From NCBI RefSeq assembly GCF_030068505.1, contig NZ_JAQOSO010000087.1, positions 62,001 through 126,000 of the forward strand: DNA of 64,000 nt. Direction: 5' to 3'. The translations under genes were made by a program, and so were the position numbers. Position 1 is the stretch's first letter. Every line of letters starts with the position of its first letter. This stretch comes from Roseofilum capinflatum BLCC-M114. Lineage in GTDB: Bacteria > Cyanobacteriota > Cyanobacteriia > Cyanobacteriales > Desertifilaceae. Positions 1 through 64,000 of this stretch are shown one piece after another. The notes beneath the pieces are model-generated. The model did no database searches, was not told the DNA's origin, and worked only from the letters and a program-made list of their open reading frames with translations.

Positions 1-6
1 CCATCC

Positions 7-1431
7 CTAATAGAGCGAGGACTCGATTTCCTGGCGTAGTCGATAGAGGATGGCTTGGGAATCGAGTTCTTGGAGAATTTGCTCGATAACGGTACTTGGC
101 CCCAAATTGCCCCAGGTGCAGCCTTGTTGCAGATAGATGCGGGTGATTTGCCCGACTTGATAGGCTCCATAACCGGCGATCGCCCCTTGCACGATTGCTC
201 CTGATATCCAAGCGCCTAACCCGGCGGTTTCTCCGGTTGCTCCGATGACGGTGGCGGCGGTTTTTCCGAGTCCCAGAAGAATAGTCATCAGTTCCCCTAA
301 GATTAAGCCTCCAGAACTCAAGAACAGGGTTGTCCACAGTTTTCGCGCTTCCCGATCGGTGAGGGGTAAGCCGTATAAGCGACTGAGGGCGCGAATCAGG
401 GCTAAATCGGCGATCGCCCCCCCTGGAATGTCTAAGAGAGCGATGGGATTAACGGCAATGGCTAAGGCTTTAGAGCGGGCATACTGCCAAATCAGGGCTT
501 CTGCCTGGTGATGATGAACATCCAAGGTTTTTTGGGCAATTCTGGCTTCGGCGGCTTGGGTTTGCACTAAGGCATTCAGGGCAAGCAGCGATCGCCCTTC
601 CCGGTTCAGCACCTGCAAAATTTTTGCCCGCAATTCCTCAATTTGGGGAGCCGGATATTCCCATTCATAGCGCACCTGGCCATCGGGTAATTCCACCCGC
701 ACTTGTCTGGGCATCGGTTCGGCCGCCACTCGCACCATTTCCTTTGTCGTCAGCAGTTGGGTTAACTCTTGCGGTTGCCCCAAGTGTTGCAGATTGCGGC
801 TAATAGCTTCTAAGTCCGGATCGGGATATAAATCAACCTTATTAAAGACCAAAATTAACGGTTTGTGGGTATGGGCTAAAAACAGCAGGGCATCATATTC
901 TGTTTGGGTAATATCTCCGGCTACCACAAACAGAATTAAATCCGCTTCTTGGGCCACTTCTCTGGCCATATCCGCCCGCACTTCGCCGCCAATTTCATCG
1001 AGTCCAGGAGTATCGATTAACTCGATTTGCACCTTACTTTGTCCTTGGGGTATCCAACGCACCGATCGCGGCCATTGCGTCACCCCATGAATGGGGCCGG
1101 TGGGCAGAATTTTTTGCCCCACTAATCCATTCAAAACCGCCGACTTTCCCCGACTCACCAAGCCAAACGCAGCAATCCGAATCACATTTTGATCCAGTTT
1201 TTCCAGGTTAGCATTAAGTATTTTCAGTTCCGGTTGAATCGCCAGAGTACGATCCTGGCGCAGCAAGGGGTTATACTGGGCCAGCGATCGGCGAATACTT
1301 GCGCGAGCCAAACTGAGGTGTATTTCTTGACTGTTTGATGGGGTACTCAAGGAATCTACTGTTTTTATTTTCCTGAAAGGAGCTGTTGATTGTATCCTTA
1401 TTTTACCATAATTATGAGAAAATAGAGTCAA
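7..1431 (-). CDS. Era/dynamin-like GTPase with C-terminal membrane region (DUF697-type)
   Basis: This is a 474-residue GTP-binding protein. The P-loop GLVSRGKS is at residues 90-97, the G3 motif DTPG at 141-144 and the G4 motif NKVD at 198-201, so all key nucleotide-binding elements are present. After the G domain (about 85-280) come a helical stretch and a Gly/Ala-rich hydrophobic region (about 365-430). That arrangement is typical of cyanobacterial GTPases with a DUF697-like membrane tail, which probably act at a membrane. The cellular role is not known. The N-terminal 80 residues are polar and poorly defined, so a later start is possible, although no better ATG precedes the P-loop closely. 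It is transcribed away from the histidine kinase across a 212-base gap. Confidence 0.85.
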   Translation of the reverse strand: MTLFSHNYGKIRIQSTAPFRKIKTVDSLSTPSNSQEIHLSLARASIRRSLAQYNPLLRQDRTLAIQPELKILNANLEKLDQNVIRIAAFGLVSRGKSAVLNGLVGQKILPTGPIHGVTQWPRSVRWIPQGQSKVQIELIDTPGLDEIGGEVRADMAREVAQEADLILFVVAGDITQTEYDALLFLAHTHKPLILVFNKVDLYPDPDLEAISRNLQHLGQPQELTQLLTTKEMVRVAAEPMPRQVRVELPDGQVRYEWEYPAPQIEELRAKILQVLNREGRSLLALNALVQTQAAEARIAQKTLDVHHHQAEALIWQYARSKALAIAVNPIALLDIPGGAIADLALIRALSRLYGLPLTDREARKLWTTLFLSSGGLILGELMTILLGLGKTAATVIGATGETAGLGAWISGAIVQGAIAGYGAYQVGQITRIYLQQGCTWGNLGPSTVIEQILQELDSQAILYRLRQEIESSLY

Positions 1432-1643
1432 GAACTCGCCGCTAAACGCTTAGGCATTATAGCGGGAGCTTGAAAAACCTCTAACTTGACCAGACTAAGT
1501 TATACGAAAACTACTTGGAGATGTGAAACCGAATAAACCCACGAATCTGAAAACCAGAGATATGATGGTATTACACCCCAAATAACTTAGCTCGATTGGG
1601 TTTAATTCGTTATCACAAGTCTGTCTAGGGCCGATTATCAGCC

Positions 1644-4600
1644 ATGAAATATATTATCTCTAAACTGCGATCTTTGAAATTTCCTCTACAAGTTGTTTTG
1701 ATTGTCCCCTTTTTGGTGCAATTAGTCATCATTCTGGGTCTAGTACAATACTTGACTTACAATACCAGTCAAGCATCTGTTAATGATTTTTCCCATCGTT
1801 TATTAACCAATACATCCAGCGTAATTAGTCAAGAAATTGAGGATTACAGTCTTATTCCCCCAGAAGTCTCAAAAGGAGATCGAGAGGCTCGAAATCAACC
1901 CGTTTTTAAATTCAACAATCTTGAGTCTTTTCAGGAGGGTGTTGCCTCCCCTATAAATGGATCAGAACTGAGCATATTCTTGAGTGAATTAAACTTCTCT
2001 CAATGGGGTCAAAGTTCGATTATAAAACGTTCTGGAGACTTGATGGCCACGTCTACCCTAGAACCCCCCTTCATAGAATCTAAAGATCCACACACTCAGG
2101 CGATTGTCTTGGCACTGCAAGAGCGTTTTGGCACATTGAAAAATATCAAACAGGCTCAAACCTTCAGTTTTAAGATTAAGGATCGAAAGGAGTTTGTGCA
2201 GATTACCCCCTATGCAGATGACTATGGACTCGATTGCTTGATTGTTGTCTCGATTCCAGAATCCGATTTTGCGGCTGAAATTAAAGCCAATCAAAACCGC
2301 ACCTTAAAATTATCGGCGATCGCCCTCATTATTTTCCTAGGAACGGGAACCTTAACTTCACAGATCATTGCTACCCCCATTCAGCGCCTCAGCGAAGAGA
2401 GCATCGCCTTAGCCGAACGACACTGGGAACCCTCCATGGGTAAGCACAGTGCGATCGCCGAAATCTCCTGTTTATCTGACTCATTTGAGCGCACTGCCGA
2501 GCAGCTTCAAAACGCTCTACAGGAATCAGAAGAAAAATTTGCTACAATTTTCCGCACTAGCCCCGATCCTATTGCTATTGTTAATCTGTCTGACGGAAAA
2601 CTGATAGAAGCCAATCAGAGGCAGATTGAGTTCCTAGAACACTCTCGTGACAAAGTGATTGGTTATACTACACTAGACTTGCAACTTTGGGGAAATTTGA
2701 GCGATCGAGAACGATTTTTGAATATCCTCAAATCAGAAGGAAGTGTTTCCAATCTAGAACTCCCCATAAAAGTTAAATCAGGTGCAATCAAAACCGTACT
2801 GGTTTCGGCTGAATTATGCCAAATCCAAAACGAAACCTATGTACTGGTCGTCACTAAAGATATTACAGAGCGTAAACAACTCGAACTGTCCATCCAAGCC
2901 TCAGAGCAAAAACTCAAAAGAATTTTTAATAGCGCCAGTGGTGCGATCACCTACTTACAAGTGTATGCCGATCGCACCTGGAAAATCAATCAAGTCTCTG
3001 AAGGTAGTGAGATCATCTCTGGCTATGCCCCGCATGAGTTAATCTCCGATCCTTATTTGTGGGTTTCCCGGATTGATCCCAGGGACTGGGAACTCATTGA
3101 AGAACAAGTGTTGACTGATATTTTTGCCGAAAAAAGGGGAGTCTATGAGTATCGAATTTATGATAAGAGCGGCAATACTCGATGGATCTCCCAAACCCAT
3201 AATTCTACATGGGATGAAGAGCAACAATGCTGGAATGCAACCATGATTGCCTTAGATATTAGCGATCGCAAACAACTAGAGTTAGAATTACAACAAGCCA
3301 AAGAAGCCGCCGAATCTGCCAATCAAGCCAAAAGCACCTTTTTGGCCAATATGAGCCACGAACTTCGTACCCCTCTCAATTCTATCCTCGGCTATCCCCA
3401 GCTTTTAATCAATAGTCCCACCCTTTCTCAACGCGATCGCGAATTCATAAAAATTATTGAAAATAGTGGCGAATATTTACTCAGCTTAATTAATCAAGTC
3501 CTCGATATTTCCAAAATTGAAGCCGGTCATATCGCATTTGAGCCTAAAACGTTCCCCCTCGAAACTCTACTCGAAAATCTTGAAGTGATGTTCGTGCCAA
3601 AAGCTGATAAAAAAGAATTAGAGTTGAAGATCAACCGCCAACCCGATGTTCCCGATCTCCTGAATACTGATGAAACGAAACTGCAACAAATTTTAGTTAA
3701 TTTACTCAATAATGCCATTAAATTTACCGATCGAGGCTCCGTAACTCTAACCATTAAACTCCCAAGTCTAGATAGCAACCATCTACTCTTTGAAGTTAGC
3801 GATACAGGGGTAGGCATTGCCTCGGAAGAAATCAACCATCTATTTGAAGCATTTGTACAAACTAAAAGTGGAAAAAATAGTCAAGAAGGAACAGGATTAG
3901 GGTTAGCGATCAGTCAAAAATTTGTGCATTTACTTGGAGGCGAATTAACCGTCGAGAGTGAACTAGGAAAAGGTACAACCTTTAAGTTTGATATTCCCAT
4001 TGCCCAAGAATCAAGCGTTTGTGATTTGCAATTAACCCATAACAATGACCAAGTTAGCCTAGCTCCCGATCAACCTCAGTATCGAATTTTGGTGGTTGAT
4101 GACAATCAAATGAATCGTCAACTGCTGGTGATTATGTTAAAGAATTGGGGTTTTGAAGTCCTGGAAGCAAGGGATGGTGAAGAAGCAATTGCACAATGTC
4201 AAGCTTGGCAACCCGATCTCATTTTTATGGATATGAGAATGCCCAAACTTAATGGCGAACAAGCAACGCAAAAGATCCGTCAACAAATGCCAGATGGCCG
4301 AGTGGTAATTATCGCTATAAGTGCTAGTGCATTTGCTGAAAACCAGAGCAAATTTATTAATTTAGGCTGTAATGATTTTATTGGCAAACCCTTTAAACAA
4401 GAACAGATTCTTACCATTCTCGAACAGCATCTCAATGCACAATTTATCTCCACATCTAGTTGCCAGAAATCAGCTCCCGTTACTCCCGCATCAACTCTGG
4501 AACAACTACAAAACCTGCCCCACGCTTGGAATAAAAACTTTCGCCAAGCTATCCTAGAGGGGGATATAGACTATATGTTGCAGCTCCTTATTGAACTACA

Positions 4601-4709
4601 AGACTACGATCGAGGTCTAGCTAAATCTTTAGAGGCTTTGACGGATTCTTTCCAGTTTGAAGAATTATATCAACTTCTGGATCGAATGGATGGAGCCGAT
4701 CAAATCTAG
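1644..4709 (+). CDS. Hybrid sensor histidine kinase (sensor-HAMP-PAS-PAS-HisKA-HATPase-receiver)
   Basis: This 1021-residue membrane kinase has a first transmembrane helix at about 15-38, an extracytoplasmic sensor region, and a second helix at about 218-240. A HAMP linker, two PAS folds (about 297-410 and 420-545) and the HisKA segment follow. The phosphorylatable His is His572 in MSHELRTPL. A HATPase_c domain carries N-box NNAIKF and G-boxes DTGVGI and GTGLGL. The C-terminal receiver has the acidic pair Asp819/Asp820 and phosphoacceptor Asp863. The last 100 residues form a helical tail with no obvious Hpt histidine. The protein should autophosphorylate and relay to its own receiver; the signal and partner are not evident. 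The stop codon abuts the convergent crtR gene with no gap. Confidence 0.92.
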   Translation: MKYIISKLRSLKFPLQVVLIVPFLVQLVIILGLVQYLTYNTSQASVNDFSHRLLTNTSSVISQEIEDYSLIPPEVSKGDREARNQPVFKFNNLESFQEGVASPINGSELSIFLSELNFSQWGQSSIIKRSGDLMATSTLEPPFIESKDPHTQAIVLALQERFGTLKNIKQAQTFSFKIKDRKEFVQITPYADDYGLDCLIVVSIPESDFAAEIKANQNRTLKLSAIALIIFLGTGTLTSQIIATPIQRLSEESIALAERHWEPSMGKHSAIAEISCLSDSFERTAEQLQNALQESEEKFATIFRTSPDPIAIVNLSDGKLIEANQRQIEFLEHSRDKVIGYTTLDLQLWGNLSDRERFLNILKSEGSVSNLELPIKVKSGAIKTVLVSAELCQIQNETYVLVVTKDITERKQLELSIQASEQKLKRIFNSASGAITYLQVYADRTWKINQVSEGSEIISGYAPHELISDPYLWVSRIDPRDWELIEEQVLTDIFAEKRGVYEYRIYDKSGNTRWISQTHNSTWDEEQQCWNATMIALDISDRKQLELELQQAKEAAESANQAKSTFLANMSHELRTPLNSILGYPQLLINSPTLSQRDREFIKIIENSGEYLLSLINQVLDISKIEAGHIAFEPKTFPLETLLENLEVMFVPKADKKELELKINRQPDVPDLLNTDETKLQQILVNLLNNAIKFTDRGSVTLTIKLPSLDSNHLLFEVSDTGVGIASEEINHLFEAFVQTKSGKNSQEGTGLGLAISQKFVHLLGGELTVESELGKGTTFKFDIPIAQESSVCDLQLTHNNDQVSLAPDQPQYRILVVDDNQMNRQLLVIMLKNWGFEVLEARDGEEAIAQCQAWQPDLIFMDMRMPKLNGEQATQKIRQQMPDGRVVIIAISASAFAENQSKFINLGCNDFIGKPFKQEQILTILEQHLNAQFISTSSCQKSAPVTPASTLEQLQNLPHAWNKNFRQAILEGDIDYMLQLLIELQDYDRGLAKSLEALTDSFQFEELYQLLDRMDGADQI

Positions 4710-5642
4710 CTAATTTTTAGCCTTGCCATGCCCCCCGAAACGAATGCCGATGAATACATCGTACAGGAAACTCCAGAAACTCTTTTTTTCTAGCAGTCCT
4801 AGGGTTTGGGTGCAGCCTTTGCGGTCTAACAGAGGCTTCATGACTCCATAGGTTTTTTGGTAGTAGTACCAGGGAATGGAGGGCCAAAGATGATGAACAA
4901 GATGATAGTTTTGCCCAAAGATTAACAGATTGAGGATGGGACTGGGGTAAACTCTGGCGTTTTTCCATCGGGCAGTTTCATGGAAGGGGCGATGGGGAAG
5001 ATAGTCGAAGAATAAGCCCAGGGCCAAGCCAACGATACCACTGGGAACGAACCAGAAGTTGAGGATATAACTTAAGAACCCCCAATGAGAGGCGGCTGCG
5101 ACGATCGCCACGACCACTAAACGACTGAGAAACCATTCGAGCAGCTCATTGTTTTTCCACAGTTTGCGCCGGAAAAAGTAGATCTCGTGGTAGAAGAAGC
5201 GAGCGTTAATCAGCCAGAGGGGGCCCCCGGTGGAGACAAAATGATCGGGATCGTTTTCCGGGTCGTTGACGTTGAGGTGATGCTCAATATGGACGCGGGT
5301 AAACACGGGGAAGGCAAAACCGAGCATGAGGGCGCTACCATGACCGAGAATGGCGTTCAGTAGGCGATCGCGGTGTGCAGCATTATGGGAGGCATCATGA
5401 ATGATCGTTCCTGCTAAATGCAATGCCAAAATACTCTCAACAAATGAGAGCCAATGGGGTAACCCCCCCCACCAATATCCCCAGACTGACAGTCCAATTA
5501 AGATCAGAGCTGCCATAAACATGATCACATTGAGATTCAAAAACGTCTCAGGTGGATGAAGCAACTCTTTGGGAACGGTCAGGGGTCTTTGTGCCTCCGA
5601 CACCATCATGCGATTTGGTACTCCTTCATGTAACTCGTACAA
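4710..5642 (-). CDS. crtR: Beta-carotene hydroxylase CrtR (fatty-acid-desaturase-type di-iron enzyme)
   Basis: This is a 310-residue membrane di-iron oxygenase of the fatty-acid hydroxylase/desaturase superfamily. The histidine clusters are HDASHNAAH (His82, His86, His90), HIEHH (His118, His121, His122), a HRPFH segment (His217, His221) and HLVHH (His247, His250, His251). Length and the motif series match cyanobacterial CrtR, which hydroxylates the beta-ionone rings of beta-carotene and related carotenoids to make zeaxanthin and myxoxanthophyll end groups. Hydrophobic helices at about 38-58, 65-80, 100-113 and 172-212 place it in a membrane. The start ATG is followed by MYELHEGVPN, a short polar N-terminus. 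It stands alone here; no other carotenoid gene is adjacent. Confidence 0.88.
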   Translation of the reverse strand: MYELHEGVPNRMMVSEAQRPLTVPKELLHPPETFLNLNVIMFMAALILIGLSVWGYWWGGLPHWLSFVESILALHLAGTIIHDASHNAAHRDRLLNAILGHGSALMLGFAFPVFTRVHIEHHLNVNDPENDPDHFVSTGGPLWLINARFFYHEIYFFRRKLWKNNELLEWFLSRLVVVAIVAAASHWGFLSYILNFWFVPSGIVGLALGLFFDYLPHRPFHETARWKNARVYPSPILNLLIFGQNYHLVHHLWPSIPWYYYQKTYGVMKPLLDRKGCTQTLGLLEKKSFWSFLYDVFIGIRFGGHGKAKN

Positions 5643-5771
5643 ATAAGCCTTTGGGTAGTATAGAGGATGAGGGTAACATAATAAAGTTTTGTAACATCAA
5701 CTCATTTAATAAATCTATGCCACTATGCCTCGATCGCCTTTATCTTACGAAAAGAGCATCAAAATGGATCT

Positions 5772-6992
5772 ATGGTGATAAGCTTCTGGTTGTTCCTCTT
5801 GCCGAGTGTCCTCCTACCTTGGGAAAGTAGCGATCGCCTCTGGCAAGCCTATGCCCACCAACCCACTCAGGTTTCTACCCTGGAGACTCAAGAATCTGGG
5901 GTTTCCGGATGGTTAGCCATGGAGGGAGGATTTCCCCAACCGGGTTTAACCCGCTTTACTCCGGCTAATTTTGGCAGTCAACGACTCAATGAGCATCTGG
6001 GTTGGTATTTATATCAAGTGGCCTTATATGGGCCCCCTGATATTCTAATTGTGGGCAGTTCCCGCGCCCTGCAAGGGGTCGATCCTTTAGCCTTAAGAAA
6101 AGCCCTAGGGGAGGGATCTTCCGGGCCCTTGAGGATCTACAATTTTGGCATTAATGGGGCCACAGCCCAAGTGGTCGATCTATTAATTCGGGAAATTCTT
6201 ACCCCCGATCAACTTCCTCGTCTGATTCTCTGGGCTGATGGAGTACGGGCATTTAATAGCGGTCGGCGCGATCGTACCTATGAATCAATTCTTACCTCGG
6301 AAGGCTATCAACTCCTCTTGCAGGGAGTGCGCCCTATGGTTCCCCTACTGTTACCAGATGGCGAGCAGTGTTATGACTTCCCTGTACCTTTTGCCAGTTC
6401 AGAGCCATCGATATCCTTACTCTCTCATACCTTAAGTTCTCCTTGTCTATTGCCTCCGGTTTCTGAACGCCATCAAGCTTCAATCTGGGAGAAGGCTCTA
6501 GCCACTATTCAGGCGAACCGCACGTTGAGCGATTTAACGCCTTTGGGCTTTTTACCGGTTGAGCAAGTCTTTAATCCACAAACTTACTATACTCAGTATC
6601 CTCGCATTGCCGGACAGTTTGATGGCGATTATAGTGGATTTTATCTTCAGGGAGAACAGGCGATCGCCCTTTCTCAACTGGTTGCTTATACCCAAAGACG
6701 GCAGATCCCCTTAGTATTCGTCAATCTTCCCCTGACGGCCGATTATCTCGATCCAGTCCGTTTGGGCTATGAACAAGAGTTTCATCAGGAACTTAATGGG
6801 TGGGTCAATCATCAAGGTTTAAAGGTGGTGAATTTGGTTCACCCTGAGCTAAAAAATTTACAAAATCCTGACTATTTTGCCGATCCCAGCCATATTAATC
6901 AATGGGGTGCGATCGCCGTGGCACGTGAATTGGCCAAACGTGCTAATATTCCTTGGCCAAACTCTCAATCTAGGATGAAACAGGCAAGGTAA
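5772..6992 (+). CDS. SGNH/GDSL-like exported protein (DUF1574-like), hypothetical
   Basis: This 406-residue protein opens with a hydrophobic stretch (about 1-17) that looks like a signal anchor. Two elements resemble an SGNH hydrolase fold: a block I-like segment IVGSSRALQGVDP around residues 93-105, where the second Ser could be the nucleophile, and a block V-like DPSHINQWG near residue 375 with the Asp-x-x-His pair. In known families this fold covers acyl esterases and O-acetyl transfer on polysaccharides, so a cell-envelope role is a reasonable guess. The substrate is unknown. The ATG at 5772 lacks a strong ribosome site. The small membrane protein gene follows after two bases, so the two are probably co-transcribed. 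Confidence 0.7.
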   Translation: MVISFWLFLLPSVLLPWESSDRLWQAYAHQPTQVSTLETQESGVSGWLAMEGGFPQPGLTRFTPANFGSQRLNEHLGWYLYQVALYGPPDILIVGSSRALQGVDPLALRKALGEGSSGPLRIYNFGINGATAQVVDLLIREILTPDQLPRLILWADGVRAFNSGRRDRTYESILTSEGYQLLLQGVRPMVPLLLPDGEQCYDFPVPFASSEPSISLLSHTLSSPCLLPPVSERHQASIWEKALATIQANRTLSDLTPLGFLPVEQVFNPQTYYTQYPRIAGQFDGDYSGFYLQGEQAIALSQLVAYTQRRQIPLVFVNLPLTADYLDPVRLGYEQEFHQELNGWVNHQGLKVVNLVHPELKNLQNPDYFADPSHINQWGAIAVARELAKRANIPWPNSQSRMKQAR

Positions 6993-6994
6993 AT

Positions 6995-7177
6995 ATGAAT
7001 ATGAGATCGAGTAGTCCCGTCTACTGGTTATTTGTATTTAGCCTCGCAGGGGCTGCCATCCTCTGGATACTTCGAGGCATTGGTTTGTTGACGTTTATCC
7101 CTGGAGGGATCATCATTTTGCTGATATGGACAGCGATCGCCGCCGGTATCCTCCAGTTGAGCGTCACCCGTTTCTAG
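6995..7177 (+). CDS. Small two-helix membrane protein, hypothetical
   Basis: This 60-residue protein is almost entirely hydrophobic, with two predicted transmembrane helices (about 9-28 and 31-52) separated by a Gly/Pro turn. It begins two bases after the SGNH-like gene, so translational coupling is likely. A second in-frame ATG lies two codons downstream. No enzyme motif is visible. The tight spacing suggests that it works with, or simply shares an mRNA with, the upstream envelope protein. Confidence 0.6.
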   Translation: MNMRSSSPVYWLFVFSLAGAAILWILRGIGLLTFIPGGIIILLIWTAIAAGILQLSVTRF

Positions 7178-7260
7178 CATCTCGTTACAAAACTTGATGA
7201 TTAGAAAAAGTTAGGCTATAATTCTCCCGTGGTGTGAATAAGCATATCCTCCTAAACCAA

Positions 7261-7458
7261 ATGAAAAACTCTTCTGCTGTTGCCTTGGCTACTCAAAACA
7301 AATCTGCATCAACCTCCGTTCAAGCTAAAGCATCCTGGAAAAAGATGCAGAATTTGTATCAGGCCGATCAACAAGTGAAATATCTGCACTTAGAAGCTGA
7401 AGTTGAATGTCTGTTACAGCAAATTCAACTGATTACTCAAAATAAACCCTCTCTCTAA
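7261..7458 (+). CDS. Small conserved-type cyanobacterial protein, hypothetical
   Basis: The protein has 65 residues from the ATG at 7261; an in-frame GTG at 7234 would add nine. The N-terminal half is rich in Ser, Ala and Lys. The C-terminal half is a predicted amphipathic helix or short coiled coil (WKKMQNLYQADQQVKYLHLE and on), ending in a Gln/Leu-rich segment. No transmembrane segment or catalytic motif is seen. I recognise the general look of a small cyanobacterial hypothetical but cannot assign a function. Its stop overlaps by four bases the end of a small minus-strand reading frame. Confidence 0.55.
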   Translation: MKNSSAVALATQNKSASTSVQAKASWKKMQNLYQADQQVKYLHLEAEVECLLQQIQLITQNKPSL

Positions 7459-7565
7459 ACCGCCACAGGTTCCCCAATCTCCCAGACGAGGGACTTTAGC
7501 GCATCAATAAAAGTTTCTTGAGAATGCCGCCCCCCTAGGGCGGTTAACTCTGTTTTTAAAGTCAT
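7455..7565 (-). CDS. Possible 36-residue small protein next to the tnpB element
   Basis: A minus-strand frame of 36 codons starts at the ATG at 7565-7563. It is preceded by GTGGAGGCTCTC, a good Shine-Dalgarno sequence at proper spacing. The predicted peptide starts MTLKTELTALGGRHSQETF and ends GEPVAV. The region upstream of the start is the left end of the tnpB element, so the insertion may have removed the native promoter or a longer N-terminus. No function is recognised. It may be a real small gene or the tail of an older, interrupted one. Confidence 0.3.
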   Translation of the reverse strand: MTLKTELTALGGRHSQETFIDALKSLVWEIGEPVAV

Positions 7566-7671
7566 GAGAGCCTCCACTGAGCTTGGAAACCCCGTCTCTT
7601 TAGAGTGGGGAGGAAAAGCGAGGCAAGCGGCTTTAGCCGCAGTCTCACACAATAAATGATATAATGTGAGC

Positions 7672-8838
7672 ATGACTCAAAAAGCATTTAAGTTTCGTTT
7701 TTATCCAACTCCTGAACAGGAAACCCTGTTGAGGAAGACGCTTGGCTGTACTCGCTTGATCTATAACCGTGCATTAGCGGCAAGGACTGAAGCATGGTAT
7801 GAGCGGCAAGAGCGTATCGGATATAAGGAAACGTCGGCAATGCTAACTGAGTGGAAGAAACTGGATGAATTAGACTTTCTGAATGAAGTTAGTTGTGTCC
7901 CATTACAGCAAGGCTTAAGGCATTTGCAGAAGGCATATACAAACTTCTTTGCAGGCCGGGCTAAGTATCCCAATTTCAAGAAAAAGTCGAACGGCGCAAG
8001 TGCAGAGTTCACCAAGTCTGCCTTCAAGTATCGTGATGGCAATGTATATTTGGCGAAGTGCGCTGATCCATTACCGATTCGGTGGTCTAGACAACTCCCT
8101 AAAGAAGCAGTGCCTAGCACTATCACCGTAAGACTTACACCTTCTGGTTGCTGGTATGTATCCTTGTTGGTTGATATCAGCATTGCGCCATTGCCACCAG
8201 CTACCGGCAAGCTAGGGATTGACTTGGGTATTTCCAGTTTGTTGACCCTGAGTGACGGCACTAAGATAACCAACCCTAAAACGTTTCGGGATAAGCGTCG
8301 GAAACTTCGCAAAGCTCACAAAGCACTGGCACGGAAACAGAAAGGCTCGAACAACCGATATAAGGCACGGCTTAAGGTTGCTCGTATCCATGCTGAAATT
8401 GCCGATGCTAGACAAGACCATCTTCACAAGCTGACGACTCAATTGATTTGTGAAAACCAAATGATCGTTGTAGAGGACTTGGCTGTGAAGAACATGATCA
8501 AAAACCACAAGCTTGCCCTTTCTATTAGTGATGCAAGTTGGGGTGAGATAGTTCGACAGTTGGAATACAAAGCGGAATGGTATGGGCGGGAACTGGTCAA
8601 GATTGACCGTTGGTTCCCATCATCTAAACGTTGTTCTAACTGTGGGCACATCGTTGACAAAATGCCGCTTAATATTCGTGATTGGGTGTGTCCTGACTGT
8701 GGGTGCAACCATGATCGTGATGTTAATGCAGCAAAGAATATTTTGGCCGCTGGGCTGGCGGTTTCAGTCTGTGGAGCGACTGTAAGACCTGAAGAGAGTA
8801 AATCTCGGAAGGCTGGTGCGATGAAACAGAAACCCTGA
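7672..8838 (+). CDS. tnpB: TnpB RNA-guided nuclease (RuvC-like, zinc finger)
   Basis: This 388-residue protein appears intact. Counted from the alternative GTG at 7666 (MSMTQ), it has the N-terminal HTH/wedge region (FRFYPTPEQ), then a split RuvC domain with Asp186 (GIDLG), Glu270 (VVED) and Asp352 (HDRDVNAAKN). It also has a four-Cys zinc finger (Cys323, Cys326, Cys342, Cys345). Every catalytic and zinc residue is kept, so it could be an active omega-RNA-guided DNA nuclease as described for TnpB of ISDra2. In the family such nucleases help retain the element at the donor site. The ATG at 7672 is chosen over the GTG six bases upstream because ATG is the commoner start; both sit behind the same AT-rich leader. 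Confidence 0.9.
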   Translation: MTQKAFKFRFYPTPEQETLLRKTLGCTRLIYNRALAARTEAWYERQERIGYKETSAMLTEWKKLDELDFLNEVSCVPLQQGLRHLQKAYTNFFAGRAKYPNFKKKSNGASAEFTKSAFKYRDGNVYLAKCADPLPIRWSRQLPKEAVPSTITVRLTPSGCWYVSLLVDISIAPLPPATGKLGIDLGISSLLTLSDGTKITNPKTFRDKRRKLRKAHKALARKQKGSNNRYKARLKVARIHAEIADARQDHLHKLTTQLICENQMIVVEDLAVKNMIKNHKLALSISDASWGEIVRQLEYKAEWYGRELVKIDRWFPSSKRCSNCGHIVDKMPLNIRDWVCPDCGCNHDRDVNAAKNILAAGLAVSVCGATVRPEESKSRKAGAMKQKP

Positions 8839-8886
8839 TTAGTGATGATTAGGAATCCCCGTGTCTTTAGACCGGGGAGGAGTCAA
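8720..8886 (+). ncRNA. Putative omega-RNA (reRNA) at the tnpB 3' end
   Basis: In IS200/IS605 elements the guide-scaffold RNA overlaps the 3' end of tnpB and the right end of the element. Here the terminal hairpin at 8857-8877 (CCCC stem, GTCTTTAGAC core, GGGG stem) is followed by GGAGGAGTCAA at about 8876-8886, which should be the scaffold/guide junction. The bases after 8886 (TTGATATACTCTATAG) would then be the guide. Scaffold 5' limit and junction are inferred from the family, not seen directly. Confidence 0.4.
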
Positions 8887-8948
8887 TTGATATACTCTAT
8901 AGGTACAGCCAAAAGTGCTACATACCCAGCGCAACCGATAGAGAAAAG

Positions 8949-10103
8949 ATGAGTTTATCCTTACCCAATTTAATTCTACTGACGTGGAGTTCCCTTTGGC
9001 GTAATCCCTTGCGATCGGGGTTAACCCTGGTTGGAGTGTTTATGGGCGTTTTTGCCGTTGATGCCACCTTGAAAGTGGGTACGATTTCCAGAGCTGTCAT
9101 GGAGAGAGACTTAGCTGAACGAGAGTCCCCACAGGTAGAAATCTGGAAAGGGCATATGACTCCAGAGGATAAGGAGTTTCTCCATCAACAGTTAACCGGA
9201 GTGGAGGCGATCGCCACCAAACAATATATCAGTTGGGGGGGGTCAGTGTTCTTTGAAGACCAGCAAGCTAGTGCTACGACAAGTGCGGTATCTGAAGCCT
9301 TGCTTTCCAGTTCGGGCCGGAAAGTGATTAAAGGAAGACCCTTTACGCCTAGAGATTTTACTGAGTTTCGGGCAGTGGCGATCGTCGATCAATATTTGGT
9401 CGATCAGCTCTTTGAAGACCGCAATCCCATCAATCAACGTCTATACATTCAGGGCAGACCCTATACTATTATTGGTATTGTTTCTACCCTTCCAGCCGAA
9501 GGGGAGCGACAAGGACTGGTCTTCATTCCTGCAACTGTTCATTATGCCCTGACTGGTTCTCGGACGTTTCATAATATGTTAATTCGCCCCCAAAGTCTAG
9601 AACAGCTTAACGATCTAGAAAAGCAGGTCGAGGCTTTAATGAAGCAAAGATTTCCGCAACAGGGGTTTTGGGTAGGAACGAATATCGATGAAATCTTAGA
9701 ACAACAAACGACCCTGAAGTTAGCCTCCCAAGGATTAGCATTGGTGGGATTAATCGCTCTGTTTGTTGGGGGTGTGGGCATTGCCAACATTAGCATTGCT
9801 TCGGTGATGGAAAGGACTGCCGAGATTGGATTGCGTTTGGCTATTGGGGCAACGGAGCGCGATATTCTCCATCAATTTATCCTCGAAGCCACCCTACTGA
9901 GTTTGGTGGCGGGAATAATGGCGATCGTCACAGTTCACGGTGTAACCCTAATTGTTAGCGATCGCTTTGACTTACCCTATCGCTTCGATCCCCCAGTCGC
10001 TGGATTTTCCCTCGGATCGGCCCTTGTTGTGGGCATGGGAGCAGGCTTGTTTCCAGCTTGGCAAGCCAGTCAACTCGATCCGGTCAAAGCTCTACGAGCC
10101 TAA
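8949..10103 (+). CDS. ABC transporter permease of the MacB/FtsX type
   Basis: This 384-residue protein has the usual MacB/FtsX layout: an N-terminal transmembrane helix after NPLRSGLTLVGVFMGVF (about 18-40), a large extracytoplasmic MacB_PCD-like domain (about 45-255), and an FtsX domain with three helices (about 262-290, 315-345, 355-375). The C-terminus PAWQASQLDPVKALRA is the classic ending of this family. It would pair with an ABC ATPase to drive efflux or mechanotransmission, but no ATPase gene is next to it here. Only the permease is visible, downstream of the tnpB insertion, so the ATPase must be elsewhere or has been separated. Confidence 0.85.
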   Translation: MSLSLPNLILLTWSSLWRNPLRSGLTLVGVFMGVFAVDATLKVGTISRAVMERDLAERESPQVEIWKGHMTPEDKEFLHQQLTGVEAIATKQYISWGGSVFFEDQQASATTSAVSEALLSSSGRKVIKGRPFTPRDFTEFRAVAIVDQYLVDQLFEDRNPINQRLYIQGRPYTIIGIVSTLPAEGERQGLVFIPATVHYALTGSRTFHNMLIRPQSLEQLNDLEKQVEALMKQRFPQQGFWVGTNIDEILEQQTTLKLASQGLALVGLIALFVGGVGIANISIASVMERTAEIGLRLAIGATERDILHQFILEATLLSLVAGIMAIVTVHGVTLIVSDRFDLPYRFDPPVAGFSLGSALVVGMGAGLFPAWQASQLDPVKALRA

Positions 10104-10189
10104 ATTGATTGTGGACTTGACTTTAAACTAAAAATCGATAATAATAGAAGATCGGAGTGCTTGCTTAAGTTGCTGATAGCCTCCCATGA

Positions 10190-10273
10190 GCGGAACTGGC
10201 GGAATTGGTAGACGCGCTAGATTCAGGTTCTAGTGTCCGCAAGGACTTCGGGGTTCAAGTCCCCGGTTCCGCA
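10190..10273 (+). tRNA. trnL-CAG: tRNA-Leu (anticodon CAG)
   Basis: The acceptor stem GCGGAAC pairs with GTTCCGC, followed by discriminator A. The D-arm has TGGTAGACGC. The anticodon stem CTAGA/TCTAG encloses loop TTCAGGT, which reads CAG for Leu codon CTG. A long variable arm (TGTCCGCAAGGACT) and the T-arm GGGGTTCAAGTCCCC are typical of class II tRNA-Leu. The CCA tail is not encoded. Confidence 0.97.
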
Positions 10274-10276
10274 TCA

Positions 10277-10456
10277 ATGAATGAATCCGGTAGCTTGCCA
10301 AAGTTGCTCAGTGAGGGAGCAGGAAATGTAGCACTTATCACCAAATAGCTTACCGGTCAAGTGCTGAACCATTTGGTAAACTGGTTTTCGGTCATCCGTA
10401 TTGCCGGGTGTCAGGGTAACATTAAGCAATTCTCCGCGATCGTTAAACCTCTTCTG
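10277..10456 (-). pseudogene. Transposase remnant, IS982-like
   Basis: A minus-strand stretch translates without interruption into QKRFNDRGELLNVTLTPGN, then TDDRKPVYQMVQHLTGKLFG, then DKCYISCSLTEQLW. The LTPGN-DDRKP and GKLFGDKxYIS blocks are characteristic of the DDE transposases of the IS982 family. Only about 60 codons survive: a stop lies upstream in frame, and the 5' and 3' parts, and any inverted repeats, are gone. It begins four bases behind tRNA-Leu. The reading frame is still clean across the fragment, so decay by deletion rather than point mutation is likely. Confidence 0.75.
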
Positions 10457-10636
10457 TCACTCTCCGATAAAGAAGATAGAATAAAATATTGATATTGATT
10501 TAGCTTCCCAGAAGGTCGATCTCAAGGTCTTAGAAGCTATCAATTTACCAGAAGTGCAAGTAAAATCTAATCAAAAGTTAGTACATTATTAAACGAGGAC
10601 AACCAACCACAAATAATTTACGGTATGTCATGTTTT

Positions 10637-13477
10637 TTAATTATCTTCCCTACAATCTAAAGCTTCTTGCAAATAAAACCCAGTATAAGACTGAGAAGTT
10701 TGGGCAACTTCCTCTGGGGTTCCAGTAACTACAACCTCACCTCCGTTATAGCCTCCTTCTGGGCCTAAGTCAATAATCCAATCGGAGCAGCGAATTACAT
10801 CTAAATTATGTTCAATCACAATCATAGAATTGCCCTTATCCACTAAACGCTGTAGAACATTCAGCAGTTGATGGACATCATAAAACGAGAGTCCGGTAGT
10901 CGGTTCATCGATTAAATAAAGGGTTTTTCCAGTTGCTCTCCGGGATAATTCTGTCGCTAACTTCACCCGTTGCGCTTCTCCTCCAGAGAGGGTTGGGGCA
11001 GGTTGTCCGAGATGAATGTATCCTAAGCCAACATCGACCAAAGTTTGCAAACGGTTAACCGCTTTGGGGATATTTTGAAACACTTCTAAAGCTTCAGAAA
11101 CTGTCATGTTCAAAACATCGGCAATCGAATATCCTTTATATTTCACTTGCAGGGTTTCCCGGTTATATCTAGCGCCTTTACAGACTTCGCATTGCACATA
11201 AACATCGGGTAAAAAATTCATTTCAATCACATTTACCCCTTGTCCTCCGCAAGCTTCACAGCGTCCCCCTTTGACATTAAAAGAAAAGCGACCGGGTTTA
11301 TATCCTCTGGCTTTGGCTTCGATGGTTTCAGCAAAAATGGCGCGAATGGAATCAAAAACACCGGTATAGGTGGCAGGATTGGATCTTGGTGTTCTGCCAA
11401 TGGGAGATTGATCGATGACAATCACTTTATCAATGGCATCGAGTCCGGTGATTTTTCCTAATTCTGGGGGAAAGGCAATATTCCGGTTTAAATGATGTTG
11501 GAGCGCAGGATAAAGGAGTTCATTAATGAGGGTGGATTTTCCGGAACCGGAAACTCCGGTAATACTGACGAGTTTGCCTAAAGGAATTTCCAGATTGATA
11601 TGCTTGAGATTGTTTTTGTGGGCATTTTTGAGTTGGAGCGATCGCCCGTTTCCTTCCCGGCGTTTTTTTGGCGTTTCAATGACTTGCTTTCCTGACAGAT
11701 AAGCACCGGTAACAGATAACTCATTATCCAGTAATTGCTCTAGAGTTCCTTGGGCGACAATTTCCCCACCATGCACCCCTGCACCGGGGCCAATATCCAC
11801 CAGATGATCGGCATTGCGGATGGTTTCTTCATCATGTTCAACCACAATTAAAGTATTGCCTAAATCGCGCAATTTAGTTAAGGTTTGCAGCAGGCGAGAA
11901 TTATCCCGTTGATGTAAGCCAATACTCGGTTCATCTAACACATATAAAACTCCCGTTAAACCTGCGCCAATTTGTGTGGCTAACCGGATGCGTTGCGCTT
12001 CTCCTCCAGATAAGGTCATTGCCGGACGATCGAGGGTAAGATAGTCTAAGCCTACATCGATTAAAAACTGTAGTCTAGCTTGAATTTCTTTCAGGGCAAG
12101 TTCGCCGATTTTCGCTTGGCGCTCGGATAGGTTGATGTCCTTAATTTTCTGCAAACAATCAGTGATGGAAATTTCGGTTAAATCGTGAATGTGATATTGC
12201 CCTAAACGGACGGATAGGGCTTCGGGTTTGAGTCGTTTTCCTTGACAAGAATTGCAGGGTTGATCGATGAGATAGGGTTCGAGTTTCTGTTTTTGTAAGT
12301 CGGAGCCGGTTTCATGGTAAATGCGCTCTAAAATGGGGATAACTCCCTTAAATTTGGCATGATAACCGGAGACTTGGCGATAGTCGGATTGGGGTTCGAG
12401 ATAGATTTCTTCGGTTGTGCCGTGAAGGATGATTTCTTGTTGTTCGGGGGTGAGTTTTTTCCAGGGGGTTGTTAATTCAAAATTATAGGCTTCTCCCACA
12501 CTTTCGAGTAAGGATAAATAGTAGGTGTTTTCTTTTTCTGACCAGGGAGCGATCGCCCGCAACAGGGGAGCGTCTGAGTCAGGAATGAGCAGTGCTGGGG
12601 AAAATTGGCGATGACTTCCTAACCCGTGACAGTCGGGACAAGCGCCATAGGGAGAGTTAAAGGAAAATAATCGGGGGGATAATTCTTCCATGACTGCGCC
12701 ATGTTCGGGACAGGCAAAGTTTTCGGAAAACAGGAGGGTTTCGGGGTCTGTATCGGCAATTATTTCAATCATGGCCATCCCTTCCCCGTGGTGGAGCGCG
12801 GTGCTTAAGGAGTCGGTTAAGCGCTCTTCTAATCCGGGTTTGATGATCAGGCGATCGATGACGATTTCGATGTCATGTTTGCGGTTTTTTTCGAGTTCGA
12901 TAGGGTCGGAAAGTTCCTGAACTTCACCATTAATTCGCACTCGGACAAATCCTTGGGAAGCTAAACTAGAGAGCAGCTTTTTATGGGTTCCTTTTTTGCC
13001 TCGGACTACGGGAGCGAGAATTTGGAAGCGGGTACGGTTGGGAAGTTCCAGGATGCGATCGCACATTTGATCGATGGTTTGGGGAGCAATGGAGCGATCG
13101 CAAATCGGACAATGGGGTTCTCCCGCACGACCAAACCACAAGCGCAAATAGTCATAAATTTCGGTCACTGTTCCCACCGTCGAGCGGGGGTTATGGGAGG
13201 TTGATTTCTGGTCGATAGAAATGGCTGGACTCAACCCCTCGATGCTATCCACATCCGGTTTATCCACCTGACCCAAAAACTGCCGCGCATAGGCACTGAG
13301 GGACTCCACATAGCGCCGTTGCCCTTCAGCAAAGATGGTATCAAAGGCAAGGGAGGATTTGCCCGATCCGGACACCCCAGTGAAGACAATCAGGCGATCG
13401 CGGGGCAGTTCCAGATCGATATTCTTGAGATTATGCTGTCTCGCTCCTCGGATGCGGATGGTCTTGTCTTCGGTCAT
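10637..13477 (-). CDS. uvrA: Excinuclease ABC subunit A
   Basis: This 946-residue protein is the damage-recognition ATPase of nucleotide excision repair, acting with UvrB and UvrC. The first Walker A GVSGSGKS is at residues 34-41 and a second GVSGSGKS lies near residue 646. Two LSGGEAQR signatures are present. Zinc-finger cysteines are seen in CPIC and CNSC of the first half and in CEACGG and CEVC of the second. Length is normal for the family. The ATG at 13477 opens [16 protein letters not shown], which is the conserved start. A partial copy of this 5' end, including upstream bases, occurs near 17.7 kb. Confidence 0.97.
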   Translation of the reverse strand: MTEDKTIRIRGARQHNLKNIDLELPRDRLIVFTGVSGSGKSSLAFDTIFAEGQRRYVESLSAYARQFLGQVDKPDVDSIEGLSPAISIDQKSTSHNPRSTVGTVTEIYDYLRLWFGRAGEPHCPICDRSIAPQTIDQMCDRILELPNRTRFQILAPVVRGKKGTHKKLLSSLASQGFVRVRINGEVQELSDPIELEKNRKHDIEIVIDRLIIKPGLEERLTDSLSTALHHGEGMAMIEIIADTDPETLLFSENFACPEHGAVMEELSPRLFSFNSPYGACPDCHGLGSHRQFSPALLIPDSDAPLLRAIAPWSEKENTYYLSLLESVGEAYNFELTTPWKKLTPEQQEIILHGTTEEIYLEPQSDYRQVSGYHAKFKGVIPILERIYHETGSDLQKQKLEPYLIDQPCNSCQGKRLKPEALSVRLGQYHIHDLTEISITDCLQKIKDINLSERQAKIGELALKEIQARLQFLIDVGLDYLTLDRPAMTLSGGEAQRIRLATQIGAGLTGVLYVLDEPSIGLHQRDNSRLLQTLTKLRDLGNTLIVVEHDEETIRNADHLVDIGPGAGVHGGEIVAQGTLEQLLDNELSVTGAYLSGKQVIETPKKRREGNGRSLQLKNAHKNNLKHINLEIPLGKLVSITGVSGSGKSTLINELLYPALQHHLNRNIAFPPELGKITGLDAIDKVIVIDQSPIGRTPRSNPATYTGVFDSIRAIFAETIEAKARGYKPGRFSFNVKGGRCEACGGQGVNVIEMNFLPDVYVQCEVCKGARYNRETLQVKYKGYSIADVLNMTVSEALEVFQNIPKAVNRLQTLVDVGLGYIHLGQPAPTLSGGEAQRVKLATELSRRATGKTLYLIDEPTTGLSFYDVHQLLNVLQRLVDKGNSMIVIEHNLDVIRCSDWIIDLGPEGGYNGGEVVVTGTPEEVAQTSQSYTGFYLQEALDCREDN

Positions 13478-13646
13478 GGGCGGCGATCGTCTTTGGGTTA
13501 GGGTGAGTTCGATAGACTCAGACTAGCTTTAAGGCATTGAGTATTGTAGCGCCTTTAGACATGGCCGCTAACTTTTGAGCGTACCCCATCCTCTCTTTAT
13601 CTGAAAATTACGTTAAAATAGCAAAAGACTACTGTCCATTTCCTGA

Positions 13647-14120
13647 ATGAGTGAAACTGTTTACATTGAAACAAGTATTTTGGGCTATCTGACGGCTCGA
13701 CCGAGCAGAGACCTTATCGTTGCTGCTAATAGTGAGATAACTAGAGAATGGTGGGATACATGCCGCAGTTATTTCCAACTCTACTCCTCACTAGCAGTTG
13801 TCAAAGAAGCATCCAAAGGCGATCCTAAAATTGCATCTCAAAGACTGGAATTTATGGGCGACCTTACACTACTTGATTTAAACCAGTTAGTGTTTGATTT
13901 AGCCGGTCAATTCTTGGAACACAGCAACCTTCCGACAAAAGCTAATATTGATGCCGTTCATATGGCAGTTGCAACTATTCACGGTATGGATTATCTGCTC
14001 ACATGGAATTGCAAGCATATTGCTAATGCTCAAATTCAAAGGAAATTGGCAGAAATTAGTCTAGATTTTGGATACAAGCTACCCATTTTTTGTACACCCT
14101 ATGAATTACTTGGATATTAA
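13647..14120 (+). CDS. PIN-domain protein, probable type II toxin
   Basis: This 157-residue PIN-fold protein has an early acidic residue in YIETSILG (Glu8 replaces the more usual Asp), a middle acidic segment, and the C-terminal NIDAVHMAVA and LLTWNCKHIAN motifs typical of a PIN subfamily found in cyanobacterial TA modules. PIN toxins are Mg-dependent RNases. The partner gene starts only two bases after its stop, giving a toxin-first order. Translational coupling is likely. The activity of the Glu8 form is uncertain because the family normally uses Asp. Confidence 0.8.
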   Translation: MSETVYIETSILGYLTARPSRDLIVAANSEITREWWDTCRSYFQLYSSLAVVKEASKGDPKIASQRLEFMGDLTLLDLNQLVFDLAGQFLEHSNLPTKANIDAVHMAVATIHGMDYLLTWNCKHIANAQIQRKLAEISLDFGYKLPIFCTPYELLGY

Positions 14121-14122
14121 TT

Positions 14123-14317
14123 ATGTATCAAGATCCAATTGTTGAGGAAATCCACAGAATTCGTCAAGAGTATTCTGCTGTATTCAACCATGACCTAAAA
14201 GCTATCTTTGCTGATTTGCAAAAGCACCAAGCAGAAAGTGGTCGAGAAATTGTAGATTTATCAGCCAAAAAGTCTCACAGCAGGTTAGAGTTGGTAAATA
14301 AGAGATATCAAGGATAA
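14123..14317 (+). CDS. Probable antitoxin partner of the PIN protein
   Basis: This 64-residue protein has the pattern DPIVEEIHRIRQEYSA-x-FNHDLKAIFADLQ. That pattern is common in small cyanobacterial proteins encoded directly after PIN toxins of the kind found at 13647. It is mostly helical, with a basic tail. It starts two bases after the toxin stop. It should bind and neutralise the toxin and may autoregulate the pair; no DNA-binding fold is obvious. Confidence 0.7.
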   Translation: MYQDPIVEEIHRIRQEYSAVFNHDLKAIFADLQKHQAESGREIVDLSAKKSHSRLELVNKRYQG

Positions 14318-14320
14318 ACA

Positions 14321-14563
14321 ATGCAAAATCAAGAGTTCCTCAGTGAGTTTTTAGCTCTCCCTCCTGAAGCACAAACTCAAGTCATCAGGCTGATAGAGTC
14401 TTTGAAAGAGAAGTATAAAGATGCTGAATCTACCTCTTCATCATTGCAAGCCGATCTAATGGATGATGAGTTTATTGGCATGTGGCGCGATCGCGAAGAA
14501 TTAGGGAGTAGGAGTTGGCTAAGAAATTTGCGAGAGAATGAGTGGTCAAAAGCTCATGAATAG
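14321..14563 (+). CDS. Antitoxin-like small protein (DUF2281-like) of a VapBC module
   Basis: This 80-residue protein starts MQNQEFLSEFLALPPEAQ. The N-terminal helix pair LPPEAQTQVIRLIESLKEKY resembles DUF2281-type antitoxins. The C-terminal half (MDDEFIGMWRDREELGSRSW) is the usual toxin-wrapping tail. It begins three bases after the previous antitoxin stop, so two TA modules form one transcript. The downstream VapC start ATG overlaps its last codons. Confidence 0.75.
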   Translation: MQNQEFLSEFLALPPEAQTQVIRLIESLKEKYKDAESTSSSLQADLMDDEFIGMWRDREELGSRSWLRNLRENEWSKAHE

Positions 14564-14945
14564 TTCAACGATAATCGATACTGATATCATCATTGACGCT
14601 GCTCGCAGTATTCCGGAAGCTGTCAATTGTCTCCAACAGCTACAATCTAGTTCTAGGTTGGCTCTTAGCATCGTTACGAAAATGGAGTTAATCGTTGGCT
14701 GTGCGAACAAATTAGAATTGCAGGCTTTAGAAAAATTTCTTCAGCGTTTTGATGCGATCCCGATCAACCAAGCCATTTCAGATCAAGCTGTTCAATTATT
14801 ACGCTTGTATCGGCTCAGTCACGGTCTATTAATTGCTGATAGTTTGATTGCAGCTACAGCAATAATATGGGATTATCCTTTGATCAGTAAAAACCAGCGC
14901 GATTACCGATTCATTCAAAATCTAAATCTATTACCTTACCCATAG
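14556..14945 (+). CDS. vapC: VapC-type PIN toxin
   Basis: This PIN-domain RNase toxin has 129 residues from the ATG at 14556. The catalytic acids are visible: Asp in IIDTDIIIDA at the N-terminus, Glu in KMELIVGC, and Asp in LLIADSLIAATA near the C-terminus. VapC toxins cleave tRNA or rRNA and are held inactive by the cognate antitoxin. The ATG overlaps the stop of the upstream antitoxin by eight bases, which supports this start over one 18 bases upstream. Intact length and motifs suggest a functional module. Confidence 0.85.
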   Translation: MNSSTIIDTDIIIDAARSIPEAVNCLQQLQSSSRLALSIVTKMELIVGCANKLELQALEKFLQRFDAIPINQAISDQAVQLLRLYRLSHGLLIADSLIAATAIIWDYPLISKNQRDYRFIQNLNLLPYP

Positions 14946-14962
14946 CTCAATAATCCGTTACG

Positions 14963-14982
14963 AATCTCTTATTAAAGAGATT
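14963..14982. terminator. Short hairpin between convergent genes
   Basis: AATCTCTT and AAGAGATT form an 8-bp stem with loop ATTA, just after vapC and before the 3' end of the convergent minus-strand gene. It could serve as a bidirectional terminator. The T-tracts on both sides are weak. Confidence 0.35.
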
Positions 14983-14991
14983 TAATATTAA

Positions 14992-15531
14992 TCAGCTTCT
15001 TATTGCTTCAGCACATGCAGGAGCATCTGGTGTCTCTAATTTACAACGTAAGAGATACAGAACCTGATCAGCGTCAACATCAGGTGAAAGAGTCAATATA
15101 AGCTGACACTCTTGGGGTGTTTTCTCTGTGTAGGCGCACATAATATTTTCACCATTTAGAGTACCCCAAGCAATCTCAGTCATTTTCTCTTGTCTGTAAG
15201 TTTCAAGATTATTAACTATGATTGTAGATCTCTCCTCACTGGAATATATTCCCAGTGGTCTAAGCATGAACCAAACATAAGATTTTCCTGTATTTGAAGT
15301 ATAGATTACAAATAAGGGTTGAATTTCTCCAAAGGGGCTTTCCATCGTTGAGAATTTTGCCTCTCTCTCAGCAGTTGTGTATCCAGGGACATCCTGTGTT
15401 CCATTCGCGCCAAATCTTGCTACATCCTGCTTTAAGCTACACCCACCAACAGAAATGATAGCTATGATGGAGAGAAAATACAGGGAGCTATTTAGAAAAA
15501 ATTGACCTAATAAAGTCCACGCAACACTCAT
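14992..15531 (-). CDS. Putative lipoprotein, hypothetical
   Basis: This 179-residue protein has an N-terminal hydrophobic segment (about 12-30) ending in a lipobox-like VGGC. It is probably exported and lipidated. The mature part has no recognised domain; it is mixed alpha/beta, with four later cysteines (ENIMCAY, PQECQL, LLRCKL, APACAE) that may form disulfides. Its start overlaps the end of the upstream gene by 44 bases in another frame, so the two are translationally linked. I do not recognise the family. Confidence 0.55.
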   Translation of the reverse strand: MSVAWTLLGQFFLNSSLYFLSIIAIISVGGCSLKQDVARFGANGTQDVPGYTTAEREAKFSTMESPFGEIQPLFVIYTSNTGKSYVWFMLRPLGIYSSEERSTIIVNNLETYRQEKMTEIAWGTLNGENIMCAYTEKTPQECQLILTLSPDVDADQVLYLLRCKLETPDAPACAEAIRS

Positions 15532-16012
15532 AACAAACCTTCAGCCATTTGATTGTTTTAATTTTCGGTTGGCTTGATTCCTCAACCCCTTCAGAACAAT
15601 CTTTCTCACTGTGTTTTTGAGCAAGATAATCCTTAAAACGTTCAGAAGAATCTCCGCTTATACATGGTTTACCACTTTCTTCTTCATATTGCATCTCAAT
15701 TTCAAGTTGTTCTAAATTATTTAGAACTTCATCCTGTTCAAGAGAATATTGCGTTGCCAGATCGGATATAAACACTAGCTCACTATCTTGATAGTCTCTT
15801 GCTTTTTTTAGGACAGAAATAATGCCGAGAACCTTTGGCAGGATGAGAGAAAGAGCAATAATACTGACCATAAGAGTCAAATACATTGGTATCGATGAAG
15901 ATGGAGTTTCGTTCAGCGAACCTCCATCTTCAGGATCGATAAAAGGCCTGACATCAATTGACCCTTCTTGTTGAAATCCGTCTTGGGAACTACTATTCAA
16001 TAACATAAACAA
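15488..16012 (-). CDS. Single-pass membrane protein with acidic cytoplasmic domain, hypothetical
   Basis: This 174-residue protein has a polar N-terminus of about 40 residues, one strong transmembrane helix (about 43-66, PMYLTLMVSIIALSLILPKV), then an acidic, probably helical region including the segment SLEQDEVLNNLEQLEIE. A Met two codons downstream is an alternative start. It sits between a 52-residue membrane protein gene and a lipoprotein gene, all minus strand. No family is recognised. Confidence 0.55.
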   Translation of the reverse strand: MFMLLNSSSQDGFQQEGSIDVRPFIDPEDGGSLNETPSSSIPMYLTLMVSIIALSLILPKVLGIISVLKKARDYQDSELVFISDLATQYSLEQDEVLNNLEQLEIEMQYEEESGKPCISGDSSERFKDYLAQKHSEKDCSEGVEESSQPKIKTIKWLKVCYECCVDFIRSIFSK

Positions 16013-16021
16013 AAATAGCCC

Positions 16022-16180
16022 TTATATATTTTGATTAACTGGTATTCTCTTTTCGATTTTTATCCCTTGAAAATGAGGTGAAATTTCATCTTTGAAGAAG
16101 TACCAACAACCGGGGAATCCGGCAATAACTGCAACCAAAAGAGTCAGAATAGCAATGAAGTTCTGATTGTTATTTGACAT
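16022..16180 (-). CDS. 52-residue single-pass membrane protein
   Basis: An uninterrupted frame of 52 codons starts at the ATG at 16180-16178. Its product starts MSNNNQNFIAILTLLVAVIA, continues with GFPGCWYFFKD and ends VNQNI. It has one predicted transmembrane helix (about 8-27) followed by a short basic tail. The next gene begins only nine bases after its stop, so the three minus-strand genes 16180 to 14992 look like one small envelope operon. Nothing identifies its role. Confidence 0.5.
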   Translation of the reverse strand: MSNNNQNFIAILTLLVAVIAGFPGCWYFFKDEISPHFQGIKIEKRIPVNQNI

Positions 16181-16377
16181 GATATCAATACTCACTCTGT
16201 ACTACTGTGAATTTATTTCCGCCCGATCAGGCTATACTCAAGTCACCAAACCAACTAGGGCAGGCAGTGTGAGGCTTTTCTATAAGCGTAAACCAGTTAA
16301 TCTCAGCCGTGATATAGCGATCGCTGTAAATTGAGCTATAATTTGGCTAGGTAAAATTTTTTTAAATTAGGTGTCAT

Positions 16378-16857
16378 ATGCCATCAAGTAACGTGCAGTT
16401 TGCTGAAGCTGCCAAGGAATGGGACTTGGAGACGTTGTATACCGACTTGGCATCGGCTAAGGGAAAACGGTTGACTCCGGTGGAAAAGTTACATTTACGG
16501 GGTTTGCTGTGTGGCTTGTCCCCCGCAGAAGTGGCACAACAACTGCACAAAAGTGTTAAGGGTGTGGAAAGTGAGGTGTGTAGGACTCTGTATGTTTACG
16601 TGAAAAGTCTGGTGAGGAAAAGTAATGCTCAGGTGGAGAATTGGAGAAATATTACAGAATGGTTAGAAGAGTCTGGGTATCAAAACAAGTCAGATAGCTC
16701 TGTTTCACCAGATGATCTATTGCCAGATAAAAGTTTTATAGATATAAGAAATATTACTATTGAAAATAAGCAGATCGTTTTTCAGTTTAATTTAACCATT
16801 CCCAGAGTTGGGGAAGTAGAAGTGACAAGAGAAAACTGGAATGGGTATGAAGGGTAA
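16378..16857 (+). CDS. HTH-domain protein of the type found with cyanobacterial STAND/conflict proteins
   Basis: This 159-residue protein's N-terminal half (LTPVEKLHLRGLLCGLSPAE and on through VKGVESEVCRTLYVYVKSL) is a helix-turn-helix resembling sigma region 4/LuxR folds. It ends in a conserved segment, NWRNITEWLEESGY. In cyanobacteria this module often stands alone or is fused N-terminally to NACHT, AAA or TIR-type effectors. The C-terminal 45 residues look like a beta-rich add-on. It probably binds DNA or an effector. No fused effector is present here. The ATG follows an AT-rich leader with no strong ribosome site. Confidence 0.6.
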   Translation: MPSSNVQFAEAAKEWDLETLYTDLASAKGKRLTPVEKLHLRGLLCGLSPAEVAQQLHKSVKGVESEVCRTLYVYVKSLVRKSNAQVENWRNITEWLEESGYQNKSDSSVSPDDLLPDKSFIDIRNITIENKQIVFQFNLTIPRVGEVEVTRENWNGYEG

Positions 16858-16920
16858 TTTTAATATGCAATCCGGATAATTCGGTGGAGCGATCGCCCCT
16901 TTCAGCAGCGATCTCCTCTC

Positions 16921-17601
16921 TTACAAGCTACTGGGATCGATTCCCAATTCCCTCAGTTTTTCGGTTAATTGTGCTATCTGTTGCCTTGCAGATAACAATT
17001 GCTCCTCTGGAGTTAAATAGCGTTCTCCTTGCTCATTGTACCAATACAACCATTCTCTAGTGATTCCTTGATAGGTTCCTTCCCCTCTACCGAGTCCTAA
17101 ATTAATTCCCGGTAACCAGAACGGTTCTTCTCCTGAGAGACGTTGATATTCTTCTCCTTGCAATTGATAAACTTCTAGCTTAGGCAGCCTTTTTCGTAAA
17201 GGGTTATAAATGGCATAATATAAGACTCCCAGTTCGGCATAGTCGGCTTTCTTTTTGCTATATTCTTTGCGTCCTGTTTGAGACACCACTTCTAACACGA
17301 AAGTGGGCACTTTTTCTTCTTCCCAGAGGACATAGGAGGGACGTAAATTGGTGTCAATAATTCGAGGCACTCCCATACTCAGAAAGCCATCGGGGACAAT
17401 AGCGGGTTTCTTCGGATGGTAATAAATTCCCATATCGACTCCAAAAAACCAATCCATCCGTTCTGGCCAGATCAGCGCGAGAATGGCTTCGAGAAGTCCA
17501 GCAATCAGGTGTTGTAGTTGGTTATCCACAGGAGTCTCGTCAGAGTCGGGGAGGTCTTTAGCCGAAGGTAGGTGATCTGTAGGATTATACTGGAGTATCA
17601 T
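16921..17601 (-). CDS. Uma2-family (DUF820) putative restriction-like nuclease
   Basis: This 226-residue protein has the DUF820/Uma2 fold, a PD-(D/E)xK nuclease relative expanded in cyanobacteria. Motifs seen are the acidic PDGF segment (around residue 71), TFVLEVVSQTGRKEYSKKK (the E-x-V...K core, about residues 100-118) and the ELGVLYYAIYNP stretch. The last 35 residues form a coiled coil (EEQLLSARQQIAQLTEKLRE). The biological role of the family is unproved; many members sit in accessory DNA. It lies next to a duplicated uvrA fragment. Confidence 0.85.
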   Translation of the reverse strand: MILQYNPTDHLPSAKDLPDSDETPVDNQLQHLIAGLLEAILALIWPERMDWFFGVDMGIYYHPKKPAIVPDGFLSMGVPRIIDTNLRPSYVLWEEEKVPTFVLEVVSQTGRKEYSKKKADYAELGVLYYAIYNPLRKRLPKLEVYQLQGEEYQRLSGEEPFWLPGINLGLGRGEGTYQGITREWLYWYNEQGERYLTPEEQLLSARQQIAQLTEKLRELGIDPSSL

Positions 17602-17631
17602 GGTTTTTCTAAGGATGGGACAGCACTTCGA

Positions 17632-17769
17632 TCATAGCAATAACGATGATTTTCCCAATCCCAAAACTCCGGTAAAGACAATGAGGCGATCGCGGGGCAG
17701 TTCCAGATCGATATGCTTGAGATTATGCTGTCTCGCTCCTCGGATGCGGATCGTATTGTCTTCGGTCAT
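17632..17769 (-). pseudogene. Duplicated 5' fragment of uvrA (45 codons)
   Basis: The minus-strand frame starts [20 protein letters not shown] and continues through [14 protein letters not shown] to a stop. It matches uvrA residues 1 to about 42, but Walker A Ser35 and Ser37 are Leu here, and the sequence diverges straight after. The similarity also covers about 25 bases upstream of the ATG. The coordinate shift between copies is 4,292 bases. It cannot be a working UvrA. It may still be transcribed because it carries a copy of the uvrA leader. Confidence 0.85.
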
Positions 17770-17825
17770 GGGCGGCGATCGTCTTTGGGTTAGGATTATA
17801 TCAATTAACAATTAACAATTTTCAT

Positions 17826-17940
17826 GTCGTGACAACCCTAAAATGGTGGGTTACGGCGGATTGAGAGATTGCTATCACAGTCTAGGTTTTAGCCGCCTAA
17901 CCCACCCTACGCTAATGCACTATTTTAACTGTGTCACGGC
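17826..17940. repeat. MITE-like element with terminal inverted repeats
   Basis: The ends GTCGTGACA-n5-TAAAAT and ATTTTA-n5-TGTCACGGC are imperfect inverted repeats of about 19 bases. Inside lies a second inverted pair at 17845-17906 (GGTGGGTTACGGCGG with CCGCC TAACCCACC). No coding potential is seen. The size of about 115 bases and the nested palindromes suit a miniature transposable or REP-like element. Confidence 0.55.
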
Positions 17941-17945
17941 AGTAG

Positions 17946-17971
17946 GGTGCGTTAGCGAAGCGTAACGCACC
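17946..17971. repeat. Palindromic hairpin repeat
   Basis: GGTGCGTTA and TAACGCACC flank the centre GCGAAGCG, giving a 9-bp perfect stem. It lies at the edge of the MITE-like repeat, 110 bases upstream of the CHAT-NACHT gene. Similar GTAGGGTG-type palindromes occur after acsF. Confidence 0.6.
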
Positions 17972-18080
17972 AATCCTCTATATATGGAGTCGTTGCTCAT
18001 TGTACTCTACGATGATTTGCTTGATAGAATGGTTGCAATCGTGCGATCGCCGCTAACAGAGATAATCAGGATAGGGTTGA

Positions 18081-20972
18081 GTGAGTAAACGCATCGTTTT
18101 CAAAATTGGCTCTGGAGATTTTGAGCAGGGGTTTCCCGTGACGCTGCAACTGGGGGAGGAAGGACGCACCCCACAGGTTGAGTTGACCCGGTTTTTAGAT
18201 GCAGCTCCCCATTTACCCCACCTCTATCAGGAGTGGGTGTCAGCTTATCATCGCTTGGGGGGGTTGGATACTCGGATTCGGATTCCAACCCTAGCAGTAA
18301 CCCATTTAGCGACTCCAGAAGAGCAAACCCAATGTCGAGAAGCGGCTGAAAAACTGCGATCGCACTTCAACCAATGGTTGCGTCAACCCAATGTCCTCGA
18401 TTTACGCGAAGCCATCCTCGAAACCCTCGATCGCCAAACCCCAGTCCGCATTATTATCCAAACTCAAGATTGGGTTCTCCAGAGACTCCCTTGGACAGTT
18501 TGGGACTTTTGGCAGCGCTATCCCAAAGCCGAAATTGCCCTCAGTTTACTCGACTATCAAGGCATCAAACCCGAACTTACCCTACAGGGAACAGTGAATA
18601 TTTTAGCCGTATTGGGCGCAGAGAGCGGCTTAAATTTAGCCTCCGATCAACAGAGTTTAGAACGCTTGTCTAATGCACAAATTACTTATCTAGAGCGTCC
18701 CAGTTTTGCCCAACTCCACGATCGCCTCTGGTCTCAACCCTGGGATATTTTCTTTTTTGCCGGCCATAGTTCCAGTGAATCTGGAGGTCGCTTTCAACTC
18801 AATCCCCAAGAGAGTTTAAGCTTAGACCAATTAAAATATGCCTTAAACCGCAGCATCGATCGCGGCTTAAAATTAGCCATTTTCAATTCCTGCGATGGTT
18901 TGGGACTCGCTCAACAGTTAGCCGCTCTCAATTTGCCGCAAATGATCGTCATGCGGGAGCAAGTCCCCGATCGCATCGCCCACGAGTTTTTGCAGCATTT
19001 TTTATATCACTTCTCCCAGGAAACCCAGTTATACGAGTCCGTCAGAGTAGCGCGGGAAAAACTACAAGGTTTAGAAGATCGGTTCCCTTGCGCCACCTGG
19101 TTACCCGTCATTTTCCAGAATCCCGCGTACTTACCTTTGGTATGGAAAAAGGCAGAAGTTCAATTAACGCCTCAATCCAGTTTAAGCCGCTCGGAGCTTC
19201 GCAATCGTCAAATTTTACTCAATAAAGTCAATCTATACTGGGTGAAAGGAGTTTTAGAAGCTTCGCTCCATGGACGAGTGTTACTCGAATTGGGAATCGA
19301 AGAACGTCATGACGCGATCGCCCATCCTTGGGGGTTAGTTTGGCAAAACACCGAGCAAATGCAACCGGTTCCCGTGACTCACCATTCAGCCCTGGAAAAA
19401 TTCGACGCTTTAGGGATGGGGCGATCGCTCCTCATTTTAGGCGAACCTGGTTCCGGAAAAACCACCACCCTTTTAGAACTCGCCCGACAATTCATTCATC
19501 GAGCCAATCCAGATCATCATCATTCCATCCCAGTCGTCTTTAACTTATCCTCCTGGTTAGGCGAAAAACAATCAATTTTAGACTGGTTAATTCGGGAACT
19601 CTATACCAAATATCAGATCCCTCAAGAAATTAGCCAAAATTGGATCAATAACGCTGAACTTCTCCTCCTGCTCGATGGCTTAGATGAAGTTCCTCCTAAC
19701 AAGCGTCCAGCTTGCGTCACTGCCTTAAATCAATTCATGCAAAACCATGGCACTCTAGAAATTGTCATTTGCAGTCGCCGCAAAGACTACGATCAACTCT
19801 CGCAAAAACTGCAAGTTTTAGCCGCCATTTATCTCCAACCCCTAACCCCCGATCGCATTGAACAATATTTACAATTTTGTGGCTCCGATTTATCCGGCTT
19901 ACGGCAAGCCATTCAAACCGATCCCGTTTTACAAGAATTATCCCAATCTCCCTTAATGCTCAATATCATGGCATTAGCCTATCAAGGTATGAGCTATGAC
20001 GATTTTCCTAGGGCAACCAAAGAACAGTATCACCATCATTTATTTAACACCTATATTGAGCGCATGTTTAGCCGAAAAATCGGCGAACAGTTATATACAA
20101 AATCTCAAACCAAAAACGGGTTAATTCAACTCGCCCAATGGATGATCAAAGACTCTCAAACCGTATTTTTAATTGAGCGAATACAACCGAATTATTTAAC
20201 CACAAAATCGGAGCAATTGAAATATTGCGGTTTAATTGCCCTCATTGGTGGTATCTTCAGCGCTTTAGGCATTGGATGTAGTGTGGGCCATATTGCCGGG
20301 AGTCGGATCGGATTACTCTCTGGATCAATTTTGGGCATCGCTGGAGGACTCGCCGGAGGGATTATTTTAATGTGGGTTTTACCTCGAATTGAACCCGTAG
20401 AAAAAATGAAATGGTCTTGGCGCAAAATGAGGATGAATTTGATTCCCGGTCTGCGAGTCGGATTAATTGCCGGTGGATTTTATGCCTTAAGTGTCGCCTT
20501 AGTCTTTAATGTCATTTATGGCTTAAATATGGGAGTTAAGGAACTCTTGATTTTTTGGGTATCGGGCTTAAATTTAGGCGTAATGTTTATTTTACTCAGG
20601 GGCTTAAGCGGGGGCGATATCGATACCCATACCGTACCCAATCAAGGAATTTGGTTGAGCGCTCGCAATGCATCCTTTTTTACCACTCTAGGCATCTGTA
20701 CCTTGATCGTATTAGCGAAAATGGTAGGACATCCCACTTTAGTTGGCGCGATCGCCGGTTTATTAATTGGTCTCTTTTCCCCTGGAAGCATCGCCTGCTT
20801 ACAACACTTTACCCTGCGAACTGTTCTCTATTATTCCGGCAAAATCCCCTGGAATTATGCCCGCTTTCTCGATTACGGCACCAGCCTCATTTTCCTGCAA
20901 AAAGTAGGCGGTGGCTATATTTTTATCCACCGCCTATTGCTGGAACATTTTGCCCAACTTCCGCTAGAGTAA
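18081..20972 (+). CDS. CHAT protease - NACHT NTPase - multi-helix membrane protein
   Basis: This 963-residue three-part protein starts at GTG 18081. The N-terminal CHAT caspase-like domain has the catalytic His229 (FFFAGHSS) and Cys271 (IFNSCDGLG). A STAND-type NACHT follows, with Walker A GEPGSGKT (Lys460), Walker B LLLLDGLDEVP and a sensor-like ICSRRKDY. The C-terminal third (about 715-930) has several Gly-rich hydrophobic helices, probably six or seven transmembrane segments, and ends with a soluble tail RLLLEHFAQLP. NACHT proteins act as ligand-gated switches; a linked CHAT protease and membrane region suggest stress-triggered proteolysis at a membrane, possibly an abortive or defence response. 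That function is inferred. No substrate gene such as a gasdermin is visible nearby. Confidence 0.85.
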   Translation: MSKRIVFKIGSGDFEQGFPVTLQLGEEGRTPQVELTRFLDAAPHLPHLYQEWVSAYHRLGGLDTRIRIPTLAVTHLATPEEQTQCREAAEKLRSHFNQWLRQPNVLDLREAILETLDRQTPVRIIIQTQDWVLQRLPWTVWDFWQRYPKAEIALSLLDYQGIKPELTLQGTVNILAVLGAESGLNLASDQQSLERLSNAQITYLERPSFAQLHDRLWSQPWDIFFFAGHSSSESGGRFQLNPQESLSLDQLKYALNRSIDRGLKLAIFNSCDGLGLAQQLAALNLPQMIVMREQVPDRIAHEFLQHFLYHFSQETQLYESVRVAREKLQGLEDRFPCATWLPVIFQNPAYLPLVWKKAEVQLTPQSSLSRSELRNRQILLNKVNLYWVKGVLEASLHGRVLLELGIEERHDAIAHPWGLVWQNTEQMQPVPVTHHSALEKFDALGMGRSLLILGEPGSGKTTTLLELARQFIHRANPDHHHSIPVVFNLSSWLGEKQSILDWLIRELYTKYQIPQEISQNWINNAELLLLLDGLDEVPPNKRPACVTALNQFMQNHGTLEIVICSRRKDYDQLSQKLQVLAAIYLQPLTPDRIEQYLQFCGSDLSGLRQAIQTDPVLQELSQSPLMLNIMALAYQGMSYDDFPRATKEQYHHHLFNTYIERMFSRKIGEQLYTKSQTKNGLIQLAQWMIKDSQTVFLIERIQPNYLTTKSEQLKYCGLIALIGGIFSALGIGCSVGHIAGSRIGLLSGSILGIAGGLAGGIILMWVLPRIEPVEKMKWSWRKMRMNLIPGLRVGLIAGGFYALSVALVFNVIYGLNMGVKELLIFWVSGLNLGVMFILLRGLSGGDIDTHTVPNQGIWLSARNASFFTTLGICTLIVLAKMVGHPTLVGAIAGLLIGLFSPGSIACLQHFTLRTVLYYSGKIPWNYARFLDYGTSLIFLQKVGGGYIFIHRLLLEHFAQLPLE

Positions 20973-20990
20973 ATCGCTCAGATTACCGAT

Positions 20991-22031
20991 CTATTTGGCT
21001 CCGACTAATTCGCTCGAAGTAGCTTGCTTGTCCCAGTTAACCCAATCTTGGGGTTTTAGGAACGTCTCGTAAAGTTCTGCTTCTCGGCTACCCGGTTCTG
21101 GACTATAGCAATATTCCCAACGCACCAGGGGCGGTAAGGACATTAAAATGGACTCAGTACGACCATTGGTTTGTAAGCCAAAGATGGTTCCCCGGTCGTA
21201 GACGAGGTTAAATTCAACGTAGCGTCCGCGACGATAGAGTTGGAAATCACGCTCGCGATCGCCATATTCTGTATCTTGTCTGCGTTCAATAATAGGAAGA
21301 TAGGCAGAGAGGAAAGAATTACCACAACTTTGCACAAAGCCAAAGATCTCTTCCCAAGTATGGGAGGTTTCACCCACTTGTTGACTATAGTGTGCCGCTC
21401 CTCCTTCCGCATTGGGGCCTCGATAGAGTTGTCCCCGACCATCTTGGTAATCAAAGAAAATGCCGCCCACTCCTCTCGTTTCTTGGCGATGTTTGAGATA
21501 GAAATATTCATCACACCAGCGCTTGAACGTGGGATAATATTCCGGATCGTGCTTATCGCAAGCGTCTTTAATCGTTTGATGGAAGTGAATCGCATCTTCA
21601 GCAAACGGATAGTAGGGTGTTAAATCTACTCCACCCCCAAACCACCAAACCGGCCCAGCTTCAAAGTAGCGATAATTGAGGTGAACTGTGGGGATATAGG
21701 GGTTACGAGGATGCAGCACCATCGAGGTTCCCGTAGCGAAGAAAGGATGACCGGCTGCTTCGGGACGTTGGGTGAGGATAGAAGGGGGAAGTCCTTCTCC
21801 CCAAACTTCAGAAAAGTTCACGCCACCTTGTTCAAACACTCGACCGTCTCGGATCACTCTGGAACGACCCCCACCTCCTTCGGCCCTTTCCCATTGGTCT
21901 TGTTTAAATTTAGCTTGACCATCGATCTCTTCTAGTCCTTGACAGATTTGCTCTTGTAAGCCCATAACCCAGGTTTTAAACCGTTCGCGAGAATCTGTCG
22001 GAGGCAGGTTGGAGGCTTCGGAATGACTCAT
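20991..22031 (-). CDS. hemF: Aerobic coproporphyrinogen III oxidase
   Basis: This 346-residue enzyme oxidatively decarboxylates coproporphyrinogen III to protoporphyrinogen IX using O2, a step shared by haem, chlorophyll and bilin synthesis. Family signatures are visible: [29 protein letters not shown], the [10 protein letters not shown] segment, the [17 protein letters not shown] segment and [20 protein letters not shown]. Length is normal. It is divergent from acsF, another O2-dependent tetrapyrrole enzyme, across a shared intergenic region. The ATG at 22031 opens [11 protein letters not shown]. Confidence 0.97.
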
Positions 22032-22421
22032 AGTAACTTTTAGTAACGTCGTAGACTTGATGTTTTAGAATTTGAACTCTAATCACTTTATAGTGATTAA
22101 GCTCAAATGGTCGATTTTTTTTCAAAACTTAATACTTTTGCAAGTACGCCCGATCGCCACAGCCCTGGGCTAGGTTCGGCATCATTGGAGGAGCGATCGC
22201 CGCCAAGATGCCCCTGAAATCTTCTCCTATACTAAGTTTTGCATTCTTCTGACTCCGGCGATCTCTGAACCTGGCTCTAGTTTGACCCGCCTTGTATTTG
22301 TAGAGTTTTGCATACAAGGAAGAAAAACCGTAAAGCAATGTAAATATTTTATGAGAATTGACGACCAATTCTTATCTTCGTTATAGACTGATGTATCGAT
22401 AAATTGATTTTGTATCCGATT
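22032..22421. promoter_or_regulatory. Divergent hemF-acsF control region with three dyads
   Basis: The 390-base gap holds no convincing gene. Three dyads stand out. TAATCACT-TTAT-AGTGATTA at 22080-22099 is near hemF. CTTGTAT-n14-ATACAAG is at 22291-22318. AGAATTG-n5-CAATTCT at 22354-22372 is near acsF. Any could be an operator or a 5' UTR hairpin. Promoters for both genes must lie here. Confidence 0.5.
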
Positions 22422-23498
22422 ATGGTAAAAACGCTCTCACAACCCACGATCGCAGAACTCAAGCCGGGTGTAAAAGCTCCAGTCAAGGAAACCCTACTGA
22501 CTCCTCGGTTTTATACCACGGATTTTGAGGCGATCGCCTCGATGGATATTTCTAGCCAAGAAGCAGAACTGCGGGCCATGGTCGCTGAAATGAAAGCGGA
22601 CTACAACCGCCATCACTTTGTCCGGGATGAGAGCTTTAACCAGTCTTGGGAACATCTCGATGAGAAAACCCGCGCTACATTTGTAGACTTCCTAGAGCGC
22701 TCCTGTACATCTGAATTCTCCGGCTTTTTACTCTTTAAGGAACTCTCGCGCAAGCTCAAAGAAACGAAACCCCTATTATCAGAAATCTTTAACCTGATGG
22801 CACGGGATGAAGCTCGTCATGCTGGGTTCTTGAACAAAGCCATGAGTGATTTTAAGATCTCTCTGGATCTGGGGTATCTAACCAAAAACCGCACCTATAC
22901 CTTCTTTAAGCCAGAGTGGATCATCTATGCGGTTTATCTGTCGGAAAAAATTGGCTATTGGCGCTACATCACCGTCTATCGTCATTTAGAAAAGCATCCC
23001 GAATATCAGTTTTATCCCCTATTCCGGTTTTTTGAAAGCTGGTGTCAGGATGAAAACCGTCATGGGGATATTTTTACAGCTTTGTTGCGATCGCAGCGCC
23101 ATATGTGGGATAGCTGGACAGGACGACTCTGGGCCCGCTTTTTCCTCCTCACCGTCTTTGTCACCCATTCCCTCACCGTCGATGAGCGCACCGACTTTTA
23201 TGAAATGATTGGTTTAGATGCCAGAGAGTATGACCAAACCGTGGTTTGCAACACTAACGCCACTGCCGGTCGCGCCTTCCCAGTCATGTTAAATGTCGAT
23301 CACCCCGAATTTTTCCCACGGGTTTATCGCTGTTCAGAGCGCAATATCGAGATGGCAGCGATCGATAAGAGCAATTCGCCTAAAATCGTCAAATTCTTCC
23401 GCAAACTGCCCTTAATGGCTGGAATTGGCTGGGATATGCTACGTTTGTATCTGATTAAACCCATTGATGCAGAAGCTATCCGCGAGACCGTGCGTTAA
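22422..23498 (+). CDS. acsF: Mg-protoporphyrin IX monomethyl ester (oxidative) cyclase, aerobic
   Basis: This 358-residue di-iron enzyme, counted from the ATG at 22422, forms the isocyclic E ring of chlorophyll using O2. The di-iron ligand motifs are present: EFSGFLLFKE, then RDEARHAGFLNKA, and later CQDENRHGDIF. The N-terminus VKETLLTPRFYTTDFEA is strongly conserved in AcsF/ChlE. A TTG 18 bases upstream is in frame but unlikely, since family members begin near the MVKT. It is divergent from hemF. A perfect hairpin repeat follows 24 bases after the stop. Confidence 0.97.
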   Translation: MVKTLSQPTIAELKPGVKAPVKETLLTPRFYTTDFEAIASMDISSQEAELRAMVAEMKADYNRHHFVRDESFNQSWEHLDEKTRATFVDFLERSCTSEFSGFLLFKELSRKLKETKPLLSEIFNLMARDEARHAGFLNKAMSDFKISLDLGYLTKNRTYTFFKPEWIIYAVYLSEKIGYWRYITVYRHLEKHPEYQFYPLFRFFESWCQDENRHGDIFTALLRSQRHMWDSWTGRLWARFFLLTVFVTHSLTVDERTDFYEMIGLDAREYDQTVVCNTNATAGRAFPVMLNVDHPEFFPRVYRCSERNIEMAAIDKSNSPKIVKFFRKLPLMAGIGWDMLRLYLIKPIDAEAIRETVR

Positions 23499-23522
23499 CC
23501 CAGAAACCGGTTTTCTTAGCGG

Positions 23523-23550
23523 GTAGGGTGGGCAGAACTGCCCACCCTAC
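23523..23550. repeat. Perfect palindromic hairpin after acsF
   Basis: GTAGGGTGGGCAG and CTGCCCACCCTAC form a 13-bp perfect stem with a two-base AA loop. There is no T-run, so it is more like a dispersed repeat of the GTAGGGTG type seen near 17.9 kb than an intrinsic terminator, although it may protect or end the acsF mRNA. Confidence 0.65.
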
Positions 23551-23598
23551 TGCTGTGACTACAAGGGTAATGATTGTTGGCTATCAAGACTGAAAACG

Positions 23599-24189
23599 AT
23601 GAAAATCAAAACGACAGCTTTTATGGGCCTGACTTTAGTTGGATTAGCGAGTATGCTTTCATGGGGGGCGATCGCCACTCATCTAGCTATAGCCCAAACA
23701 TCCATAGACTTGAACACCTTGCGTAGCATTGCCTTATCGCAACACAACAGCTATCGCAGCACTCATCATAGCCCCAATCTGAGCCTCAATAACTCCCTCA
23801 ATAATACGGCACAAAATTGGGCACAACATTTAGCAGCCAATGCCATATTTGAACATAGTTCCCGCAGTCAACGAAACAATGCGGGAGAAAACCTATATGT
23901 TTACTACACCACAGGCTCGGCTCCTGGGGCAAATACCTTAGCAGAAGAAGCCGTTACCAGTTGGTACAACGAGGTCTCAGACTACAACTATTCCAATCCA
24001 GGTTTTGCTTCTGCAACCGGACATTTTACCCAAGTCGTTTGGAAAAACAGTACCGAATTAGGCTGTGGTGCAGCAGAAGGAACAGCAACCCTTCAGGGCA
24101 GGAATTTTAATGCCTTTTATGTGGTCTGCCATTATAATCCTGCGGGTAATGTTACAGGAGATTTTCCGAATAATGTATTGCAACCTTAG
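23599..24189 (+). CDS. Secreted CAP-domain (SCP/PR-1) protein
   Basis: This 196-residue protein has a signal peptide (about 1-33, cleavage near AIAQ-TS). The CAP fold is complete: N-terminal helix LSQHNSYRSTHHSPNLSLN, then HLAANAIFEHSS, GENLYVYY, GHFTQVVWKNSTELGCGAA and the final FYVVCHYNPAGNV. His and Glu residues of the CAP cavity are kept. Bacterial CAP proteins are extracellular and poorly understood. It stands alone between acsF and a broken TA module. Confidence 0.92.
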   Translation: MKIKTTAFMGLTLVGLASMLSWGAIATHLAIAQTSIDLNTLRSIALSQHNSYRSTHHSPNLSLNNSLNNTAQNWAQHLAANAIFEHSSRSQRNNAGENLYVYYTTGSAPGANTLAEEAVTSWYNEVSDYNYSNPGFASATGHFTQVVWKNSTELGCGAAEGTATLQGRNFNAFYVVCHYNPAGNVTGDFPNNVLQP

Positions 24190-24227
24190 ATCTAACTCAA
24201 TTCATGAATCTAAATCCGCCAGAGTAA

Positions 24228-24266
24228 GTCATTGCGAATGGAACGCAGTGGAATGAAGCAATCTCA
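24228..24266. repeat. Dispersed repeat, same family as 41.7-41.9 kb
   Basis: GTCATTGCGAATGGAACGCA followed by GTGGAATGAAGCAATCTC closely matches units of the array at 41730-41918. It lies in the gap after the CAP-protein gene and has no coding content. Confidence 0.75.
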
Positions 24267-24322
24267 ACAATCAAGGATTTGATATAATCAAGGAGTGCCC
24301 ATCAATTACTGAGTCAGTTCCT

Positions 24323-24535
24323 ATGACTGTTCAACCTGTGAAAGAACCTGCTGAAAAACTTGAAGCACGAGTCACTCATTTAGAGATAGAACTGGCGCAA
24401 ATGAAACAGCTTCTATCTAAAGTTACCGAAAAAGAAATCCCTTGGTGGTTAAAGATTGCTGGTAGTTGTGAAGATGACCCCACTTTTGATGAGGCAATGC
24501 ATCTGGGACAGCAATGGCGTAAGTCTGCTGAGTAG
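24323..24535 (+). CDS. Antitoxin-like protein of a decayed VapC module
   Basis: This 70-residue protein has a coiled-coil N-terminus (LEARVTHLEIELAQMKQLL) followed by EIPWWLKIAGSCEDDPTFDE and an acidic/basic tail. This is the usual antitoxin found before VapC proteins that begin MYILDTDHLSL. The partner begins 33 bases downstream but is truncated, so this antitoxin is an orphan here. It appears intact. Confidence 0.7.
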   Translation: MTVQPVKEPAEKLEARVTHLEIELAQMKQLLSKVTEKEIPWWLKIAGSCEDDPTFDEAMHLGQQWRKSAE

Positions 24536-24568
24536 ATTTGTCAATTAACTACATCTAACTGGCTCATC

Positions 24569-24697
24569 ATGTATATTCTTGACACTGACCATCTGAGCTT
24601 GATCCAACGTAATGGAGAAGAAGGAAAGCGTATTTTAGAAAAACTGGCTGGCATGAAAGATGTTGAAATTGCCGACATGAAAATCGTTAATTGTTAA
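24569..24697 (+). pseudogene. vapC: Truncated VapC toxin (N-terminal 36 codons)
   Basis: The frame reads MYILDTDHLSLIQRNGEEGK, then RILEKLAGMKDVEIADM, and runs into heptamer repeats that supply the codons KIVNC and the stop. Intact relatives are about 130 residues with two further acidic motifs, which are missing here. Only the first catalytic Asp remains, so no toxin activity is expected. The cut lies exactly at the start of the TTAATTG repeats. Confidence 0.8.
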
Positions 24698-24717
24698 TTG
24701 TTAATTGTTAATTGTCC
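24686..24717. repeat. Heptamer tandem repeat (TTAATTG type)
   Basis: About four tandem copies of GTTAATT end the broken vapC and stop eight bases before the modBC stop codon. Heptameric repeats of this kind are frequent in filamentous cyanobacteria. Confidence 0.8.
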
Positions 24718-24724
24718 ATTGATA

Positions 24725-26578
24725 TTAGGCAGACATTACAATCAGCTTCAGTGGATCGAGATAAACATACCAAGGAAAGGGACGCTCTTGAATTTCAGTC
24801 CATTTTTCCTTAAAGATTTCTGCTTGTAAATGATAATCCTCTTCGTGTTTTCCCACAGAATGGAGCTTGAGATAAAGAGTCATGCGATGAGGGGTTTCAC
24901 TGACTTTAACTAACCAACAGGGAAAAGTATTGATCGGTTTCGGTTCCAGGAGAAATTGCACATGATGAGCGCGGAGTCCAATATAGGCGGATGTTGGAGG
25001 TACAACTTGCTTGAGGGTGAGTTGACAGTCCCAGTCTATGGCTCTAATTTGATGATGATCGAGAATTTGCAGTCGCGAGAAGTTCTTGCACTCGGTCAGT
25101 TGTGCCACTCTAAAGTTAGGCGGGTGTTGGAAAATGTCCTGCTTAGAGCCAGAAGCAATAACTTGACCGCGATCGAGAATGGTTAAGGGTTCGCAAACCC
25201 GATAGGCTTCTTCGAGTTTGTGAGTTACAAATAAAATTACGCCTTTATAGTTGGTAAAGACTTTGGCTAAAAGTTGTTCAATTTGGCTGCGTAAATAGCT
25301 GTCTAAAGCAGATAAAGGTTCATCGAGAAGTAAGGCTTCTGGCTCGATCGCCAATGCTCTCGCCAGAGCCACTCTTTGCTGTTGTCCCCCAGAGAGTTGA
25401 TGGGGATAGTGTTGGGCGACTTCTTGCAGTTGCAGCAGTTCTAAGTATTTGTGGACTTGTTTGCGTCGTTCAGTTGGCTCTAGATGTTGCAAACCAAAGC
25501 CAATGTTACGAGAGACTCTCATGTGGGGAAAGAGGGCATAATTTTGGAAAACAAACCCAATGCGGCGATCGCGACAAGGCAGGTTAATGCCTTGTGCCGA
25601 ATCAAACAAAGTCCGACCATTGAGAACAATAGTTCCTTGAGAAGGGGTTTCTAAACCGGCAATACAGCGCAAGGTCATACTTTTTCCGGAACCGGAAGCG
25701 CCTAAAATTCCCAAGGGGCGATCGCTGGCTTTAAGCTGAACGGTAAGAGGAAAATTGGGGAGAGTTTTATGCAGATCAACAATCAGTTCTTGAGTGTAGA
25801 CATGGGGGAAATTTACCGATCTTAATGGACGCGATCGGTGAGGTAAGAGCCAACGACTCAGAATGACTAACCAGCGACTTAAGGCAGGAGCGCCCCATCG
25901 ATCTAAGAACTGATACAACCCCCCTTGAGTGGTTGAGCCATAATTAATGGTGGTAATCACAGCTAGGGCGATCGCCACCAAAATCATCGTCCAAAGGAGA
26001 GCTTCTTGCATCTTTCCGGCTTCGGCAGCAAAATAGATGGCGATCGGCATGGTTTGCGTTTTTCCAGGAATGCTACCCGCTAACATTAAACTAGCTCCAA
26101 ATTCGCCCAAGGCTCTGGCAAAGGTTAAAATAGCTCCTGCAACAATTCCTCGCCAACTTAAAGGAAGAATAATCTGCCAAAAGATCCGCAGTTCTGTCGC
26201 TCCTAACGTGCGAGCGCAGTTGACCCAATCTACATTAACTTGTTCAAAAGCCGCTAAGGTAGTTTTGTACATCAAAGGCAAAGCAACGACAGTGGAAGCA
26301 ATAACCACCCCTTGCCAAGAAAAAATAATACGGATGCCCCAATATTGTAAAAGTTGTCCAAGGGGACTATAACGGCCAAATAATAATAACAGCAAAAAAC
26401 CAACAACAATCGGCGGCAGGACGAGAGGAAGGGTTAAAATTGCATCGATAATATTCTTTCCTTTTCCCCGATAATTTAACATGATCCCGGCGAGAAGAAT
26501 TCCAGCAAAAAATGCCAGAAGTGTGGCAACAGAAGCCGTTTTCAGAGAAATCCAGAGCGGAGAAAAATCTAAGGGCAT
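24725..26578 (-). CDS. modBC: Molybdate ABC transporter, fused permease-ATPase (ModB-ModC)
   Basis: This 617-residue fusion has a ModB-type permease at residues 1-215 with five or six helices and an EAA loop (VNCARTLGATELRIFWQIIL, about 119-138). After a linker it continues as a ModC-type ATPase: Walker A GASGSGKS (293-300), signature LSGGQQQR (about 394), Walker B ALLLDEPLSALD. A C-terminal MOP/TOBE-like region follows (about 500-617). Fused ModBC is known in cyanobacteria. It imports molybdate for molybdoenzymes such as nitrate reductase. The gene follows modA on the same strand, separated by about 155 bases of tandem repeats. Confidence 0.92.
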   Translation of the reverse strand: MPLDFSPLWISLKTASVATLLAFFAGILLAGIMLNYRGKGKNIIDAILTLPLVLPPIVVGFLLLLLFGRYSPLGQLLQYWGIRIIFSWQGVVIASTVVALPLMYKTTLAAFEQVNVDWVNCARTLGATELRIFWQIILPLSWRGIVAGAILTFARALGEFGASLMLAGSIPGKTQTMPIAIYFAAEAGKMQEALLWTMILVAIALAVITTINYGSTTQGGLYQFLDRWGAPALSRWLVILSRWLLPHRSRPLRSVNFPHVYTQELIVDLHKTLPNFPLTVQLKASDRPLGILGASGSGKSMTLRCIAGLETPSQGTIVLNGRTLFDSAQGINLPCRDRRIGFVFQNYALFPHMRVSRNIGFGLQHLEPTERRKQVHKYLELLQLQEVAQHYPHQLSGGQQQRVALARALAIEPEALLLDEPLSALDSYLRSQIEQLLAKVFTNYKGVILFVTHKLEEAYRVCEPLTILDRGQVIASGSKQDIFQHPPNFRVAQLTECKNFSRLQILDHHQIRAIDWDCQLTLKQVVPPTSAYIGLRAHHVQFLLEPKPINTFPCWLVKVSETPHRMTLYLKLHSVGKHEEDYHLQAEIFKEKWTEIQERPFPWYVYLDPLKLIVMSA

Positions 26579-26585
26579 TAATTCT

Positions 26586-26652
26586 ATTGAGTAATGAGTA
26601 GTGAGTAATGAGTAATGAGTAATGAGTAATGAGTAACGAGTAATGAGTAATG
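26586..26652. repeat. Heptamer tandem repeat (GAGTAAT type)
   Basis: About nine tandem copies of GAGTAAT, with a few variants (GAGTAGT, GAGTAAC), lie directly upstream of modBC. On the minus strand they form the immediate leader of that gene. Confidence 0.85.
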
Positions 26653-26661
26653 GGGCTTCTC

Positions 26662-26747
26662 CCCATTCCCTATTCCCTATTCCCTATTCCCTATTCCCCA
26701 TTCCCCATTCCCTATTCCCTATTCCCTATCCCCCTATCCCCTATTCA
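26662..26747. repeat. Heptamer tandem repeat (CCCTATT type)
   Basis: About a dozen copies of CCCTATT/CCCCATT lie between modA and modBC. The last units overlap the end of modA and encode its final residues and TAG stop. Confidence 0.85.
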
Positions 26748-27522
26748 TAAATCCATATTTTTGGAAGATCTTTTGTGCAGGTGGGCTGAAGAGAAATTGA
26801 ACAAATTCTTGGGCTGCTTCTGGATTTTTGCTCTCTCGGATAATGGCTACGGGATAGACAATGGGAGAATGGCTATCATCGGGGGCAATCTCGATAATTT
26901 TAACCCGATCTGAAATCTTCGCATCCGTCCGATAAACCATACCTGCATCTACATTACCGGTTTCTACATAAGTCAGGACTTGCCGCACATCTTTAGCAAA
27001 GACAAATTTAGATTCTAAGGCTTGATAGAGGTGTAGAGTGTCTAAGACTTCTTTGGCATAAGCTCCGGCTGGCACGCTTTCAGGAGCGCCGATCGCAATT
27101 TTCTGGACGCGATCGCTCTTTAACTGAGTAAATCCACTAATGTCAGTGTTTCTTTTCGCTGTAATTAGAACCATCTCATTCTTGAGCAGATCTTTGCGCG
27201 TTCCCGGCAGCAGCAAGTCTTGGCTTTGCAGAGCATCCATATACCTTTGGGCAGCAGAAATATAAATATCCACGGGCGCACCCTGTTCGATTTGATAGCG
27301 CAAAGAACCCGAAGCACCAAAATTATAGGTCAGTTGGATATGGGGAGTGTGCTGACGGTATATATCGCCAATCTCTTGCAGGACATCTTGGAGACTAGCG
27401 GCGGCTGAAATCACTAATACAGTTGATTTTTGGGATTGTGAGCTGCCTAAACTCGACAGAGTAAATGCAGAAACTAACCCCAATACTCCCCATCCTATAA
27501 CCTTTCGTCTTCCAATCATCAA
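26734..27522 (-). CDS. modA: Molybdate-binding periplasmic protein
   Basis: This 262-residue protein has a signal/anchor segment (about 7-30, VIGWGVLGLVSAFTLSSLGS). The ModA core shows VISAAASLQDVLQEIG, YNFGASGSLRYQIEQGAP, VDIYISA, then IGAPESVPAGAYAKE and VETGNVDAGMVYRTDA. The two Ser and the Tyr/Val positions that cradle the oxyanion are present. It delivers molybdate to the downstream ModBC. Its last four residues lie in the heptamer repeat, so the native C-terminus may have been replaced. Confidence 0.92.
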   Translation of the reverse strand: MMIGRRKVIGWGVLGLVSAFTLSSLGSSQSQKSTVLVISAAASLQDVLQEIGDIYRQHTPHIQLTYNFGASGSLRYQIEQGAPVDIYISAAQRYMDALQSQDLLLPGTRKDLLKNEMVLITAKRNTDISGFTQLKSDRVQKIAIGAPESVPAGAYAKEVLDTLHLYQALESKFVFAKDVRQVLTYVETGNVDAGMVYRTDAKISDRVKIIEIAPDDSHSPIVYPVAIIRESKNPEAAQEFVQFLFSPPAQKIFQKYGFMNRG

Positions 27523-27532
27523 CCCAATTAAT

Positions 27533-27599
27533 CCTATTCCTATTCCCTATTCCCTATTCCCCATTCCCCATTCCCTATTCCCCATTCCCCACTCCCCTA
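27533..27599. repeat. Heptamer tandem repeat between the pentapeptide gene and modA
   Basis: About nine copies of CCCTATT/CCCCATT run from just upstream of modA to the stop codon of the pentapeptide-repeat gene, whose TAG is at the repeat edge. Confidence 0.85.
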
Positions 27600-28295
27600 T
27601 GGCAGTTTTGCCCCCTCAAGGTCTGCATCTGTCAAAATTGTGCCCGTGAGATCGGCTCCCGTTAAATCCGCATGACTTAAGATGGCTCCGGTTAAATCGG
27701 CATAACTGAGGTCAGCATAGCGCAAACTGGCTTCCCGTAAATCAGTTTGAAATCCTTGCAGTCTGCGGCCTAATCCAAGATTAGCGCGACAGAGGATGGC
27801 TCGGTCTAGGTTCGCTCGATGGAGAATGGTTTGGCTGAGATTGGCGTAGCTTAAGTTCGCTTCAGATAAGATAACCTCTTCTAAGTTCGTGGGTTGGTCA
27901 GAAGTGGGGCGTAAATCAGCATCGACGAGGAGGGCTTGGGATAGGTTGGCTCCTTTCAAACTTGCGCCAGATAGAATCGCTTTGATCAGGTTAGCACGGG
28001 TTAAATTGGCTTGGTCTAACTTGGCTCCACTCAAGTCTGTATCGCGCAAAAGGGCTTGCGTCAAGTTAGCTCCAGTTAAGTTGGTTCCCCAGAGTAAGGC
28101 TTCACTGAGATTAGCACCGTTGAGTTGAGCGCCAGAAAAGTTGCTTTTTCCCAGCCGAGCTTGTCGGAAATCTGTGCCGGAAAAATCAGCATCAGATAAA
28201 TCGATCTCGACTAATTCTAAATCTTTGAGGTCGAGTCCTTGAAATTGGCGATCGCCTTGACGGTACTTTTCGAGTAGTTCAGATAAAGTCATCAC
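27597..28295 (-). CDS. Pentapeptide-repeat protein
   Basis: This 232-residue protein is built almost wholly of A(D/N)Lxx repeats from about residue 22 to the end: ADFSGTDFRQARLGKSNFSG, ANLSEALLWGTNLTGANL, and so on. Such proteins form a right-handed quadrilateral beta helix. A short leader, LSELLEKYRQGDRQFQGLDL, precedes the coil, as is common in cyanobacterial members. No fused enzyme or transmembrane domain is present. Function is unknown; some family members mimic DNA or bind proteins. Confidence 0.92.
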   Translation of the reverse strand: MMTLSELLEKYRQGDRQFQGLDLKDLELVEIDLSDADFSGTDFRQARLGKSNFSGAQLNGANLSEALLWGTNLTGANLTQALLRDTDLSGAKLDQANLTRANLIKAILSGASLKGANLSQALLVDADLRPTSDQPTNLEEVILSEANLSYANLSQTILHRANLDRAILCRANLGLGRRLQGFQTDLREASLRYADLSYADLTGAILSHADLTGADLTGTILTDADLEGAKLP

Positions 28296-28377
28296 AGCCT
28301 GTTAAACCTCACTCTCTTCCGCTCATCGGAAATAATCCTTACTTTACCAAGGACTGTCAATCTGAATCTATGCTCTC

Positions 28378-28953
28378 TTAGTTTTTCGGGGCAAAGCGCT
28401 CCCAAAACAAATTCATGGGCACATAGATGACTGGGGCCCACAGGCTACTGAGAATAGCAGAACACAGAGCAATCTGTTGATGGGCTAACCAAATACTAGA
28501 GAAATCGCGATCGCCAATCAACACCAACTGAAGCGCAATCAGCGTTTCCGCCAACAGGGTCATGCCAAAGGTGAGCAGAGCCACCGAAATAAAATCTTCC
28601 TGGAAATACCGATCCTTTTTGAATCTACCCGTCAAAAAGCCAACCAAAACCAATCCCAACATATGAGTCGGCGAGGCATTAATGACCCCATTTTCCAACA
28701 GGGGATAGGGAGAAGTGAGGGCATCTTGAAGTAAACCCAAGCCTAAACCGGCGATCGCCCCTTGCCAAGCATTGCGTTTTAGACTCCATACCACCACCCA
28801 CACCAACGGCCAATTCACCCCAATACCCAACAATTCCATACCCGGCCATCGGGTAAACATAATTAGGGCACACAACACGATAGAGGAACCTGTGAGGAAA
28901 ATATTAACCAAACGACTCAAAGAAGTCAGGCGATCGAGTAACTGTTTTACCAC
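28378..28953 (-). CDS. mreD: Rod shape-determining protein MreD
   Basis: This 191-residue integral membrane protein has about five hydrophobic helices and the family pattern WPLVWVVVWSLKRNAWQGAIAG. It follows mreC by 20 bases and completes the mreBCD order. MreD links the MreB filament to the lateral wall-synthesis machinery. Sequence alone is weakly conserved, so the call rests mostly on position and topology. Confidence 0.9.
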   Translation of the reverse strand: MVKQLLDRLTSLSRLVNIFLTGSSIVLCALIMFTRWPGMELLGIGVNWPLVWVVVWSLKRNAWQGAIAGLGLGLLQDALTSPYPLLENGVINASPTHMLGLVLVGFLTGRFKKDRYFQEDFISVALLTFGMTLLAETLIALQLVLIGDRDFSSIWLAHQQIALCSAILSSLWAPVIYVPMNLFWERFAPKN

Positions 28954-28973
28954 TGTTGTATCACTATTCGTTT

Positions 28974-29759
28974 CTACTCATCCAACTCATTCAATTCCAA
29001 ATCCATCGCCGGTTTACCCTCAGAAACCATCACCCACTCTAAATGGCCAATGGGAGCCGAAAACCGAACAATTGCCTCTGGAGCTGGACTTTTTTTCAAA
29101 TCTACCGACTCCACCACCCCCACTAACAAACCCGATTGGAATCGAGGAGAATAGGGAGAAGTAAACACCTTATATCCCGGTTTAACCTCCGGAACCTTAT
29201 CAAAAAACTCCATCACCGCCTTATTTTGGCCCCTACCATGTAAGATCCCCATAAAGCTGCGGTCTTTGCCGACACGAATAGTCGCCCCCACCCGACTGGT
29301 AGGATCGCTTAAGAGCAAGACTCGGCTAGTATTTTCTGTAACACTAATTACACGACCGATCAATCCTCCCGTTCCCGTAACAATATAATCCTTTTGAATC
29401 CCATCCCCACTGCCTTTACCCAAGGTAATTTGCTTCCACCAATGATCCGCACTGCGGCCAATAATGGGAGCAATGACCCCTTGACGTTTCGACTGTTCTT
29501 GATAATCAATGAGCTGCTTTAAACGACTATTTTGCTGTTCGAGTTCTTCCACTTGCGCTTCTAACTCCAACATCCGTGCCGTCACTAACTGTTCTTGAGG
29601 TGGGTTTCCTTGGAAGGGTTCAACCAAACGGCCATAGAGTTCAAACACCAACGTTCCTTGGGTTTGCCGCACATAAACCGCTAAACCTAAGCCGACAATC
29701 ATCAGCACTAAGTTTAACCAATTTCTTTCCCACCATCGACGAATTTGACGTATATACAT
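28974..29759 (-). CDS. mreC: Rod shape-determining protein MreC
   Basis: This 261-residue protein has one N-terminal transmembrane helix (about 13-30), a coiled coil (about 61-91, LELEAQVEELEQQNSRLKQL) and the periplasmic beta-rich MreC domain (IIGRSADHWW..., GLIGRVISVTENTSRVLLLSD, SGLLVGVVESV). It scaffolds the elongasome. Only five bases separate it from mreB. Confidence 0.95.
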   Translation of the reverse strand: MYIRQIRRWWERNWLNLVLMIVGLGLAVYVRQTQGTLVFELYGRLVEPFQGNPPQEQLVTARMLELEAQVEELEQQNSRLKQLIDYQEQSKRQGVIAPIIGRSADHWWKQITLGKGSGDGIQKDYIVTGTGGLIGRVISVTENTSRVLLLSDPTSRVGATIRVGKDRSFMGILHGRGQNKAVMEFFDKVPEVKPGYKVFTSPYSPRFQSGLLVGVVESVDLKKSPAPEAIVRFSAPIGHLEWVMVSEGKPAMDLELNELDE

Positions 29760-29764
29760 TCACC

Positions 29765-30820
29765 TTACATGCGCGATCGCGCACTAAACACTCGTTCCAA
29801 CTGCTTAAAGTTTTCCAACACCCTGCCTGTACCCAACACCACACAACTCAACGGATCAGCCGCCACATGGGTAACAATTCCCGTTTCATGGCTCACCAGA
29901 GTATCCAAACCCTGAAGCAGGGCCCCACCCCCTGCCAACATAATCCCTCGGTCGATAATATCAGCCGCTAACTCAGGGGGAGTCCGCTCTAGCGTCCGCT
30001 TCACCGCATCAATAATCATCGATAACGGCTCAGACATACTCTCGCGAATCTCACCCGCCTTAATGCTAACGGTTCTAGGCAAACCCGACAGTAAATGCAA
30101 CCCCCGCACATCCATCGCCCCCTCATCAATCTCTGGAGTCGGATAAGCTGAACCGATCTGAATCTTGATATCTTCAGCCGTCCGTTCCCCAATGGTTAAA
30201 TTGTGGACTTTTTTCATATACTGAATAATCGAATCATTCAGCTCATCACCCGCGACACGCACCGACTCACTAATTACCGTCCCTTGTAAACTCAAAACGG
30301 CAACTTCTGTGGTTCCACCGCCGATATCAATAATCATATTCCCCGTCGGTTCCGCCACCGGTAAGCCAGCTCCGATCGCCGCCGCTACGGGTTCATCAAT
30401 TAAATAGACATCCCGCGCTCCCGCCTGGGAAGCCGCTTCCATCACCGCCCGACGCTCCACACCGGTTACCCCCGAAGGAATACCAATCACCATCCGTGGG
30501 GGGATTAACCCCTGTTTCCCTTCATGCACCCGTTCGATAAAATGCTTGAGCATCAGCTCCGCCGTATCGAAATCCGCAATTACCCCATCCCGCAGAGGGC
30601 GAAACGTGGTCACATTCCCCGGAGTCCGACCCAACATTTTCTTCGCATCATCCCCAACGGCTAAGGGAGCTTTGGTTTCCGTGTCGATCGCCACTACAGA
30701 TGGCTCCTGCAACACAATCCCCTTCCCCGACACATAAACTAAGGTATTCGCAGTACCGAGATCGATACCCATATCTCTTGAAAACCGACTAAATACGCCC
30801 ACCGCTTTTTCTCTCCCCAC
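29765..30820 (-). CDS. mreB: Rod shape-determining protein MreB
   Basis: This 351-residue bacterial actin has phosphate-binding loops DLGTANTLVYVSGKGIVL and IIDIGGGTTEVAVLS, and an adenosine motif MLAGGGALLQGLD. It polymerises at the membrane to guide side-wall synthesis. It is first in the mreBCD operon. The start MGREKAVGVFSRFSRDMG adds a short N-terminus that may act as an amphipathic membrane anchor, as in other MreB proteins. Confidence 0.97.
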   Translation of the reverse strand: MGREKAVGVFSRFSRDMGIDLGTANTLVYVSGKGIVLQEPSVVAIDTETKAPLAVGDDAKKMLGRTPGNVTTFRPLRDGVIADFDTAELMLKHFIERVHEGKQGLIPPRMVIGIPSGVTGVERRAVMEAASQAGARDVYLIDEPVAAAIGAGLPVAEPTGNMIIDIGGGTTEVAVLSLQGTVISESVRVAGDELNDSIIQYMKKVHNLTIGERTAEDIKIQIGSAYPTPEIDEGAMDVRGLHLLSGLPRTVSIKAGEIRESMSEPLSMIIDAVKRTLERTPPELAADIIDRGIMLAGGGALLQGLDTLVSHETGIVTHVAADPLSCVVLGTGRVLENFKQLERVFSARSRM

Positions 30821-31030
30821 TTCAATATGTCCAAATATCTAGAATTGTAAAAATATATAACTGACGTGGATTCTATTATGTTTTTGAGCTACCGTCCAGT
30901 CAGTTACCCTATTTCCCTCACCTTACCCCAAAGTCAGGATCGCAATCCCCATCTCCCCCATCCTCCCCATCTCCCCCTGAGATTCGCTAAAGTAGATTAA
31001 TTGTTCATCATCCCAGTGGTGGAATTCAAC

Positions 31031-31384
31031 ATGGATCTCAACGTTGTACATTTAGTCGGTCGCGTCGGTGGCGATCCCGATGTTCGGTATTTTGAGTCAG
31101 GGGCGGTCAAATGTAGACTGACTCTAGCCGTCGATCGCCGCACGCGACGCACGGATCAACCGGATTGGTTTAATCTAGAATTGTGGGGTAAAACGGCTGA
31201 AATTGCCGCCAACTATGTTCGCAAAGGCAAACAGATTGGAGTGACTGGATCGTTGAAAATTGACCAGTGGGAAGATCGCATGACTCAAGCCGAACGCTCT
31301 AGCCCCGTTATTCGAGTGGATCGCTTAGACTTATTAGGCTCTAAGCGAGATGAGGAAGCAGAAGGAATGCCCAGCGAATTCTGA
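31031..31384 (+). CDS. ssb: Single-stranded DNA-binding protein, short form
   Basis: This is a 117-residue OB-fold protein counted from the ATG at 31031. An in-frame TTG ten codons upstream is less likely, because cyanobacterial Ssb begins near MDLNVVHLVGRVGGDPD. Further motifs are CRLTLAVDRR, PDWFNLELWGKTAEIAANYV and GSLKIDQWED. The tail ends EGMPSEF, not the classic DDDIPF, but is acidic and hydrophobic in the same place. It is a short, probably specialised or cyanobacterial-type Ssb. Confidence 0.88.
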   Translation: MDLNVVHLVGRVGGDPDVRYFESGAVKCRLTLAVDRRTRRTDQPDWFNLELWGKTAEIAANYVRKGKQIGVTGSLKIDQWEDRMTQAERSSPVIRVDRLDLLGSKRDEEAEGMPSEF

Positions 31385-31414
31385 CCTCTAGCCAGCGCCA
31401 AAGTCTTTACTAGA

Positions 31415-31513
31415 CTATTGCCTATTGCCTATTGCCTACTGCCTATTGCCTATTGCCTATTGCCTATTGCCTATTGCCTATTGCCTATTGCCTACTGCCT
31501 ACTGCCTATTGCC
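31415..31513. repeat. Heptamer tandem repeat (CTATTGC type)
   Basis: Fourteen or so tandem copies of CTATTGC, with CTACTGC variants, fill the space between the convergent ends of ssb and the SIMPL gene. Confidence 0.9.
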
Positions 31514-31530
31514 TGACTTCTACAAGAAGT

Positions 31531-32319
31531 CTAATACCGAATTTGCAAGGTAACCGAGGCTTCAACCTGTTGCTCACCTCCGATAACTGGGGTTGGGGCA
31601 GATTCTGCTCGTGCAAAGTTTGCCCCATCCAACCGGATAGGAGAAGGGGCACTGGCGTGGTTAATCTGAATGCTGACAATCCCACGAGAGTTAAGATTGA
31701 GGGCATCTAGAACCGTTTCAGCTTGCTTTTGAGCATCGGCAGTGGCTTGGCGGAGGGCAACCTGTTGGGCGGCGGCAATGGCTTCATCAGTGGCAATAAA
31801 ACTAATGCCATCAATGCGAGTGGCTCCCGCTTGTACGGCTTCATCGATGAGGCTACCGGCTTTAGAAGTCTCGATGCGGAAGCTGACGGTATTGGTAGCC
31901 GTGTAACCGGTGAGGCGTTGAGTGCGATCGCTATAACTATAATTGGGCGTTAACCGAATTCCTGTCGTTTCCAGTTGCTCCACTTGACGCGATCTCAGCA
32001 ATTCCACCACTGCTGAAGACTGTCGAGCCACTTGTGCTTGTACCTCTTGGGCCGTTTTTCCCTCAATTTGTACGCCTAAATTGACCACCGCTAACGTGGT
32101 GGGAATGCTTTCTATCCCTCTCCCCGTCACCGTCAACGTTTGCAACAGGTGCTGTTGTTCCTGAGCGAGAACCGGTTTGGGGGGCTGAAGACTACCCACA
32201 AACACAGCCAACCCCATAACCCCAACCGCTAAAGGCAAGATTGACCACCGTCGCCAGTTTTGGGCTACACCTGAATCAGATTTATGAATAGGATACATAG
32301 CTGGAGTCTCTCTCCTCAA
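31531..32319 (-). CDS. SIMPL/DUF541-family periplasmic protein
   Basis: This 262-residue protein has an N-terminal transmembrane or signal segment (about 27-45). The SIMPL domain is typical: [20 protein letters not shown], the [18 protein letters not shown] segment, [43 protein letters not shown] and the C-terminal [11 protein letters not shown]. The family forms oligomeric exported barrels of uncertain function. It stands alone, convergent with ssb. Confidence 0.9.
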
Positions 32320-33064
32320 CGTGAATGTCTATGACTCTTAGTTTGGCTCACCCCAATAAATTCCAGCATACTGTTACCATTTTTGTAACTCTATGGTAGC
32401 CCCATAAACTTGCCTAGATCTCTTAGCTGTTGCCCTGACTCCCCTTCACATAAACTTTATAAATCGTCTGATTTTATAAAGTTTTAATAAAATAGAGGTC
32501 TTAGACTTGCATCAGAGAATAAAAAGCTTTATAAATAAAAGGTAAGGTACTGAAGCGTAACCAACCGAAGCCTAAGCTGGGTCTTTCCCAGTAGGGTAAG
32601 GAAGTTAGGTGTAAGAAATCAGAGGTCGCTATAGTAGCTGATTAAAAGGTTTCTGTTCAGTAGAAATGTTAAATATAAACTCCTAGAACTTTTCTATACG
32701 GTTGTGCAGCGCGTGCGCGATCGTATTTTTTTTTGATCGGGGTTTTGCCTTAAACACCTTAAGCAAAACTGACGTTAACCTTGAGTACCTTGCCTTAGAC
32801 CATGAAGATTATAGATTGACAAAAACCACAATGTATGTATTCAAATCACCTGGGAGAGAAAAGTGAGTAATAGTACAGAAGGAGCGATCGCTCAATTTTA
32901 AAGGCTTCATAAAGACTTGCAGAAACCATCAACCAATTTCCTTAAACTTACTGAGACCCCTGTAGGAGTCAATCCTATGACTTTTGGATATGTTCATTGG
33001 CGGGTTAATTCGTCATAGTAGACCTATGGAAACAACACAGAAAAAGTTATAGGAGTCCTTACCA
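32320..33064. promoter_or_regulatory. Long gene-free leader upstream of the PEP-CTERM gene
   Basis: No supported gene occurs in these 745 bases. The region contains AAACTTTATAAA-n8-TTTTATAAAGTTT (32452-32485), a CTGGG-TCTTT-CCCAG hairpin (about 32577-32591) with G/A-rich flanks, and a perfect ribosome site AGGAG before the ATG at 33065. A structured 5' UTR or small RNA is possible. I could not match it to a known riboswitch with confidence. Confidence 0.4.
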
Positions 33065-33829
33065 ATGAATACAACCAAAACCTTAGTGATTACGGCTGCA
33101 ACCTCTATTTTTGCTCTCGTTGCCACTCAGCCTTCTGCTCAAGCTTATCGCCTCTTCTTCGGAGAAGACTTAAATAATAGTTGGTCTACTCCTTTATCTG
33201 CTACGCCTAACTCTTCAGCCGCTCAAGGTGAATTTCTCTCTGGGTTAGTAGGAGTAGGAGTAGAAACGTTTGAAGGATTTTCTTCGGGTACAAGAGGGCC
33301 AGTGGGTCTCGATTTTGGTGAAGCGGGAGTTGCTACCTTACAAGGTAATGGGTATATACAACAACGTGCCTCTGGTACATCCGCCGCAGGTCGTTATGCT
33401 GTGTCAGGCTCAAAGTTTTGGGAAGGTGAAGCTGATGCAGGTGCATTTTCCATTGACTTTAGTCAAGAAGTGGCAGCCTTTGGGTTTAATGGGGTAGATA
33501 TTGGTGACTTTGGCGGTCAACTGTCCCTGATTCTAGATTTGGCCAATGGAACTCAGCAAACCGTCACAGTTCCTAATACGGTAGGTAGCTCTGGTAGTAC
33601 GGATGGTTCTGTTCTCTACTTTGGACTGATTGCGGAAAATGATGATGAACTGATTAATGGTCTTTCGTTCAGCATGACGACTGGACAAGGAGATTGGTTT
33701 GCTTTTGATAATATGACCATTGGTAGCAAGGAACAAGTGGCTAGTACCCCGGAACCCGCGTCTGTCCTCGGATTATTGGCGGTAGGTGCTATCGGTGCAG
33801 TGACTGGACTCAAGCGTAAAGCGCACTAG
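33065..33829 (+). CDS. PEP-CTERM sorting-domain protein
   Basis: This 254-residue protein has a signal peptide (about 1-27, ending SAQA-Y). The C-terminal sorting region is complete: TPEPASVLGLLAVGAIGAV followed by a basic end LKRKAH. That is the PEP motif, a transmembrane helix and a positive tail. The body is a beta-rich domain. Such proteins are exported and processed by exosortase, usually into the extracellular matrix. No exosortase gene is in the window. A strong AGGAG ribosome site precedes the start. Confidence 0.92.
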   Translation: MNTTKTLVITAATSIFALVATQPSAQAYRLFFGEDLNNSWSTPLSATPNSSAAQGEFLSGLVGVGVETFEGFSSGTRGPVGLDFGEAGVATLQGNGYIQQRASGTSAAGRYAVSGSKFWEGEADAGAFSIDFSQEVAAFGFNGVDIGDFGGQLSLILDLANGTQQTVTVPNTVGSSGSTDGSVLYFGLIAENDDELINGLSFSMTTGQGDWFAFDNMTIGSKEQVASTPEPASVLGLLAVGAIGAVTGLKRKAH

Positions 33830-33877
33830 CTCATCCGATTTGAGTATTGAGTAAACAGATGTAACATTATAACTCCT

Positions 33878-33932
33878 AGGCATGGGTGCGTATTATACTG
33901 AGGTACAGTGAACTCAATACGCACCCATGCCT
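33878..33932. promoter_or_regulatory. 17-bp inverted repeat spanning the start codon of the AAA-like gene
   Basis: AGGCATGGGTGCGTATT at 33878-33894 and its exact complement AATACGCACCCATGCCT at 33916-33932 are separated by 21 bases. The start ATG of the next gene (33927) is inside the right arm, and a TATTAT -10-like box overlaps the left arm. As DNA it could be an operator; as RNA it would hide the start codon. Confidence 0.7.
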
Positions 33933-35237
33933 AATCTTGAGAGAGCTTTACAGTTTATTGAACAACGATGGATAGGAAAGACCGGTAAACCTCTAAGTCC
34001 TATTCAGAAAGCGATTCTCCAGGGTTCCTGGGGAGAGGAAGCAATCCCATATCATCAGATTGCCGCTCAGGAAAACTATTCCTGCCAGTATATTCAGCAA
34101 GTGGCCGCTCCCCATCTATGGCGTATCTTATCTGGCGTATTGGGGGAAAAAGTGAGTAAAAAAAGCTTTACTTCTGTGGTAAAGAAGTATCTGGCCACTG
34201 GAAATTTGGACGGTGGTTTCCTAGATCTTCCTGGCGATCGCCTTTCTCTTGACTCTAAGTTGTATATTAAAAGACCCAGTGTAGAGCAACTGGGTTTTCA
34301 AGTCTTGTCTCAGCCGGGAGGAGTTCTAAGTCTTGTGGGGCCTCGAAAAATAGGTAAAACCTCTCTGATGATTCGGCTTTTGCATCGAGCAAGACAAGAA
34401 AATATGACGGTCATTCCTTTAAGCCTAGAACAGGTTGACCCAGAGTTTTTACAAAATTTAGATCATTTGCTAAGATGGCTAATCTATGAGTTGCATTATC
34501 GATTAAGTTTATCGCCTCCTGAATGGAATTGTGCTATAGATGGATTAGGATGCAAAGGGTTATCAACTCATTACCTAGAAAATTTACTCAACAAAATTGA
34601 GTCATCTTTAGTAGTCGCTATTGACGAATTCAATCTATTATTTAATCATCATTCAATTGCGATTGATTTCTTACGCTCACTGCATTCTTGGCATGAATTT
34701 TCAGGATATGGAAGTCCAGAAACTAGGTCTTGGAAAAAATTACGATTTATATTAGTGACCCGTACAGATATTTATGCTGAACTCAATATTAAAAGCGCTC
34801 CTATCCGCATTGGTAAATCGATGAAACTTCCTTACTTTACCACCCTAGAGATAGACGAGTTGGCCAACTATTATCGGGTGAAACTTACCTATTCTGAAAT
34901 TGAGGAACTCATGCGGTTTACAGGAGGACACCCTTATTTAGTAAGCTTGAGTTTATACACAATTTATCAAAACAATGCCACTTTAAAGACTGTCTTAAAT
35001 GCTAACATTGAGGGAGATCCTATTTTCAAGAAATATTTAAACACCTATGGTCAAATTCTTCAAGGGAATGCTACTCTACTGTGTGGGTTTCAAGAGGTAA
35101 TTCAAGCTCAAGGAGGTGTAAGATTACCTCCAGAAATGGAGTTTCAGCTCGAAAGTTTGGGTTTGGTGAAGTCGGGTAAGGATGGAGTTACGGTAGCCAA
35201 TGGGTTATATCGTTGGTATTTTGGCGATCGCCCTTAA
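33927..35237 (+). CDS. HTH plus AAA-like (AAA_35) STAND-type ATPase
   Basis: This 436-residue protein has an N-terminal helical HTH-like region (about 1-90, LSPIQKAILQGSWGEEAIPYH), then an AAA-like P-loop domain with Walker A GPRKIGKTS (138-146) and Walker B VVAIDE (229-234). A C-terminal winged-helix-like part follows (FTGGHPYLVSLSLYTIYQN, then VTVANGLYRWYFGDR). This layout is common in cyanobacterial ATPases linked to conflict or signalling systems, where an effector is often fused or adjacent. None is adjacent here. The start is uncertain because it lies inside the inverted repeat and has no ribosome site. Confidence 0.8.
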   Translation: MPNLERALQFIEQRWIGKTGKPLSPIQKAILQGSWGEEAIPYHQIAAQENYSCQYIQQVAAPHLWRILSGVLGEKVSKKSFTSVVKKYLATGNLDGGFLDLPGDRLSLDSKLYIKRPSVEQLGFQVLSQPGGVLSLVGPRKIGKTSLMIRLLHRARQENMTVIPLSLEQVDPEFLQNLDHLLRWLIYELHYRLSLSPPEWNCAIDGLGCKGLSTHYLENLLNKIESSLVVAIDEFNLLFNHHSIAIDFLRSLHSWHEFSGYGSPETRSWKKLRFILVTRTDIYAELNIKSAPIRIGKSMKLPYFTTLEIDELANYYRVKLTYSEIEELMRFTGGHPYLVSLSLYTIYQNNATLKTVLNANIEGDPIFKKYLNTYGQILQGNATLLCGFQEVIQAQGGVRLPPEMEFQLESLGLVKSGKDGVTVANGLYRWYFGDRP

Positions 35238-35429
35238 ATTCGCTTAAGGGATAAATTGATCAATATCTTCAGTGAGAAGGAGAAAATTTTGGGGTAAGCC
35301 GACTTGATATAAACACCCTAGGTATAGCGCAAAATTAAAAAATTGTCAAATACTTTCACTAGATGTAGAAAATGGAGTACATTAAGATCTCATCACTTCA
35401 TTCATGTGATCGTAGTACCTCCATTCCCT

Positions 35430-37694
35430 ATGATGCAACCAACGCTCTCCGTAACAGCCCATACCCCCCACACAACCCCGATTCATGTGATTAAACGAGA
35501 TGGCACTCGTGCAGCCCTAGATATCACCAAAATTCGTGCTGTTGTGGAGTGGGCGTGTTTGGGAACCCAAGCCAGCCCAATTCCTTTAGAAGCAGGATTA
35601 ACGACGCGCCTGCGTAATGGGGTGACCACTAGAGAAATTCAGGAAAACCTGATTAATTGTAGCTTAGAGCTATGTAGTCCGACTGAACCCGATTGGCGGT
35701 ATGTGGCGGGACGGCTGCATATGTGGAGCCTTTGGAAAGATACCTTAGTTTCCCGTGGCTATCAATATAGCAACTATCCGAAAACAGTGGCCCGTAAGGT
35801 GGCTGCCAATGAGTATGACCAACGGATCTTAACCTATTCTCCGGATGAATTGGAAATTGCGGGGGGTTGGATTAATCCGGATTGGGATACGGATTATGAT
35901 TATGCTGGGGCAACTCTGTTAACGAAGCGGTATTTGCTTGAAGATGAATTGCCCCAAGAAGCTTATCTGACTTGTGCGCTGCTGCTTGCGTCGGTGGAAG
36001 AACCGCAAAACCGGCTGAAGTGGGCGAAAAAGTTTTATGAGGCGATCGCCCAACGGAAAATTTCCTTAGCCACCCCGATCCTCGCCAATCTCCGCATTCC
36101 TGGGGGTTCCCTCTCCAGTTGCTTCATTACCGCTATGGATGACCACCTAGAGAGCATTTATGCCACTTTAACCGATACGGCCCGCATTTCCAAAAATGGG
36201 GGCGGTGTAGGGGTGAATGTGAGCCGCATTCGGGCAACCGGATCTTGGGTGATGGGTAAACCCAATGCTTCTGGGGGGGTGGTTCCCTGGATTAAATTGC
36301 TCAATGATACGGCGATCGCCGTTAACCAAGGGGGAAGACGCGCAGGAGCAGTCACCGTCAGCCTCGATATCTGGCATTTGGATATCCTCGAATTCCTGGA
36401 AATGCAAACCGAAAACGGGGATCAACGGCGCAAAGCTTATGATATTTTCCCTCAATTGGTGATTGCCGATGAATTCATGAGACGGGTTATTGCCCAAGAA
36501 AACTGGACATTAGTCGATCCCTACGAAGTCAAAACCAAGCTAGGCATTGACTTACCGACTCTCTGGGGCAAAGACTTCGAGCAAGCCTATGAAAAAATTG
36601 AAGCCGAAGTGGGTCATACTCTAACCTTGTATAACCGGATTAATGCCAGGGAACTGTTTAAGACGATCATGCGTACCCAGGTAGAAACGGGTATGCCCTA
36701 TCTGGCATTCAAAGATACCATTAACCGTGCTAATCCCAACTCCCATAAAGGCTACATTCCCGGCGTTAATCTCTGCTGTGAATCCTTCAGCAATGTCAGC
36801 CCTGGAGAAGAAGCCCATTGTTGTAACTTGAATAGCCTCAATTTTGCCAACCTAGAAGCCGAGGAATTGGCCGACATTTGCCAAACGGCAGTCCGCATGT
36901 TGGACAATACCATTGAAGTCACCCATCCTCCTTTCGCAGCCAGTAAAACCCATAATGATAGATATCGCACCATTGGCGTAGGAGCCATGGGATTAGCGGA
37001 TTGGTTGGCGAAAAACCAACTTTCCTATGAGGATTTGCCGCAGATAAGCCATTTATTTGAGGAAATGGGTTATTGGTGTACCCATGCTTCCATGGAGTTG
37101 GCGAAAGAGCGCGGTGCTTATAAATACTTTGCCGGCAGTCAGTGGAGTAAAGGGCATTTGATTGGAGCCAAACCGGTGGAGTGGTTTCGGGAACATTCCC
37201 AGGAGCCAGAGCGCTGGGAGCAATTGTCACAAGATATCCAGAAATATGGTATTCGTAATAGTCATATTACGGCGATCGCCCCCAACACCTCCTCCTCCCT
37301 CGTCCAAGGTTGCACCGCCAGCATTCTGCCCACCTACAGCCGTTTCTTCTACGATAAATGGGCAAAAGGCAGCGTACCCATTGCCCCCCCATTTATCACC
37401 GACGCTCTCTGGTACTACCAAGAAAACAAACACTTAGAACAGAAAAAAGTCGTCGCTGCTGTCTCCACCATTCAACAGTGGATTGATACCGGCATTTCCA
37501 TGGAATTGCTCTTTAATTTGAACGCAGGTGTCTATTTTCAGGATGAACCCGAACGTACCCTCAAAGCTAAAGACATTTTTGAAACTTTAGTCATGGCTTG
37601 GCAACAACAATGTAAAGCCGTATACTATGTCCGCACCGTTCAACGGGACGACTTTAAGGAAGGGTTAACCGACTGTAGTTCTTGCGCCAATTAA
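35430..37694 (+). CDS. nrdA: Ribonucleotide reductase, class I, large subunit
   Basis: This 754-residue subunit, counted from the ATG at 35430, reduces ribonucleotides to deoxyribonucleotides for DNA synthesis. The N-terminal ATP cone is VIKRDGTRAALDITKIR. Active-site features include SLSSCFITAMDD, the NLCCESFSNVSPGEEAHCCNLNSL segment with its cysteines, and the C-terminal redox pair CSSC. An in-frame TTG at 35343 would add 29 residues, but the sequence conserved in the family begins after the ATG. nrdB follows behind an intrinsic terminator. Confidence 0.95.
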   Translation: MMQPTLSVTAHTPHTTPIHVIKRDGTRAALDITKIRAVVEWACLGTQASPIPLEAGLTTRLRNGVTTREIQENLINCSLELCSPTEPDWRYVAGRLHMWSLWKDTLVSRGYQYSNYPKTVARKVAANEYDQRILTYSPDELEIAGGWINPDWDTDYDYAGATLLTKRYLLEDELPQEAYLTCALLLASVEEPQNRLKWAKKFYEAIAQRKISLATPILANLRIPGGSLSSCFITAMDDHLESIYATLTDTARISKNGGGVGVNVSRIRATGSWVMGKPNASGGVVPWIKLLNDTAIAVNQGGRRAGAVTVSLDIWHLDILEFLEMQTENGDQRRKAYDIFPQLVIADEFMRRVIAQENWTLVDPYEVKTKLGIDLPTLWGKDFEQAYEKIEAEVGHTLTLYNRINARELFKTIMRTQVETGMPYLAFKDTINRANPNSHKGYIPGVNLCCESFSNVSPGEEAHCCNLNSLNFANLEAEELADICQTAVRMLDNTIEVTHPPFAASKTHNDRYRTIGVGAMGLADWLAKNQLSYEDLPQISHLFEEMGYWCTHASMELAKERGAYKYFAGSQWSKGHLIGAKPVEWFREHSQEPERWEQLSQDIQKYGIRNSHITAIAPNTSSSLVQGCTASILPTYSRFFYDKWAKGSVPIAPPFITDALWYYQENKHLEQKKVVAAVSTIQQWIDTGISMELLFNLNAGVYFQDEPERTLKAKDIFETLVMAWQQQCKAVYYVRTVQRDDFKEGLTDCSSCAN

Positions 37695-37717
37695 ACCCAC
37701 ATTTGCCAAAATTAGGA

Positions 37718-37752
37718 AATGGAAGTAGATTATAATCTGCTTCCATTTTTTT
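37718..37752 (+). terminator. Intrinsic terminator between nrdA and nrdB
   Basis: AAATGGAAGTAGATTA pairs with TAATCTGCTTCCATTT with one G-T/mismatch position, followed by a run of T. This is a good rho-independent terminator or attenuator, 23 bases after the nrdA stop. Confidence 0.8.
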
Positions 37753-37817
37753 GTCATTGAATCTAAAGTTGGACTACAAAAATCATGAATCATACACACT
37801 TCATCGATCGGCAAAAA

Positions 37818-38852
37818 ATGACAATGAACCCCATCTTTAACCCTGGGGGAAATGACGACACCGAGCATCGAACCATTTGGTTTGGGGAAACCACCAATCT
37901 CATGCAACTCAATGATGTCCGCTATCCTTGGGCAGTCAGTCTCTATAAAATGATGCGTGAGAACTTCTGGATTCCCGAAAAATTGGACATTACTCAAGAT
38001 GTGGTGGATTATTGGAATTTAACCCCAGAAGAGCGAAAAGCGTTTGATGGAATTTTATCCTATTTAACCTTTTTAGATTCCGTTCAAACCTGCAATATTC
38101 CCCACTTAAAAAGCACGGTTACCGCGCCAGAAATTAGTCTCTGCATGGCGGAACAAATTGCCCAAGAGGGAATGCACAATCAATCGTATCAATATATGAT
38201 TGAGACGATTATTCCTTCAGAAAGACGGAATGAAGTATATGACTTCTGGCGCACCGATAAGGTTTTAAAGGAGCGCTGTACATTTGTGGCGGGACTTTAT
38301 CAACAGTATATTGACGATCCGACCCCAGAAAAATATTTTGTTTCTTTGGTAGCCGACTATATTTTAGAAGGGCTGTATTTTTACAATGGATTCTGTTTTT
38401 TCTATAATCTAGCTTCGCGGATGTTGATGCCAGGCAGTGCGGATATTTTCAAGTTGATTAATCGAGATGAATTATCCCATGTCCGGCTCTATCAAAAAAT
38501 TCTGCCGGAGGCAATGACGGTGTTTCCCCATTCGGTGGATCAAATTTATGAAATGTTCGATCATGCCGTGCGCCATGAATGTCAGTGGACTAACCATATT
38601 ATTGGCAATCAAATCCTGGGAATTACGGAGGGGAGTACGGAGCAGTATACCAAATACTTGGCTAATATTCGCTTAGGGGCGATCGGTTTGCCGCCGATGT
38701 ATCCGGATGATAAATATAAGAAGAGTCCCTATGCTCATCTAGAGCGTTTTTCGGATACGAAGAAAGAAGGCCATACGAAGGCGAATTTCTTTGAAGCGGG
38801 AGTCACCAGTTATGTGATGTCTTCCGGGGTAACCGGTTGGGACGAAATTTAG
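37818..38852 (+). CDS. nrdB: Ribonucleotide reductase, class I, small subunit
   Basis: This 344-residue di-iron or metal-radical subunit, counted from MTMNPIFNPGG at 37818, generates the radical used by NrdA. Metal-ligand helices are seen in PEISLCMAEQIAQEGMHNQS (Glu and His), DYILEGLYFYNGF and INRDELSHVRLYQ. The conserved C-terminal region (NFFEAGVTSYVMSSGVTGWD) is complete. An ATG at 37785 is in frame and possible, but relatives start near MTxNPIFNP. The stop is followed by two hairpins (38851-38900). Confidence 0.94.
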   Translation: MTMNPIFNPGGNDDTEHRTIWFGETTNLMQLNDVRYPWAVSLYKMMRENFWIPEKLDITQDVVDYWNLTPEERKAFDGILSYLTFLDSVQTCNIPHLKSTVTAPEISLCMAEQIAQEGMHNQSYQYMIETIIPSERRNEVYDFWRTDKVLKERCTFVAGLYQQYIDDPTPEKYFVSLVADYILEGLYFYNGFCFFYNLASRMLMPGSADIFKLINRDELSHVRLYQKILPEAMTVFPHSVDQIYEMFDHAVRHECQWTNHIIGNQILGITEGSTEQYTKYLANIRLGAIGLPPMYPDDKYKKSPYAHLERFSDTKKEGHTKANFFEAGVTSYVMSSGVTGWDEI

Positions 38853-38929
38853 GGGTTGTAAGCTGTAACCCTCTTTTGTCACCCTGGGACGAAAGAGGGC
38901 GATCAACACTTTTGCTTAAAATATACTCT

Positions 38930-39373
38930 ATGAATGTCGTTTATCGCTTACAAGGTGTAGAATTTGAATGGGATGCCAATAAAGCTCAAGTCAATTTTGA
39001 GAAACATGGCGTAACATTTGAAGAAGCAGCAGAAGCATTTTTCGATCCCTTTTATCAAACAGGAGATGCAACGGTAAATAGTGAACAAAGAGAATTTATT
39101 CTCGGTTATTCTCTAGCTTATCGTGTATTGTTCGTTGTTTATATAGCTAGTCTAAATGAATTGTGCAATTGGAAATGCCCTCTCCCTATATCCCTCTCCC
39201 ACGGGAGAGGGACTTTCCCCCTTCTCCTGTGGGAGAAGGGGGTAGGGGGATGAGGGGCAATCGTTACATAACTCATTTAGGCCTGCTATATAGAACGAAA
39301 GGAACGTACTCGAATTATTTCTGCACGTCCAGCTACTCGCATAGAGAAAAAACAATATGAACAAGCCGAATGA
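38930..39373 (+). pseudogene. brnT: BrnT-type toxin gene split by a MITE
   Basis: The first part reads MNVVYRLQGVEFEWDANKAQ, then VNFEKHGVTFEEAAEAF and on to RVLFVVYI. It then enters a 147-base insertion with an in-frame stop at 39251. After the insertion the same frame resumes: ERKERTRIISARPATRIEKK, then QYEQAE and a stop at 39371-39373. Removing the insertion gives a normal BrnT RNase toxin (about 97 residues). The antitoxin gene overlaps the 3' end. As it stands, the toxin would lack its C-terminal helix with the RPATRxEK active-site region. Confidence 0.88.
39143..39289. mobile_element. MITE inserted in brnT, about 147 bp
   Basis: The left end TATAGCTAGTCTAAATGAAT and the reverse complement of the right end TATAGCAGGCCTAAATGAGT match at most of their first 27 positions. 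The insertion sits in a TATATA site, so a TA target duplication fits. The inside is two G/C-rich hairpins built on CCCTCTCCC and CCCCCTTCTCC arms. There is no coding capacity. The boundaries may shift by one to three bases within TATATA. Confidence 0.85.
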
Positions 39374-39575
39374 ATTAATCAACCTTAGTATTAAACCTCG
39401 CCCGTCAGAAAATGTATCCATTTCAATCCCTAAAGATACACTAGAGTCTCTTAAAATCATTGCTCATAATCGGGATATGTCTTTAGAGGCTCTGTTAAGA
39501 TTCTACATTGGACAAGGTTTACGTCAAGATTTAGCCCAATCATCTTTTGAGTCAGAAGTCATTATTACGAATTAA
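39357..39575 (+). CDS. Antitoxin of the brnT module (ribbon-helix-helix type)
   Basis: This 72-residue protein has a central VSISIPKDTLESLKIIAHNR and DMSLEALLRFYIGQGLRQDL, matching the beta-strand plus two-helix pattern of MetJ/CopG-type antitoxins. The start overlaps the end of the restored brnT frame by 17 bases, as in normal BrnTA modules. With the toxin split, it may be a decaying or now freely acting repressor. Confidence 0.75.
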   Translation: MNKPNELINLSIKPRPSENVSISIPKDTLESLKIIAHNRDMSLEALLRFYIGQGLRQDLAQSSFESEVIITN

Positions 39576-39595
39576 AATAGGAGGATGATCAAAAT

Positions 39596-39805
39596 ATGGA
39601 ATACAGAGTTAAAGCTAAGGCTAAACTTGAAGAAGAATTTATAATTGACGATGAACAATTAATCCGTTACTTTGGTGAAGAAAAAGTTTCAACAACAGAT
39701 AAAGAGGTTTTACTCAAACAAATGATTGGTGAAACTGAAAATGTTAGGAATTGGGAGCTAACTGAATTGAAAGTAAAAATCCTTAATTCAGAGCATGTAG
39801 TGTAA
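39596..39805 (+). CDS. Small acidic protein, hypothetical
   Basis: This 69-residue protein has a very good ribosome site (TAGGAGG) before the ATG at 39596. The sequence is rich in Lys and Glu (MEYRVKAKAKLEEEFIID...) and mostly helical. It follows the antitoxin gene by 20 bases and may share its mRNA. No family is recognised. Confidence 0.6.
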   Translation: MEYRVKAKAKLEEEFIIDDEQLIRYFGEEKVSTTDKEVLLKQMIGETENVRNWELTELKVKILNSEHVV

Positions 39806-39879
39806 AATAAGTTACTTTTATAAATTGAAGGGATGAACTCTAACGGTAGGCGAAGGGGAAAAGGAATTGTTAGACTGAA

Positions 39880-41700
39880 ATGATCCATTGGCCTAGGTTG
39901 CTCGGTACAATGAACAACGACTTCATCGTTGATAAAGACTCCATGCGATCGCCCTATTCTCCCCGTCGAACCAAGATTGTTGCTACTATCGGCCCAGCTA
40001 CCAGCAGTGCAGACGTGCTTCGTGAGCTAATCCTAGCCGGAGCAACGACGCTGAGACTGAATTTTTCCCACGGCAGCCATGAGGATCATCAGCGCAATAT
40101 CCGCCTCATTCGCCAAGTGTCGTTTGAGCTGAATCAGCCGGTGGGTATTTTACAGGATTTACAGGGGCCGAAAATTCGGTTGGGGAAATTCGAGCAGGGA
40201 TCGGTGGTGCTGAAAAAGGGCGATCGCTTCACGCTGACGAGCGATCGCATGTTGGGAACACAAGAAATTAGTTTTGTCAGCTACGATCGCCTCGCAGAAG
40301 AAGTCCCCGTTGGCTCAACCATTCTCCTCGATGATGGTCGAGTCGAAATGAAAGTGGAAGAGATCGATCAAAATACCCATCAACTCCACTGTCGGGTGAT
40401 CGTTCCCGGAACCCTCTCCAACAACAAAGGGGTTAATTTTCCGGGGGTCTATCTCTCCGTTAAAGCCTTAACCGATAAAGACCGGGTGGATCTAGCCTTT
40501 GGTTTAGATCAAGGGGTAGACTGGATAGCACTCTCCTTTGTCCGCAACCCCCAGGATGTTCTGGAGATTAAGGAAATTATCTCCAATGCGGGCAAACAAG
40601 TGCCGGTGATCGTCAAAATCGAAAAACATGAGGCGATCGAACAAATGGACGCAATTCTGAGCCTATCTGATGGCGCAATGGTCGCTCGTGGCGATCTGGG
40701 GGTAGAAGTCCCCGCCGAAGACGTACCCATGTTGCAAAAACGTCTGATCTCCACCGCCAACCGTCTCGGTATTCCCGTCATTACCGCCACCCAAATGCTC
40801 GATAGCATGGTCAGTTCCCCCCGCGCCACCCGTGCCGAAATTTCCGATGTTGCCAACGCCATCCTCGATGGAACCGATGCGGTAATGCTCTCCAATGAAA
40901 CTGCCGTCGGTAAATTCCCCGTAGAAGCAGTAGCCACCATGGCCCGTATTGCCCAACGGATCGAACAGGAACCCCATACCCGCAACGCCGATACCAATGG
41001 TCGGCAATCCATTCCTAGCGCCATTTCCCAAGGGGTAAGCCGCATTTCCGAACAGCTCAATGCCGCCGCCATCATGACCCTGACGAAAACTGGATCAACA
41101 GCCCGCAATGTATCTAAGTTTCGCCCCATCGCTCCCATTTTAGCCATTACGCCTCAAGTGTCTGTGGCACGGCGCTTGCAGTTAGTTTGGGGAGTTCAAA
41201 CCCTCTTAGTGCTAGATTTACCCTCCATGAATCAGACCTTTGAAGCGGCTATTAATGCCGCCCAAGAGCAGCATTTACTTCAGGAGGGCGATTTAGTGGT
41301 GATGACGGCAGGGACATTAACCGGAGTCGCCGGTTCAACGGATTTAATTAAAGTCCAAATTGTTACGGCTGTCTTAGGAAAAGGCACGGGCATTGGCCAA
41401 GGTTTAGTCAGTGGTCGAGCCAGAATTGCCCACAATGGGTTAGAAGCAACCCATTTTCATCCCGGTGATATCTTAGTTGCCCCAGAAACTGGAGCTGATT
41501 TTATTGAAGCCATTCGCAAAGCGGGGGGCATTATTGTGGAAATGGATAGTACCACCTCCCATGCAGCGATTATTGGCTTGCGCTTAGGTATTCCCGTGAT
41601 TGTGGGCGTTCAGCGAGCAACACAGGTGATTCGCGATGGCGAGTTTGTCACCTTAGATATGGCACGAGGTTTGGTCTATTCTGGCTCATCGAGAATGTAA
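39880..41700 (+). CDS. pyk: Pyruvate kinase with C-terminal PEP-utiliser-like domain
   Basis: This enzyme has up to 606 residues and converts PEP and ADP to pyruvate and ATP. Core motifs: RRTKIVATIGPAT, LRLNFSHGSHEDH, LQDLQGPKIRLG, VKIEKHEAIEQMD, the MVARGDLGVEVPAEDVP loop, VITATQMLDSM and LSNETAVGKFPVE. The usual C-terminal allosteric domain is followed by an extra domain (about 490-606) ending in MDSTTSHAAIIGLRLGIPVI, which resembles the swivelling phosphohistidine domain of PEP-utilising enzymes. Cyanobacterial and some Gram-positive pyruvate kinases carry this. Start candidates are 39880, 39910 and 39943; the last is closest to the conserved region. Confidence 0.93.
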   Translation: MIHWPRLLGTMNNDFIVDKDSMRSPYSPRRTKIVATIGPATSSADVLRELILAGATTLRLNFSHGSHEDHQRNIRLIRQVSFELNQPVGILQDLQGPKIRLGKFEQGSVVLKKGDRFTLTSDRMLGTQEISFVSYDRLAEEVPVGSTILLDDGRVEMKVEEIDQNTHQLHCRVIVPGTLSNNKGVNFPGVYLSVKALTDKDRVDLAFGLDQGVDWIALSFVRNPQDVLEIKEIISNAGKQVPVIVKIEKHEAIEQMDAILSLSDGAMVARGDLGVEVPAEDVPMLQKRLISTANRLGIPVITATQMLDSMVSSPRATRAEISDVANAILDGTDAVMLSNETAVGKFPVEAVATMARIAQRIEQEPHTRNADTNGRQSIPSAISQGVSRISEQLNAAAIMTLTKTGSTARNVSKFRPIAPILAITPQVSVARRLQLVWGVQTLLVLDLPSMNQTFEAAINAAQEQHLLQEGDLVVMTAGTLTGVAGSTDLIKVQIVTAVLGKGTGIGQGLVSGRARIAHNGLEATHFHPGDILVAPETGADFIEAIRKAGGIIVEMDSTTSHAAIIGLRLGIPVIVGVQRATQVIRDGEFVTLDMARGLVYSGSSRM

Positions 41701-41729
41701 TATCAAATCCGAATAATCAGCTATGATTT

Positions 41730-41918
41730 GTCATTGCGAAGGTCACGCCAGTGGAATGAAGCAATCTCGATGTCATTGCGATGGAACGCAGTGGAATGAA
41801 GCAATCTCGATGTCATTGCGAATGGAACGCAGTGGAATGAAGCAATCCCAACCATCTCGGTAATCTTGGCGATTGCTTCCCTTTCCACTTCGTGGACATG
41901 AACGGTCGCAATGACATC
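41730..41918. repeat. Three direct copies plus one inverted copy of a roughly 40-base repeat
   Basis: The unit TCATTGCGAATGGAACGCAG TGGAATGAAGCAATCTCGATG, given here in two parts, occurs at 41731, 41773 and 41813 with small changes. An inverted copy lies at about 41871-41917. The same unit is seen once at 24228. The inverted copy allows a large hairpin after the pyruvate kinase gene. Confidence 0.85.
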
Positions 41919-41979
41919 TATTTAACCGGACATCATATAATTTAATCATTTACAATCCAGAGGAGGAGGTAATTCAACA

Positions 41980-42333
41980 ATGGCTACCTTAGAACATTTA
42001 CGCAGTGCAGTCATTCAAATATAGCGCTTTGCGCTGTATAGGTGGACAGTAGGAAAAGATCCCCCCTTGCCCCCCTTAAAAAGGGGGGAATAGGAAAGTC
42101 CCCCTTTTTAAGGGGGATTTAGGGGGATCAAGATGTCCCACATAACAGCGAAAACTGCTGTATTGGAAGAATTACACCACTATAATACTTCTCGTCAAGA
42201 AAAAGATGTTTTTTCGGAAATCATTTTGGATAAGGAACGAGATCATTATCTGTTGTTAGATGTGGGTTGGAAAGGAAAGGAGTATATTTACGATCCTTTT
42301 ATTATGTCTCACTGCTATTCCAATCAACTATAG
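41980..42333 (+). pseudogene. xisI: XisI-like gene split by a MITE and truncated at its 3' end
   Basis: A strong ribosome site GAGGAGGAGGT precedes the ATG at 41980. The frame reads MATLEHLRSAVIQI and then stops inside a 141-base insertion. After it, the same frame continues LEELHHYNTSRQEKDVFSEI, then ILDKERDHYLLLDVGWKGKE. Without the insertion, the block ILDKERDHYLLLDVGW matches the core of XisI (fdxN element excision controlling factor). The normal C-terminal half (IHIDI...DGTE) is missing; the frame ends DPFIMSHCYSNQL. A XisH partner is not seen. The gene cannot make a full product. Confidence 0.8.
42022..42160. mobile_element. MITE inserted in the xisI remnant, about 139 bp plus TA
   Basis: The ends TAGCGCTTTGCGCTGTATAG and (reverse complement of the right end) CAGCAGTTTTCGCTGTTATG are imperfect inverted repeats. 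TA at 42020-42021 and 42161-42162 looks like the target duplication. The inside is a large palindrome made of CCCCCCTT...AAGGGGG arms. No coding capacity. Confidence 0.85.
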
Positions 42334-42353
42334 TTCTTGAAACGGTGATGTTC

Positions 42354-43082
42354 CTAAGAGTCTGAGGGGCAAAATTGAGTGACAATCTGATTTTGAAGAC
42401 TTTGAACGGATTCTGAGGGCTGATCAACAGCGTAAATATATTTGAGCATATCGGATACAAGCTCTTGTTCTCCCAGGTAAAGGGCTTGATTGAGGGCAAT
42501 ATCAGCAGGCGTTGCACTTTCACCCGTCAGTTGGCTAGAAATGGCTTGCATTTGGCTATTAATCGATGAACGTTCTGCGCCGTCTAAAATTTGAAAGGTG
42601 GCTTGCATGTAGGGACGATCTGTTACCAGTTGCCAAATATAGGCAACTCCGGGTTGTAGGGGGGGAGCATCGGGGGGATAAATGATAAAGTTTTGAGTTG
42701 CCGCAACAGGAGATTCCCAGATGATTTCTTCGGTATCGTCTCGTAAAACTTGAATGGATTGAATCACGAGATCGTCGATTTTGGGCTGCCAAAGAAATAG
42801 GGGGCGATCGCTCCAAATCACTTCGGGTTCTAACCAAGTCAAGGTATCGAGATCCGTATCGCGAGTCGGTGAAATAGCACAAATTAACTCAACTCCACTA
42901 CTGGCAGCTCCCCGCGATCCTCCTTCTCCTTCATCGGCTGGAGGTTTCAATTCAATCAGGTTACGCAGTTTTTCTGTAATCTCTGGAGTTTGGGCAAAGC
43001 TGGACATGGCATGGGTTACCATGAGTCCAGCCCCAATTAAGCTCAGTAAACCCATGCGAGCATATTGCACCGTTTTAGCCAT
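42354..43082 (-). CDS. DUF928-family exported protein
   Basis: This 242-residue protein has a signal peptide (about 1-31, ending SSFAQ). The mature part shows DUF928 features: CAISPTRDTDLDTLTWLEPE, DRPLFLWQP, IIWESPVAA, and LQPGVAYIWQLVTDRPYMQA, followed by a helical C-terminus. The domain is expected to be beta-sandwich-like and periplasmic or outer. Its gene follows the CHAT-CHASE2 gene by 12 bases on the same strand, an association that is frequent in cyanobacteria, so the two probably work together. No biochemical function is known. Confidence 0.82.
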   Translation of the reverse strand: MAKTVQYARMGLLSLIGAGLMVTHAMSSFAQTPEITEKLRNLIELKPPADEGEGGSRGAASSGVELICAISPTRDTDLDTLTWLEPEVIWSDRPLFLWQPKIDDLVIQSIQVLRDDTEEIIWESPVAATQNFIIYPPDAPPLQPGVAYIWQLVTDRPYMQATFQILDGAERSSINSQMQAISSQLTGESATPADIALNQALYLGEQELVSDMLKYIYAVDQPSESVQSLQNQIVTQFCPSDS

Positions 43083-43094
43083 TACGAGTCTTCC

Positions 43095-45524
43095 TTATTC
43101 TCGGTTGTGGATGGTTTGTGAGAAGACAAACCCCCATACCATGATTGTAGGAAAAAACCAGGGTAAGAGGATAGCCATGGAAATATAGGCTTGTAGTGAC
43201 AGTAAGCCGTACACTATTGTTCCGATGGAGAGAGCGATCGCTATCCCACGAACAGAAGAGCGAGTCAACCCCACCATTAACGTTAGTCCTTTTGCCAACA
43301 AAGCTGCAACTAGAGCGATCCACAAATCGGGAAGGGGAACGACTAGCCTACCCTTGAGCAGATGATGCAGCATATACCCATGGACTTCTCCCCCTGTGAG
43401 CAAATTCTGTTGAGTCCAATATTCAAAGGCTGCCGGAGGAGGGCTAAGATTATCACCACCGGGGGTAATTCCGGCTTCATCATAACCCCCTGGGGCAATA
43501 ATAACGACGGAATTAGCGAGAGTTTCCGGGTTGGGGGGAGGTTGACAATAATGATCGTCCCGATTTTCTCCATAGTTGGATTGTTCTAAAAGCTGCCAAG
43601 CGGTAAGACAGGAATAGACTTGGGAAGGGGGAAGGGAGTAATCAATAATCGGATGCAACCACATTTGTTGGAGGGGATAGGAAAACGCGGTAATGGGGGA
43701 AGTCTGGGCAGTTGGGGGGAGAGGATTGGGATATTGGGAAATATAGGATAGAATTTGTTGCTCGAAGTCTTGGGTACTGTTGAGATCGGGTTGGGGTGGG
43801 TTGCGATCGCCGTGAGTCGTGAAAGAATGAGACAGGGCGAGAAGATAGGAAAAGGGTAAGGGAATTGCAGGAGTTTGGGGAATATGCAATTGCATGTATC
43901 CCTGTTTAAAGATATTGATCCGTCCCTGTAAACTCCAATTGGGATCGGCTATTTCGGGGAGAACACCGATCCAGCCTTGGCGCGGATCGCGTTTGCTGAC
44001 GAAGATAAACCAGGTTTGCTGATTTTCAACGGCGGTTTGTAGGGTGTCGGTAAGGATGGTATCGCTGCTGCCGTTGCCTAGGTTTTGATGGGGGCGATCG
44101 AGGAGATAATCTATACCGATAACGTTAACATTAAGTTCCGTTAGTCGCCCAATGAGTTGGGCGAGATAGGTGCGATTCATGGGAACTGGGCTAGAAATTC
44201 CGGCTTTGGCGATCGATTCATTGTCGATTTGCAGCATCACCACGGATGGGGTAGGAGTCGTTTCTATTTGTTGGGTGATGTGGCGATAGCGAGCTTGTAT
44301 CCCCACGCGCTGATTCAGGAGCCAAGTTTGCAGGGGAAAGAGACAACTGAGGGTAGTGAGGGTGGCTAAGGTAGCGGTTTCCCAACGGTTGGGTATCCAT
44401 TGTTTCAGATGTTCTCGCCAGCCAAAGGGTTGAATGTGAAAGAGTTCTGCTTCTGGGTGGGTGAAGAGGGAGGGAACCAGGTAGGCGCTGGGATAGGTGA
44501 GGCGTTTTTCCTGTTGTTTGAGATAGTGACAGGCTTGGAATAGGGCTTGATAAACGGTGTCAAATTGGGTGAGGCGTTTGATAAATTGGATTAGGAATTC
44601 TTGGGCGACGCGGTTGTGAATGGGTTCGCGCATGACGGCGACTTGATTTAAGCCCAGGTTGATCAGGGATTGGGCGATCGCCAAGCCACTACAGGAGTTG
44701 AAAATGGCAAATTGTAAGCCCCTGGTTTTTGCCAGATGTAGGGATTCGCTGATGTCATGGATGGAGAGGGAAACCCCTGGGGCGATCGCCAATTCTCCCC
44801 CAGTTAACGCCGTTTCGTTACTATGTCCAGCAAAAAAGAGAACATCCCATCCACGGGGATCGGCGATCGCCTGACAAATATCATGTTTAAGTTGCTGGAG
44901 ATCCTCTTTTCCCGTCCATCCCACAAACTCCACCGTCGCCAATCGAGACAGAGAAGTAACCGCCGTGCGATCGCCTTCAAACTCCAATCCCGTATCATCC
45001 CCTAAAATCGCCAACACCCTCGCCTTTCTCCGCCGAGGATAAACCGGTTCATGGGCAATATTTCCCGGAGTTCGCACCAAACAAATAGAATTTGCCGCCC
45101 CTAGATCCGTACCAATTTCCCAAGTTTCCCAAGGCAACCTCGCCAAATCTAAAGGCGTACAAGTCAAACATACCATCAGAGGTTGAGAACTCTTCACCGC
45201 CGTTGTTGCCAACTGTCGGCGAATCGCGACTAACTCCGGAGACAGTAACCAATAATGAAATTGATCCAGTAATTCCGCCTCCGCTTGCACCAACAAAGAA
45301 CGCCAATCTTCCGACGGTTTAGACACCTGTCCCCGCTTAACCACCTTGCCCCGCAATTGGCGATAAAACTGCAAATAAGTCTCTTGCCATCGCTGATAAC
45401 TTTGGGATAACTTTGCCGGATAGGGCAGTTCTGTTGATAGAGTTTGTCCTTCTCCCCAAGTCAGCTCAAAATCACAAACTTCGTTGACTTGTCGGACTCG
45501 CAGTTTATAAACTTGGGAAAACAT
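43095..45524 (-). CDS. CHAT protease - CHASE2 sensor - membrane protein
   Basis: This 809-residue protein's CHAT domain (about 90-370) has His234 (FFAGHSNE) and Cys278 (IFNSCSGL), the catalytic dyad. Next comes a transmembrane helix (about 380-400). A CHASE2 domain (about 415-690) shows VVMLQIDNESI, LTELNVNVIGIDYLLD and the VVIIAPGGYDEAG segment. Three C-terminal helices follow (about 725-800). The design is a cytoplasmic protease controlled by an extracytoplasmic CHASE2 sensor. Signal and substrate are not known. It precedes DUF928, its likely functional partner. Confidence 0.9.
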   Translation of the reverse strand: MFSQVYKLRVRQVNEVCDFELTWGEGQTLSTELPYPAKLSQSYQRWQETYLQFYRQLRGKVVKRGQVSKPSEDWRSLLVQAEAELLDQFHYWLLSPELVAIRRQLATTAVKSSQPLMVCLTCTPLDLARLPWETWEIGTDLGAANSICLVRTPGNIAHEPVYPRRRKARVLAILGDDTGLEFEGDRTAVTSLSRLATVEFVGWTGKEDLQQLKHDICQAIADPRGWDVLFFAGHSNETALTGGELAIAPGVSLSIHDISESLHLAKTRGLQFAIFNSCSGLAIAQSLINLGLNQVAVMREPIHNRVAQEFLIQFIKRLTQFDTVYQALFQACHYLKQQEKRLTYPSAYLVPSLFTHPEAELFHIQPFGWREHLKQWIPNRWETATLATLTTLSCLFPLQTWLLNQRVGIQARYRHITQQIETTPTPSVVMLQIDNESIAKAGISSPVPMNRTYLAQLIGRLTELNVNVIGIDYLLDRPHQNLGNGSSDTILTDTLQTAVENQQTWFIFVSKRDPRQGWIGVLPEIADPNWSLQGRINIFKQGYMQLHIPQTPAIPLPFSYLLALSHSFTTHGDRNPPQPDLNSTQDFEQQILSYISQYPNPLPPTAQTSPITAFSYPLQQMWLHPIIDYSLPPSQVYSCLTAWQLLEQSNYGENRDDHYCQPPPNPETLANSVVIIAPGGYDEAGITPGGDNLSPPPAAFEYWTQQNLLTGGEVHGYMLHHLLKGRLVVPLPDLWIALVAALLAKGLTLMVGLTRSSVRGIAIALSIGTIVYGLLSLQAYISMAILLPWFFPTIMVWGFVFSQTIHNRE

Positions 45525-45544
45525 GGAAAAATAAGACTATAAAT

Positions 45545-45904
45545 TCAATAAATCCACTGATTGAGAACAACGAACTGATTTTCCAGTAAATATTCAGATG
45601 TTTCCAGGTTCCTAATTGCCATAACAATCATTTGATAAGTCATATTCTTAGAAAAATCACTATTTTGATAAATGGCCAAAATACCAGAATGTATTGGATT
45701 TTCTTGATGCAATTCTTGAAAGTCCTCACAGTTACGAGTTAGCAAAACTCTTTTATTATTGATAGCATAACTTAAAACCATTACATCTGTGGAATTAACT
45801 AAGCCTGCCAAGTTAACAGTAAGTACATCATGACCCTCTATTTCTAAAAGATTCACTAAATACTTCGCTTGAGAGTCTTCATCGAGTAAGATTCGTAGGC
45901 TCAA
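45545..45904 (-). CDS. DUF5615-type PIN-like toxin
   Basis: This 119-residue protein has the short PIN-like fold typical of DUF5615: RILLDEDSQAKYLVNLL with an acidic pair, then GHDVLTVN, and KRVLLTRNCEDFQELHQ near the middle. The family pairs with DUF433 proteins as putative toxins. It overlaps the end of the DUF433 gene by 26 bases. The activity is inferred. Confidence 0.78.
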   Translation of the reverse strand: MSLRILLDEDSQAKYLVNLLEIEGHDVLTVNLAGLVNSTDVMVLSYAINNKRVLLTRNCEDFQELHQENPIHSGILAIYQNSDFSKNMTYQMIVMAIRNLETSEYLLENQFVVLNQWIY

Positions 45905-46265
45905 CTGCTACTCCTTTCGACTCCAAGCGATAACGTTCTTCAGCCGCTTCCAATGCTAACAATTCCTGGTTACTTTCACAATAACGAATCGCCTCATTAA
46001 TCGCTGACTGGGGTAAATCCCAGTTTTCCGCAGCTTCTTCTGGTGACATTTGATTACTCATCATATCTCGCCAAATCGTTGAGGCTAATAGCTTACGTCC
46101 TTTAATATAAAGCTGTTTTCGCCAAGGATGGGGACGACTGACTAGATATTGCCAGTTGTAATTGGGTTCAGTTTCTTGTAGGGATTGTACCACAGCATTA
46201 ATCAGGGCAATGCGATCGCCTACAGACAATTTACAGGCTTGTTCCTTCAGCTCTTCTAATAACAT
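45879..46265 (-). CDS. DUF433-type antitoxin
   Basis: This protein has 128 residues from the ATG at 46265; one more in-frame ATG lies ten codons upstream. The C-terminal half has the DUF433 HTH pattern ILA/GRKLLASTIWRDMMSNQM, SPEEAAENWDLPQSAINEAI, then RYCESNQELLALEAAEERYR. It should neutralise and probably repress with its DUF5615 partner. The N-terminal half (LKEQACKLSVGDRIALINAV) is an extra helical region. Confidence 0.78.
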   Translation of the reverse strand: MLLEELKEQACKLSVGDRIALINAVVQSLQETEPNYNWQYLVSRPHPWRKQLYIKGRKLLASTIWRDMMSNQMSPEEAAENWDLPQSAINEAIRYCESNQELLALEAAEERYRLESKGVAVEPTNLTR

Positions 46266-46318
46266 AGGCACAACACCATTTGACTTGACATTCAATATAC
46301 AGCACTTTTCATACTGAA

Positions 46319-48337
46319 TTACTCATTACTTCCTCCGCTTCCCTCTACCGGCAGCTCAATGATAAACTCAGTTCCCTCTCCTGGAATAGAATGACACCTC
46401 AATTTTCCTCCACAGCGATCCACAATGATAGAATAACTGATCGACAAGCCCAAGCCGGTTCCACTCCCTACTGGCTTAGTCGTAAAAAAGGGATCGAATA
46501 TCTTATTTTGAACCTCCTCACTCATGCCACACCCATTATCCGCAATCGTAATTTTGACTGAAGAGCGATCGCCCCATTCTGTTTTTAAGACAATTTGCGG
46601 CAGTTTGGAGCTTTCTATATCCGTTCTCAACTCCTGTAACGCATCAATGGCATTATTGATCAAATATAAAAAAACCTGATTTAATTGACTGGGATCGCAA
46701 GTAACTTTGGGCAACTCTCCATAGTCTTTAAGTAGACTGATTTTTCTTTTTGAAACAATTCCCATATTAACATCTTCTTGGATTTTATGTTGCACAATTA
46801 ACAACGTCGATTCTATATTTTCATGAAGATCAACTTTTTTAATTCCCGTTTCATCCAAGCGAGAGAATGTGCGTAAACCTCGAACAATTGAACTAATGCG
46901 TTCTGCTCCCGCTTTCATTGAATTCAATAAATGCTGAAAATCTCCAACCAAAAAATCAAAATCTATATCCGATAGAGCCTGATTAATATTCTCACTTGGA
47001 TACGGATATTCTTTTTGATAAAGATCGATTAAGTATAACAGATCGTCTACATAATGAATAGCCGGTTCAATATTTGCATAAATAAAATTCACGGGATTGT
47101 TAAATTCATGAGCAATACCCGCTACCATTTGCCCTAAGCTCGACATTTTTTCCGACTGAATCAGTTGAGATTCAGTTAAGTAAAGCTTTTGTAATGTTTC
47201 TTCCAACTCTTCTACTTTTATCTTTAATGCCTCATCCCTATTTTTTAACTTTTTGGCCATACGATTAAACGATTTAGACAACCGGTCTAACTCATCATTA
47301 TAAAGCACAGGCAACTTAACCCATAAATCATCATTTGCTAATTTTTCCGTGGCTTTAGTGACTGAGCGAATCCGCATAGCAATTAAGCCAGACACTAAAG
47401 AACCCACAAGTATGGCAATCAGCGATCCCACCAAACAAAACACAACCAGTCCAATTAAAAAATTTCGTTTAGCTTTTTCTAGAGAATCTAGAGGAGCAAG
47501 AATGACTAATTGTAATTGAGACTGATAAATTCCTGAGATAGGAACTGTTCTTCCGAGGTAAGAGCGATCGCCAATTTTTACCATCGACTTATGAAAATTA
47601 TTTACGGAGTTTTCTGAAGGAGGTAGCCACACAAAATTTTCAGCTTCTCGTAAACTAGAAGCAATAATTTCATTGTTTTGAAAGACAACTATGGATTCAT
47701 CAATGTGTTCAGTCAAACCATGTAAAAAGTTATGATTAACAACACGACCAATAATGACTCCACCAATTATTCCTTGATTAGATTTAATCGCGGCAGTGCT
47801 AATTAAGATGGATGGATCGTTATTGTTTTCGTTTTCTGCATTAATTATTGTGGATAGGCTCACTCCATTCATAACCTGTGAAATAGTCATTTCATGGTTG
47901 ATTTGAGAGTCACTAAGACTATTAAGTTTTAAGTCAACTAATAATTTTCTTTCAACATCAATGACTTGCACTAAATCCAGTTCCAACAAAAGCTTTAAGG
48001 GTAATAAATGTTGTAGTAATATGGTTGGGTTAGCATCTTCTACTCCTTGACGAACTTTTTCGGATTCAACAGTCAGTTTTGCATTTAAACGCAATTTTTC
48101 AGTTTCATTTTGGAATTGCTGTAGAATCAATGCTGCTACACTTTGCAGTTCTGCCAGTTGCCTTTTTTCTAAATGGTTTAAAAAGTAATAACCAATACCA
48201 ATTGTCCCCAAAAACCATAATCCTAGGAAGAGACAAACAAATGGAACACTAATTTTTTGCTGTAACGGTAACTTTGAGTACGTCCTAAACAGTAACGTTG
48301 TCTTCCAAAAATTAGAGGGGTTTTCACTAGAAATCAT
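46319..48337 (-). CDS. Membrane sensor histidine kinase (Cache/HAMP/GHKL)
   Basis: This 672-residue kinase has TM1 at about 31-53, an extracytoplasmic sensor of about 240 residues (Cache-like), TM2 at about 294-318, HAMP, and a coiled coil. The kinase core has His410 (IAHEFNNPVNF) and a GHKL ATPase with NNAIDAL, DNGCGM and GTGLGLS. It has no receiver. The N-x-P pattern after His places it with the AHEFNNP type of kinase. It follows the PstS-like gene after 132 bases, so the binding protein may present a ligand to this sensor. The regulator partner is not adjacent. Confidence 0.9.
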   Translation of the reverse strand: MISSENPSNFWKTTLLFRTYSKLPLQQKISVPFVCLFLGLWFLGTIGIGYYFLNHLEKRQLAELQSVAALILQQFQNETEKLRLNAKLTVESEKVRQGVEDANPTILLQHLLPLKLLLELDLVQVIDVERKLLVDLKLNSLSDSQINHEMTISQVMNGVSLSTIINAENENNNDPSILISTAAIKSNQGIIGGVIIGRVVNHNFLHGLTEHIDESIVVFQNNEIIASSLREAENFVWLPPSENSVNNFHKSMVKIGDRSYLGRTVPISGIYQSQLQLVILAPLDSLEKAKRNFLIGLVVFCLVGSLIAILVGSLVSGLIAMRIRSVTKATEKLANDDLWVKLPVLYNDELDRLSKSFNRMAKKLKNRDEALKIKVEELEETLQKLYLTESQLIQSEKMSSLGQMVAGIAHEFNNPVNFIYANIEPAIHYVDDLLYLIDLYQKEYPYPSENINQALSDIDFDFLVGDFQHLLNSMKAGAERISSIVRGLRTFSRLDETGIKKVDLHENIESTLLIVQHKIQEDVNMGIVSKRKISLLKDYGELPKVTCDPSQLNQVFLYLINNAIDALQELRTDIESSKLPQIVLKTEWGDRSSVKITIADNGCGMSEEVQNKIFDPFFTTKPVGSGTGLGLSISYSIIVDRCGGKLRCHSIPGEGTEFIIELPVEGSGGSNE

Positions 48338-48469
48338 TACAAAAAGGGGAGTTGGGAGGTTGGAGGGTAACTATAGTTATCAGTATAGCGCTACTGGTCT
48401 TTCTCTTCTATAGGCCATATACACTTTTATACTTAAACGCTCCTATGTTATTTTCTCCTGCACAATTTC

Positions 48470-49333
48470 CTATGGGGATTGAGATTCAGAGCTAAAAAAC
48501 ACATACCCATTTGCTTTCAGTATTTCTTGAGCTTCGGGAGTGGATATAAACTTAATAAAGTCTTCGGTTGCGGGTTGGGGTCGATCTGCAAAAACAAGTC
48601 CAATCATTTGAATCATTTTGTAGTTGCCATTCTGAATATTATCTACAGTGGGAGCAATCCGATCTAGAGTGAGAGGGGTTACGGGAAATTCTTTCAGTTT
48701 TTGGGATTGGGCAATGACCCCAATACTGTAAGGTGTGATTGCAACTCCTTCTAAAACTTTCTCATCTTCTTCAAATAAGATGGCTTGGGGAGTAATTTTG
48801 AGGTCTTGTCCTAAATAATGTTCTCGTAAGAGTTGTTTGTCGGTTTCATCTTCTGGGATATCGATAATTACAATTTCGCCATCTACACTGCCTAATTGTT
48901 GCCAATTGGTAATCACACCACTATAGATTTTTTTAATGGCATCACTGCTTAAGTTATTAAGGTCTTTTACCTGTTGATTGACAATCAGGACTAAGGGATT
49001 GCGAACCAAAGGCATATACTGAAGGGTTTCTGTGTGTTCTGCGGGGGTTAGAGGTCTACTAATTGCTCCGATATCAATCACCTGATCTCGCACGCCACTG
49101 AGTCCGCCACTACTTTGGCTACTGGGCATAAAGAGAATTTCTACATTCTCTTGCTGTTGATCGTAAGTGTCTGCCAATAGTTCTAAAATGGGATAGGCTT
49201 CGGAAGATCCGCCAATTTTGATGGTACTCTGGGAAGATGAGGCGCGATCGCCATCAGTGCCAGTCGTACAACTCATTAACATGGCTCCAACGCAGATGCT
49301 GATCCATCCGATCTTAAGGCTCTTGAGCTTCAT
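48470..49333 (-). CDS. PstS-like substrate-binding lipoprotein
   Basis: This 287-residue protein has a lipobox LMSC with Cys22. The PBP-like domain shows STIKIGGSSEAYPILELLA, FMPSSQSSGGLSGVRDQ, IDIGAISRPLTPAE, NPLVLIVNQQV, and IKKIYSGVITNWQQL. These match phosphate-type periplasmic binding proteins (PstS/PBP2_phosphate-like). No pst permease genes are here. It lies between the DUF1822 gene (27 bases upstream) and the sensor kinase, so a sensory role is more likely than transport. The ligand could be phosphate or another oxyanion. Confidence 0.85.
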   Translation of the reverse strand: MKLKSLKIGWISICVGAMLMSCTTGTDGDRASSSQSTIKIGGSSEAYPILELLADTYDQQQENVEILFMPSSQSSGGLSGVRDQVIDIGAISRPLTPAEHTETLQYMPLVRNPLVLIVNQQVKDLNNLSSDAIKKIYSGVITNWQQLGSVDGEIVIIDIPEDETDKQLLREHYLGQDLKITPQAILFEEDEKVLEGVAITPYSIGVIAQSQKLKEFPVTPLTLDRIAPTVDNIQNGNYKMIQMIGLVFADRPQPATEDFIKFISTPEAQEILKANGYVFFSSESQSP

Positions 49334-49360
49334 GCCCTATATCCATGGCGTGACTGATGA

Positions 49361-50695
49361 CTAACAGGGGTGATCTAGGGAGACTTTTCCCCAAGGGAAG
49401 GAAAAGGGAGGCAAGCTAATCGCTGTTCCTAGGGATGAGAATAAGGTTACCACAAATTTCTCGTCATAGGTTCCAATCACTTGGGTAAACAGATAAGCGC
49501 TGGAAGAATCAAGATTCATCTTCTCTTCGACTAAAATACCGGTTTGATCGCTAATTCGCCAACCGAGATCGGAGTTTAAGGATTGTCCGGAACTGCTGCC
49601 TAAAATTAATAATAATGTCCAGCTATCTTCGTAGGATAAACACCAGGTCAGGGCATAGAGCCTGACCCCTAACCCTACGTTTAAATCCTGATAAGCACGA
49701 CCAGCATCTGAGGGCACACTCACGCCGGTTTCTTGATAAATCTGGGTGAGCAAGGTGCTTAAATCTGTGGCTGGAGAGAGGGGTAAATGGCGACGGAAGG
49801 CGCTGGCGGGAATGAGTTGCCATCCCCCCTCATGCAGGGAGTTTTGTAGCTCTTTGGCTTCATTTTGCAGCCATTGGGTGACATCAATGGCGGGCTGGAT
49901 GAGCAGGTTGAGAAGGTCACCGAGATGGTTGTTTAGGGTTTCTGGTTGTTCTTCCGGTTTGGGGTCTAACCATTGCAGTAATTCGGGGTGGAGCCAGAGC
50001 GCTCTGCTTTCTTCCCAGGTTAAAATTTGCCAGAGGGGACGATGTTTAACTTGAGGAAGATGCTCTTGTAAGCTCTGTTGATAGGGTTGTAAAGCAGAAT
50101 GATCTAGAGTTTTTTCTGGAGTTTTAATGGCTTCTGGATTTAAACAGTGTAGGGTTAAGAGGAGGTCATCGGGATGGGTATGGAATTGGTCAATGTTTAG
50201 ATAATAATTCCAATCTGGACTGGGGGTAATTTGAGCAGTTAGGGCAGCAAGTTCGGGGAAGTTGAGAAATCCGCGAATGGCGATCGCCTCTAAATCCTCA
50301 TCTAAGCTCACAACAATATACAGTTGATCCGTGAATTCCGATAACTCAACCCCCACCCTGGGAACAGCAATTTCATCCTCGCTCCAGGATAAAGTGGGCA
50401 AAATACAGACCTGAAACCCATTAACGGTTAGATGAAAGATGGCGTTGAGATGCTGACTATAGAGGGGATTCAGCACAGATAACGGATCGGGATCTAAGAT
50501 TAAGGTGGGTTCGCGATCGCCCAACCAACCATACAATCCTAAAATCGCCAAAGCCTGAGTATAATCTGACCAGCGATCGGCAAACGGTGCAGCCGCTTTA
50601 TAGTCCGCTTCCGCGAACCCAAACGATTCTAAAGTTGGGGAAAGTTCAACCCAATCCTCAGAAAATTCCAGGGGAGAAAGAGTAGAGTTGGTCAT
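49361..50695 (-). CDS. DUF1822-family protein
   Basis: This 444-residue protein is recognised as DUF1822 by its cyanobacterial pattern: SFGFAEADYKAAAPFADRWS near the start, long acidic middle, ALWLHPELLQWL, and a C-terminal GWQLIPASAF region with VRLYALTWCLSYEDSWTLLL. No enzyme motif or transmembrane segment is seen. Its gene starts three bases after the sigma-like gene stop, which indicates translational coupling. The family is often found with sigma-like and CHAT proteins in cyanobacteria. The function is unknown. Confidence 0.8.
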   Translation of the reverse strand: MTNSTLSPLEFSEDWVELSPTLESFGFAEADYKAAAPFADRWSDYTQALAILGLYGWLGDREPTLILDPDPLSVLNPLYSQHLNAIFHLTVNGFQVCILPTLSWSEDEIAVPRVGVELSEFTDQLYIVVSLDEDLEAIAIRGFLNFPELAALTAQITPSPDWNYYLNIDQFHTHPDDLLLTLHCLNPEAIKTPEKTLDHSALQPYQQSLQEHLPQVKHRPLWQILTWEESRALWLHPELLQWLDPKPEEQPETLNNHLGDLLNLLIQPAIDVTQWLQNEAKELQNSLHEGGWQLIPASAFRRHLPLSPATDLSTLLTQIYQETGVSVPSDAGRAYQDLNVGLGVRLYALTWCLSYEDSWTLLLILGSSSGQSLNSDLGWRISDQTGILVEEKMNLDSSSAYLFTQVIGTYDEKFVVTLFSSLGTAISLPPFSFPWGKVSLDHPC

Positions 50696-50698
50696 AGT

Positions 50699-52066
50699 TC
50701 ACTCCAGTTGAGTTTTAACATAATGACAAATAGACTGGGTAAGTTGACTGGGAACCGCAGGACGCTGGTTACAACTGGCTTCGCGGATGGCTTCCTCTAA
50801 AGTCGATTGCACTTCTTCATCTAAAATGGCGTAAATTTTAGCTGCTACTTGAGACAATTGTTCGGGATCGACATAGGCTTGAGCGAGGTTGAAAACCCGA
50901 TCGCCCAGTAACTGTAATGTCCATCGACCAATATCCGCTCGCAGTCGTTTAAGCTGAAGCAGGCGACTCACTCTGGGTTGATCTCCTAACTCCAATTGTT
51001 GAGCAATCTCACCCATGGATATTCCCTGACAGTGGAATAAATGCAACCCTTTCAGAAAGAGCGCTTGTTTTTGTTCAGCTTTGAGCTTTTGTTTTGCAGT
51101 TGTCCCCGTTTCATAGCTTTGTAAACGAGTATTAATCACTTTAGCGATCGCCCCTTGCAAAGCTTCTTGGAATTCTTGATAATAGCGATCGAGAAATTCC
51201 GACTGCTCTGGAGGATCGTCCGCAGGAGTCAAGTCTATGGCTGGCGGTTGCACAGAAGGCGGTAAAGTCCCCCCCCTAGCTTGAATACGCGCCACCCGCA
51301 TCACTCCCGCCAAATATTTGAGCTGCTTTAAGACGGTTTGGGGGGAACCGTTTACCGCAGCCGCAATTTCCTCCAATTGAGCGTCTGTTGGCTCTGGAAA
51401 CCGGCGCTTAGTCCCCTCAGAGCGCTGTTTTAACAAGTCTTGGCGATACACTTGGTGATACTGCTCTAACAGCTCCGTCGCTTCTTCGATCTCCCTCTGG
51501 GTTGCCTGTTGTTGCTGCAAAACTGCCGTCAGTTTCCCTAACGACGTGCGGTTGAGAATTAACCAATCCGTCACCTGTTCAATGCCATGATCGAGCAAAA
51601 AACGCTTCACTAGGCGATCGCTCTTAAACAACCTCGAACTCCAAGCCGAAAGGGTGCTTTTACTGGGGTCAAACGTTTCTAAAATGCGATCGACCAACCC
51701 CGGATGAGAGCCATGGGCAACCGGACTCGGAGACTCAGAGAGAACAAACGGCAACAGTTCCTGATGGGTAAAATCATGAGTCGCCCCAAAACGCTGCTCT
51801 AAGTCCACACAAATCTGTTTGATCTGATTAGAAATAAAACAGCGCAAACAGCGCTCGGCAGGGCTTACAGACGGGTCTGAAGCCCGATTCCATTGTTGGA
51901 GTTGCTGTTGGATCTGTGGGTGCGGAAAAGGAGTTTGGGATAGGAGTGCCGAAAACCGATCCTGAAAAAAATCCTGGGCTACTCGGTCTTCAATCCGTTG
52001 CCCTGTACCAAACGCATTCACTCTTACCCACATCCAATAGGGGGATACATTACTCATCGGTCTCAT
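50699..52066 (-). CDS. Sigma-70-like factor of cyanobacterial type
   Basis: This 455-residue protein is mostly helical. A region-4-like HTH is visible near the end: ALFLKGLHLFHCQGISMGEI, then AQQLELGDQPRVSRLLQLKR. An earlier part (FPEPTDAQLEEIAAAVNGSP) resembles a second HTH. Canonical region 2 is not obvious, so promoter opening by this protein is unproved. The starts MRPMSNVSP and, three codons in, MSNVSP are both possible. It is the first gene of the DUF1822/PstS-like/kinase run and may control it, or may act as an anti-sigma or DNA-binding partner. No promoter could be fixed upstream. Confidence 0.65.
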   Translation of the reverse strand: MRPMSNVSPYWMWVRVNAFGTGQRIEDRVAQDFFQDRFSALLSQTPFPHPQIQQQLQQWNRASDPSVSPAERCLRCFISNQIKQICVDLEQRFGATHDFTHQELLPFVLSESPSPVAHGSHPGLVDRILETFDPSKSTLSAWSSRLFKSDRLVKRFLLDHGIEQVTDWLILNRTSLGKLTAVLQQQQATQREIEEATELLEQYHQVYRQDLLKQRSEGTKRRFPEPTDAQLEEIAAAVNGSPQTVLKQLKYLAGVMRVARIQARGGTLPPSVQPPAIDLTPADDPPEQSEFLDRYYQEFQEALQGAIAKVINTRLQSYETGTTAKQKLKAEQKQALFLKGLHLFHCQGISMGEIAQQLELGDQPRVSRLLQLKRLRADIGRWTLQLLGDRVFNLAQAYVDPEQLSQVAAKIYAILDEEVQSTLEEAIREASCNQRPAVPSQLTQSICHYVKTQLE

Positions 52067-52220
52067 CCAACCTGGTGTTCCTCTAGCTCACAAGAGGGTT
52101 CTTGTCCATTATTAACGATCCTCTCTGAATAATTTATCTCGTGAGGTTTTATCTGCAAGGGTTGAAAGGTTATGTTATATCATTTTCATAGCTTGCCTAC
52201 CCTCTTCCCCTTCTATCCTT

Positions 52221-52388
52221 ATGAACCGTTCTAAATTTGTGGCGATTCTCACGGGAGCCATTTCCTTACTTTTGGCGATCGCCTATCTGATTCTGGTACA
52301 ACTGCTAGATTTCCGAGGGGAAATGGTTCCTGCACCTCCCCTCTCTACCCAGTATGCCCCCTCGATCGCGATTCTGGATATCTCTTGA
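52221..52388 (+). CDS. 55-residue single-pass membrane protein
   Basis: An uninterrupted frame of 55 codons begins at the ATG at 52221: MNRSKFVAILTGAISLLLAI, continues AYLILVQLLDFRGEM and ends SIAILDIS. One strong transmembrane helix (about 7-28) is followed by a Pro-rich tail. The next gene starts two bases after its stop, so the two are translationally coupled. It probably anchors or assists the DUF39 protein. The evidence is the frame, the coupling and the typical membrane composition. Confidence 0.6.
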   Translation: MNRSKFVAILTGAISLLLAIAYLILVQLLDFRGEMVPAPPLSTQYAPSIAILDIS

Positions 52389-52390
52389 TC

Positions 52391-53566
52391 ATGCGTACCG
52401 TTGCCGAAATCAATGATAAAATTCGCCGCCAAGAAGCGGTGGTTGTTACCGTAGAAGAACTGAAAGCTAGGGTGGCAGAAAGTACGGTTTCTGAAGTCGC
52501 CCAACAGGTCGATGTGATTACCACCGGAACCTTTGAGACCATGGAATCTTCCGGAGCCATCATCAACCTGGGACAAACCGATCCCCCCATGAAAATTCGT
52601 CAATGTTGGATTGATAGTGTGCCTGCCTACTCTGGATTTGGAGCCGTAGACCTCTATTTAGGCGCAACTCAAATGGCAGAAGCACGAGAAGGAGAACCCC
52701 TCAAAGATCGGGGGGGTGGCCAGGTCATCGAAGACTTAATTGCCGGAAAATCCTTACCCCTACGGGCCCTGGGACAAGGTACAGATTGCTACCCTAGAGA
52801 ATCCTTTGAAACGACCATTAGCAAGGAAAGCATTAATCAATTTTATCTTTATAATCCTCGCAATCTCTACCAAAACTTTATCGTCGGAGTCAATGGGGGC
52901 GATCGCACCCTCTATACCTACCTAGGGCCCCTACTGCCCCGTCTCGGTAATGCCGTATATGCCAATACCGGGGCCCTCTCTCCCCTGCTCAATGACCCGG
53001 ACTTAAACTGGATTGGCATTGGTACAAGGATATTTATAGGCGGAGCGATCGGCTATATTACCTGGGAAGGAACCCAACACTTTCCCCTACAAAAACGCCT
53101 TCCGAACCGTACCCCCATCGGCCCGGCTGCCACCCTCTCCCTGATCGGAGATGCAAAACAGATGAGCCGAGAATGGGTCAGAGGCTGTTACTTCAAAAAT
53201 TATGGCCCCTCCCTAATGTTAGGCGTGGGAATTCCCTTTCCCGTATTGAATGAAGAAGTGGTTAAATGCTGCGCCGTGCAAGACCAAAACCTGGTAGCTC
53301 CCATTGTGGATTTCTCCATTCCCCGACGCAACCGCCCCACTTTTGGGCTAGTCAGCTATGCCCAACTCAAAAGCGGTAAAATTACCATCGAAGGGACACC
53401 GGTACGCACCGCTCCCTTAGCCAGTCTCCAGCGATCGCGCCAAGTGGCGATCGCCCTGAAAAACTGGATTAATAGCGGCAAGTTTACCCTCACCGAACCC
53501 GTAGCACCGATTTCTAGCGATCGCTCCTTCCTCCCCCAAGATCGGCTTCTGGAATCGATTAATTAG
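52391..53566 (+). CDS. Homocysteine-biosynthesis-type protein (DUF39)
   Basis: This 391-residue protein, from ATG 52391, shows the DUF39 pattern RTVAEINDKIRRQEAVVVTVEELK, given here only in part, then VDVITTGTFETMESSGAIIN, then LGQTDPPMKIRQCWI, and FGAVDLYLGATQM. Cys residues are present (QCWID, DCYPR, KCCAVQ). In methanogens DUF39 proteins make homocysteine from aspartate semialdehyde with a sulfide donor and a ferredoxin-like partner. The cyanobacterial form lacks a fused ferredoxin domain. The reaction here is inferred from the family. Confidence 0.85.
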   Translation: MRTVAEINDKIRRQEAVVVTVEELKARVAESTVSEVAQQVDVITTGTFETMESSGAIINLGQTDPPMKIRQCWIDSVPAYSGFGAVDLYLGATQMAEAREGEPLKDRGGGQVIEDLIAGKSLPLRALGQGTDCYPRESFETTISKESINQFYLYNPRNLYQNFIVGVNGGDRTLYTYLGPLLPRLGNAVYANTGALSPLLNDPDLNWIGIGTRIFIGGAIGYITWEGTQHFPLQKRLPNRTPIGPAATLSLIGDAKQMSREWVRGCYFKNYGPSLMLGVGIPFPVLNEEVVKCCAVQDQNLVAPIVDFSIPRRNRPTFGLVSYAQLKSGKITIEGTPVRTAPLASLQRSRQVAIALKNWINSGKFTLTEPVAPISSDRSFLPQDRLLESIN

Positions 53567-53579
53567 GGAGAGAGCCAAT

Positions 53580-53610
53580 TAATTCCCCATTCCCCATTAC
53601 CCATTACCCT
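53580..53610. repeat. Short heptamer repeat (CCCCATT type)
   Basis: A few units of CCCCATT/CCCATTA sit between the DUF39 and SLC12-type genes. They are of the same class as the repeats at 26.6, 27.5 and 31.4 kb. Confidence 0.6.
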
Positions 53611-53617
53611 AATTTCT

Positions 53618-55855
53618 ATGAAAAAAACCAGCTCAAGTGCCGAAGTGCCACAGATATCTGCCTCAGAAGAGCCAGTAAAAACGGGCTTGGGAACCTTTGG
53701 TGGAGTCTACACCCCTTCGATTTTGACTATCCTAGGAGTGATCATGTATCTCCGGTTTGGATGGGTGGTGGGCAGTGTGGGGCTATTTTCTACCCTGGCG
53801 ATCGTTACCCTATCTACCTCCATTACCTTCCTCACAGCCCTATCGATCTCTGCCATCTCCACCGATCGCGTCGTCCGCACAGGTGGCGCATACTATATGA
53901 TTAGTCGCTCCCTGGGCATTGAAACCGGAGGAGCCGTGGGCATTCCCTTATATTTTGCCCAGAGTCTTTCGATTGCCCTCTATACCATCGGTTTTGCCGA
54001 AAGCGTCGCCAAAACCTTTCCCGCCCTCAATCAGCTTTATGTAGGGATTATCACCACAATTTTGGTGGGAGTGGTAGCCCTCACCTCCGCCAGTGTGGCC
54101 ATTAAAGCCCAGTATTTCATTATGGCGGCAATTTTACTCTCCCTGGCCTCTTTTGCCTGGGGTTCAGGACTGCCTGATGTCACGCCTATGGGATGGTTCG
54201 GAGCGCCTCCAGATAGTAGCGCCCCCTTCTGGACTGTCTTTGCCGTCTTCTTCCCCGCAGTTACCGGGATCATGTCCGGGGTGAGCATGTCCGGAGACCT
54301 GAAAAACCCAGTTCGCTCCATTCCCGATGGCACTCTAGCAGCCGTGGCCACCGGATATGTGATCTATATGATTTTGCCGGTAATCTTGTCCCTGCGATCG
54401 GATGCAGCCAGTTTAATTGCCGATCCTCTGATTATGCAACAGATGGCTTGGTGGGGGCCAGCCATCTTGTTAGGGGTTTGGGGAGCCACCCTATCAAGTG
54501 CCTTGGGCAGTATTTTAGGCGCTCCTAGAGTCTTGCAAGCCTTAGCCAGAGATGGGGTACTTCCCGACTGGTTGAGCTTTTTGGGAACGGGAAGCGGCCC
54601 AGAAGATGAACCCCGGATCGGAACCATAATTACCTTGGGGTTAGCCGTCGCCTTAGTCTGTTTAGGCGAATTGGATCTGATCGCTCCCATTCTGACCATG
54701 TTTTTCCTCACCACCTACATGGTTCTCAATATTGCGGCGGGTATCGAAGCCTTTTTGCAAAGTCCCTCCTATCGCCCCGCCTTTCGGGTTCCCTGGTATC
54801 TCTCTATTTTGGGGGCGATCGGCTGTTTAGCGGTTATGTTCCTCATTGATGCTCTAGCGACTGTAATGGCGGCGATCATCGTTTTGGGCATTTTCCTCTG
54901 GTTACAACGGCGAGAACTCGAAGCCACTTGGGGAGATACTCGGCGGGGCCTTTGGATGGCCATTCTGCGCGAGGGACTCCTGCAACTCGATCATGCCGAA
55001 GATCCCAAAAACTGGCGGCCCCATTTATTAGTCTTATCGGGAATTCCCCGCAAACGCTGGCCCCTGATTGAGTTGGCTGATAGCCTGACCCATAACCGAG
55101 GGTTAATTACTATTTCTAGCGTGCTTCCAGAGGGCTATCGGGATCTCTCCCAGCAAGGAGAATTAGAGATTACGATTCGCGAATATGTGGAAAAACGAGG
55201 GGTACAAGCCTTGGTACGGGTGATTACGGCTCCCGATCCCTTTGAGGGGGCTGTGCGCTTGGTGGAAACCTATGGCTTAGGGCCGTTAGTTCCCAATACG
55301 GTGTTATTAGGCGATAGTGAATCACCTGAACGACGGGATCAATATTGTCAAATGATTGCCCAATTACACCAAGCCAAGCGCAGTATCATTGTGTTTCGGG
55401 AAAATGCAGAACGGGGGTTTGGCAGGCGGCGGCGGATTGATATTTGGTGGCGGGGAATGCAGGCGAATGGCGGATTAATGCTGTTGTTGGCTTATCTGTT
55501 GCGTACCGATATCGATTGGCATCAGGCGCAAATTTTTGTCAAAATTATTGTGACGGATGAAGCGGCGGCCGAATCAGCCCGGCTGAATCTGGAACAGTTT
55601 ATGGGTCAATTGCGTTTGGGGGCGATCGCCCAAGTGATTGTATCTGAAGGCCGTTTATTTGAAGATATTCTCCACGAAAGCTCCCAAAATGCTGACTTAA
55701 TCTTCTTGGGATTGGCAAAACCGGATTTAATTCCGCCTCACCAATATACCCACTATTATGAAACCTTGCATGATAAAACCGCTAATCTGCCCACGTTGGT
55801 TTATGTCTTAGCGGCTCCCGATTTCGATTTTGAAGAGGTGTTGACCGAAAATTAA
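53618..55855 (+). CDS. SLC12-type cation-chloride cotransporter / amino-acid permease-like protein
   Basis: This 745-residue protein has an APC-superfamily transporter domain at about 22-430 with roughly 12 helices. It opens LGTFGGVYTPSILTILGVIM, which is the signature start of the Na-K-Cl cotransporter family. A soluble C-terminal domain follows (about 430-745), with repeated alpha/beta segments as in SLC12 proteins. It probably moves ions across the plasma membrane. Which ions is unknown. The start ATG follows the short repeat; the ribosome site is weak. Confidence 0.87.
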   Translation: MKKTSSSAEVPQISASEEPVKTGLGTFGGVYTPSILTILGVIMYLRFGWVVGSVGLFSTLAIVTLSTSITFLTALSISAISTDRVVRTGGAYYMISRSLGIETGGAVGIPLYFAQSLSIALYTIGFAESVAKTFPALNQLYVGIITTILVGVVALTSASVAIKAQYFIMAAILLSLASFAWGSGLPDVTPMGWFGAPPDSSAPFWTVFAVFFPAVTGIMSGVSMSGDLKNPVRSIPDGTLAAVATGYVIYMILPVILSLRSDAASLIADPLIMQQMAWWGPAILLGVWGATLSSALGSILGAPRVLQALARDGVLPDWLSFLGTGSGPEDEPRIGTIITLGLAVALVCLGELDLIAPILTMFFLTTYMVLNIAAGIEAFLQSPSYRPAFRVPWYLSILGAIGCLAVMFLIDALATVMAAIIVLGIFLWLQRRELEATWGDTRRGLWMAILREGLLQLDHAEDPKNWRPHLLVLSGIPRKRWPLIELADSLTHNRGLITISSVLPEGYRDLSQQGELEITIREYVEKRGVQALVRVITAPDPFEGAVRLVETYGLGPLVPNTVLLGDSESPERRDQYCQMIAQLHQAKRSIIVFRENAERGFGRRRRIDIWWRGMQANGGLMLLLAYLLRTDIDWHQAQIFVKIIVTDEAAAESARLNLEQFMGQLRLGAIAQVIVSEGRLFEDILHESSQNADLIFLGLAKPDLIPPHQYTHYYETLHDKTANLPTLVYVLAAPDFDFEEVLTEN

Positions 55856-55876
55856 ATCGATTGACAACAGTAGGGT

Positions 55877-55912
55877 CAAAAAAATAGGGGCGAAAAATCT
55901 TTCACCCCTACT
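55877..55912 (-). terminator. Intrinsic terminator for the coiled-coil protein gene
   Basis: Read on the minus strand, TAGGGGTGAAA pairs with TTTCGCCCCTA across a short loop and is followed by a run of seven T. It lies 20 bases after the stop of the minus-strand gene at 55932. Confidence 0.85.
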
Positions 55913-55931
55913 CAACCAGAATTAAACGAAT

Positions 55932-56255
55932 CTATTCAAACTTTTTGACCGCCTTGTTGACGGATTCAGTTAAGTTTTGCCAAGCACTCTCGAATCCCGA
56001 TCTTAACTCTGACCAAGCATCTTCACTGGCATTCGATAATTCATCAAGTTTGAGTTTCGCTGCATCTCGCTTGGCATACAACTCTTCTAATGTATTATGG
56101 TATTCGACTGAAGCCTCAGACTGAGCTTGTTTGGCTTTCGCCTCAAATTCATCAATTTTCGCATTTAAACGATTTAATTGCGCGTTAATCTTCTCTTGAT
56201 ATTCTTTTCTAGATTCATGAGATTGAGTGGTTGGGTTAGGGGTTTGAGTAGCCAT
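55932..56255 (-). CDS. Small coiled-coil protein, hypothetical (Sll1863-like)
   Basis: This 107-residue protein is a charged helix: KEYQEKINAQLNRLNAKIDE, then FEAKAKQAQSEASVEYH and TLEELYAKRDAAKLKLDEL. Heptad spacing predicts a coiled coil. It resembles small stress-linked cyanobacterial proteins of the Sll1863 kind, which is a weak, similarity-by-eye statement. No transmembrane segment. A clean intrinsic terminator follows. Confidence 0.65.
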   Translation of the reverse strand: MATQTPNPTTQSHESRKEYQEKINAQLNRLNAKIDEFEAKAKQAQSEASVEYHNTLEELYAKRDAAKLKLDELSNASEDAWSELRSGFESAWQNLTESVNKAVKKFE

Positions 56256-56470
56256 AATGTTTGTGTTTGTTTTCCTAAATCGCTTCTGTATCCCATTTAA
56301 ACAAATCTAAGGGCTGTACACATCTATCTGTAGCTAGATTAACTGAGAGGAATGTCTCTACCTATGGGTTGACTTCTCTCTACCCGCAGACAGAGGAAGA
56401 TAAGTAAGAATGCTGTTAGACTCAAAGCGAATTGTTTTGATTGACCTGTTTTTTGGTTATTGTCTACACC

Positions 56471-56956
56471 ATGATTCCACCTGACTCTATCTCGTCCTGC
56501 CGTGCAGAGATATCAAGAAACTCCCCGATCAATCGCTCCCCCACCAGCGATTATAGCGATTATAGTGAGCCGATCGATTCCTACCGAGTCCCTGATTTTG
56601 CTATCAACTTGTTAGATTTTCAGCGCTTAAACTCTATTTCTCGTCGCAATAGACGCTTTCAAAGACGTTTACTCCAGAAAGTTTTGGCCATGGCTCATCA
56701 AGATCAACATAAACTTGTGACTGAATTGGACAATCAAAACTGGCCCGTGATTGAGATCACCGCTCATCGGTTAAAGGGATCGAGTGCCAATGTCGGGGCG
56801 ATCGCCGTTCATCAAGTCGCCACCGATCTAGAAGCTGGCGCTCAGGCCCAGAACAAGAGACAATGTGAAGATACCCTGACTCTTTTGAAAGAAAAGTTAG
56901 TGGAACTCGATCAATTTATTGGGCAACATTACCATGCTTCGCGGGGTAATGGGTAA
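56471..56956 (+). CDS. Hpt (histidine phosphotransfer) protein
   Basis: This is a 161-residue protein from the ATG at 56471 (an in-frame TTG ten codons upstream is less likely). The C-terminal half is an Hpt four-helix bundle with the phosphoaccepting His99 in ITAHRLKGSSANVGA. The first 60 residues are Ser/Pro-rich and disordered. It would carry phosphate between kinase receivers and output regulators. It lies next to, and convergent with, a receiver-kinase and close to a NarL-type regulator. Confidence 0.85.
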   Translation: MIPPDSISSCRAEISRNSPINRSPTSDYSDYSEPIDSYRVPDFAINLLDFQRLNSISRRNRRFQRRLLQKVLAMAHQDQHKLVTELDNQNWPVIEITAHRLKGSSANVGAIAVHQVATDLEAGAQAQNKRQCEDTLTLLKEKLVELDQFIGQHYHASRGNG

Positions 56957-56997
56957 TAAACCTCCAAAAGTGCTGCATCCCCAGGCACAGCTCAGGC

Positions 56998-58140
56998 TCA
57001 AAAATGAGAAGACGGCCTGCTCATCTTCTGGGGAATGTCAACCGTAAAAATACTGCCTTTTCCTGGTTCAGATTCTAGGGTAAGGGTTCCGTGATGGGCT
57101 TCAACAATGCGGCGACTGAGATACAAACCTAAACCGCTACTTAACCGTTTGGATTTACCGGCGATCGCCCAGGATTTACTTTGCCGAAATCGTTCAAAAA
57201 TTCGGCTTTGTTCTTCAGGAATAATTCCGTTGCCGGTATCCTGGACTTGTAAGCGAATCATCTTTTCTTCCGAAGAACGAATTAATTCTAGGCGAATATC
57301 AATTGAACCTTGTTGAGTAAATTTAATCGCATTTCCCACTAGGTTAATCACCACTCGACGCAATTCTAAGGGATCGCCCATCGCTTGAAAGGGATGGGGA
57401 ATAGGAGCGCCATCGAGGGTGTGAAAGTTTAATTGCAAGCCTTTCTCTTCAGCCAAGGGACTCAGTTCATCAACAACTTCTTGCACTAATTTCCCATAAT
57501 CAAACTTAGAAAAGGTTAAGGATTTTCTACCTCCTGCATAGCGATACACTTCAAGCAACGTATTAACCATATTGAGCAAATTTTGGTTACTGCGCTGCAT
57601 GGTAGATAAGGCTTCTTCCATCTCCGGGGTTAAGGGGCCAAAGGTATCTTGCCGAAACAGGGAAAACATGCGATCGGCTGCCACTAAGGGAGTTCGTAAA
57701 TCATGGGTGAGACGGGAAACGAAATCTTCCCGTTCATCTAAGGTTTGTTTGAGGCGTAAGAGCGATCGCACCCGTGCTAAGAGTTCATTCACATTAACCG
57801 GTTTGCGAATAAAATCATCCGCTCCAGCATCTAACCCTTCGACGACGCTCGATTGATCGTGGGCGGTAATCAATAAAATGGGGATAAAGGGTAAATAGGG
57901 GTTGTCCCGAATGCGCCGCGTAAATGCATACCCATCTAAGTCCGGCATAACCACATCGAGTAAAATTAAATCGGGAACAAACTGCTCCAATTCTTGAAGC
58001 GCTTGTTGACTATCGGATTGACAATTAATTTCGTATCCTTCTTCGCCCAAAATATTCTCAATTAACATTAAGTTGTCGGGAGCATCATCAACCGCTAAAA
58101 TTCGAGCAGGGCGGCGGTTTGCAGTGGGATCAGTTGCCAT
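56998..58140 (-). CDS. Response-regulator-fused histidine kinase (REC-HisKA-HATPase)
   Basis: This is a 380-residue soluble protein counted from ATG 58140; a TTG six codons upstream is less likely. The receiver has acidic Asp18/Asp19, phosphoacceptor Asp62 (LILLDVVMPDLDG) and conserved Lys (IRKPVN). The kinase has His146 (SRLTHDLRTPL), N-box NLVGNAIKF, DTGNGI and SGLGLYLSRRI. Receiver-first kinases take a signal by phosphorylation and then act as kinase or phosphatase. It is divergent from the NarL-type regulator and convergent with the Hpt gene, so a phosphorelay is likely. Confidence 0.92.
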   Translation of the reverse strand: MATDPTANRRPARILAVDDAPDNLMLIENILGEEGYEINCQSDSQQALQELEQFVPDLILLDVVMPDLDGYAFTRRIRDNPYLPFIPILLITAHDQSSVVEGLDAGADDFIRKPVNVNELLARVRSLLRLKQTLDEREDFVSRLTHDLRTPLVAADRMFSLFRQDTFGPLTPEMEEALSTMQRSNQNLLNMVNTLLEVYRYAGGRKSLTFSKFDYGKLVQEVVDELSPLAEEKGLQLNFHTLDGAPIPHPFQAMGDPLELRRVVINLVGNAIKFTQQGSIDIRLELIRSSEEKMIRLQVQDTGNGIIPEEQSRIFERFRQSKSWAIAGKSKRLSSGLGLYLSRRIVEAHHGTLTLESEPGKGSIFTVDIPQKMSRPSSHF

Positions 58141-58221
58141 GATAGTAACCAAGATCAATAGGGTTGAGGTGACTGGTCAAGGGGATCGCCCAGTTTTTTT
58201 TGATTCGGAGTCTAGACTACC

Positions 58222-58941
58222 ATGAGCGTTATCCGTGTTGTATTAATTGAAGACCACGATCTGACTCGTATGGGGCTGGGTACGGCTCTGAAACAACAGG
58301 AAATGATTGAAATGGTCGGTGAAGCGGCCAATGGCAAGCAGGGATTAGAGGTGCTGAAAGAAACGGCTCCTGATGTGGCATTAATTGATATTGGCCTGCC
58401 AGATTATGATGGCATTGAATTAATGCAACACATCCGAGAGTCCGAAGAGTTTGCGTCTCTAGCGCCGATTAAGGTTTTGATTTTGACGATGCATGACGAT
58501 CGAGATACGGTGTTAGCGGCGTTTGCAGCCGGTGCAGATTCCTATAGCTTGAAAGATGCCAGTATTGAGCAGTTGCTAGAGGCGATTGCGACCACCTATG
58601 AGGGGAATTCTTGGATCGATCCGGCGATCGCCCGTATTGTTCTGCATCAGGTACAAAAACCTCGTTCCGTTGCTCCTGATTCAGAGGAGTCAGAACAAAC
58701 CACAATTCGGTCAGTCGATCCCGAATATCGACAGGTGCTAGAGTCGGAACCCCTGACCGATCGCGAGCTGGAAGTTTTAGAATTAATTGTGGCTGGATGC
58801 AATAATGCGGCGATCGCCGAACAACTCTATATTACGGTGGGAACCGTTAAAACCCATGTTCGCAACATCCTTTATAAACTCTGTGTCGATGACCGCACTC
58901 AAGCGGCTGTTCGCGCTCTCCGCTCCGGTTTAGTCGGTTAA
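58222..58941 (+). CDS. NarL/LuxR-type response regulator
   Basis: This is a 239-residue regulator: receiver (about 4-125) with Asp56 (ALIDIGLPDYDG), acidic pair near residues 10-11, and Lys in YSLKDAS. The C-terminal LuxR HTH (about 173-235) is complete: PLTDRELEVLELIVAGCNNA, then AIAEQLYITVGTVKTHVRNI. It should bind DNA as a dimer when phosphorylated. The divergent receiver-kinase gene starts 81 bases away and is the obvious partner. Confidence 0.93.
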   Translation: MSVIRVVLIEDHDLTRMGLGTALKQQEMIEMVGEAANGKQGLEVLKETAPDVALIDIGLPDYDGIELMQHIRESEEFASLAPIKVLILTMHDDRDTVLAAFAAGADSYSLKDASIEQLLEAIATTYEGNSWIDPAIARIVLHQVQKPRSVAPDSEESEQTTIRSVDPEYRQVLESEPLTDRELEVLELIVAGCNNAAIAEQLYITVGTVKTHVRNILYKLCVDDRTQAAVRALRSGLVG

Positions 58942-58947
58942 AGGCCT

Positions 58948-58996
58948 CCCCTCTACCGAAAGACACACAAAGGTAATCTTTCCATCGGTAGAGGGG
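58948..58996. terminator. 12-bp perfect hairpin after the NarL-type gene
   Basis: CCCCTCTACCGA (58948-58959) and TCGGTAGAGGGG (58985-58996) pair perfectly around a 25-base loop. There is no T-run, so termination, if any, would be weak. A transcript-end stabiliser is possible. Confidence 0.5.
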
Positions 58997-59083
58997 ATCT
59001 CTATCGGGTGAAGGATGAGTAATCTTACTCGATCTTGATAGTCTGTAGATGACGTTAAGAACAGAGGTCAACTTAACTAACTT

Positions 59084-59272
59084 ATGTTTGTACTCTCAGA
59101 AATTCAAGCCAGCTCTAATAGTTTATCCATTCCTTTATCGGTACTACTTGTCTATGCTGGAGGCTTTTTAGCGGCCGTCATCTTAGGATCGATCGCTTGG
59201 TATAACTCCACTCGCTTAGTCGGCTGGAAGGATAAAGACCGTCCGGATATTGTTCCCGATATCGATCGCTAA
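59084..59272 (+). CDS. Small single-helix thylakoid-type protein (possible Psb35-related)
   Basis: This 62-residue protein has a lumenal-type N-terminus (MFVLSEIQASSNSLSIP), one transmembrane helix (about 18-42, LLVYAGGFLAAVILGSIAWYN), and a polar tail, GWKDKDRPDIVPDIDR. The pattern helix-then-GW-D-RPDIVP is what I associate with small cyanobacterial photosystem II accessory proteins annotated Psb35-related. This is from memory of the family, so it is only moderately sure. Confidence 0.6.
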   Translation: MFVLSEIQASSNSLSIPLSVLLVYAGGFLAAVILGSIAWYNSTRLVGWKDKDRPDIVPDIDR

Positions 59273-59329
59273 AACCGATCTATCTCTCAATTATTCGGGT
59301 TAAATTTGTTGAATTGGAGAATACAATCT

Positions 59330-59692
59330 ATGTCTACGATTAATAATCAAGAAACTGCCAAAAACCGCTTTGAACCCCAATACGATCGCGCCATTCCCCC
59401 GACGGAAACCGCTAGTCGTCAGGAACGAGAAGGGGAAAACTTTAAACAAACCCCTGATGCTGACGGAGGCATCGATACCACAGGCGGATATACCATGGAT
59501 CGGGAAGGGAAGTTGAATAACTTTGCGGTTGAGCCACAAATGTATGTGGAAACTCCCGGAGATCTAGATCATAAAGATGCACAGTTAGAATCCCAACGTC
59601 AGGGAACCTATCAAGAGGTGAAAGAAACGGATGAAGACGGGAAATTGTCGATGAAAGACGATAACCGAGGCAAAGGAGTTGGCATCATCTAA
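59330..59692 (+). CDS. Acidic, probably disordered cyanobacterial protein, hypothetical
   Basis: This is a 120-residue protein from ATG 59330, which has a GGAGA ribosome site; an in-frame TTG at 59306 is less likely. It is very hydrophilic and rich in Asp, Glu, Gln and Gly, for example TPDADGGIDTTGGYTMDREG and LSMKDDNRGKGVGII. No hydrophobic core is evident, so it may be disordered or a stress-induced hydrophilin-like protein. A clear terminator follows. Confidence 0.75.
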   Translation: MSTINNQETAKNRFEPQYDRAIPPTETASRQEREGENFKQTPDADGGIDTTGGYTMDREGKLNNFAVEPQMYVETPGDLDHKDAQLESQRQGTYQEVKETDEDGKLSMKDDNRGKGVGII

Positions 59693-59724
59693 TGCCTACT
59701 GTGTGTAAACTGAATAAGATCGAA

Positions 59725-59752
59725 GGGAGCGATAGGCGATCGCTCCTTTTTT
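59725..59752 (+). terminator. Intrinsic terminator
   Basis: GGAGCGA pairs with TCGCTCC around loop TAGGCGA and is followed by six T. It uses a HIP1-like core and lies 33 bases after the stop of the gene at 59692. Confidence 0.85.
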
Positions 59753-59832
59753 CTCATGGGTTGAATGGTTTTCTTCTAGGAATGTGGGCATCTTGCCCGC
59801 TTCTTAAGTTACCCTAGAAGATGGTGTGAGAG

Positions 59833-61551
59833 GTGAGATCGATGGTCTTACAACGGTATTTTCAATGGCAATGGCTGATGGCAGTGGCGATGCTTGCCGG
59901 TTTTTCCCTTCCCCTACAACCGGTTTGGGCAGCCGAACGAGTCTATGTTTCCTTTTCTTTAGTCGAGCGCTCTATTCCGGTACGAGACTTAGAAAACTTT
60001 GTCAACGAAGGAAAAATCAGCCCGAAGTTATCAGCCTATACCCGCTATCTGAATGAGGCCCAACTGAACCGGTTTAAAGAGAGTCTTGAAAAACCGATTG
60101 ATGTCACGCCTTTAGGCATTGCACAATTTCTGTATTCTCCCCAAGGAGAAGTATTATTACAGCGCCTGGGACGAGTGGTGAAAACGGGAGGACGACAACA
60201 GGGATTTTATGCTATTCGAGCGGCTTTAATTTTAGCGGCGGCGGAACCGGAGGGGATGACGTTGCTGAATATTATGAAAAAATTTCCCACCCAAGGATTA
60301 CGCATAGATTTAGGATCGGCTCTGGATATTGCCCTGGATTTGTATACCTTAGTGCGCCAAACCCATGAAGCTCATGAGGTGGTTACTCAACAGTCGGCGA
60401 TCGAGGTTGCTTTTCAATCTCAAGTGGCAACTGTACCGGAAGGAATTCAATGGAATTCGGCGTTTCCTTTTTCTGTTCCGGAAGGAGAAATTCCGGTTTC
60501 TGAACTGCCTGATTTATTTACTCCGGGTTATTTTCCCTGGAAAAAAAGCTCGTTTATGCTCCAAGATCGGGAGCGAAATCGCACTTATCCGGTGGATCTG
60601 TATCTTCCTAACCCTTCGGATCAACCCGCTCCTTTGGTGGTGATTTCTCATGGGTTAGGCTCGAATCGAGAAACGTTTGTCTATTTAGCGACTCATTTAG
60701 CCTCCAGGGGGTTTGCGGTGGCGGTTCCTGAGCATTTGGAAAGTAGCGATCGCCAACGGGAAGCGATGCTGCAAGGAAAAGCGAATGAAGTGGCAGAACC
60801 GAGCGAGTTTATTAACCGTCCCCTCGATATTACTTTTATGCTCGATGAACTGAGCCGCCAAATCCAACCGGGTGGCCCTCTGGAAGGACGGGTGAATTTG
60901 GATCGAGTGGGGGCGATCGGGCAATCTTTTGGGGGTTATACCGTGTTAGCTCTCGCCGGAGCTGAGATTAACTTTGACCAATTACAAGAAGATTGTAATC
61001 CTGGAAGTCCTTCCTGGAACGTTTCCCTGCTGCTCCAATGTCGCGCTCTAGAGCTAGGGGACGGCGATCGCACCCTCAATCTTCAGGACTCCCGCATTCA
61101 ATCTATCATTGCTATTAATCCCATCAGTAGCCGGGTTTTAGGAGAATCGAGTCTCAATAAGGTTAACATTCCGGCCATGATTGTTGCTGGGAGCAAAGAC
61201 ACGATTGCTCCTTCATTCCCCGAACAGATTTTACCCTTTGTTTGGCTAACCCATAGCCCAGAAAAATATCTCGTCTTACAGGAAGGAGGAACCCATTTTT
61301 CTACTTTACAATCCGGTGAAGATGACCTTGCTTTACCTAGCTTGGTCATTGGTGAAGATCCAGATTTAGCCCGTCTCTATACCCTAGAATTAGGATTAGC
61401 CTTTTTCCAAACTTATGTCGCTCAAAATCCAGAATACAAACCCTATTTAACTCCTGCCTATATCCAATCTATTAGTCAAGACCCCATGCCTATGAGTTTA
61501 GTCACTCAACTGGAACTTGAGCAATTGCCACAAATTTCTCCAGGATTTTAG
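59833..61551 (+). CDS. Exported alpha/beta hydrolase with DUF1400 N-terminal domain
   Basis: This 572-residue protein starts at GTG 59833; an ATG three codons later is equally possible. A signal peptide covers about 1-34 (ending VWAA). The DUF1400 domain (about 35-185) is typical of cyanobacterial hydrolases. The alpha/beta hydrolase domain has oxyanion motif ISHGLGSNRE (about 271), nucleophile elbow GQSFGG with Ser365, and the catalytic-His segment EGGTHFSTL near residue 495. It resembles platelet-activating-factor acetylhydrolase or lipase-like enzymes. The substrate is unknown, probably an ester in the periplasm or wall. Confidence 0.88.
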   Translation: MRSMVLQRYFQWQWLMAVAMLAGFSLPLQPVWAAERVYVSFSLVERSIPVRDLENFVNEGKISPKLSAYTRYLNEAQLNRFKESLEKPIDVTPLGIAQFLYSPQGEVLLQRLGRVVKTGGRQQGFYAIRAALILAAAEPEGMTLLNIMKKFPTQGLRIDLGSALDIALDLYTLVRQTHEAHEVVTQQSAIEVAFQSQVATVPEGIQWNSAFPFSVPEGEIPVSELPDLFTPGYFPWKKSSFMLQDRERNRTYPVDLYLPNPSDQPAPLVVISHGLGSNRETFVYLATHLASRGFAVAVPEHLESSDRQREAMLQGKANEVAEPSEFINRPLDITFMLDELSRQIQPGGPLEGRVNLDRVGAIGQSFGGYTVLALAGAEINFDQLQEDCNPGSPSWNVSLLLQCRALELGDGDRTLNLQDSRIQSIIAINPISSRVLGESSLNKVNIPAMIVAGSKDTIAPSFPEQILPFVWLTHSPEKYLVLQEGGTHFSTLQSGEDDLALPSLVIGEDPDLARLYTLELGLAFFQTYVAQNPEYKPYLTPAYIQSISQDPMPMSLVTQLELEQLPQISPGF

Positions 61552-61594
61552 GGTTTTAAGTTATACTATATAACCCTTATAATCCTTCGATCGC

Positions 61595-61855
61595 TCATCC
61601 TCCACTAACAGGAGGAATTAAGACCACTTCATCGCCAGATTGCAAGATGCGATCGGCCTCTACAAACTGCAAATTTACCCCAAACCGGGTGAGGGGTTGC
61701 CATGGAGCTAAGTGGGGATGTTCGGCAATCATGCGATGGAGTATGGCAGACACGGGGGTTTGGGGGGGGAATTCCCAGGAGAGTTCGGGGACACCATAGA
61801 CTTCTTGATAAACGGCAAAGAGTTTAATGGTGATGGCAATGGAGGATGGATTCAT
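61595..61855 (-). CDS. moaD: MoaD, molybdopterin synthase sulfur carrier (ubiquitin-like)
   Basis: This 86-residue protein has a beta-grasp fold: IAITIKLFAVYQEVYGVPEL, AILHRMIAEHPHL, GVNLQFVEADRIL, then DEVVLIPPVSGG. The C-terminal Gly-Gly is needed for thiocarboxylate formation. It donates sulfur to molybdopterin. It lies five bases after yebC; no other moa gene is adjacent. The window also contains modA and modBC, so molybdenum use is supported. ThiS is a less likely reading. Confidence 0.88.
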   Translation of the reverse strand: MNPSSIAITIKLFAVYQEVYGVPELSWEFPPQTPVSAILHRMIAEHPHLAPWQPLTRFGVNLQFVEADRILQSGDEVVLIPPVSGG

Positions 61856-61860
61856 GATTG

Positions 61861-62628
61861 CTAAACGACACTTAAAGACATGAATTGATCGCTCATTTCA
61901 AAGTTGGGGGTTACATTTTGAATATCGTCTAACTCTTCGAGAGCGTCTAATAATTTAAGCAGCGATCGCGCTAAGTCTTCTTCTTTCACCTCTACCGTCA
62001 TATTCGGTATCCAGCGCAACTCTGAGGTGACTATCTCTAAGTTTGCTTCTTGTAGGGTTTGGGTCAAGTTTTGCAAATTTCCGACTTCAGTAAACACTTC
62101 TGCGGTTGCCTCATCATCGGGATCGTCCACCCAGTCATAGGTTTCTGCTCCTGCTTCTACGGAGACTTCTAATAACCGATCCTCGTCTACTTTACCCGTG
62201 AGTCGCACGACTCCTTTTTGGGCAAACATCCAACTTACACATCCGGTTTCCCCTAAGTTTCCGCCATTTTTATTAAAGGCTTCCCGCACATCGGCGGCGG
62301 TACGGTTACGATTATCGGTGAGGGCTTCGATCAGGATAGCGACTCCACCGGGCCCGTATCCCTCATACCGGATAAACTCATATTGGTTATTATCGGCTTC
62401 CCAAGTGCCGGCTCCTTTGGCGATCGCCCGTTCTATATTATCATTGGGAATTCCGGCTGCCTTTGCCTTCTCAATGGCCGTCCGCAGTTGAAAATTCCCT
62501 GCCGGATCGGAGCCACTGCGAGCCGCTACAATAATTTCTCGCGATACTTTCGTAAATACCTGTCCTCTTTTGGCATCTACCCTGGCTTTCTGACGCTTGA
62601 TATTTGCCCATTTACTATGTCCTGCCAT
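61861..62628 (-). CDS. yebC: YebC/PmpR-family protein (TACO1-like)
   Basis: This 255-residue protein opens MAGHSKWANIKRQKARVDAK, the invariant start. Further motifs are RGQVFTKVSREIIVAARSG, then GIPNDNIERAIAKGAG, YEGYGPGGVAILIEALTDN and GETGCVSWMF. The family acts as transcription factor or ribosome-associated translation aid for polyproline-type stalls. Length is normal. It is upstream of moaD by five bases. Confidence 0.96.
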   Translation of the reverse strand: MAGHSKWANIKRQKARVDAKRGQVFTKVSREIIVAARSGSDPAGNFQLRTAIEKAKAAGIPNDNIERAIAKGAGTWEADNNQYEFIRYEGYGPGGVAILIEALTDNRNRTAADVREAFNKNGGNLGETGCVSWMFAQKGVVRLTGKVDEDRLLEVSVEAGAETYDWVDDPDDEATAEVFTEVGNLQNLTQTLQEANLEIVTSELRWIPNMTVEVKEEDLARSLLKLLDALEELDDIQNVTPNFEMSDQFMSLSVV

Positions 62629-62706
62629 GATCCGGTTTAGGGATTGAATAAGTTACGTTTTCTCAACCTTTTATTCTAAAGGATGGTTATCTTAAGGGCA
62701 ACTTGC

Positions 62707-63360
62707 TTATCTCCCTTCCTCAAGGTCGATCGATTCAACCACTGTAATTAACTCCCTCGGTTCTGATAGCAAAAAATCGGGATGATATTGGCATAGCACC
62801 TCTGGAAATTGGAAGCCCCAGCTCACGGCGATCGCGTTCACTCCTATTTTCTGAGCTGCTTCAATATCGCGCACTTCATCCCCCACATAGTATACCTGTT
62901 GGGGAGACCATCCTTGTTTTCTCATCATCTTTTTAATCACTCGCCCTTTACCGAATAGATTTAATTCCGATTCGATAAAGTCAAAGGTTTGTGCCAACTG
63001 GTGATTTTCCAAGAAAATTTTGACATTCTTGCGGTCATTCGAGGTGATGATCCCCAAGCTACAACCTTTATTCTTCAGGGTTTGTAAGACTTCAGCCATT
63101 CCTTCCACTAAGTTGAGCGTATGAATAACCTTATTCATTTCTTTTCTGAGCCGTAGCATCAAAAAAGGGAGTTTATACCAGGAAACCCCCAATTTTTTGA
63201 GGGTGTCTTGAGTGCGGTAGGTTCTGAAGCGGTCAAGTTCTTCAGGAGAACTCGATTGATAACCAAATTCAGGAGCGAGACGGTTGCTAATGTCCACGAC
63301 CGTATCTAAAGATTGGGCTAATGTACCGTCAAAATCAAAGATTAGGTATGAAACGGGCAC
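62707..63360 (-). CDS. HAD-superfamily hydrolase (phosphoglycolate-phosphatase-like)
   Basis: This 217-residue protein has HAD motif I FDFDGTLA (Asp9, Asp11), motif II GIITSND, Lys in GKGRVI and motif IV YVGDEVRDIEAA. The cap is a helical C1 type (about 15-85). This is the pattern of PGP/Gph-like phosphatases. Substrate cannot be told from sequence; in cyanobacteria such enzymes may dephosphorylate 2-phosphoglycolate or other small phosphates. It stands alone on the minus strand. Confidence 0.88.
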   Translation of the reverse strand: MPVSYLIFDFDGTLAQSLDTVVDISNRLAPEFGYQSSSPEELDRFRTYRTQDTLKKLGVSWYKLPFLMLRLRKEMNKVIHTLNLVEGMAEVLQTLKNKGCSLGIITSNDRKNVKIFLENHQLAQTFDFIESELNLFGKGRVIKKMMRKQGWSPQQVYYVGDEVRDIEAAQKIGVNAIAVSWGFQFPEVLCQYHPDFLLSEPRELITVVESIDLEEGR

Positions 63361-63420
63361 TCGGATTGTTAAACCTTATTTTTGGCTTGTCCATGAGCAT
63401 AACATAAAAAGAGATCCAAA

Positions 63421-63939
63421 TTAACCTTTGTTCCGAGCGGTTGCCGTGATTGGACGGAGGGAAGCGGGGCTGATAACAATAGGGGTACTTGCCATCCACT
63501 TAAAGACGGTTGTTTTATCGGATTCTTGGGAGATATAAATGGGATACAACGGCTGAAATTCTTCTTGGGTCAATTCTAGAGAAAACTTATGTAAGGTATA
63601 GCAAGTGGGGAGATTATAACCTTTCGATATCCTTTGGGATAATTCTGTTCCTAGAGATAAAAAGCGATCGCCGGAGAGCTTTAAATCCAACTCTTCCTGA
63701 ATACCCCGTATTGCCGCTTGAATGGCTCTCTCGCCTGATTTGAGTTTTTCGGAGACTCCCGACAGATGTCGTTCTCTGGTCTCACCGTTATCGAGGATCT
63801 GATAGGCTTCAAAGAGCTGTAGCTCGTCTGGTGGATACGTGACGCGCACGCAAGCGACTTGAATATACCGGATACCTTCTTGGATCACCGATTCTCCTGA
63901 TTGAATCTCTTGTTGGAGTTGGGATATCGTTCTTTGCAT
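63421..63939 (-). CDS. Nudix-like protein with degenerate box, hypothetical
   Basis: This is a 172-residue protein. A partial Nudix box is visible: GERAIQAAIRGIQEELDLKL at about residues 88-107. The canonical pattern is GESxxxAAxREUxEExGU; here R-G replaces R-E, so one metal ligand is lost, although both later Glu remain. The rest is a Nudix-compatible alpha/beta arrangement. It may be a non-catalytic or altered Nudix protein. The first 20 residues are helical. No partner is adjacent. Confidence 0.65.
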   Translation of the reverse strand: MQRTISQLQQEIQSGESVIQEGIRYIQVACVRVTYPPDELQLFEAYQILDNGETRERHLSGVSEKLKSGERAIQAAIRGIQEELDLKLSGDRFLSLGTELSQRISKGYNLPTCYTLHKFSLELTQEEFQPLYPIYISQESDKTTVFKWMASTPIVISPASLRPITATARNKG

Positions 63940-64000
63940 GATTGTAACCTCGCTGTATGGCTAAACTCCCGAATAATGAGTGAATCAGAGCAGCATGGAT

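Follow-up and report, generated by a model that had tools for sequence, protein, structure and literature searches.

The locus and its features

The window analysed here, a stretch of 64,000 nucleotides from Roseofilum capinflatum BLCC-M114, contains the remains of a xisH-xisI gene pair, in which the xisI part is split by a short block of inserted DNA. The features of the locus, and of two further loci with the same insert, are given below with the evidence for each in brackets.

41703 to 41939, no strand: stretch rich in repeats where most of xisH would be expected (dispersed partial matches in congeners; intact xisH in G005)
41942 to 41992, plus strand: 3'-terminal remnant of xisH (LIIYNPEEEVIQQWLP*) that overlaps with the beginning of xisI (translation; XisH end of G005)
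41948 to 42476, no strand: putative recombination tract (330 aligned positions 100% identical to G003, flanks 88%)
41980 to 42021, plus strand: 5' fragment of xisI (MATLEHLRSAVIQI) (translation; Pfam PF08869 on the joined peptide)
42020 to 42162, plus strand: IS630-type MITE, 139 bp between duplicated TA (copies, empty site in G003, IS ends)
42163 to 42333, plus strand: remaining part of the xisI remnant, homologous as far as ~42303; the last 27 bp before a stop reached by chance are unrelated (limit of the similarity to XisI of G001 at 42303)
L005 and L007, around 1501 to 1644: MITE in a PIN-domain gene and in an Eco57I-type restriction-modification gene

The xisI remnant and its lost partner

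The xisI reading frame starts with the ATG at 41980, is open for 14 codons and meets an in-frame TAG at 42022; it resumes with TTG GAA GAA at 42163 and ends with a stop at 42331-42333. Translation hence supported the first-pass annotation, in which codons were read up to the block, a TAG was noted within the insertion and the frame was said to continue at 42163. When the joint is closed on one TA, a peptide of 70 aa is obtained that matches the Pfam XisI family (PF08869, curated cut-off 25 bits) with an E-value of 1.3e-11 and 45.3 bits, which confirmed the proposed XisI identity. The match spans positions 1-59 of the 110 positions of the profile, about half. A complete XisI domain with an adjacent xisH was not found at the locus, as the 3' half of xisI and most of xisH are missing, and the xisI of the window is a pseudogene of the XisI family rather than a functional member. 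For the 27 bp where xisI breaks off at its 3' side (42304-42330), the congeners searched gave no match.

The intact arrangement is found in the congener Roseofilum acuticapitatum BLCC-M154 (G005), where the order is pyk - xisH (137 aa) - xisI (116 aa), with Pfam support, and where XisH ends with LIIYNPEEEIIEQWLP. Of xisH, the window retains no more than the final 16 codons (41942-41992), and the related genome G003 retains the first ~30 codons together with the same tail as the window. The outer ends of the repeat-rich stretch (ATATCAAATCCG and ATATGATGTCCG) resemble imperfect inverted repeats; perhaps this is another MITE. Both the window and G003 are without the 3' half of xisI and have the downstream join ATAGTTCTTGAAACGG in common. 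At the 3' break G003 is 58 bp shorter than the window, and since this deletion took out the exact breakpoint, a shared truncation is likely rather than proven.

The restored peptide belongs to the family of the XisI/XisH proteins of the fdxN element (PF08869 and PF08814; PMC4874684), and G005 shows the same overlapping order of xisH and xisI. In contrast to the genes of that element, the xisI of the window is a truncated remnant without partner, and one of 36 matches to the XisI profile in its own genome (5.4 Mb). Such a count is high for genes whose function is unclear and, considering that the host is of the Roseofilum type, a role in heterocyst excision is not to be assumed.

The IS630-type MITE

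The inserted block (42020-42162) measures 143 bp, consisting of 139 bp between two copies of TA (42020-42021 and 42161-42162), so that excision back to a single TA removes 141 bases (139 bp and one TA). This agrees with the TA-flanked block of 141 bases described before, as does the imperfect nature of the terminal inverted repeats: 20/32 positions match without gaps in the window copy, and 21/32 when the left and right ends of the consensus are compared. The young full-length copies start with TA(C/T)AGCG and finish with GCTGTA. The element is short and has no transposase ORF; its core of ~72 bp is a palindrome of a C-run and a G-run, which recurs with other flanks in the majority of the genomes searched within the order, and the strand folds much more strongly than shuffled sequences (z -7.4).

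The right end of the element contributes an ATG at 42133 that is in frame with the xisI remnant and yields an ORF of 66 aa (42133-42333). We consider it highly improbable that the insertion in this way made a new short gene that is still used: the ORF is indeed open, in frame with XisI and recognized as such by Pfam (7.9e-9), but the remnant covers positions 13-59 of the 110-position profile and is followed by an unrelated tail, the partner xisH is gone and the ORF shows no sign of expression or conservation.

Elements that could be related to a source of transposase were found in the congeneric genomes G001 and G002, which hold IS630-family elements of ~1.03 kb bounded by TACAGCGCTTTGCGCTGT. 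Their transposase is encoded in two frames, one with a 133-aa HTH_Tnp_IS630 product (1.4e-6) and one with a 201-aa DDE_3 product (1.8e-34). The ends of these elements match those of the MITE at 21-27 of 32 positions; they are alike and not identical, and these IS copies are therefore not the direct parent. Within the draft genome of R. capinflatum no complete DDE_3 transposase was found, only a 63-aa DDE_3 remnant and solo ends, and thus no transposase source is visible there now. Given the resemblance of the ends, the MITE is by sequence of type I, TA-targeting and IS630/Tc1-like, an IS with similar ends being known in congeners only, and it was presumably mobilised in trans by an IS630 transposase.

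Such a mechanism has a firm basis in ISY100 of Synechocystis PCC 6803, also of the IS630 type, which inserts at TA with duplication of the TA and of which a mini-element with 30 bp of each end suffices for movement (PMC2170065). The likeness extends to the combination of HTH and DDE_3 in the transposase, and the length of these ends corresponds to the roughly 30 bp that the MITE and the IS of the congeners have in common. The differences are that the MITE lacks a transposase and that the transposase of the congeneric IS is split over two frames. Programmed excision of the block was also considered, and is ruled out by the multicopy MITE nature of the block, its IS630-like ends and the lack of a recombinase.

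Other copies, interrupted genes and empty sites

The genome of R. capinflatum contains eight copies of the MITE with at least 97% identity (97-100%) over the full length, and many older or partial relatives. This multiplicity is far beyond chance. Five of the copies are mutually identical over 143 bp, from which the window copy differs at 2 positions. Besides the window copy, one (C57:16275-16421, L003) interrupts a xisH gene, another an Eco57I-type restriction-modification gene and a further one a PIN-domain gene.

Empty sites with a single TA are known at three of these loci. The window locus in G003 reads ATTCAAATATTGGAAG, with one TA, no MITE and the same neighbours. In the case of the split xisH, an intact paralog (L033) lies 10 kb away and has the empty site AAGCTATATTTAGCC; the two copies are identical at 823/824 positions on one side of the insertion and at 297/309 on the other. 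The site in the restriction-modification gene is empty in both G005 and G003. For the copy in the PIN-domain gene no orthologous empty site was found in the congeners. Both expectations of the first-pass annotation, namely that the element would occur elsewhere and that relatives would carry an empty allele, thus hold, the former in the own genome as well as in a congener.

These data also bear on the possibility that the block represents a REP-like palindromic repeat that grew, or was copied in, by a route other than transposition. The widespread palindromic core and the strong fold would be in line with such an origin, but the whole 139-bp unit including its ends is precisely present or absent at the three loci, the TA is duplicated and the ends resemble those of IS630 elements, which leaves it with hardly any credibility.

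Two of the eight young copies reside in xisH or xisI genes, which make up roughly 0.5% of the genome (our estimate, taking 36 pairs at about 0.75 kb each and a genome of 5.4 Mb). An enrichment in these genes is not claimed, as it was noticed post hoc and the numbers, though suggestive, are too small.

Order of events

From 41948 to 42476, the sequences of the window and of G003 are identical at 330/330 aligned positions (the MITE and the 58-bp deletion in G003 excluded), compared with 87.9% in the surroundings, and there is no other identical run of more than 67 positions. Such conservation is not expected of pseudogene and intergenic sequence, and the tract would most simply be read as the product of a recent exchange by recombination.

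Taken together, the comparisons make it very probable that the MITE recently inserted into a TA of a xisI relic that had already decayed. In this scenario, an ancestral xisH-xisI pair would have followed the pyruvate kinase gene, an arrangement retained in G005, and the greater part of xisH and the 3' half of xisI would have disappeared in the window lineage. The relic segment may then have been exchanged by homologous recombination between the window lineage and the G003 lineage, after which the 139-bp non-autonomous MITE of the IS630 family (Tc1/mariner-type) would have entered the TA of the relic by cut-and-paste in the window lineage only, thereby duplicating the TA and closing the reading frame after 14 codons. 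The MITE is most likely later than the exchange, as it is absent from G003.

The reverse order, in which a functional xisI was first struck by the MITE and the 3' half and xisH disappeared only afterwards, is very unlikely. The stop codon at the edge of the element would by itself end the protein; the MITE-free locus of G003, however, already lacks the greater part of xisH together with the 3' half of xisI and shares the downstream join of the window, and the flanks of the MITE show zero substitutions relative to G003. Considering that G003 is truncated at the 3' side and yet free of the MITE, xisHI had most likely ceased to be intact before the element arrived, with xisH gone and xisI probably truncated, and the MITE struck a relic. 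The decay in several steps that was proposed earlier thus stands, while its order has to be corrected: the loss of xisH and, most likely, that of the 3' half of xisI preceded the MITE.

Known MITEs and distribution within Roseofilum

Disruption of genes by MITEs is already known in cyanobacteria (PMC3542288, PMC10969869). The MITEs of Anabaena sp. 90 resemble the element described here in being short, gene-free and multicopy, with terminal inverted repeats, and in occurring in part inside disrupted ORFs. They were classed as type II, as that genome contains no IS with the same ends (PMC3542288), whereas for the MITE of the window an IS630 with similar ends is known, in congeners only. By its description as cited in PMC10969869, the cyanobacterial MITE Nezha is likewise short, gene-free and multicopy with terminal inverted repeats. 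The case in the window, mobile DNA in a dying gene, is ordinary in kind but unusually well ordered: it provides a base-exact series of gene decay in a cyanobacterium, for which the ancestral, insert-free and inserted states are all present in sequenced relatives.

Many more copies of the MITE are present in R. acuticapitatum (G005), one of which equals the five identical copies of R. capinflatum, and this species was the only organism matched in a public scan with a 29-base piece of the element. G003 contains a related repeat family (about 79% identity to the MITE). Many contigs of R. acuticapitatum terminate within the MITE, which indicates that the element breaks the draft assembly and that the copy number there is a lower bound. 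Judged from identical copies in species whose genomes are roughly one tenth divergent over the compared region, the family seems to have been active recently, and might as such be of use for tracing recent transposition and gene flow within Roseofilum. A more far-reaching idea, which we regard as rather unlikely, is that the family is in a present-day burst across Roseofilum species and preferentially lands or survives in xisH/xisI, PIN and restriction genes (4/8 young copies), perhaps since selection tolerates or favours the loss of selfish or defence genes of this kind. A diverged copy (88%) at L009, around 1501-1644, has no plain TA at its borders but a ~23-bp direct repeat (TATTCTGGTTTGAGTTTTGATTA).
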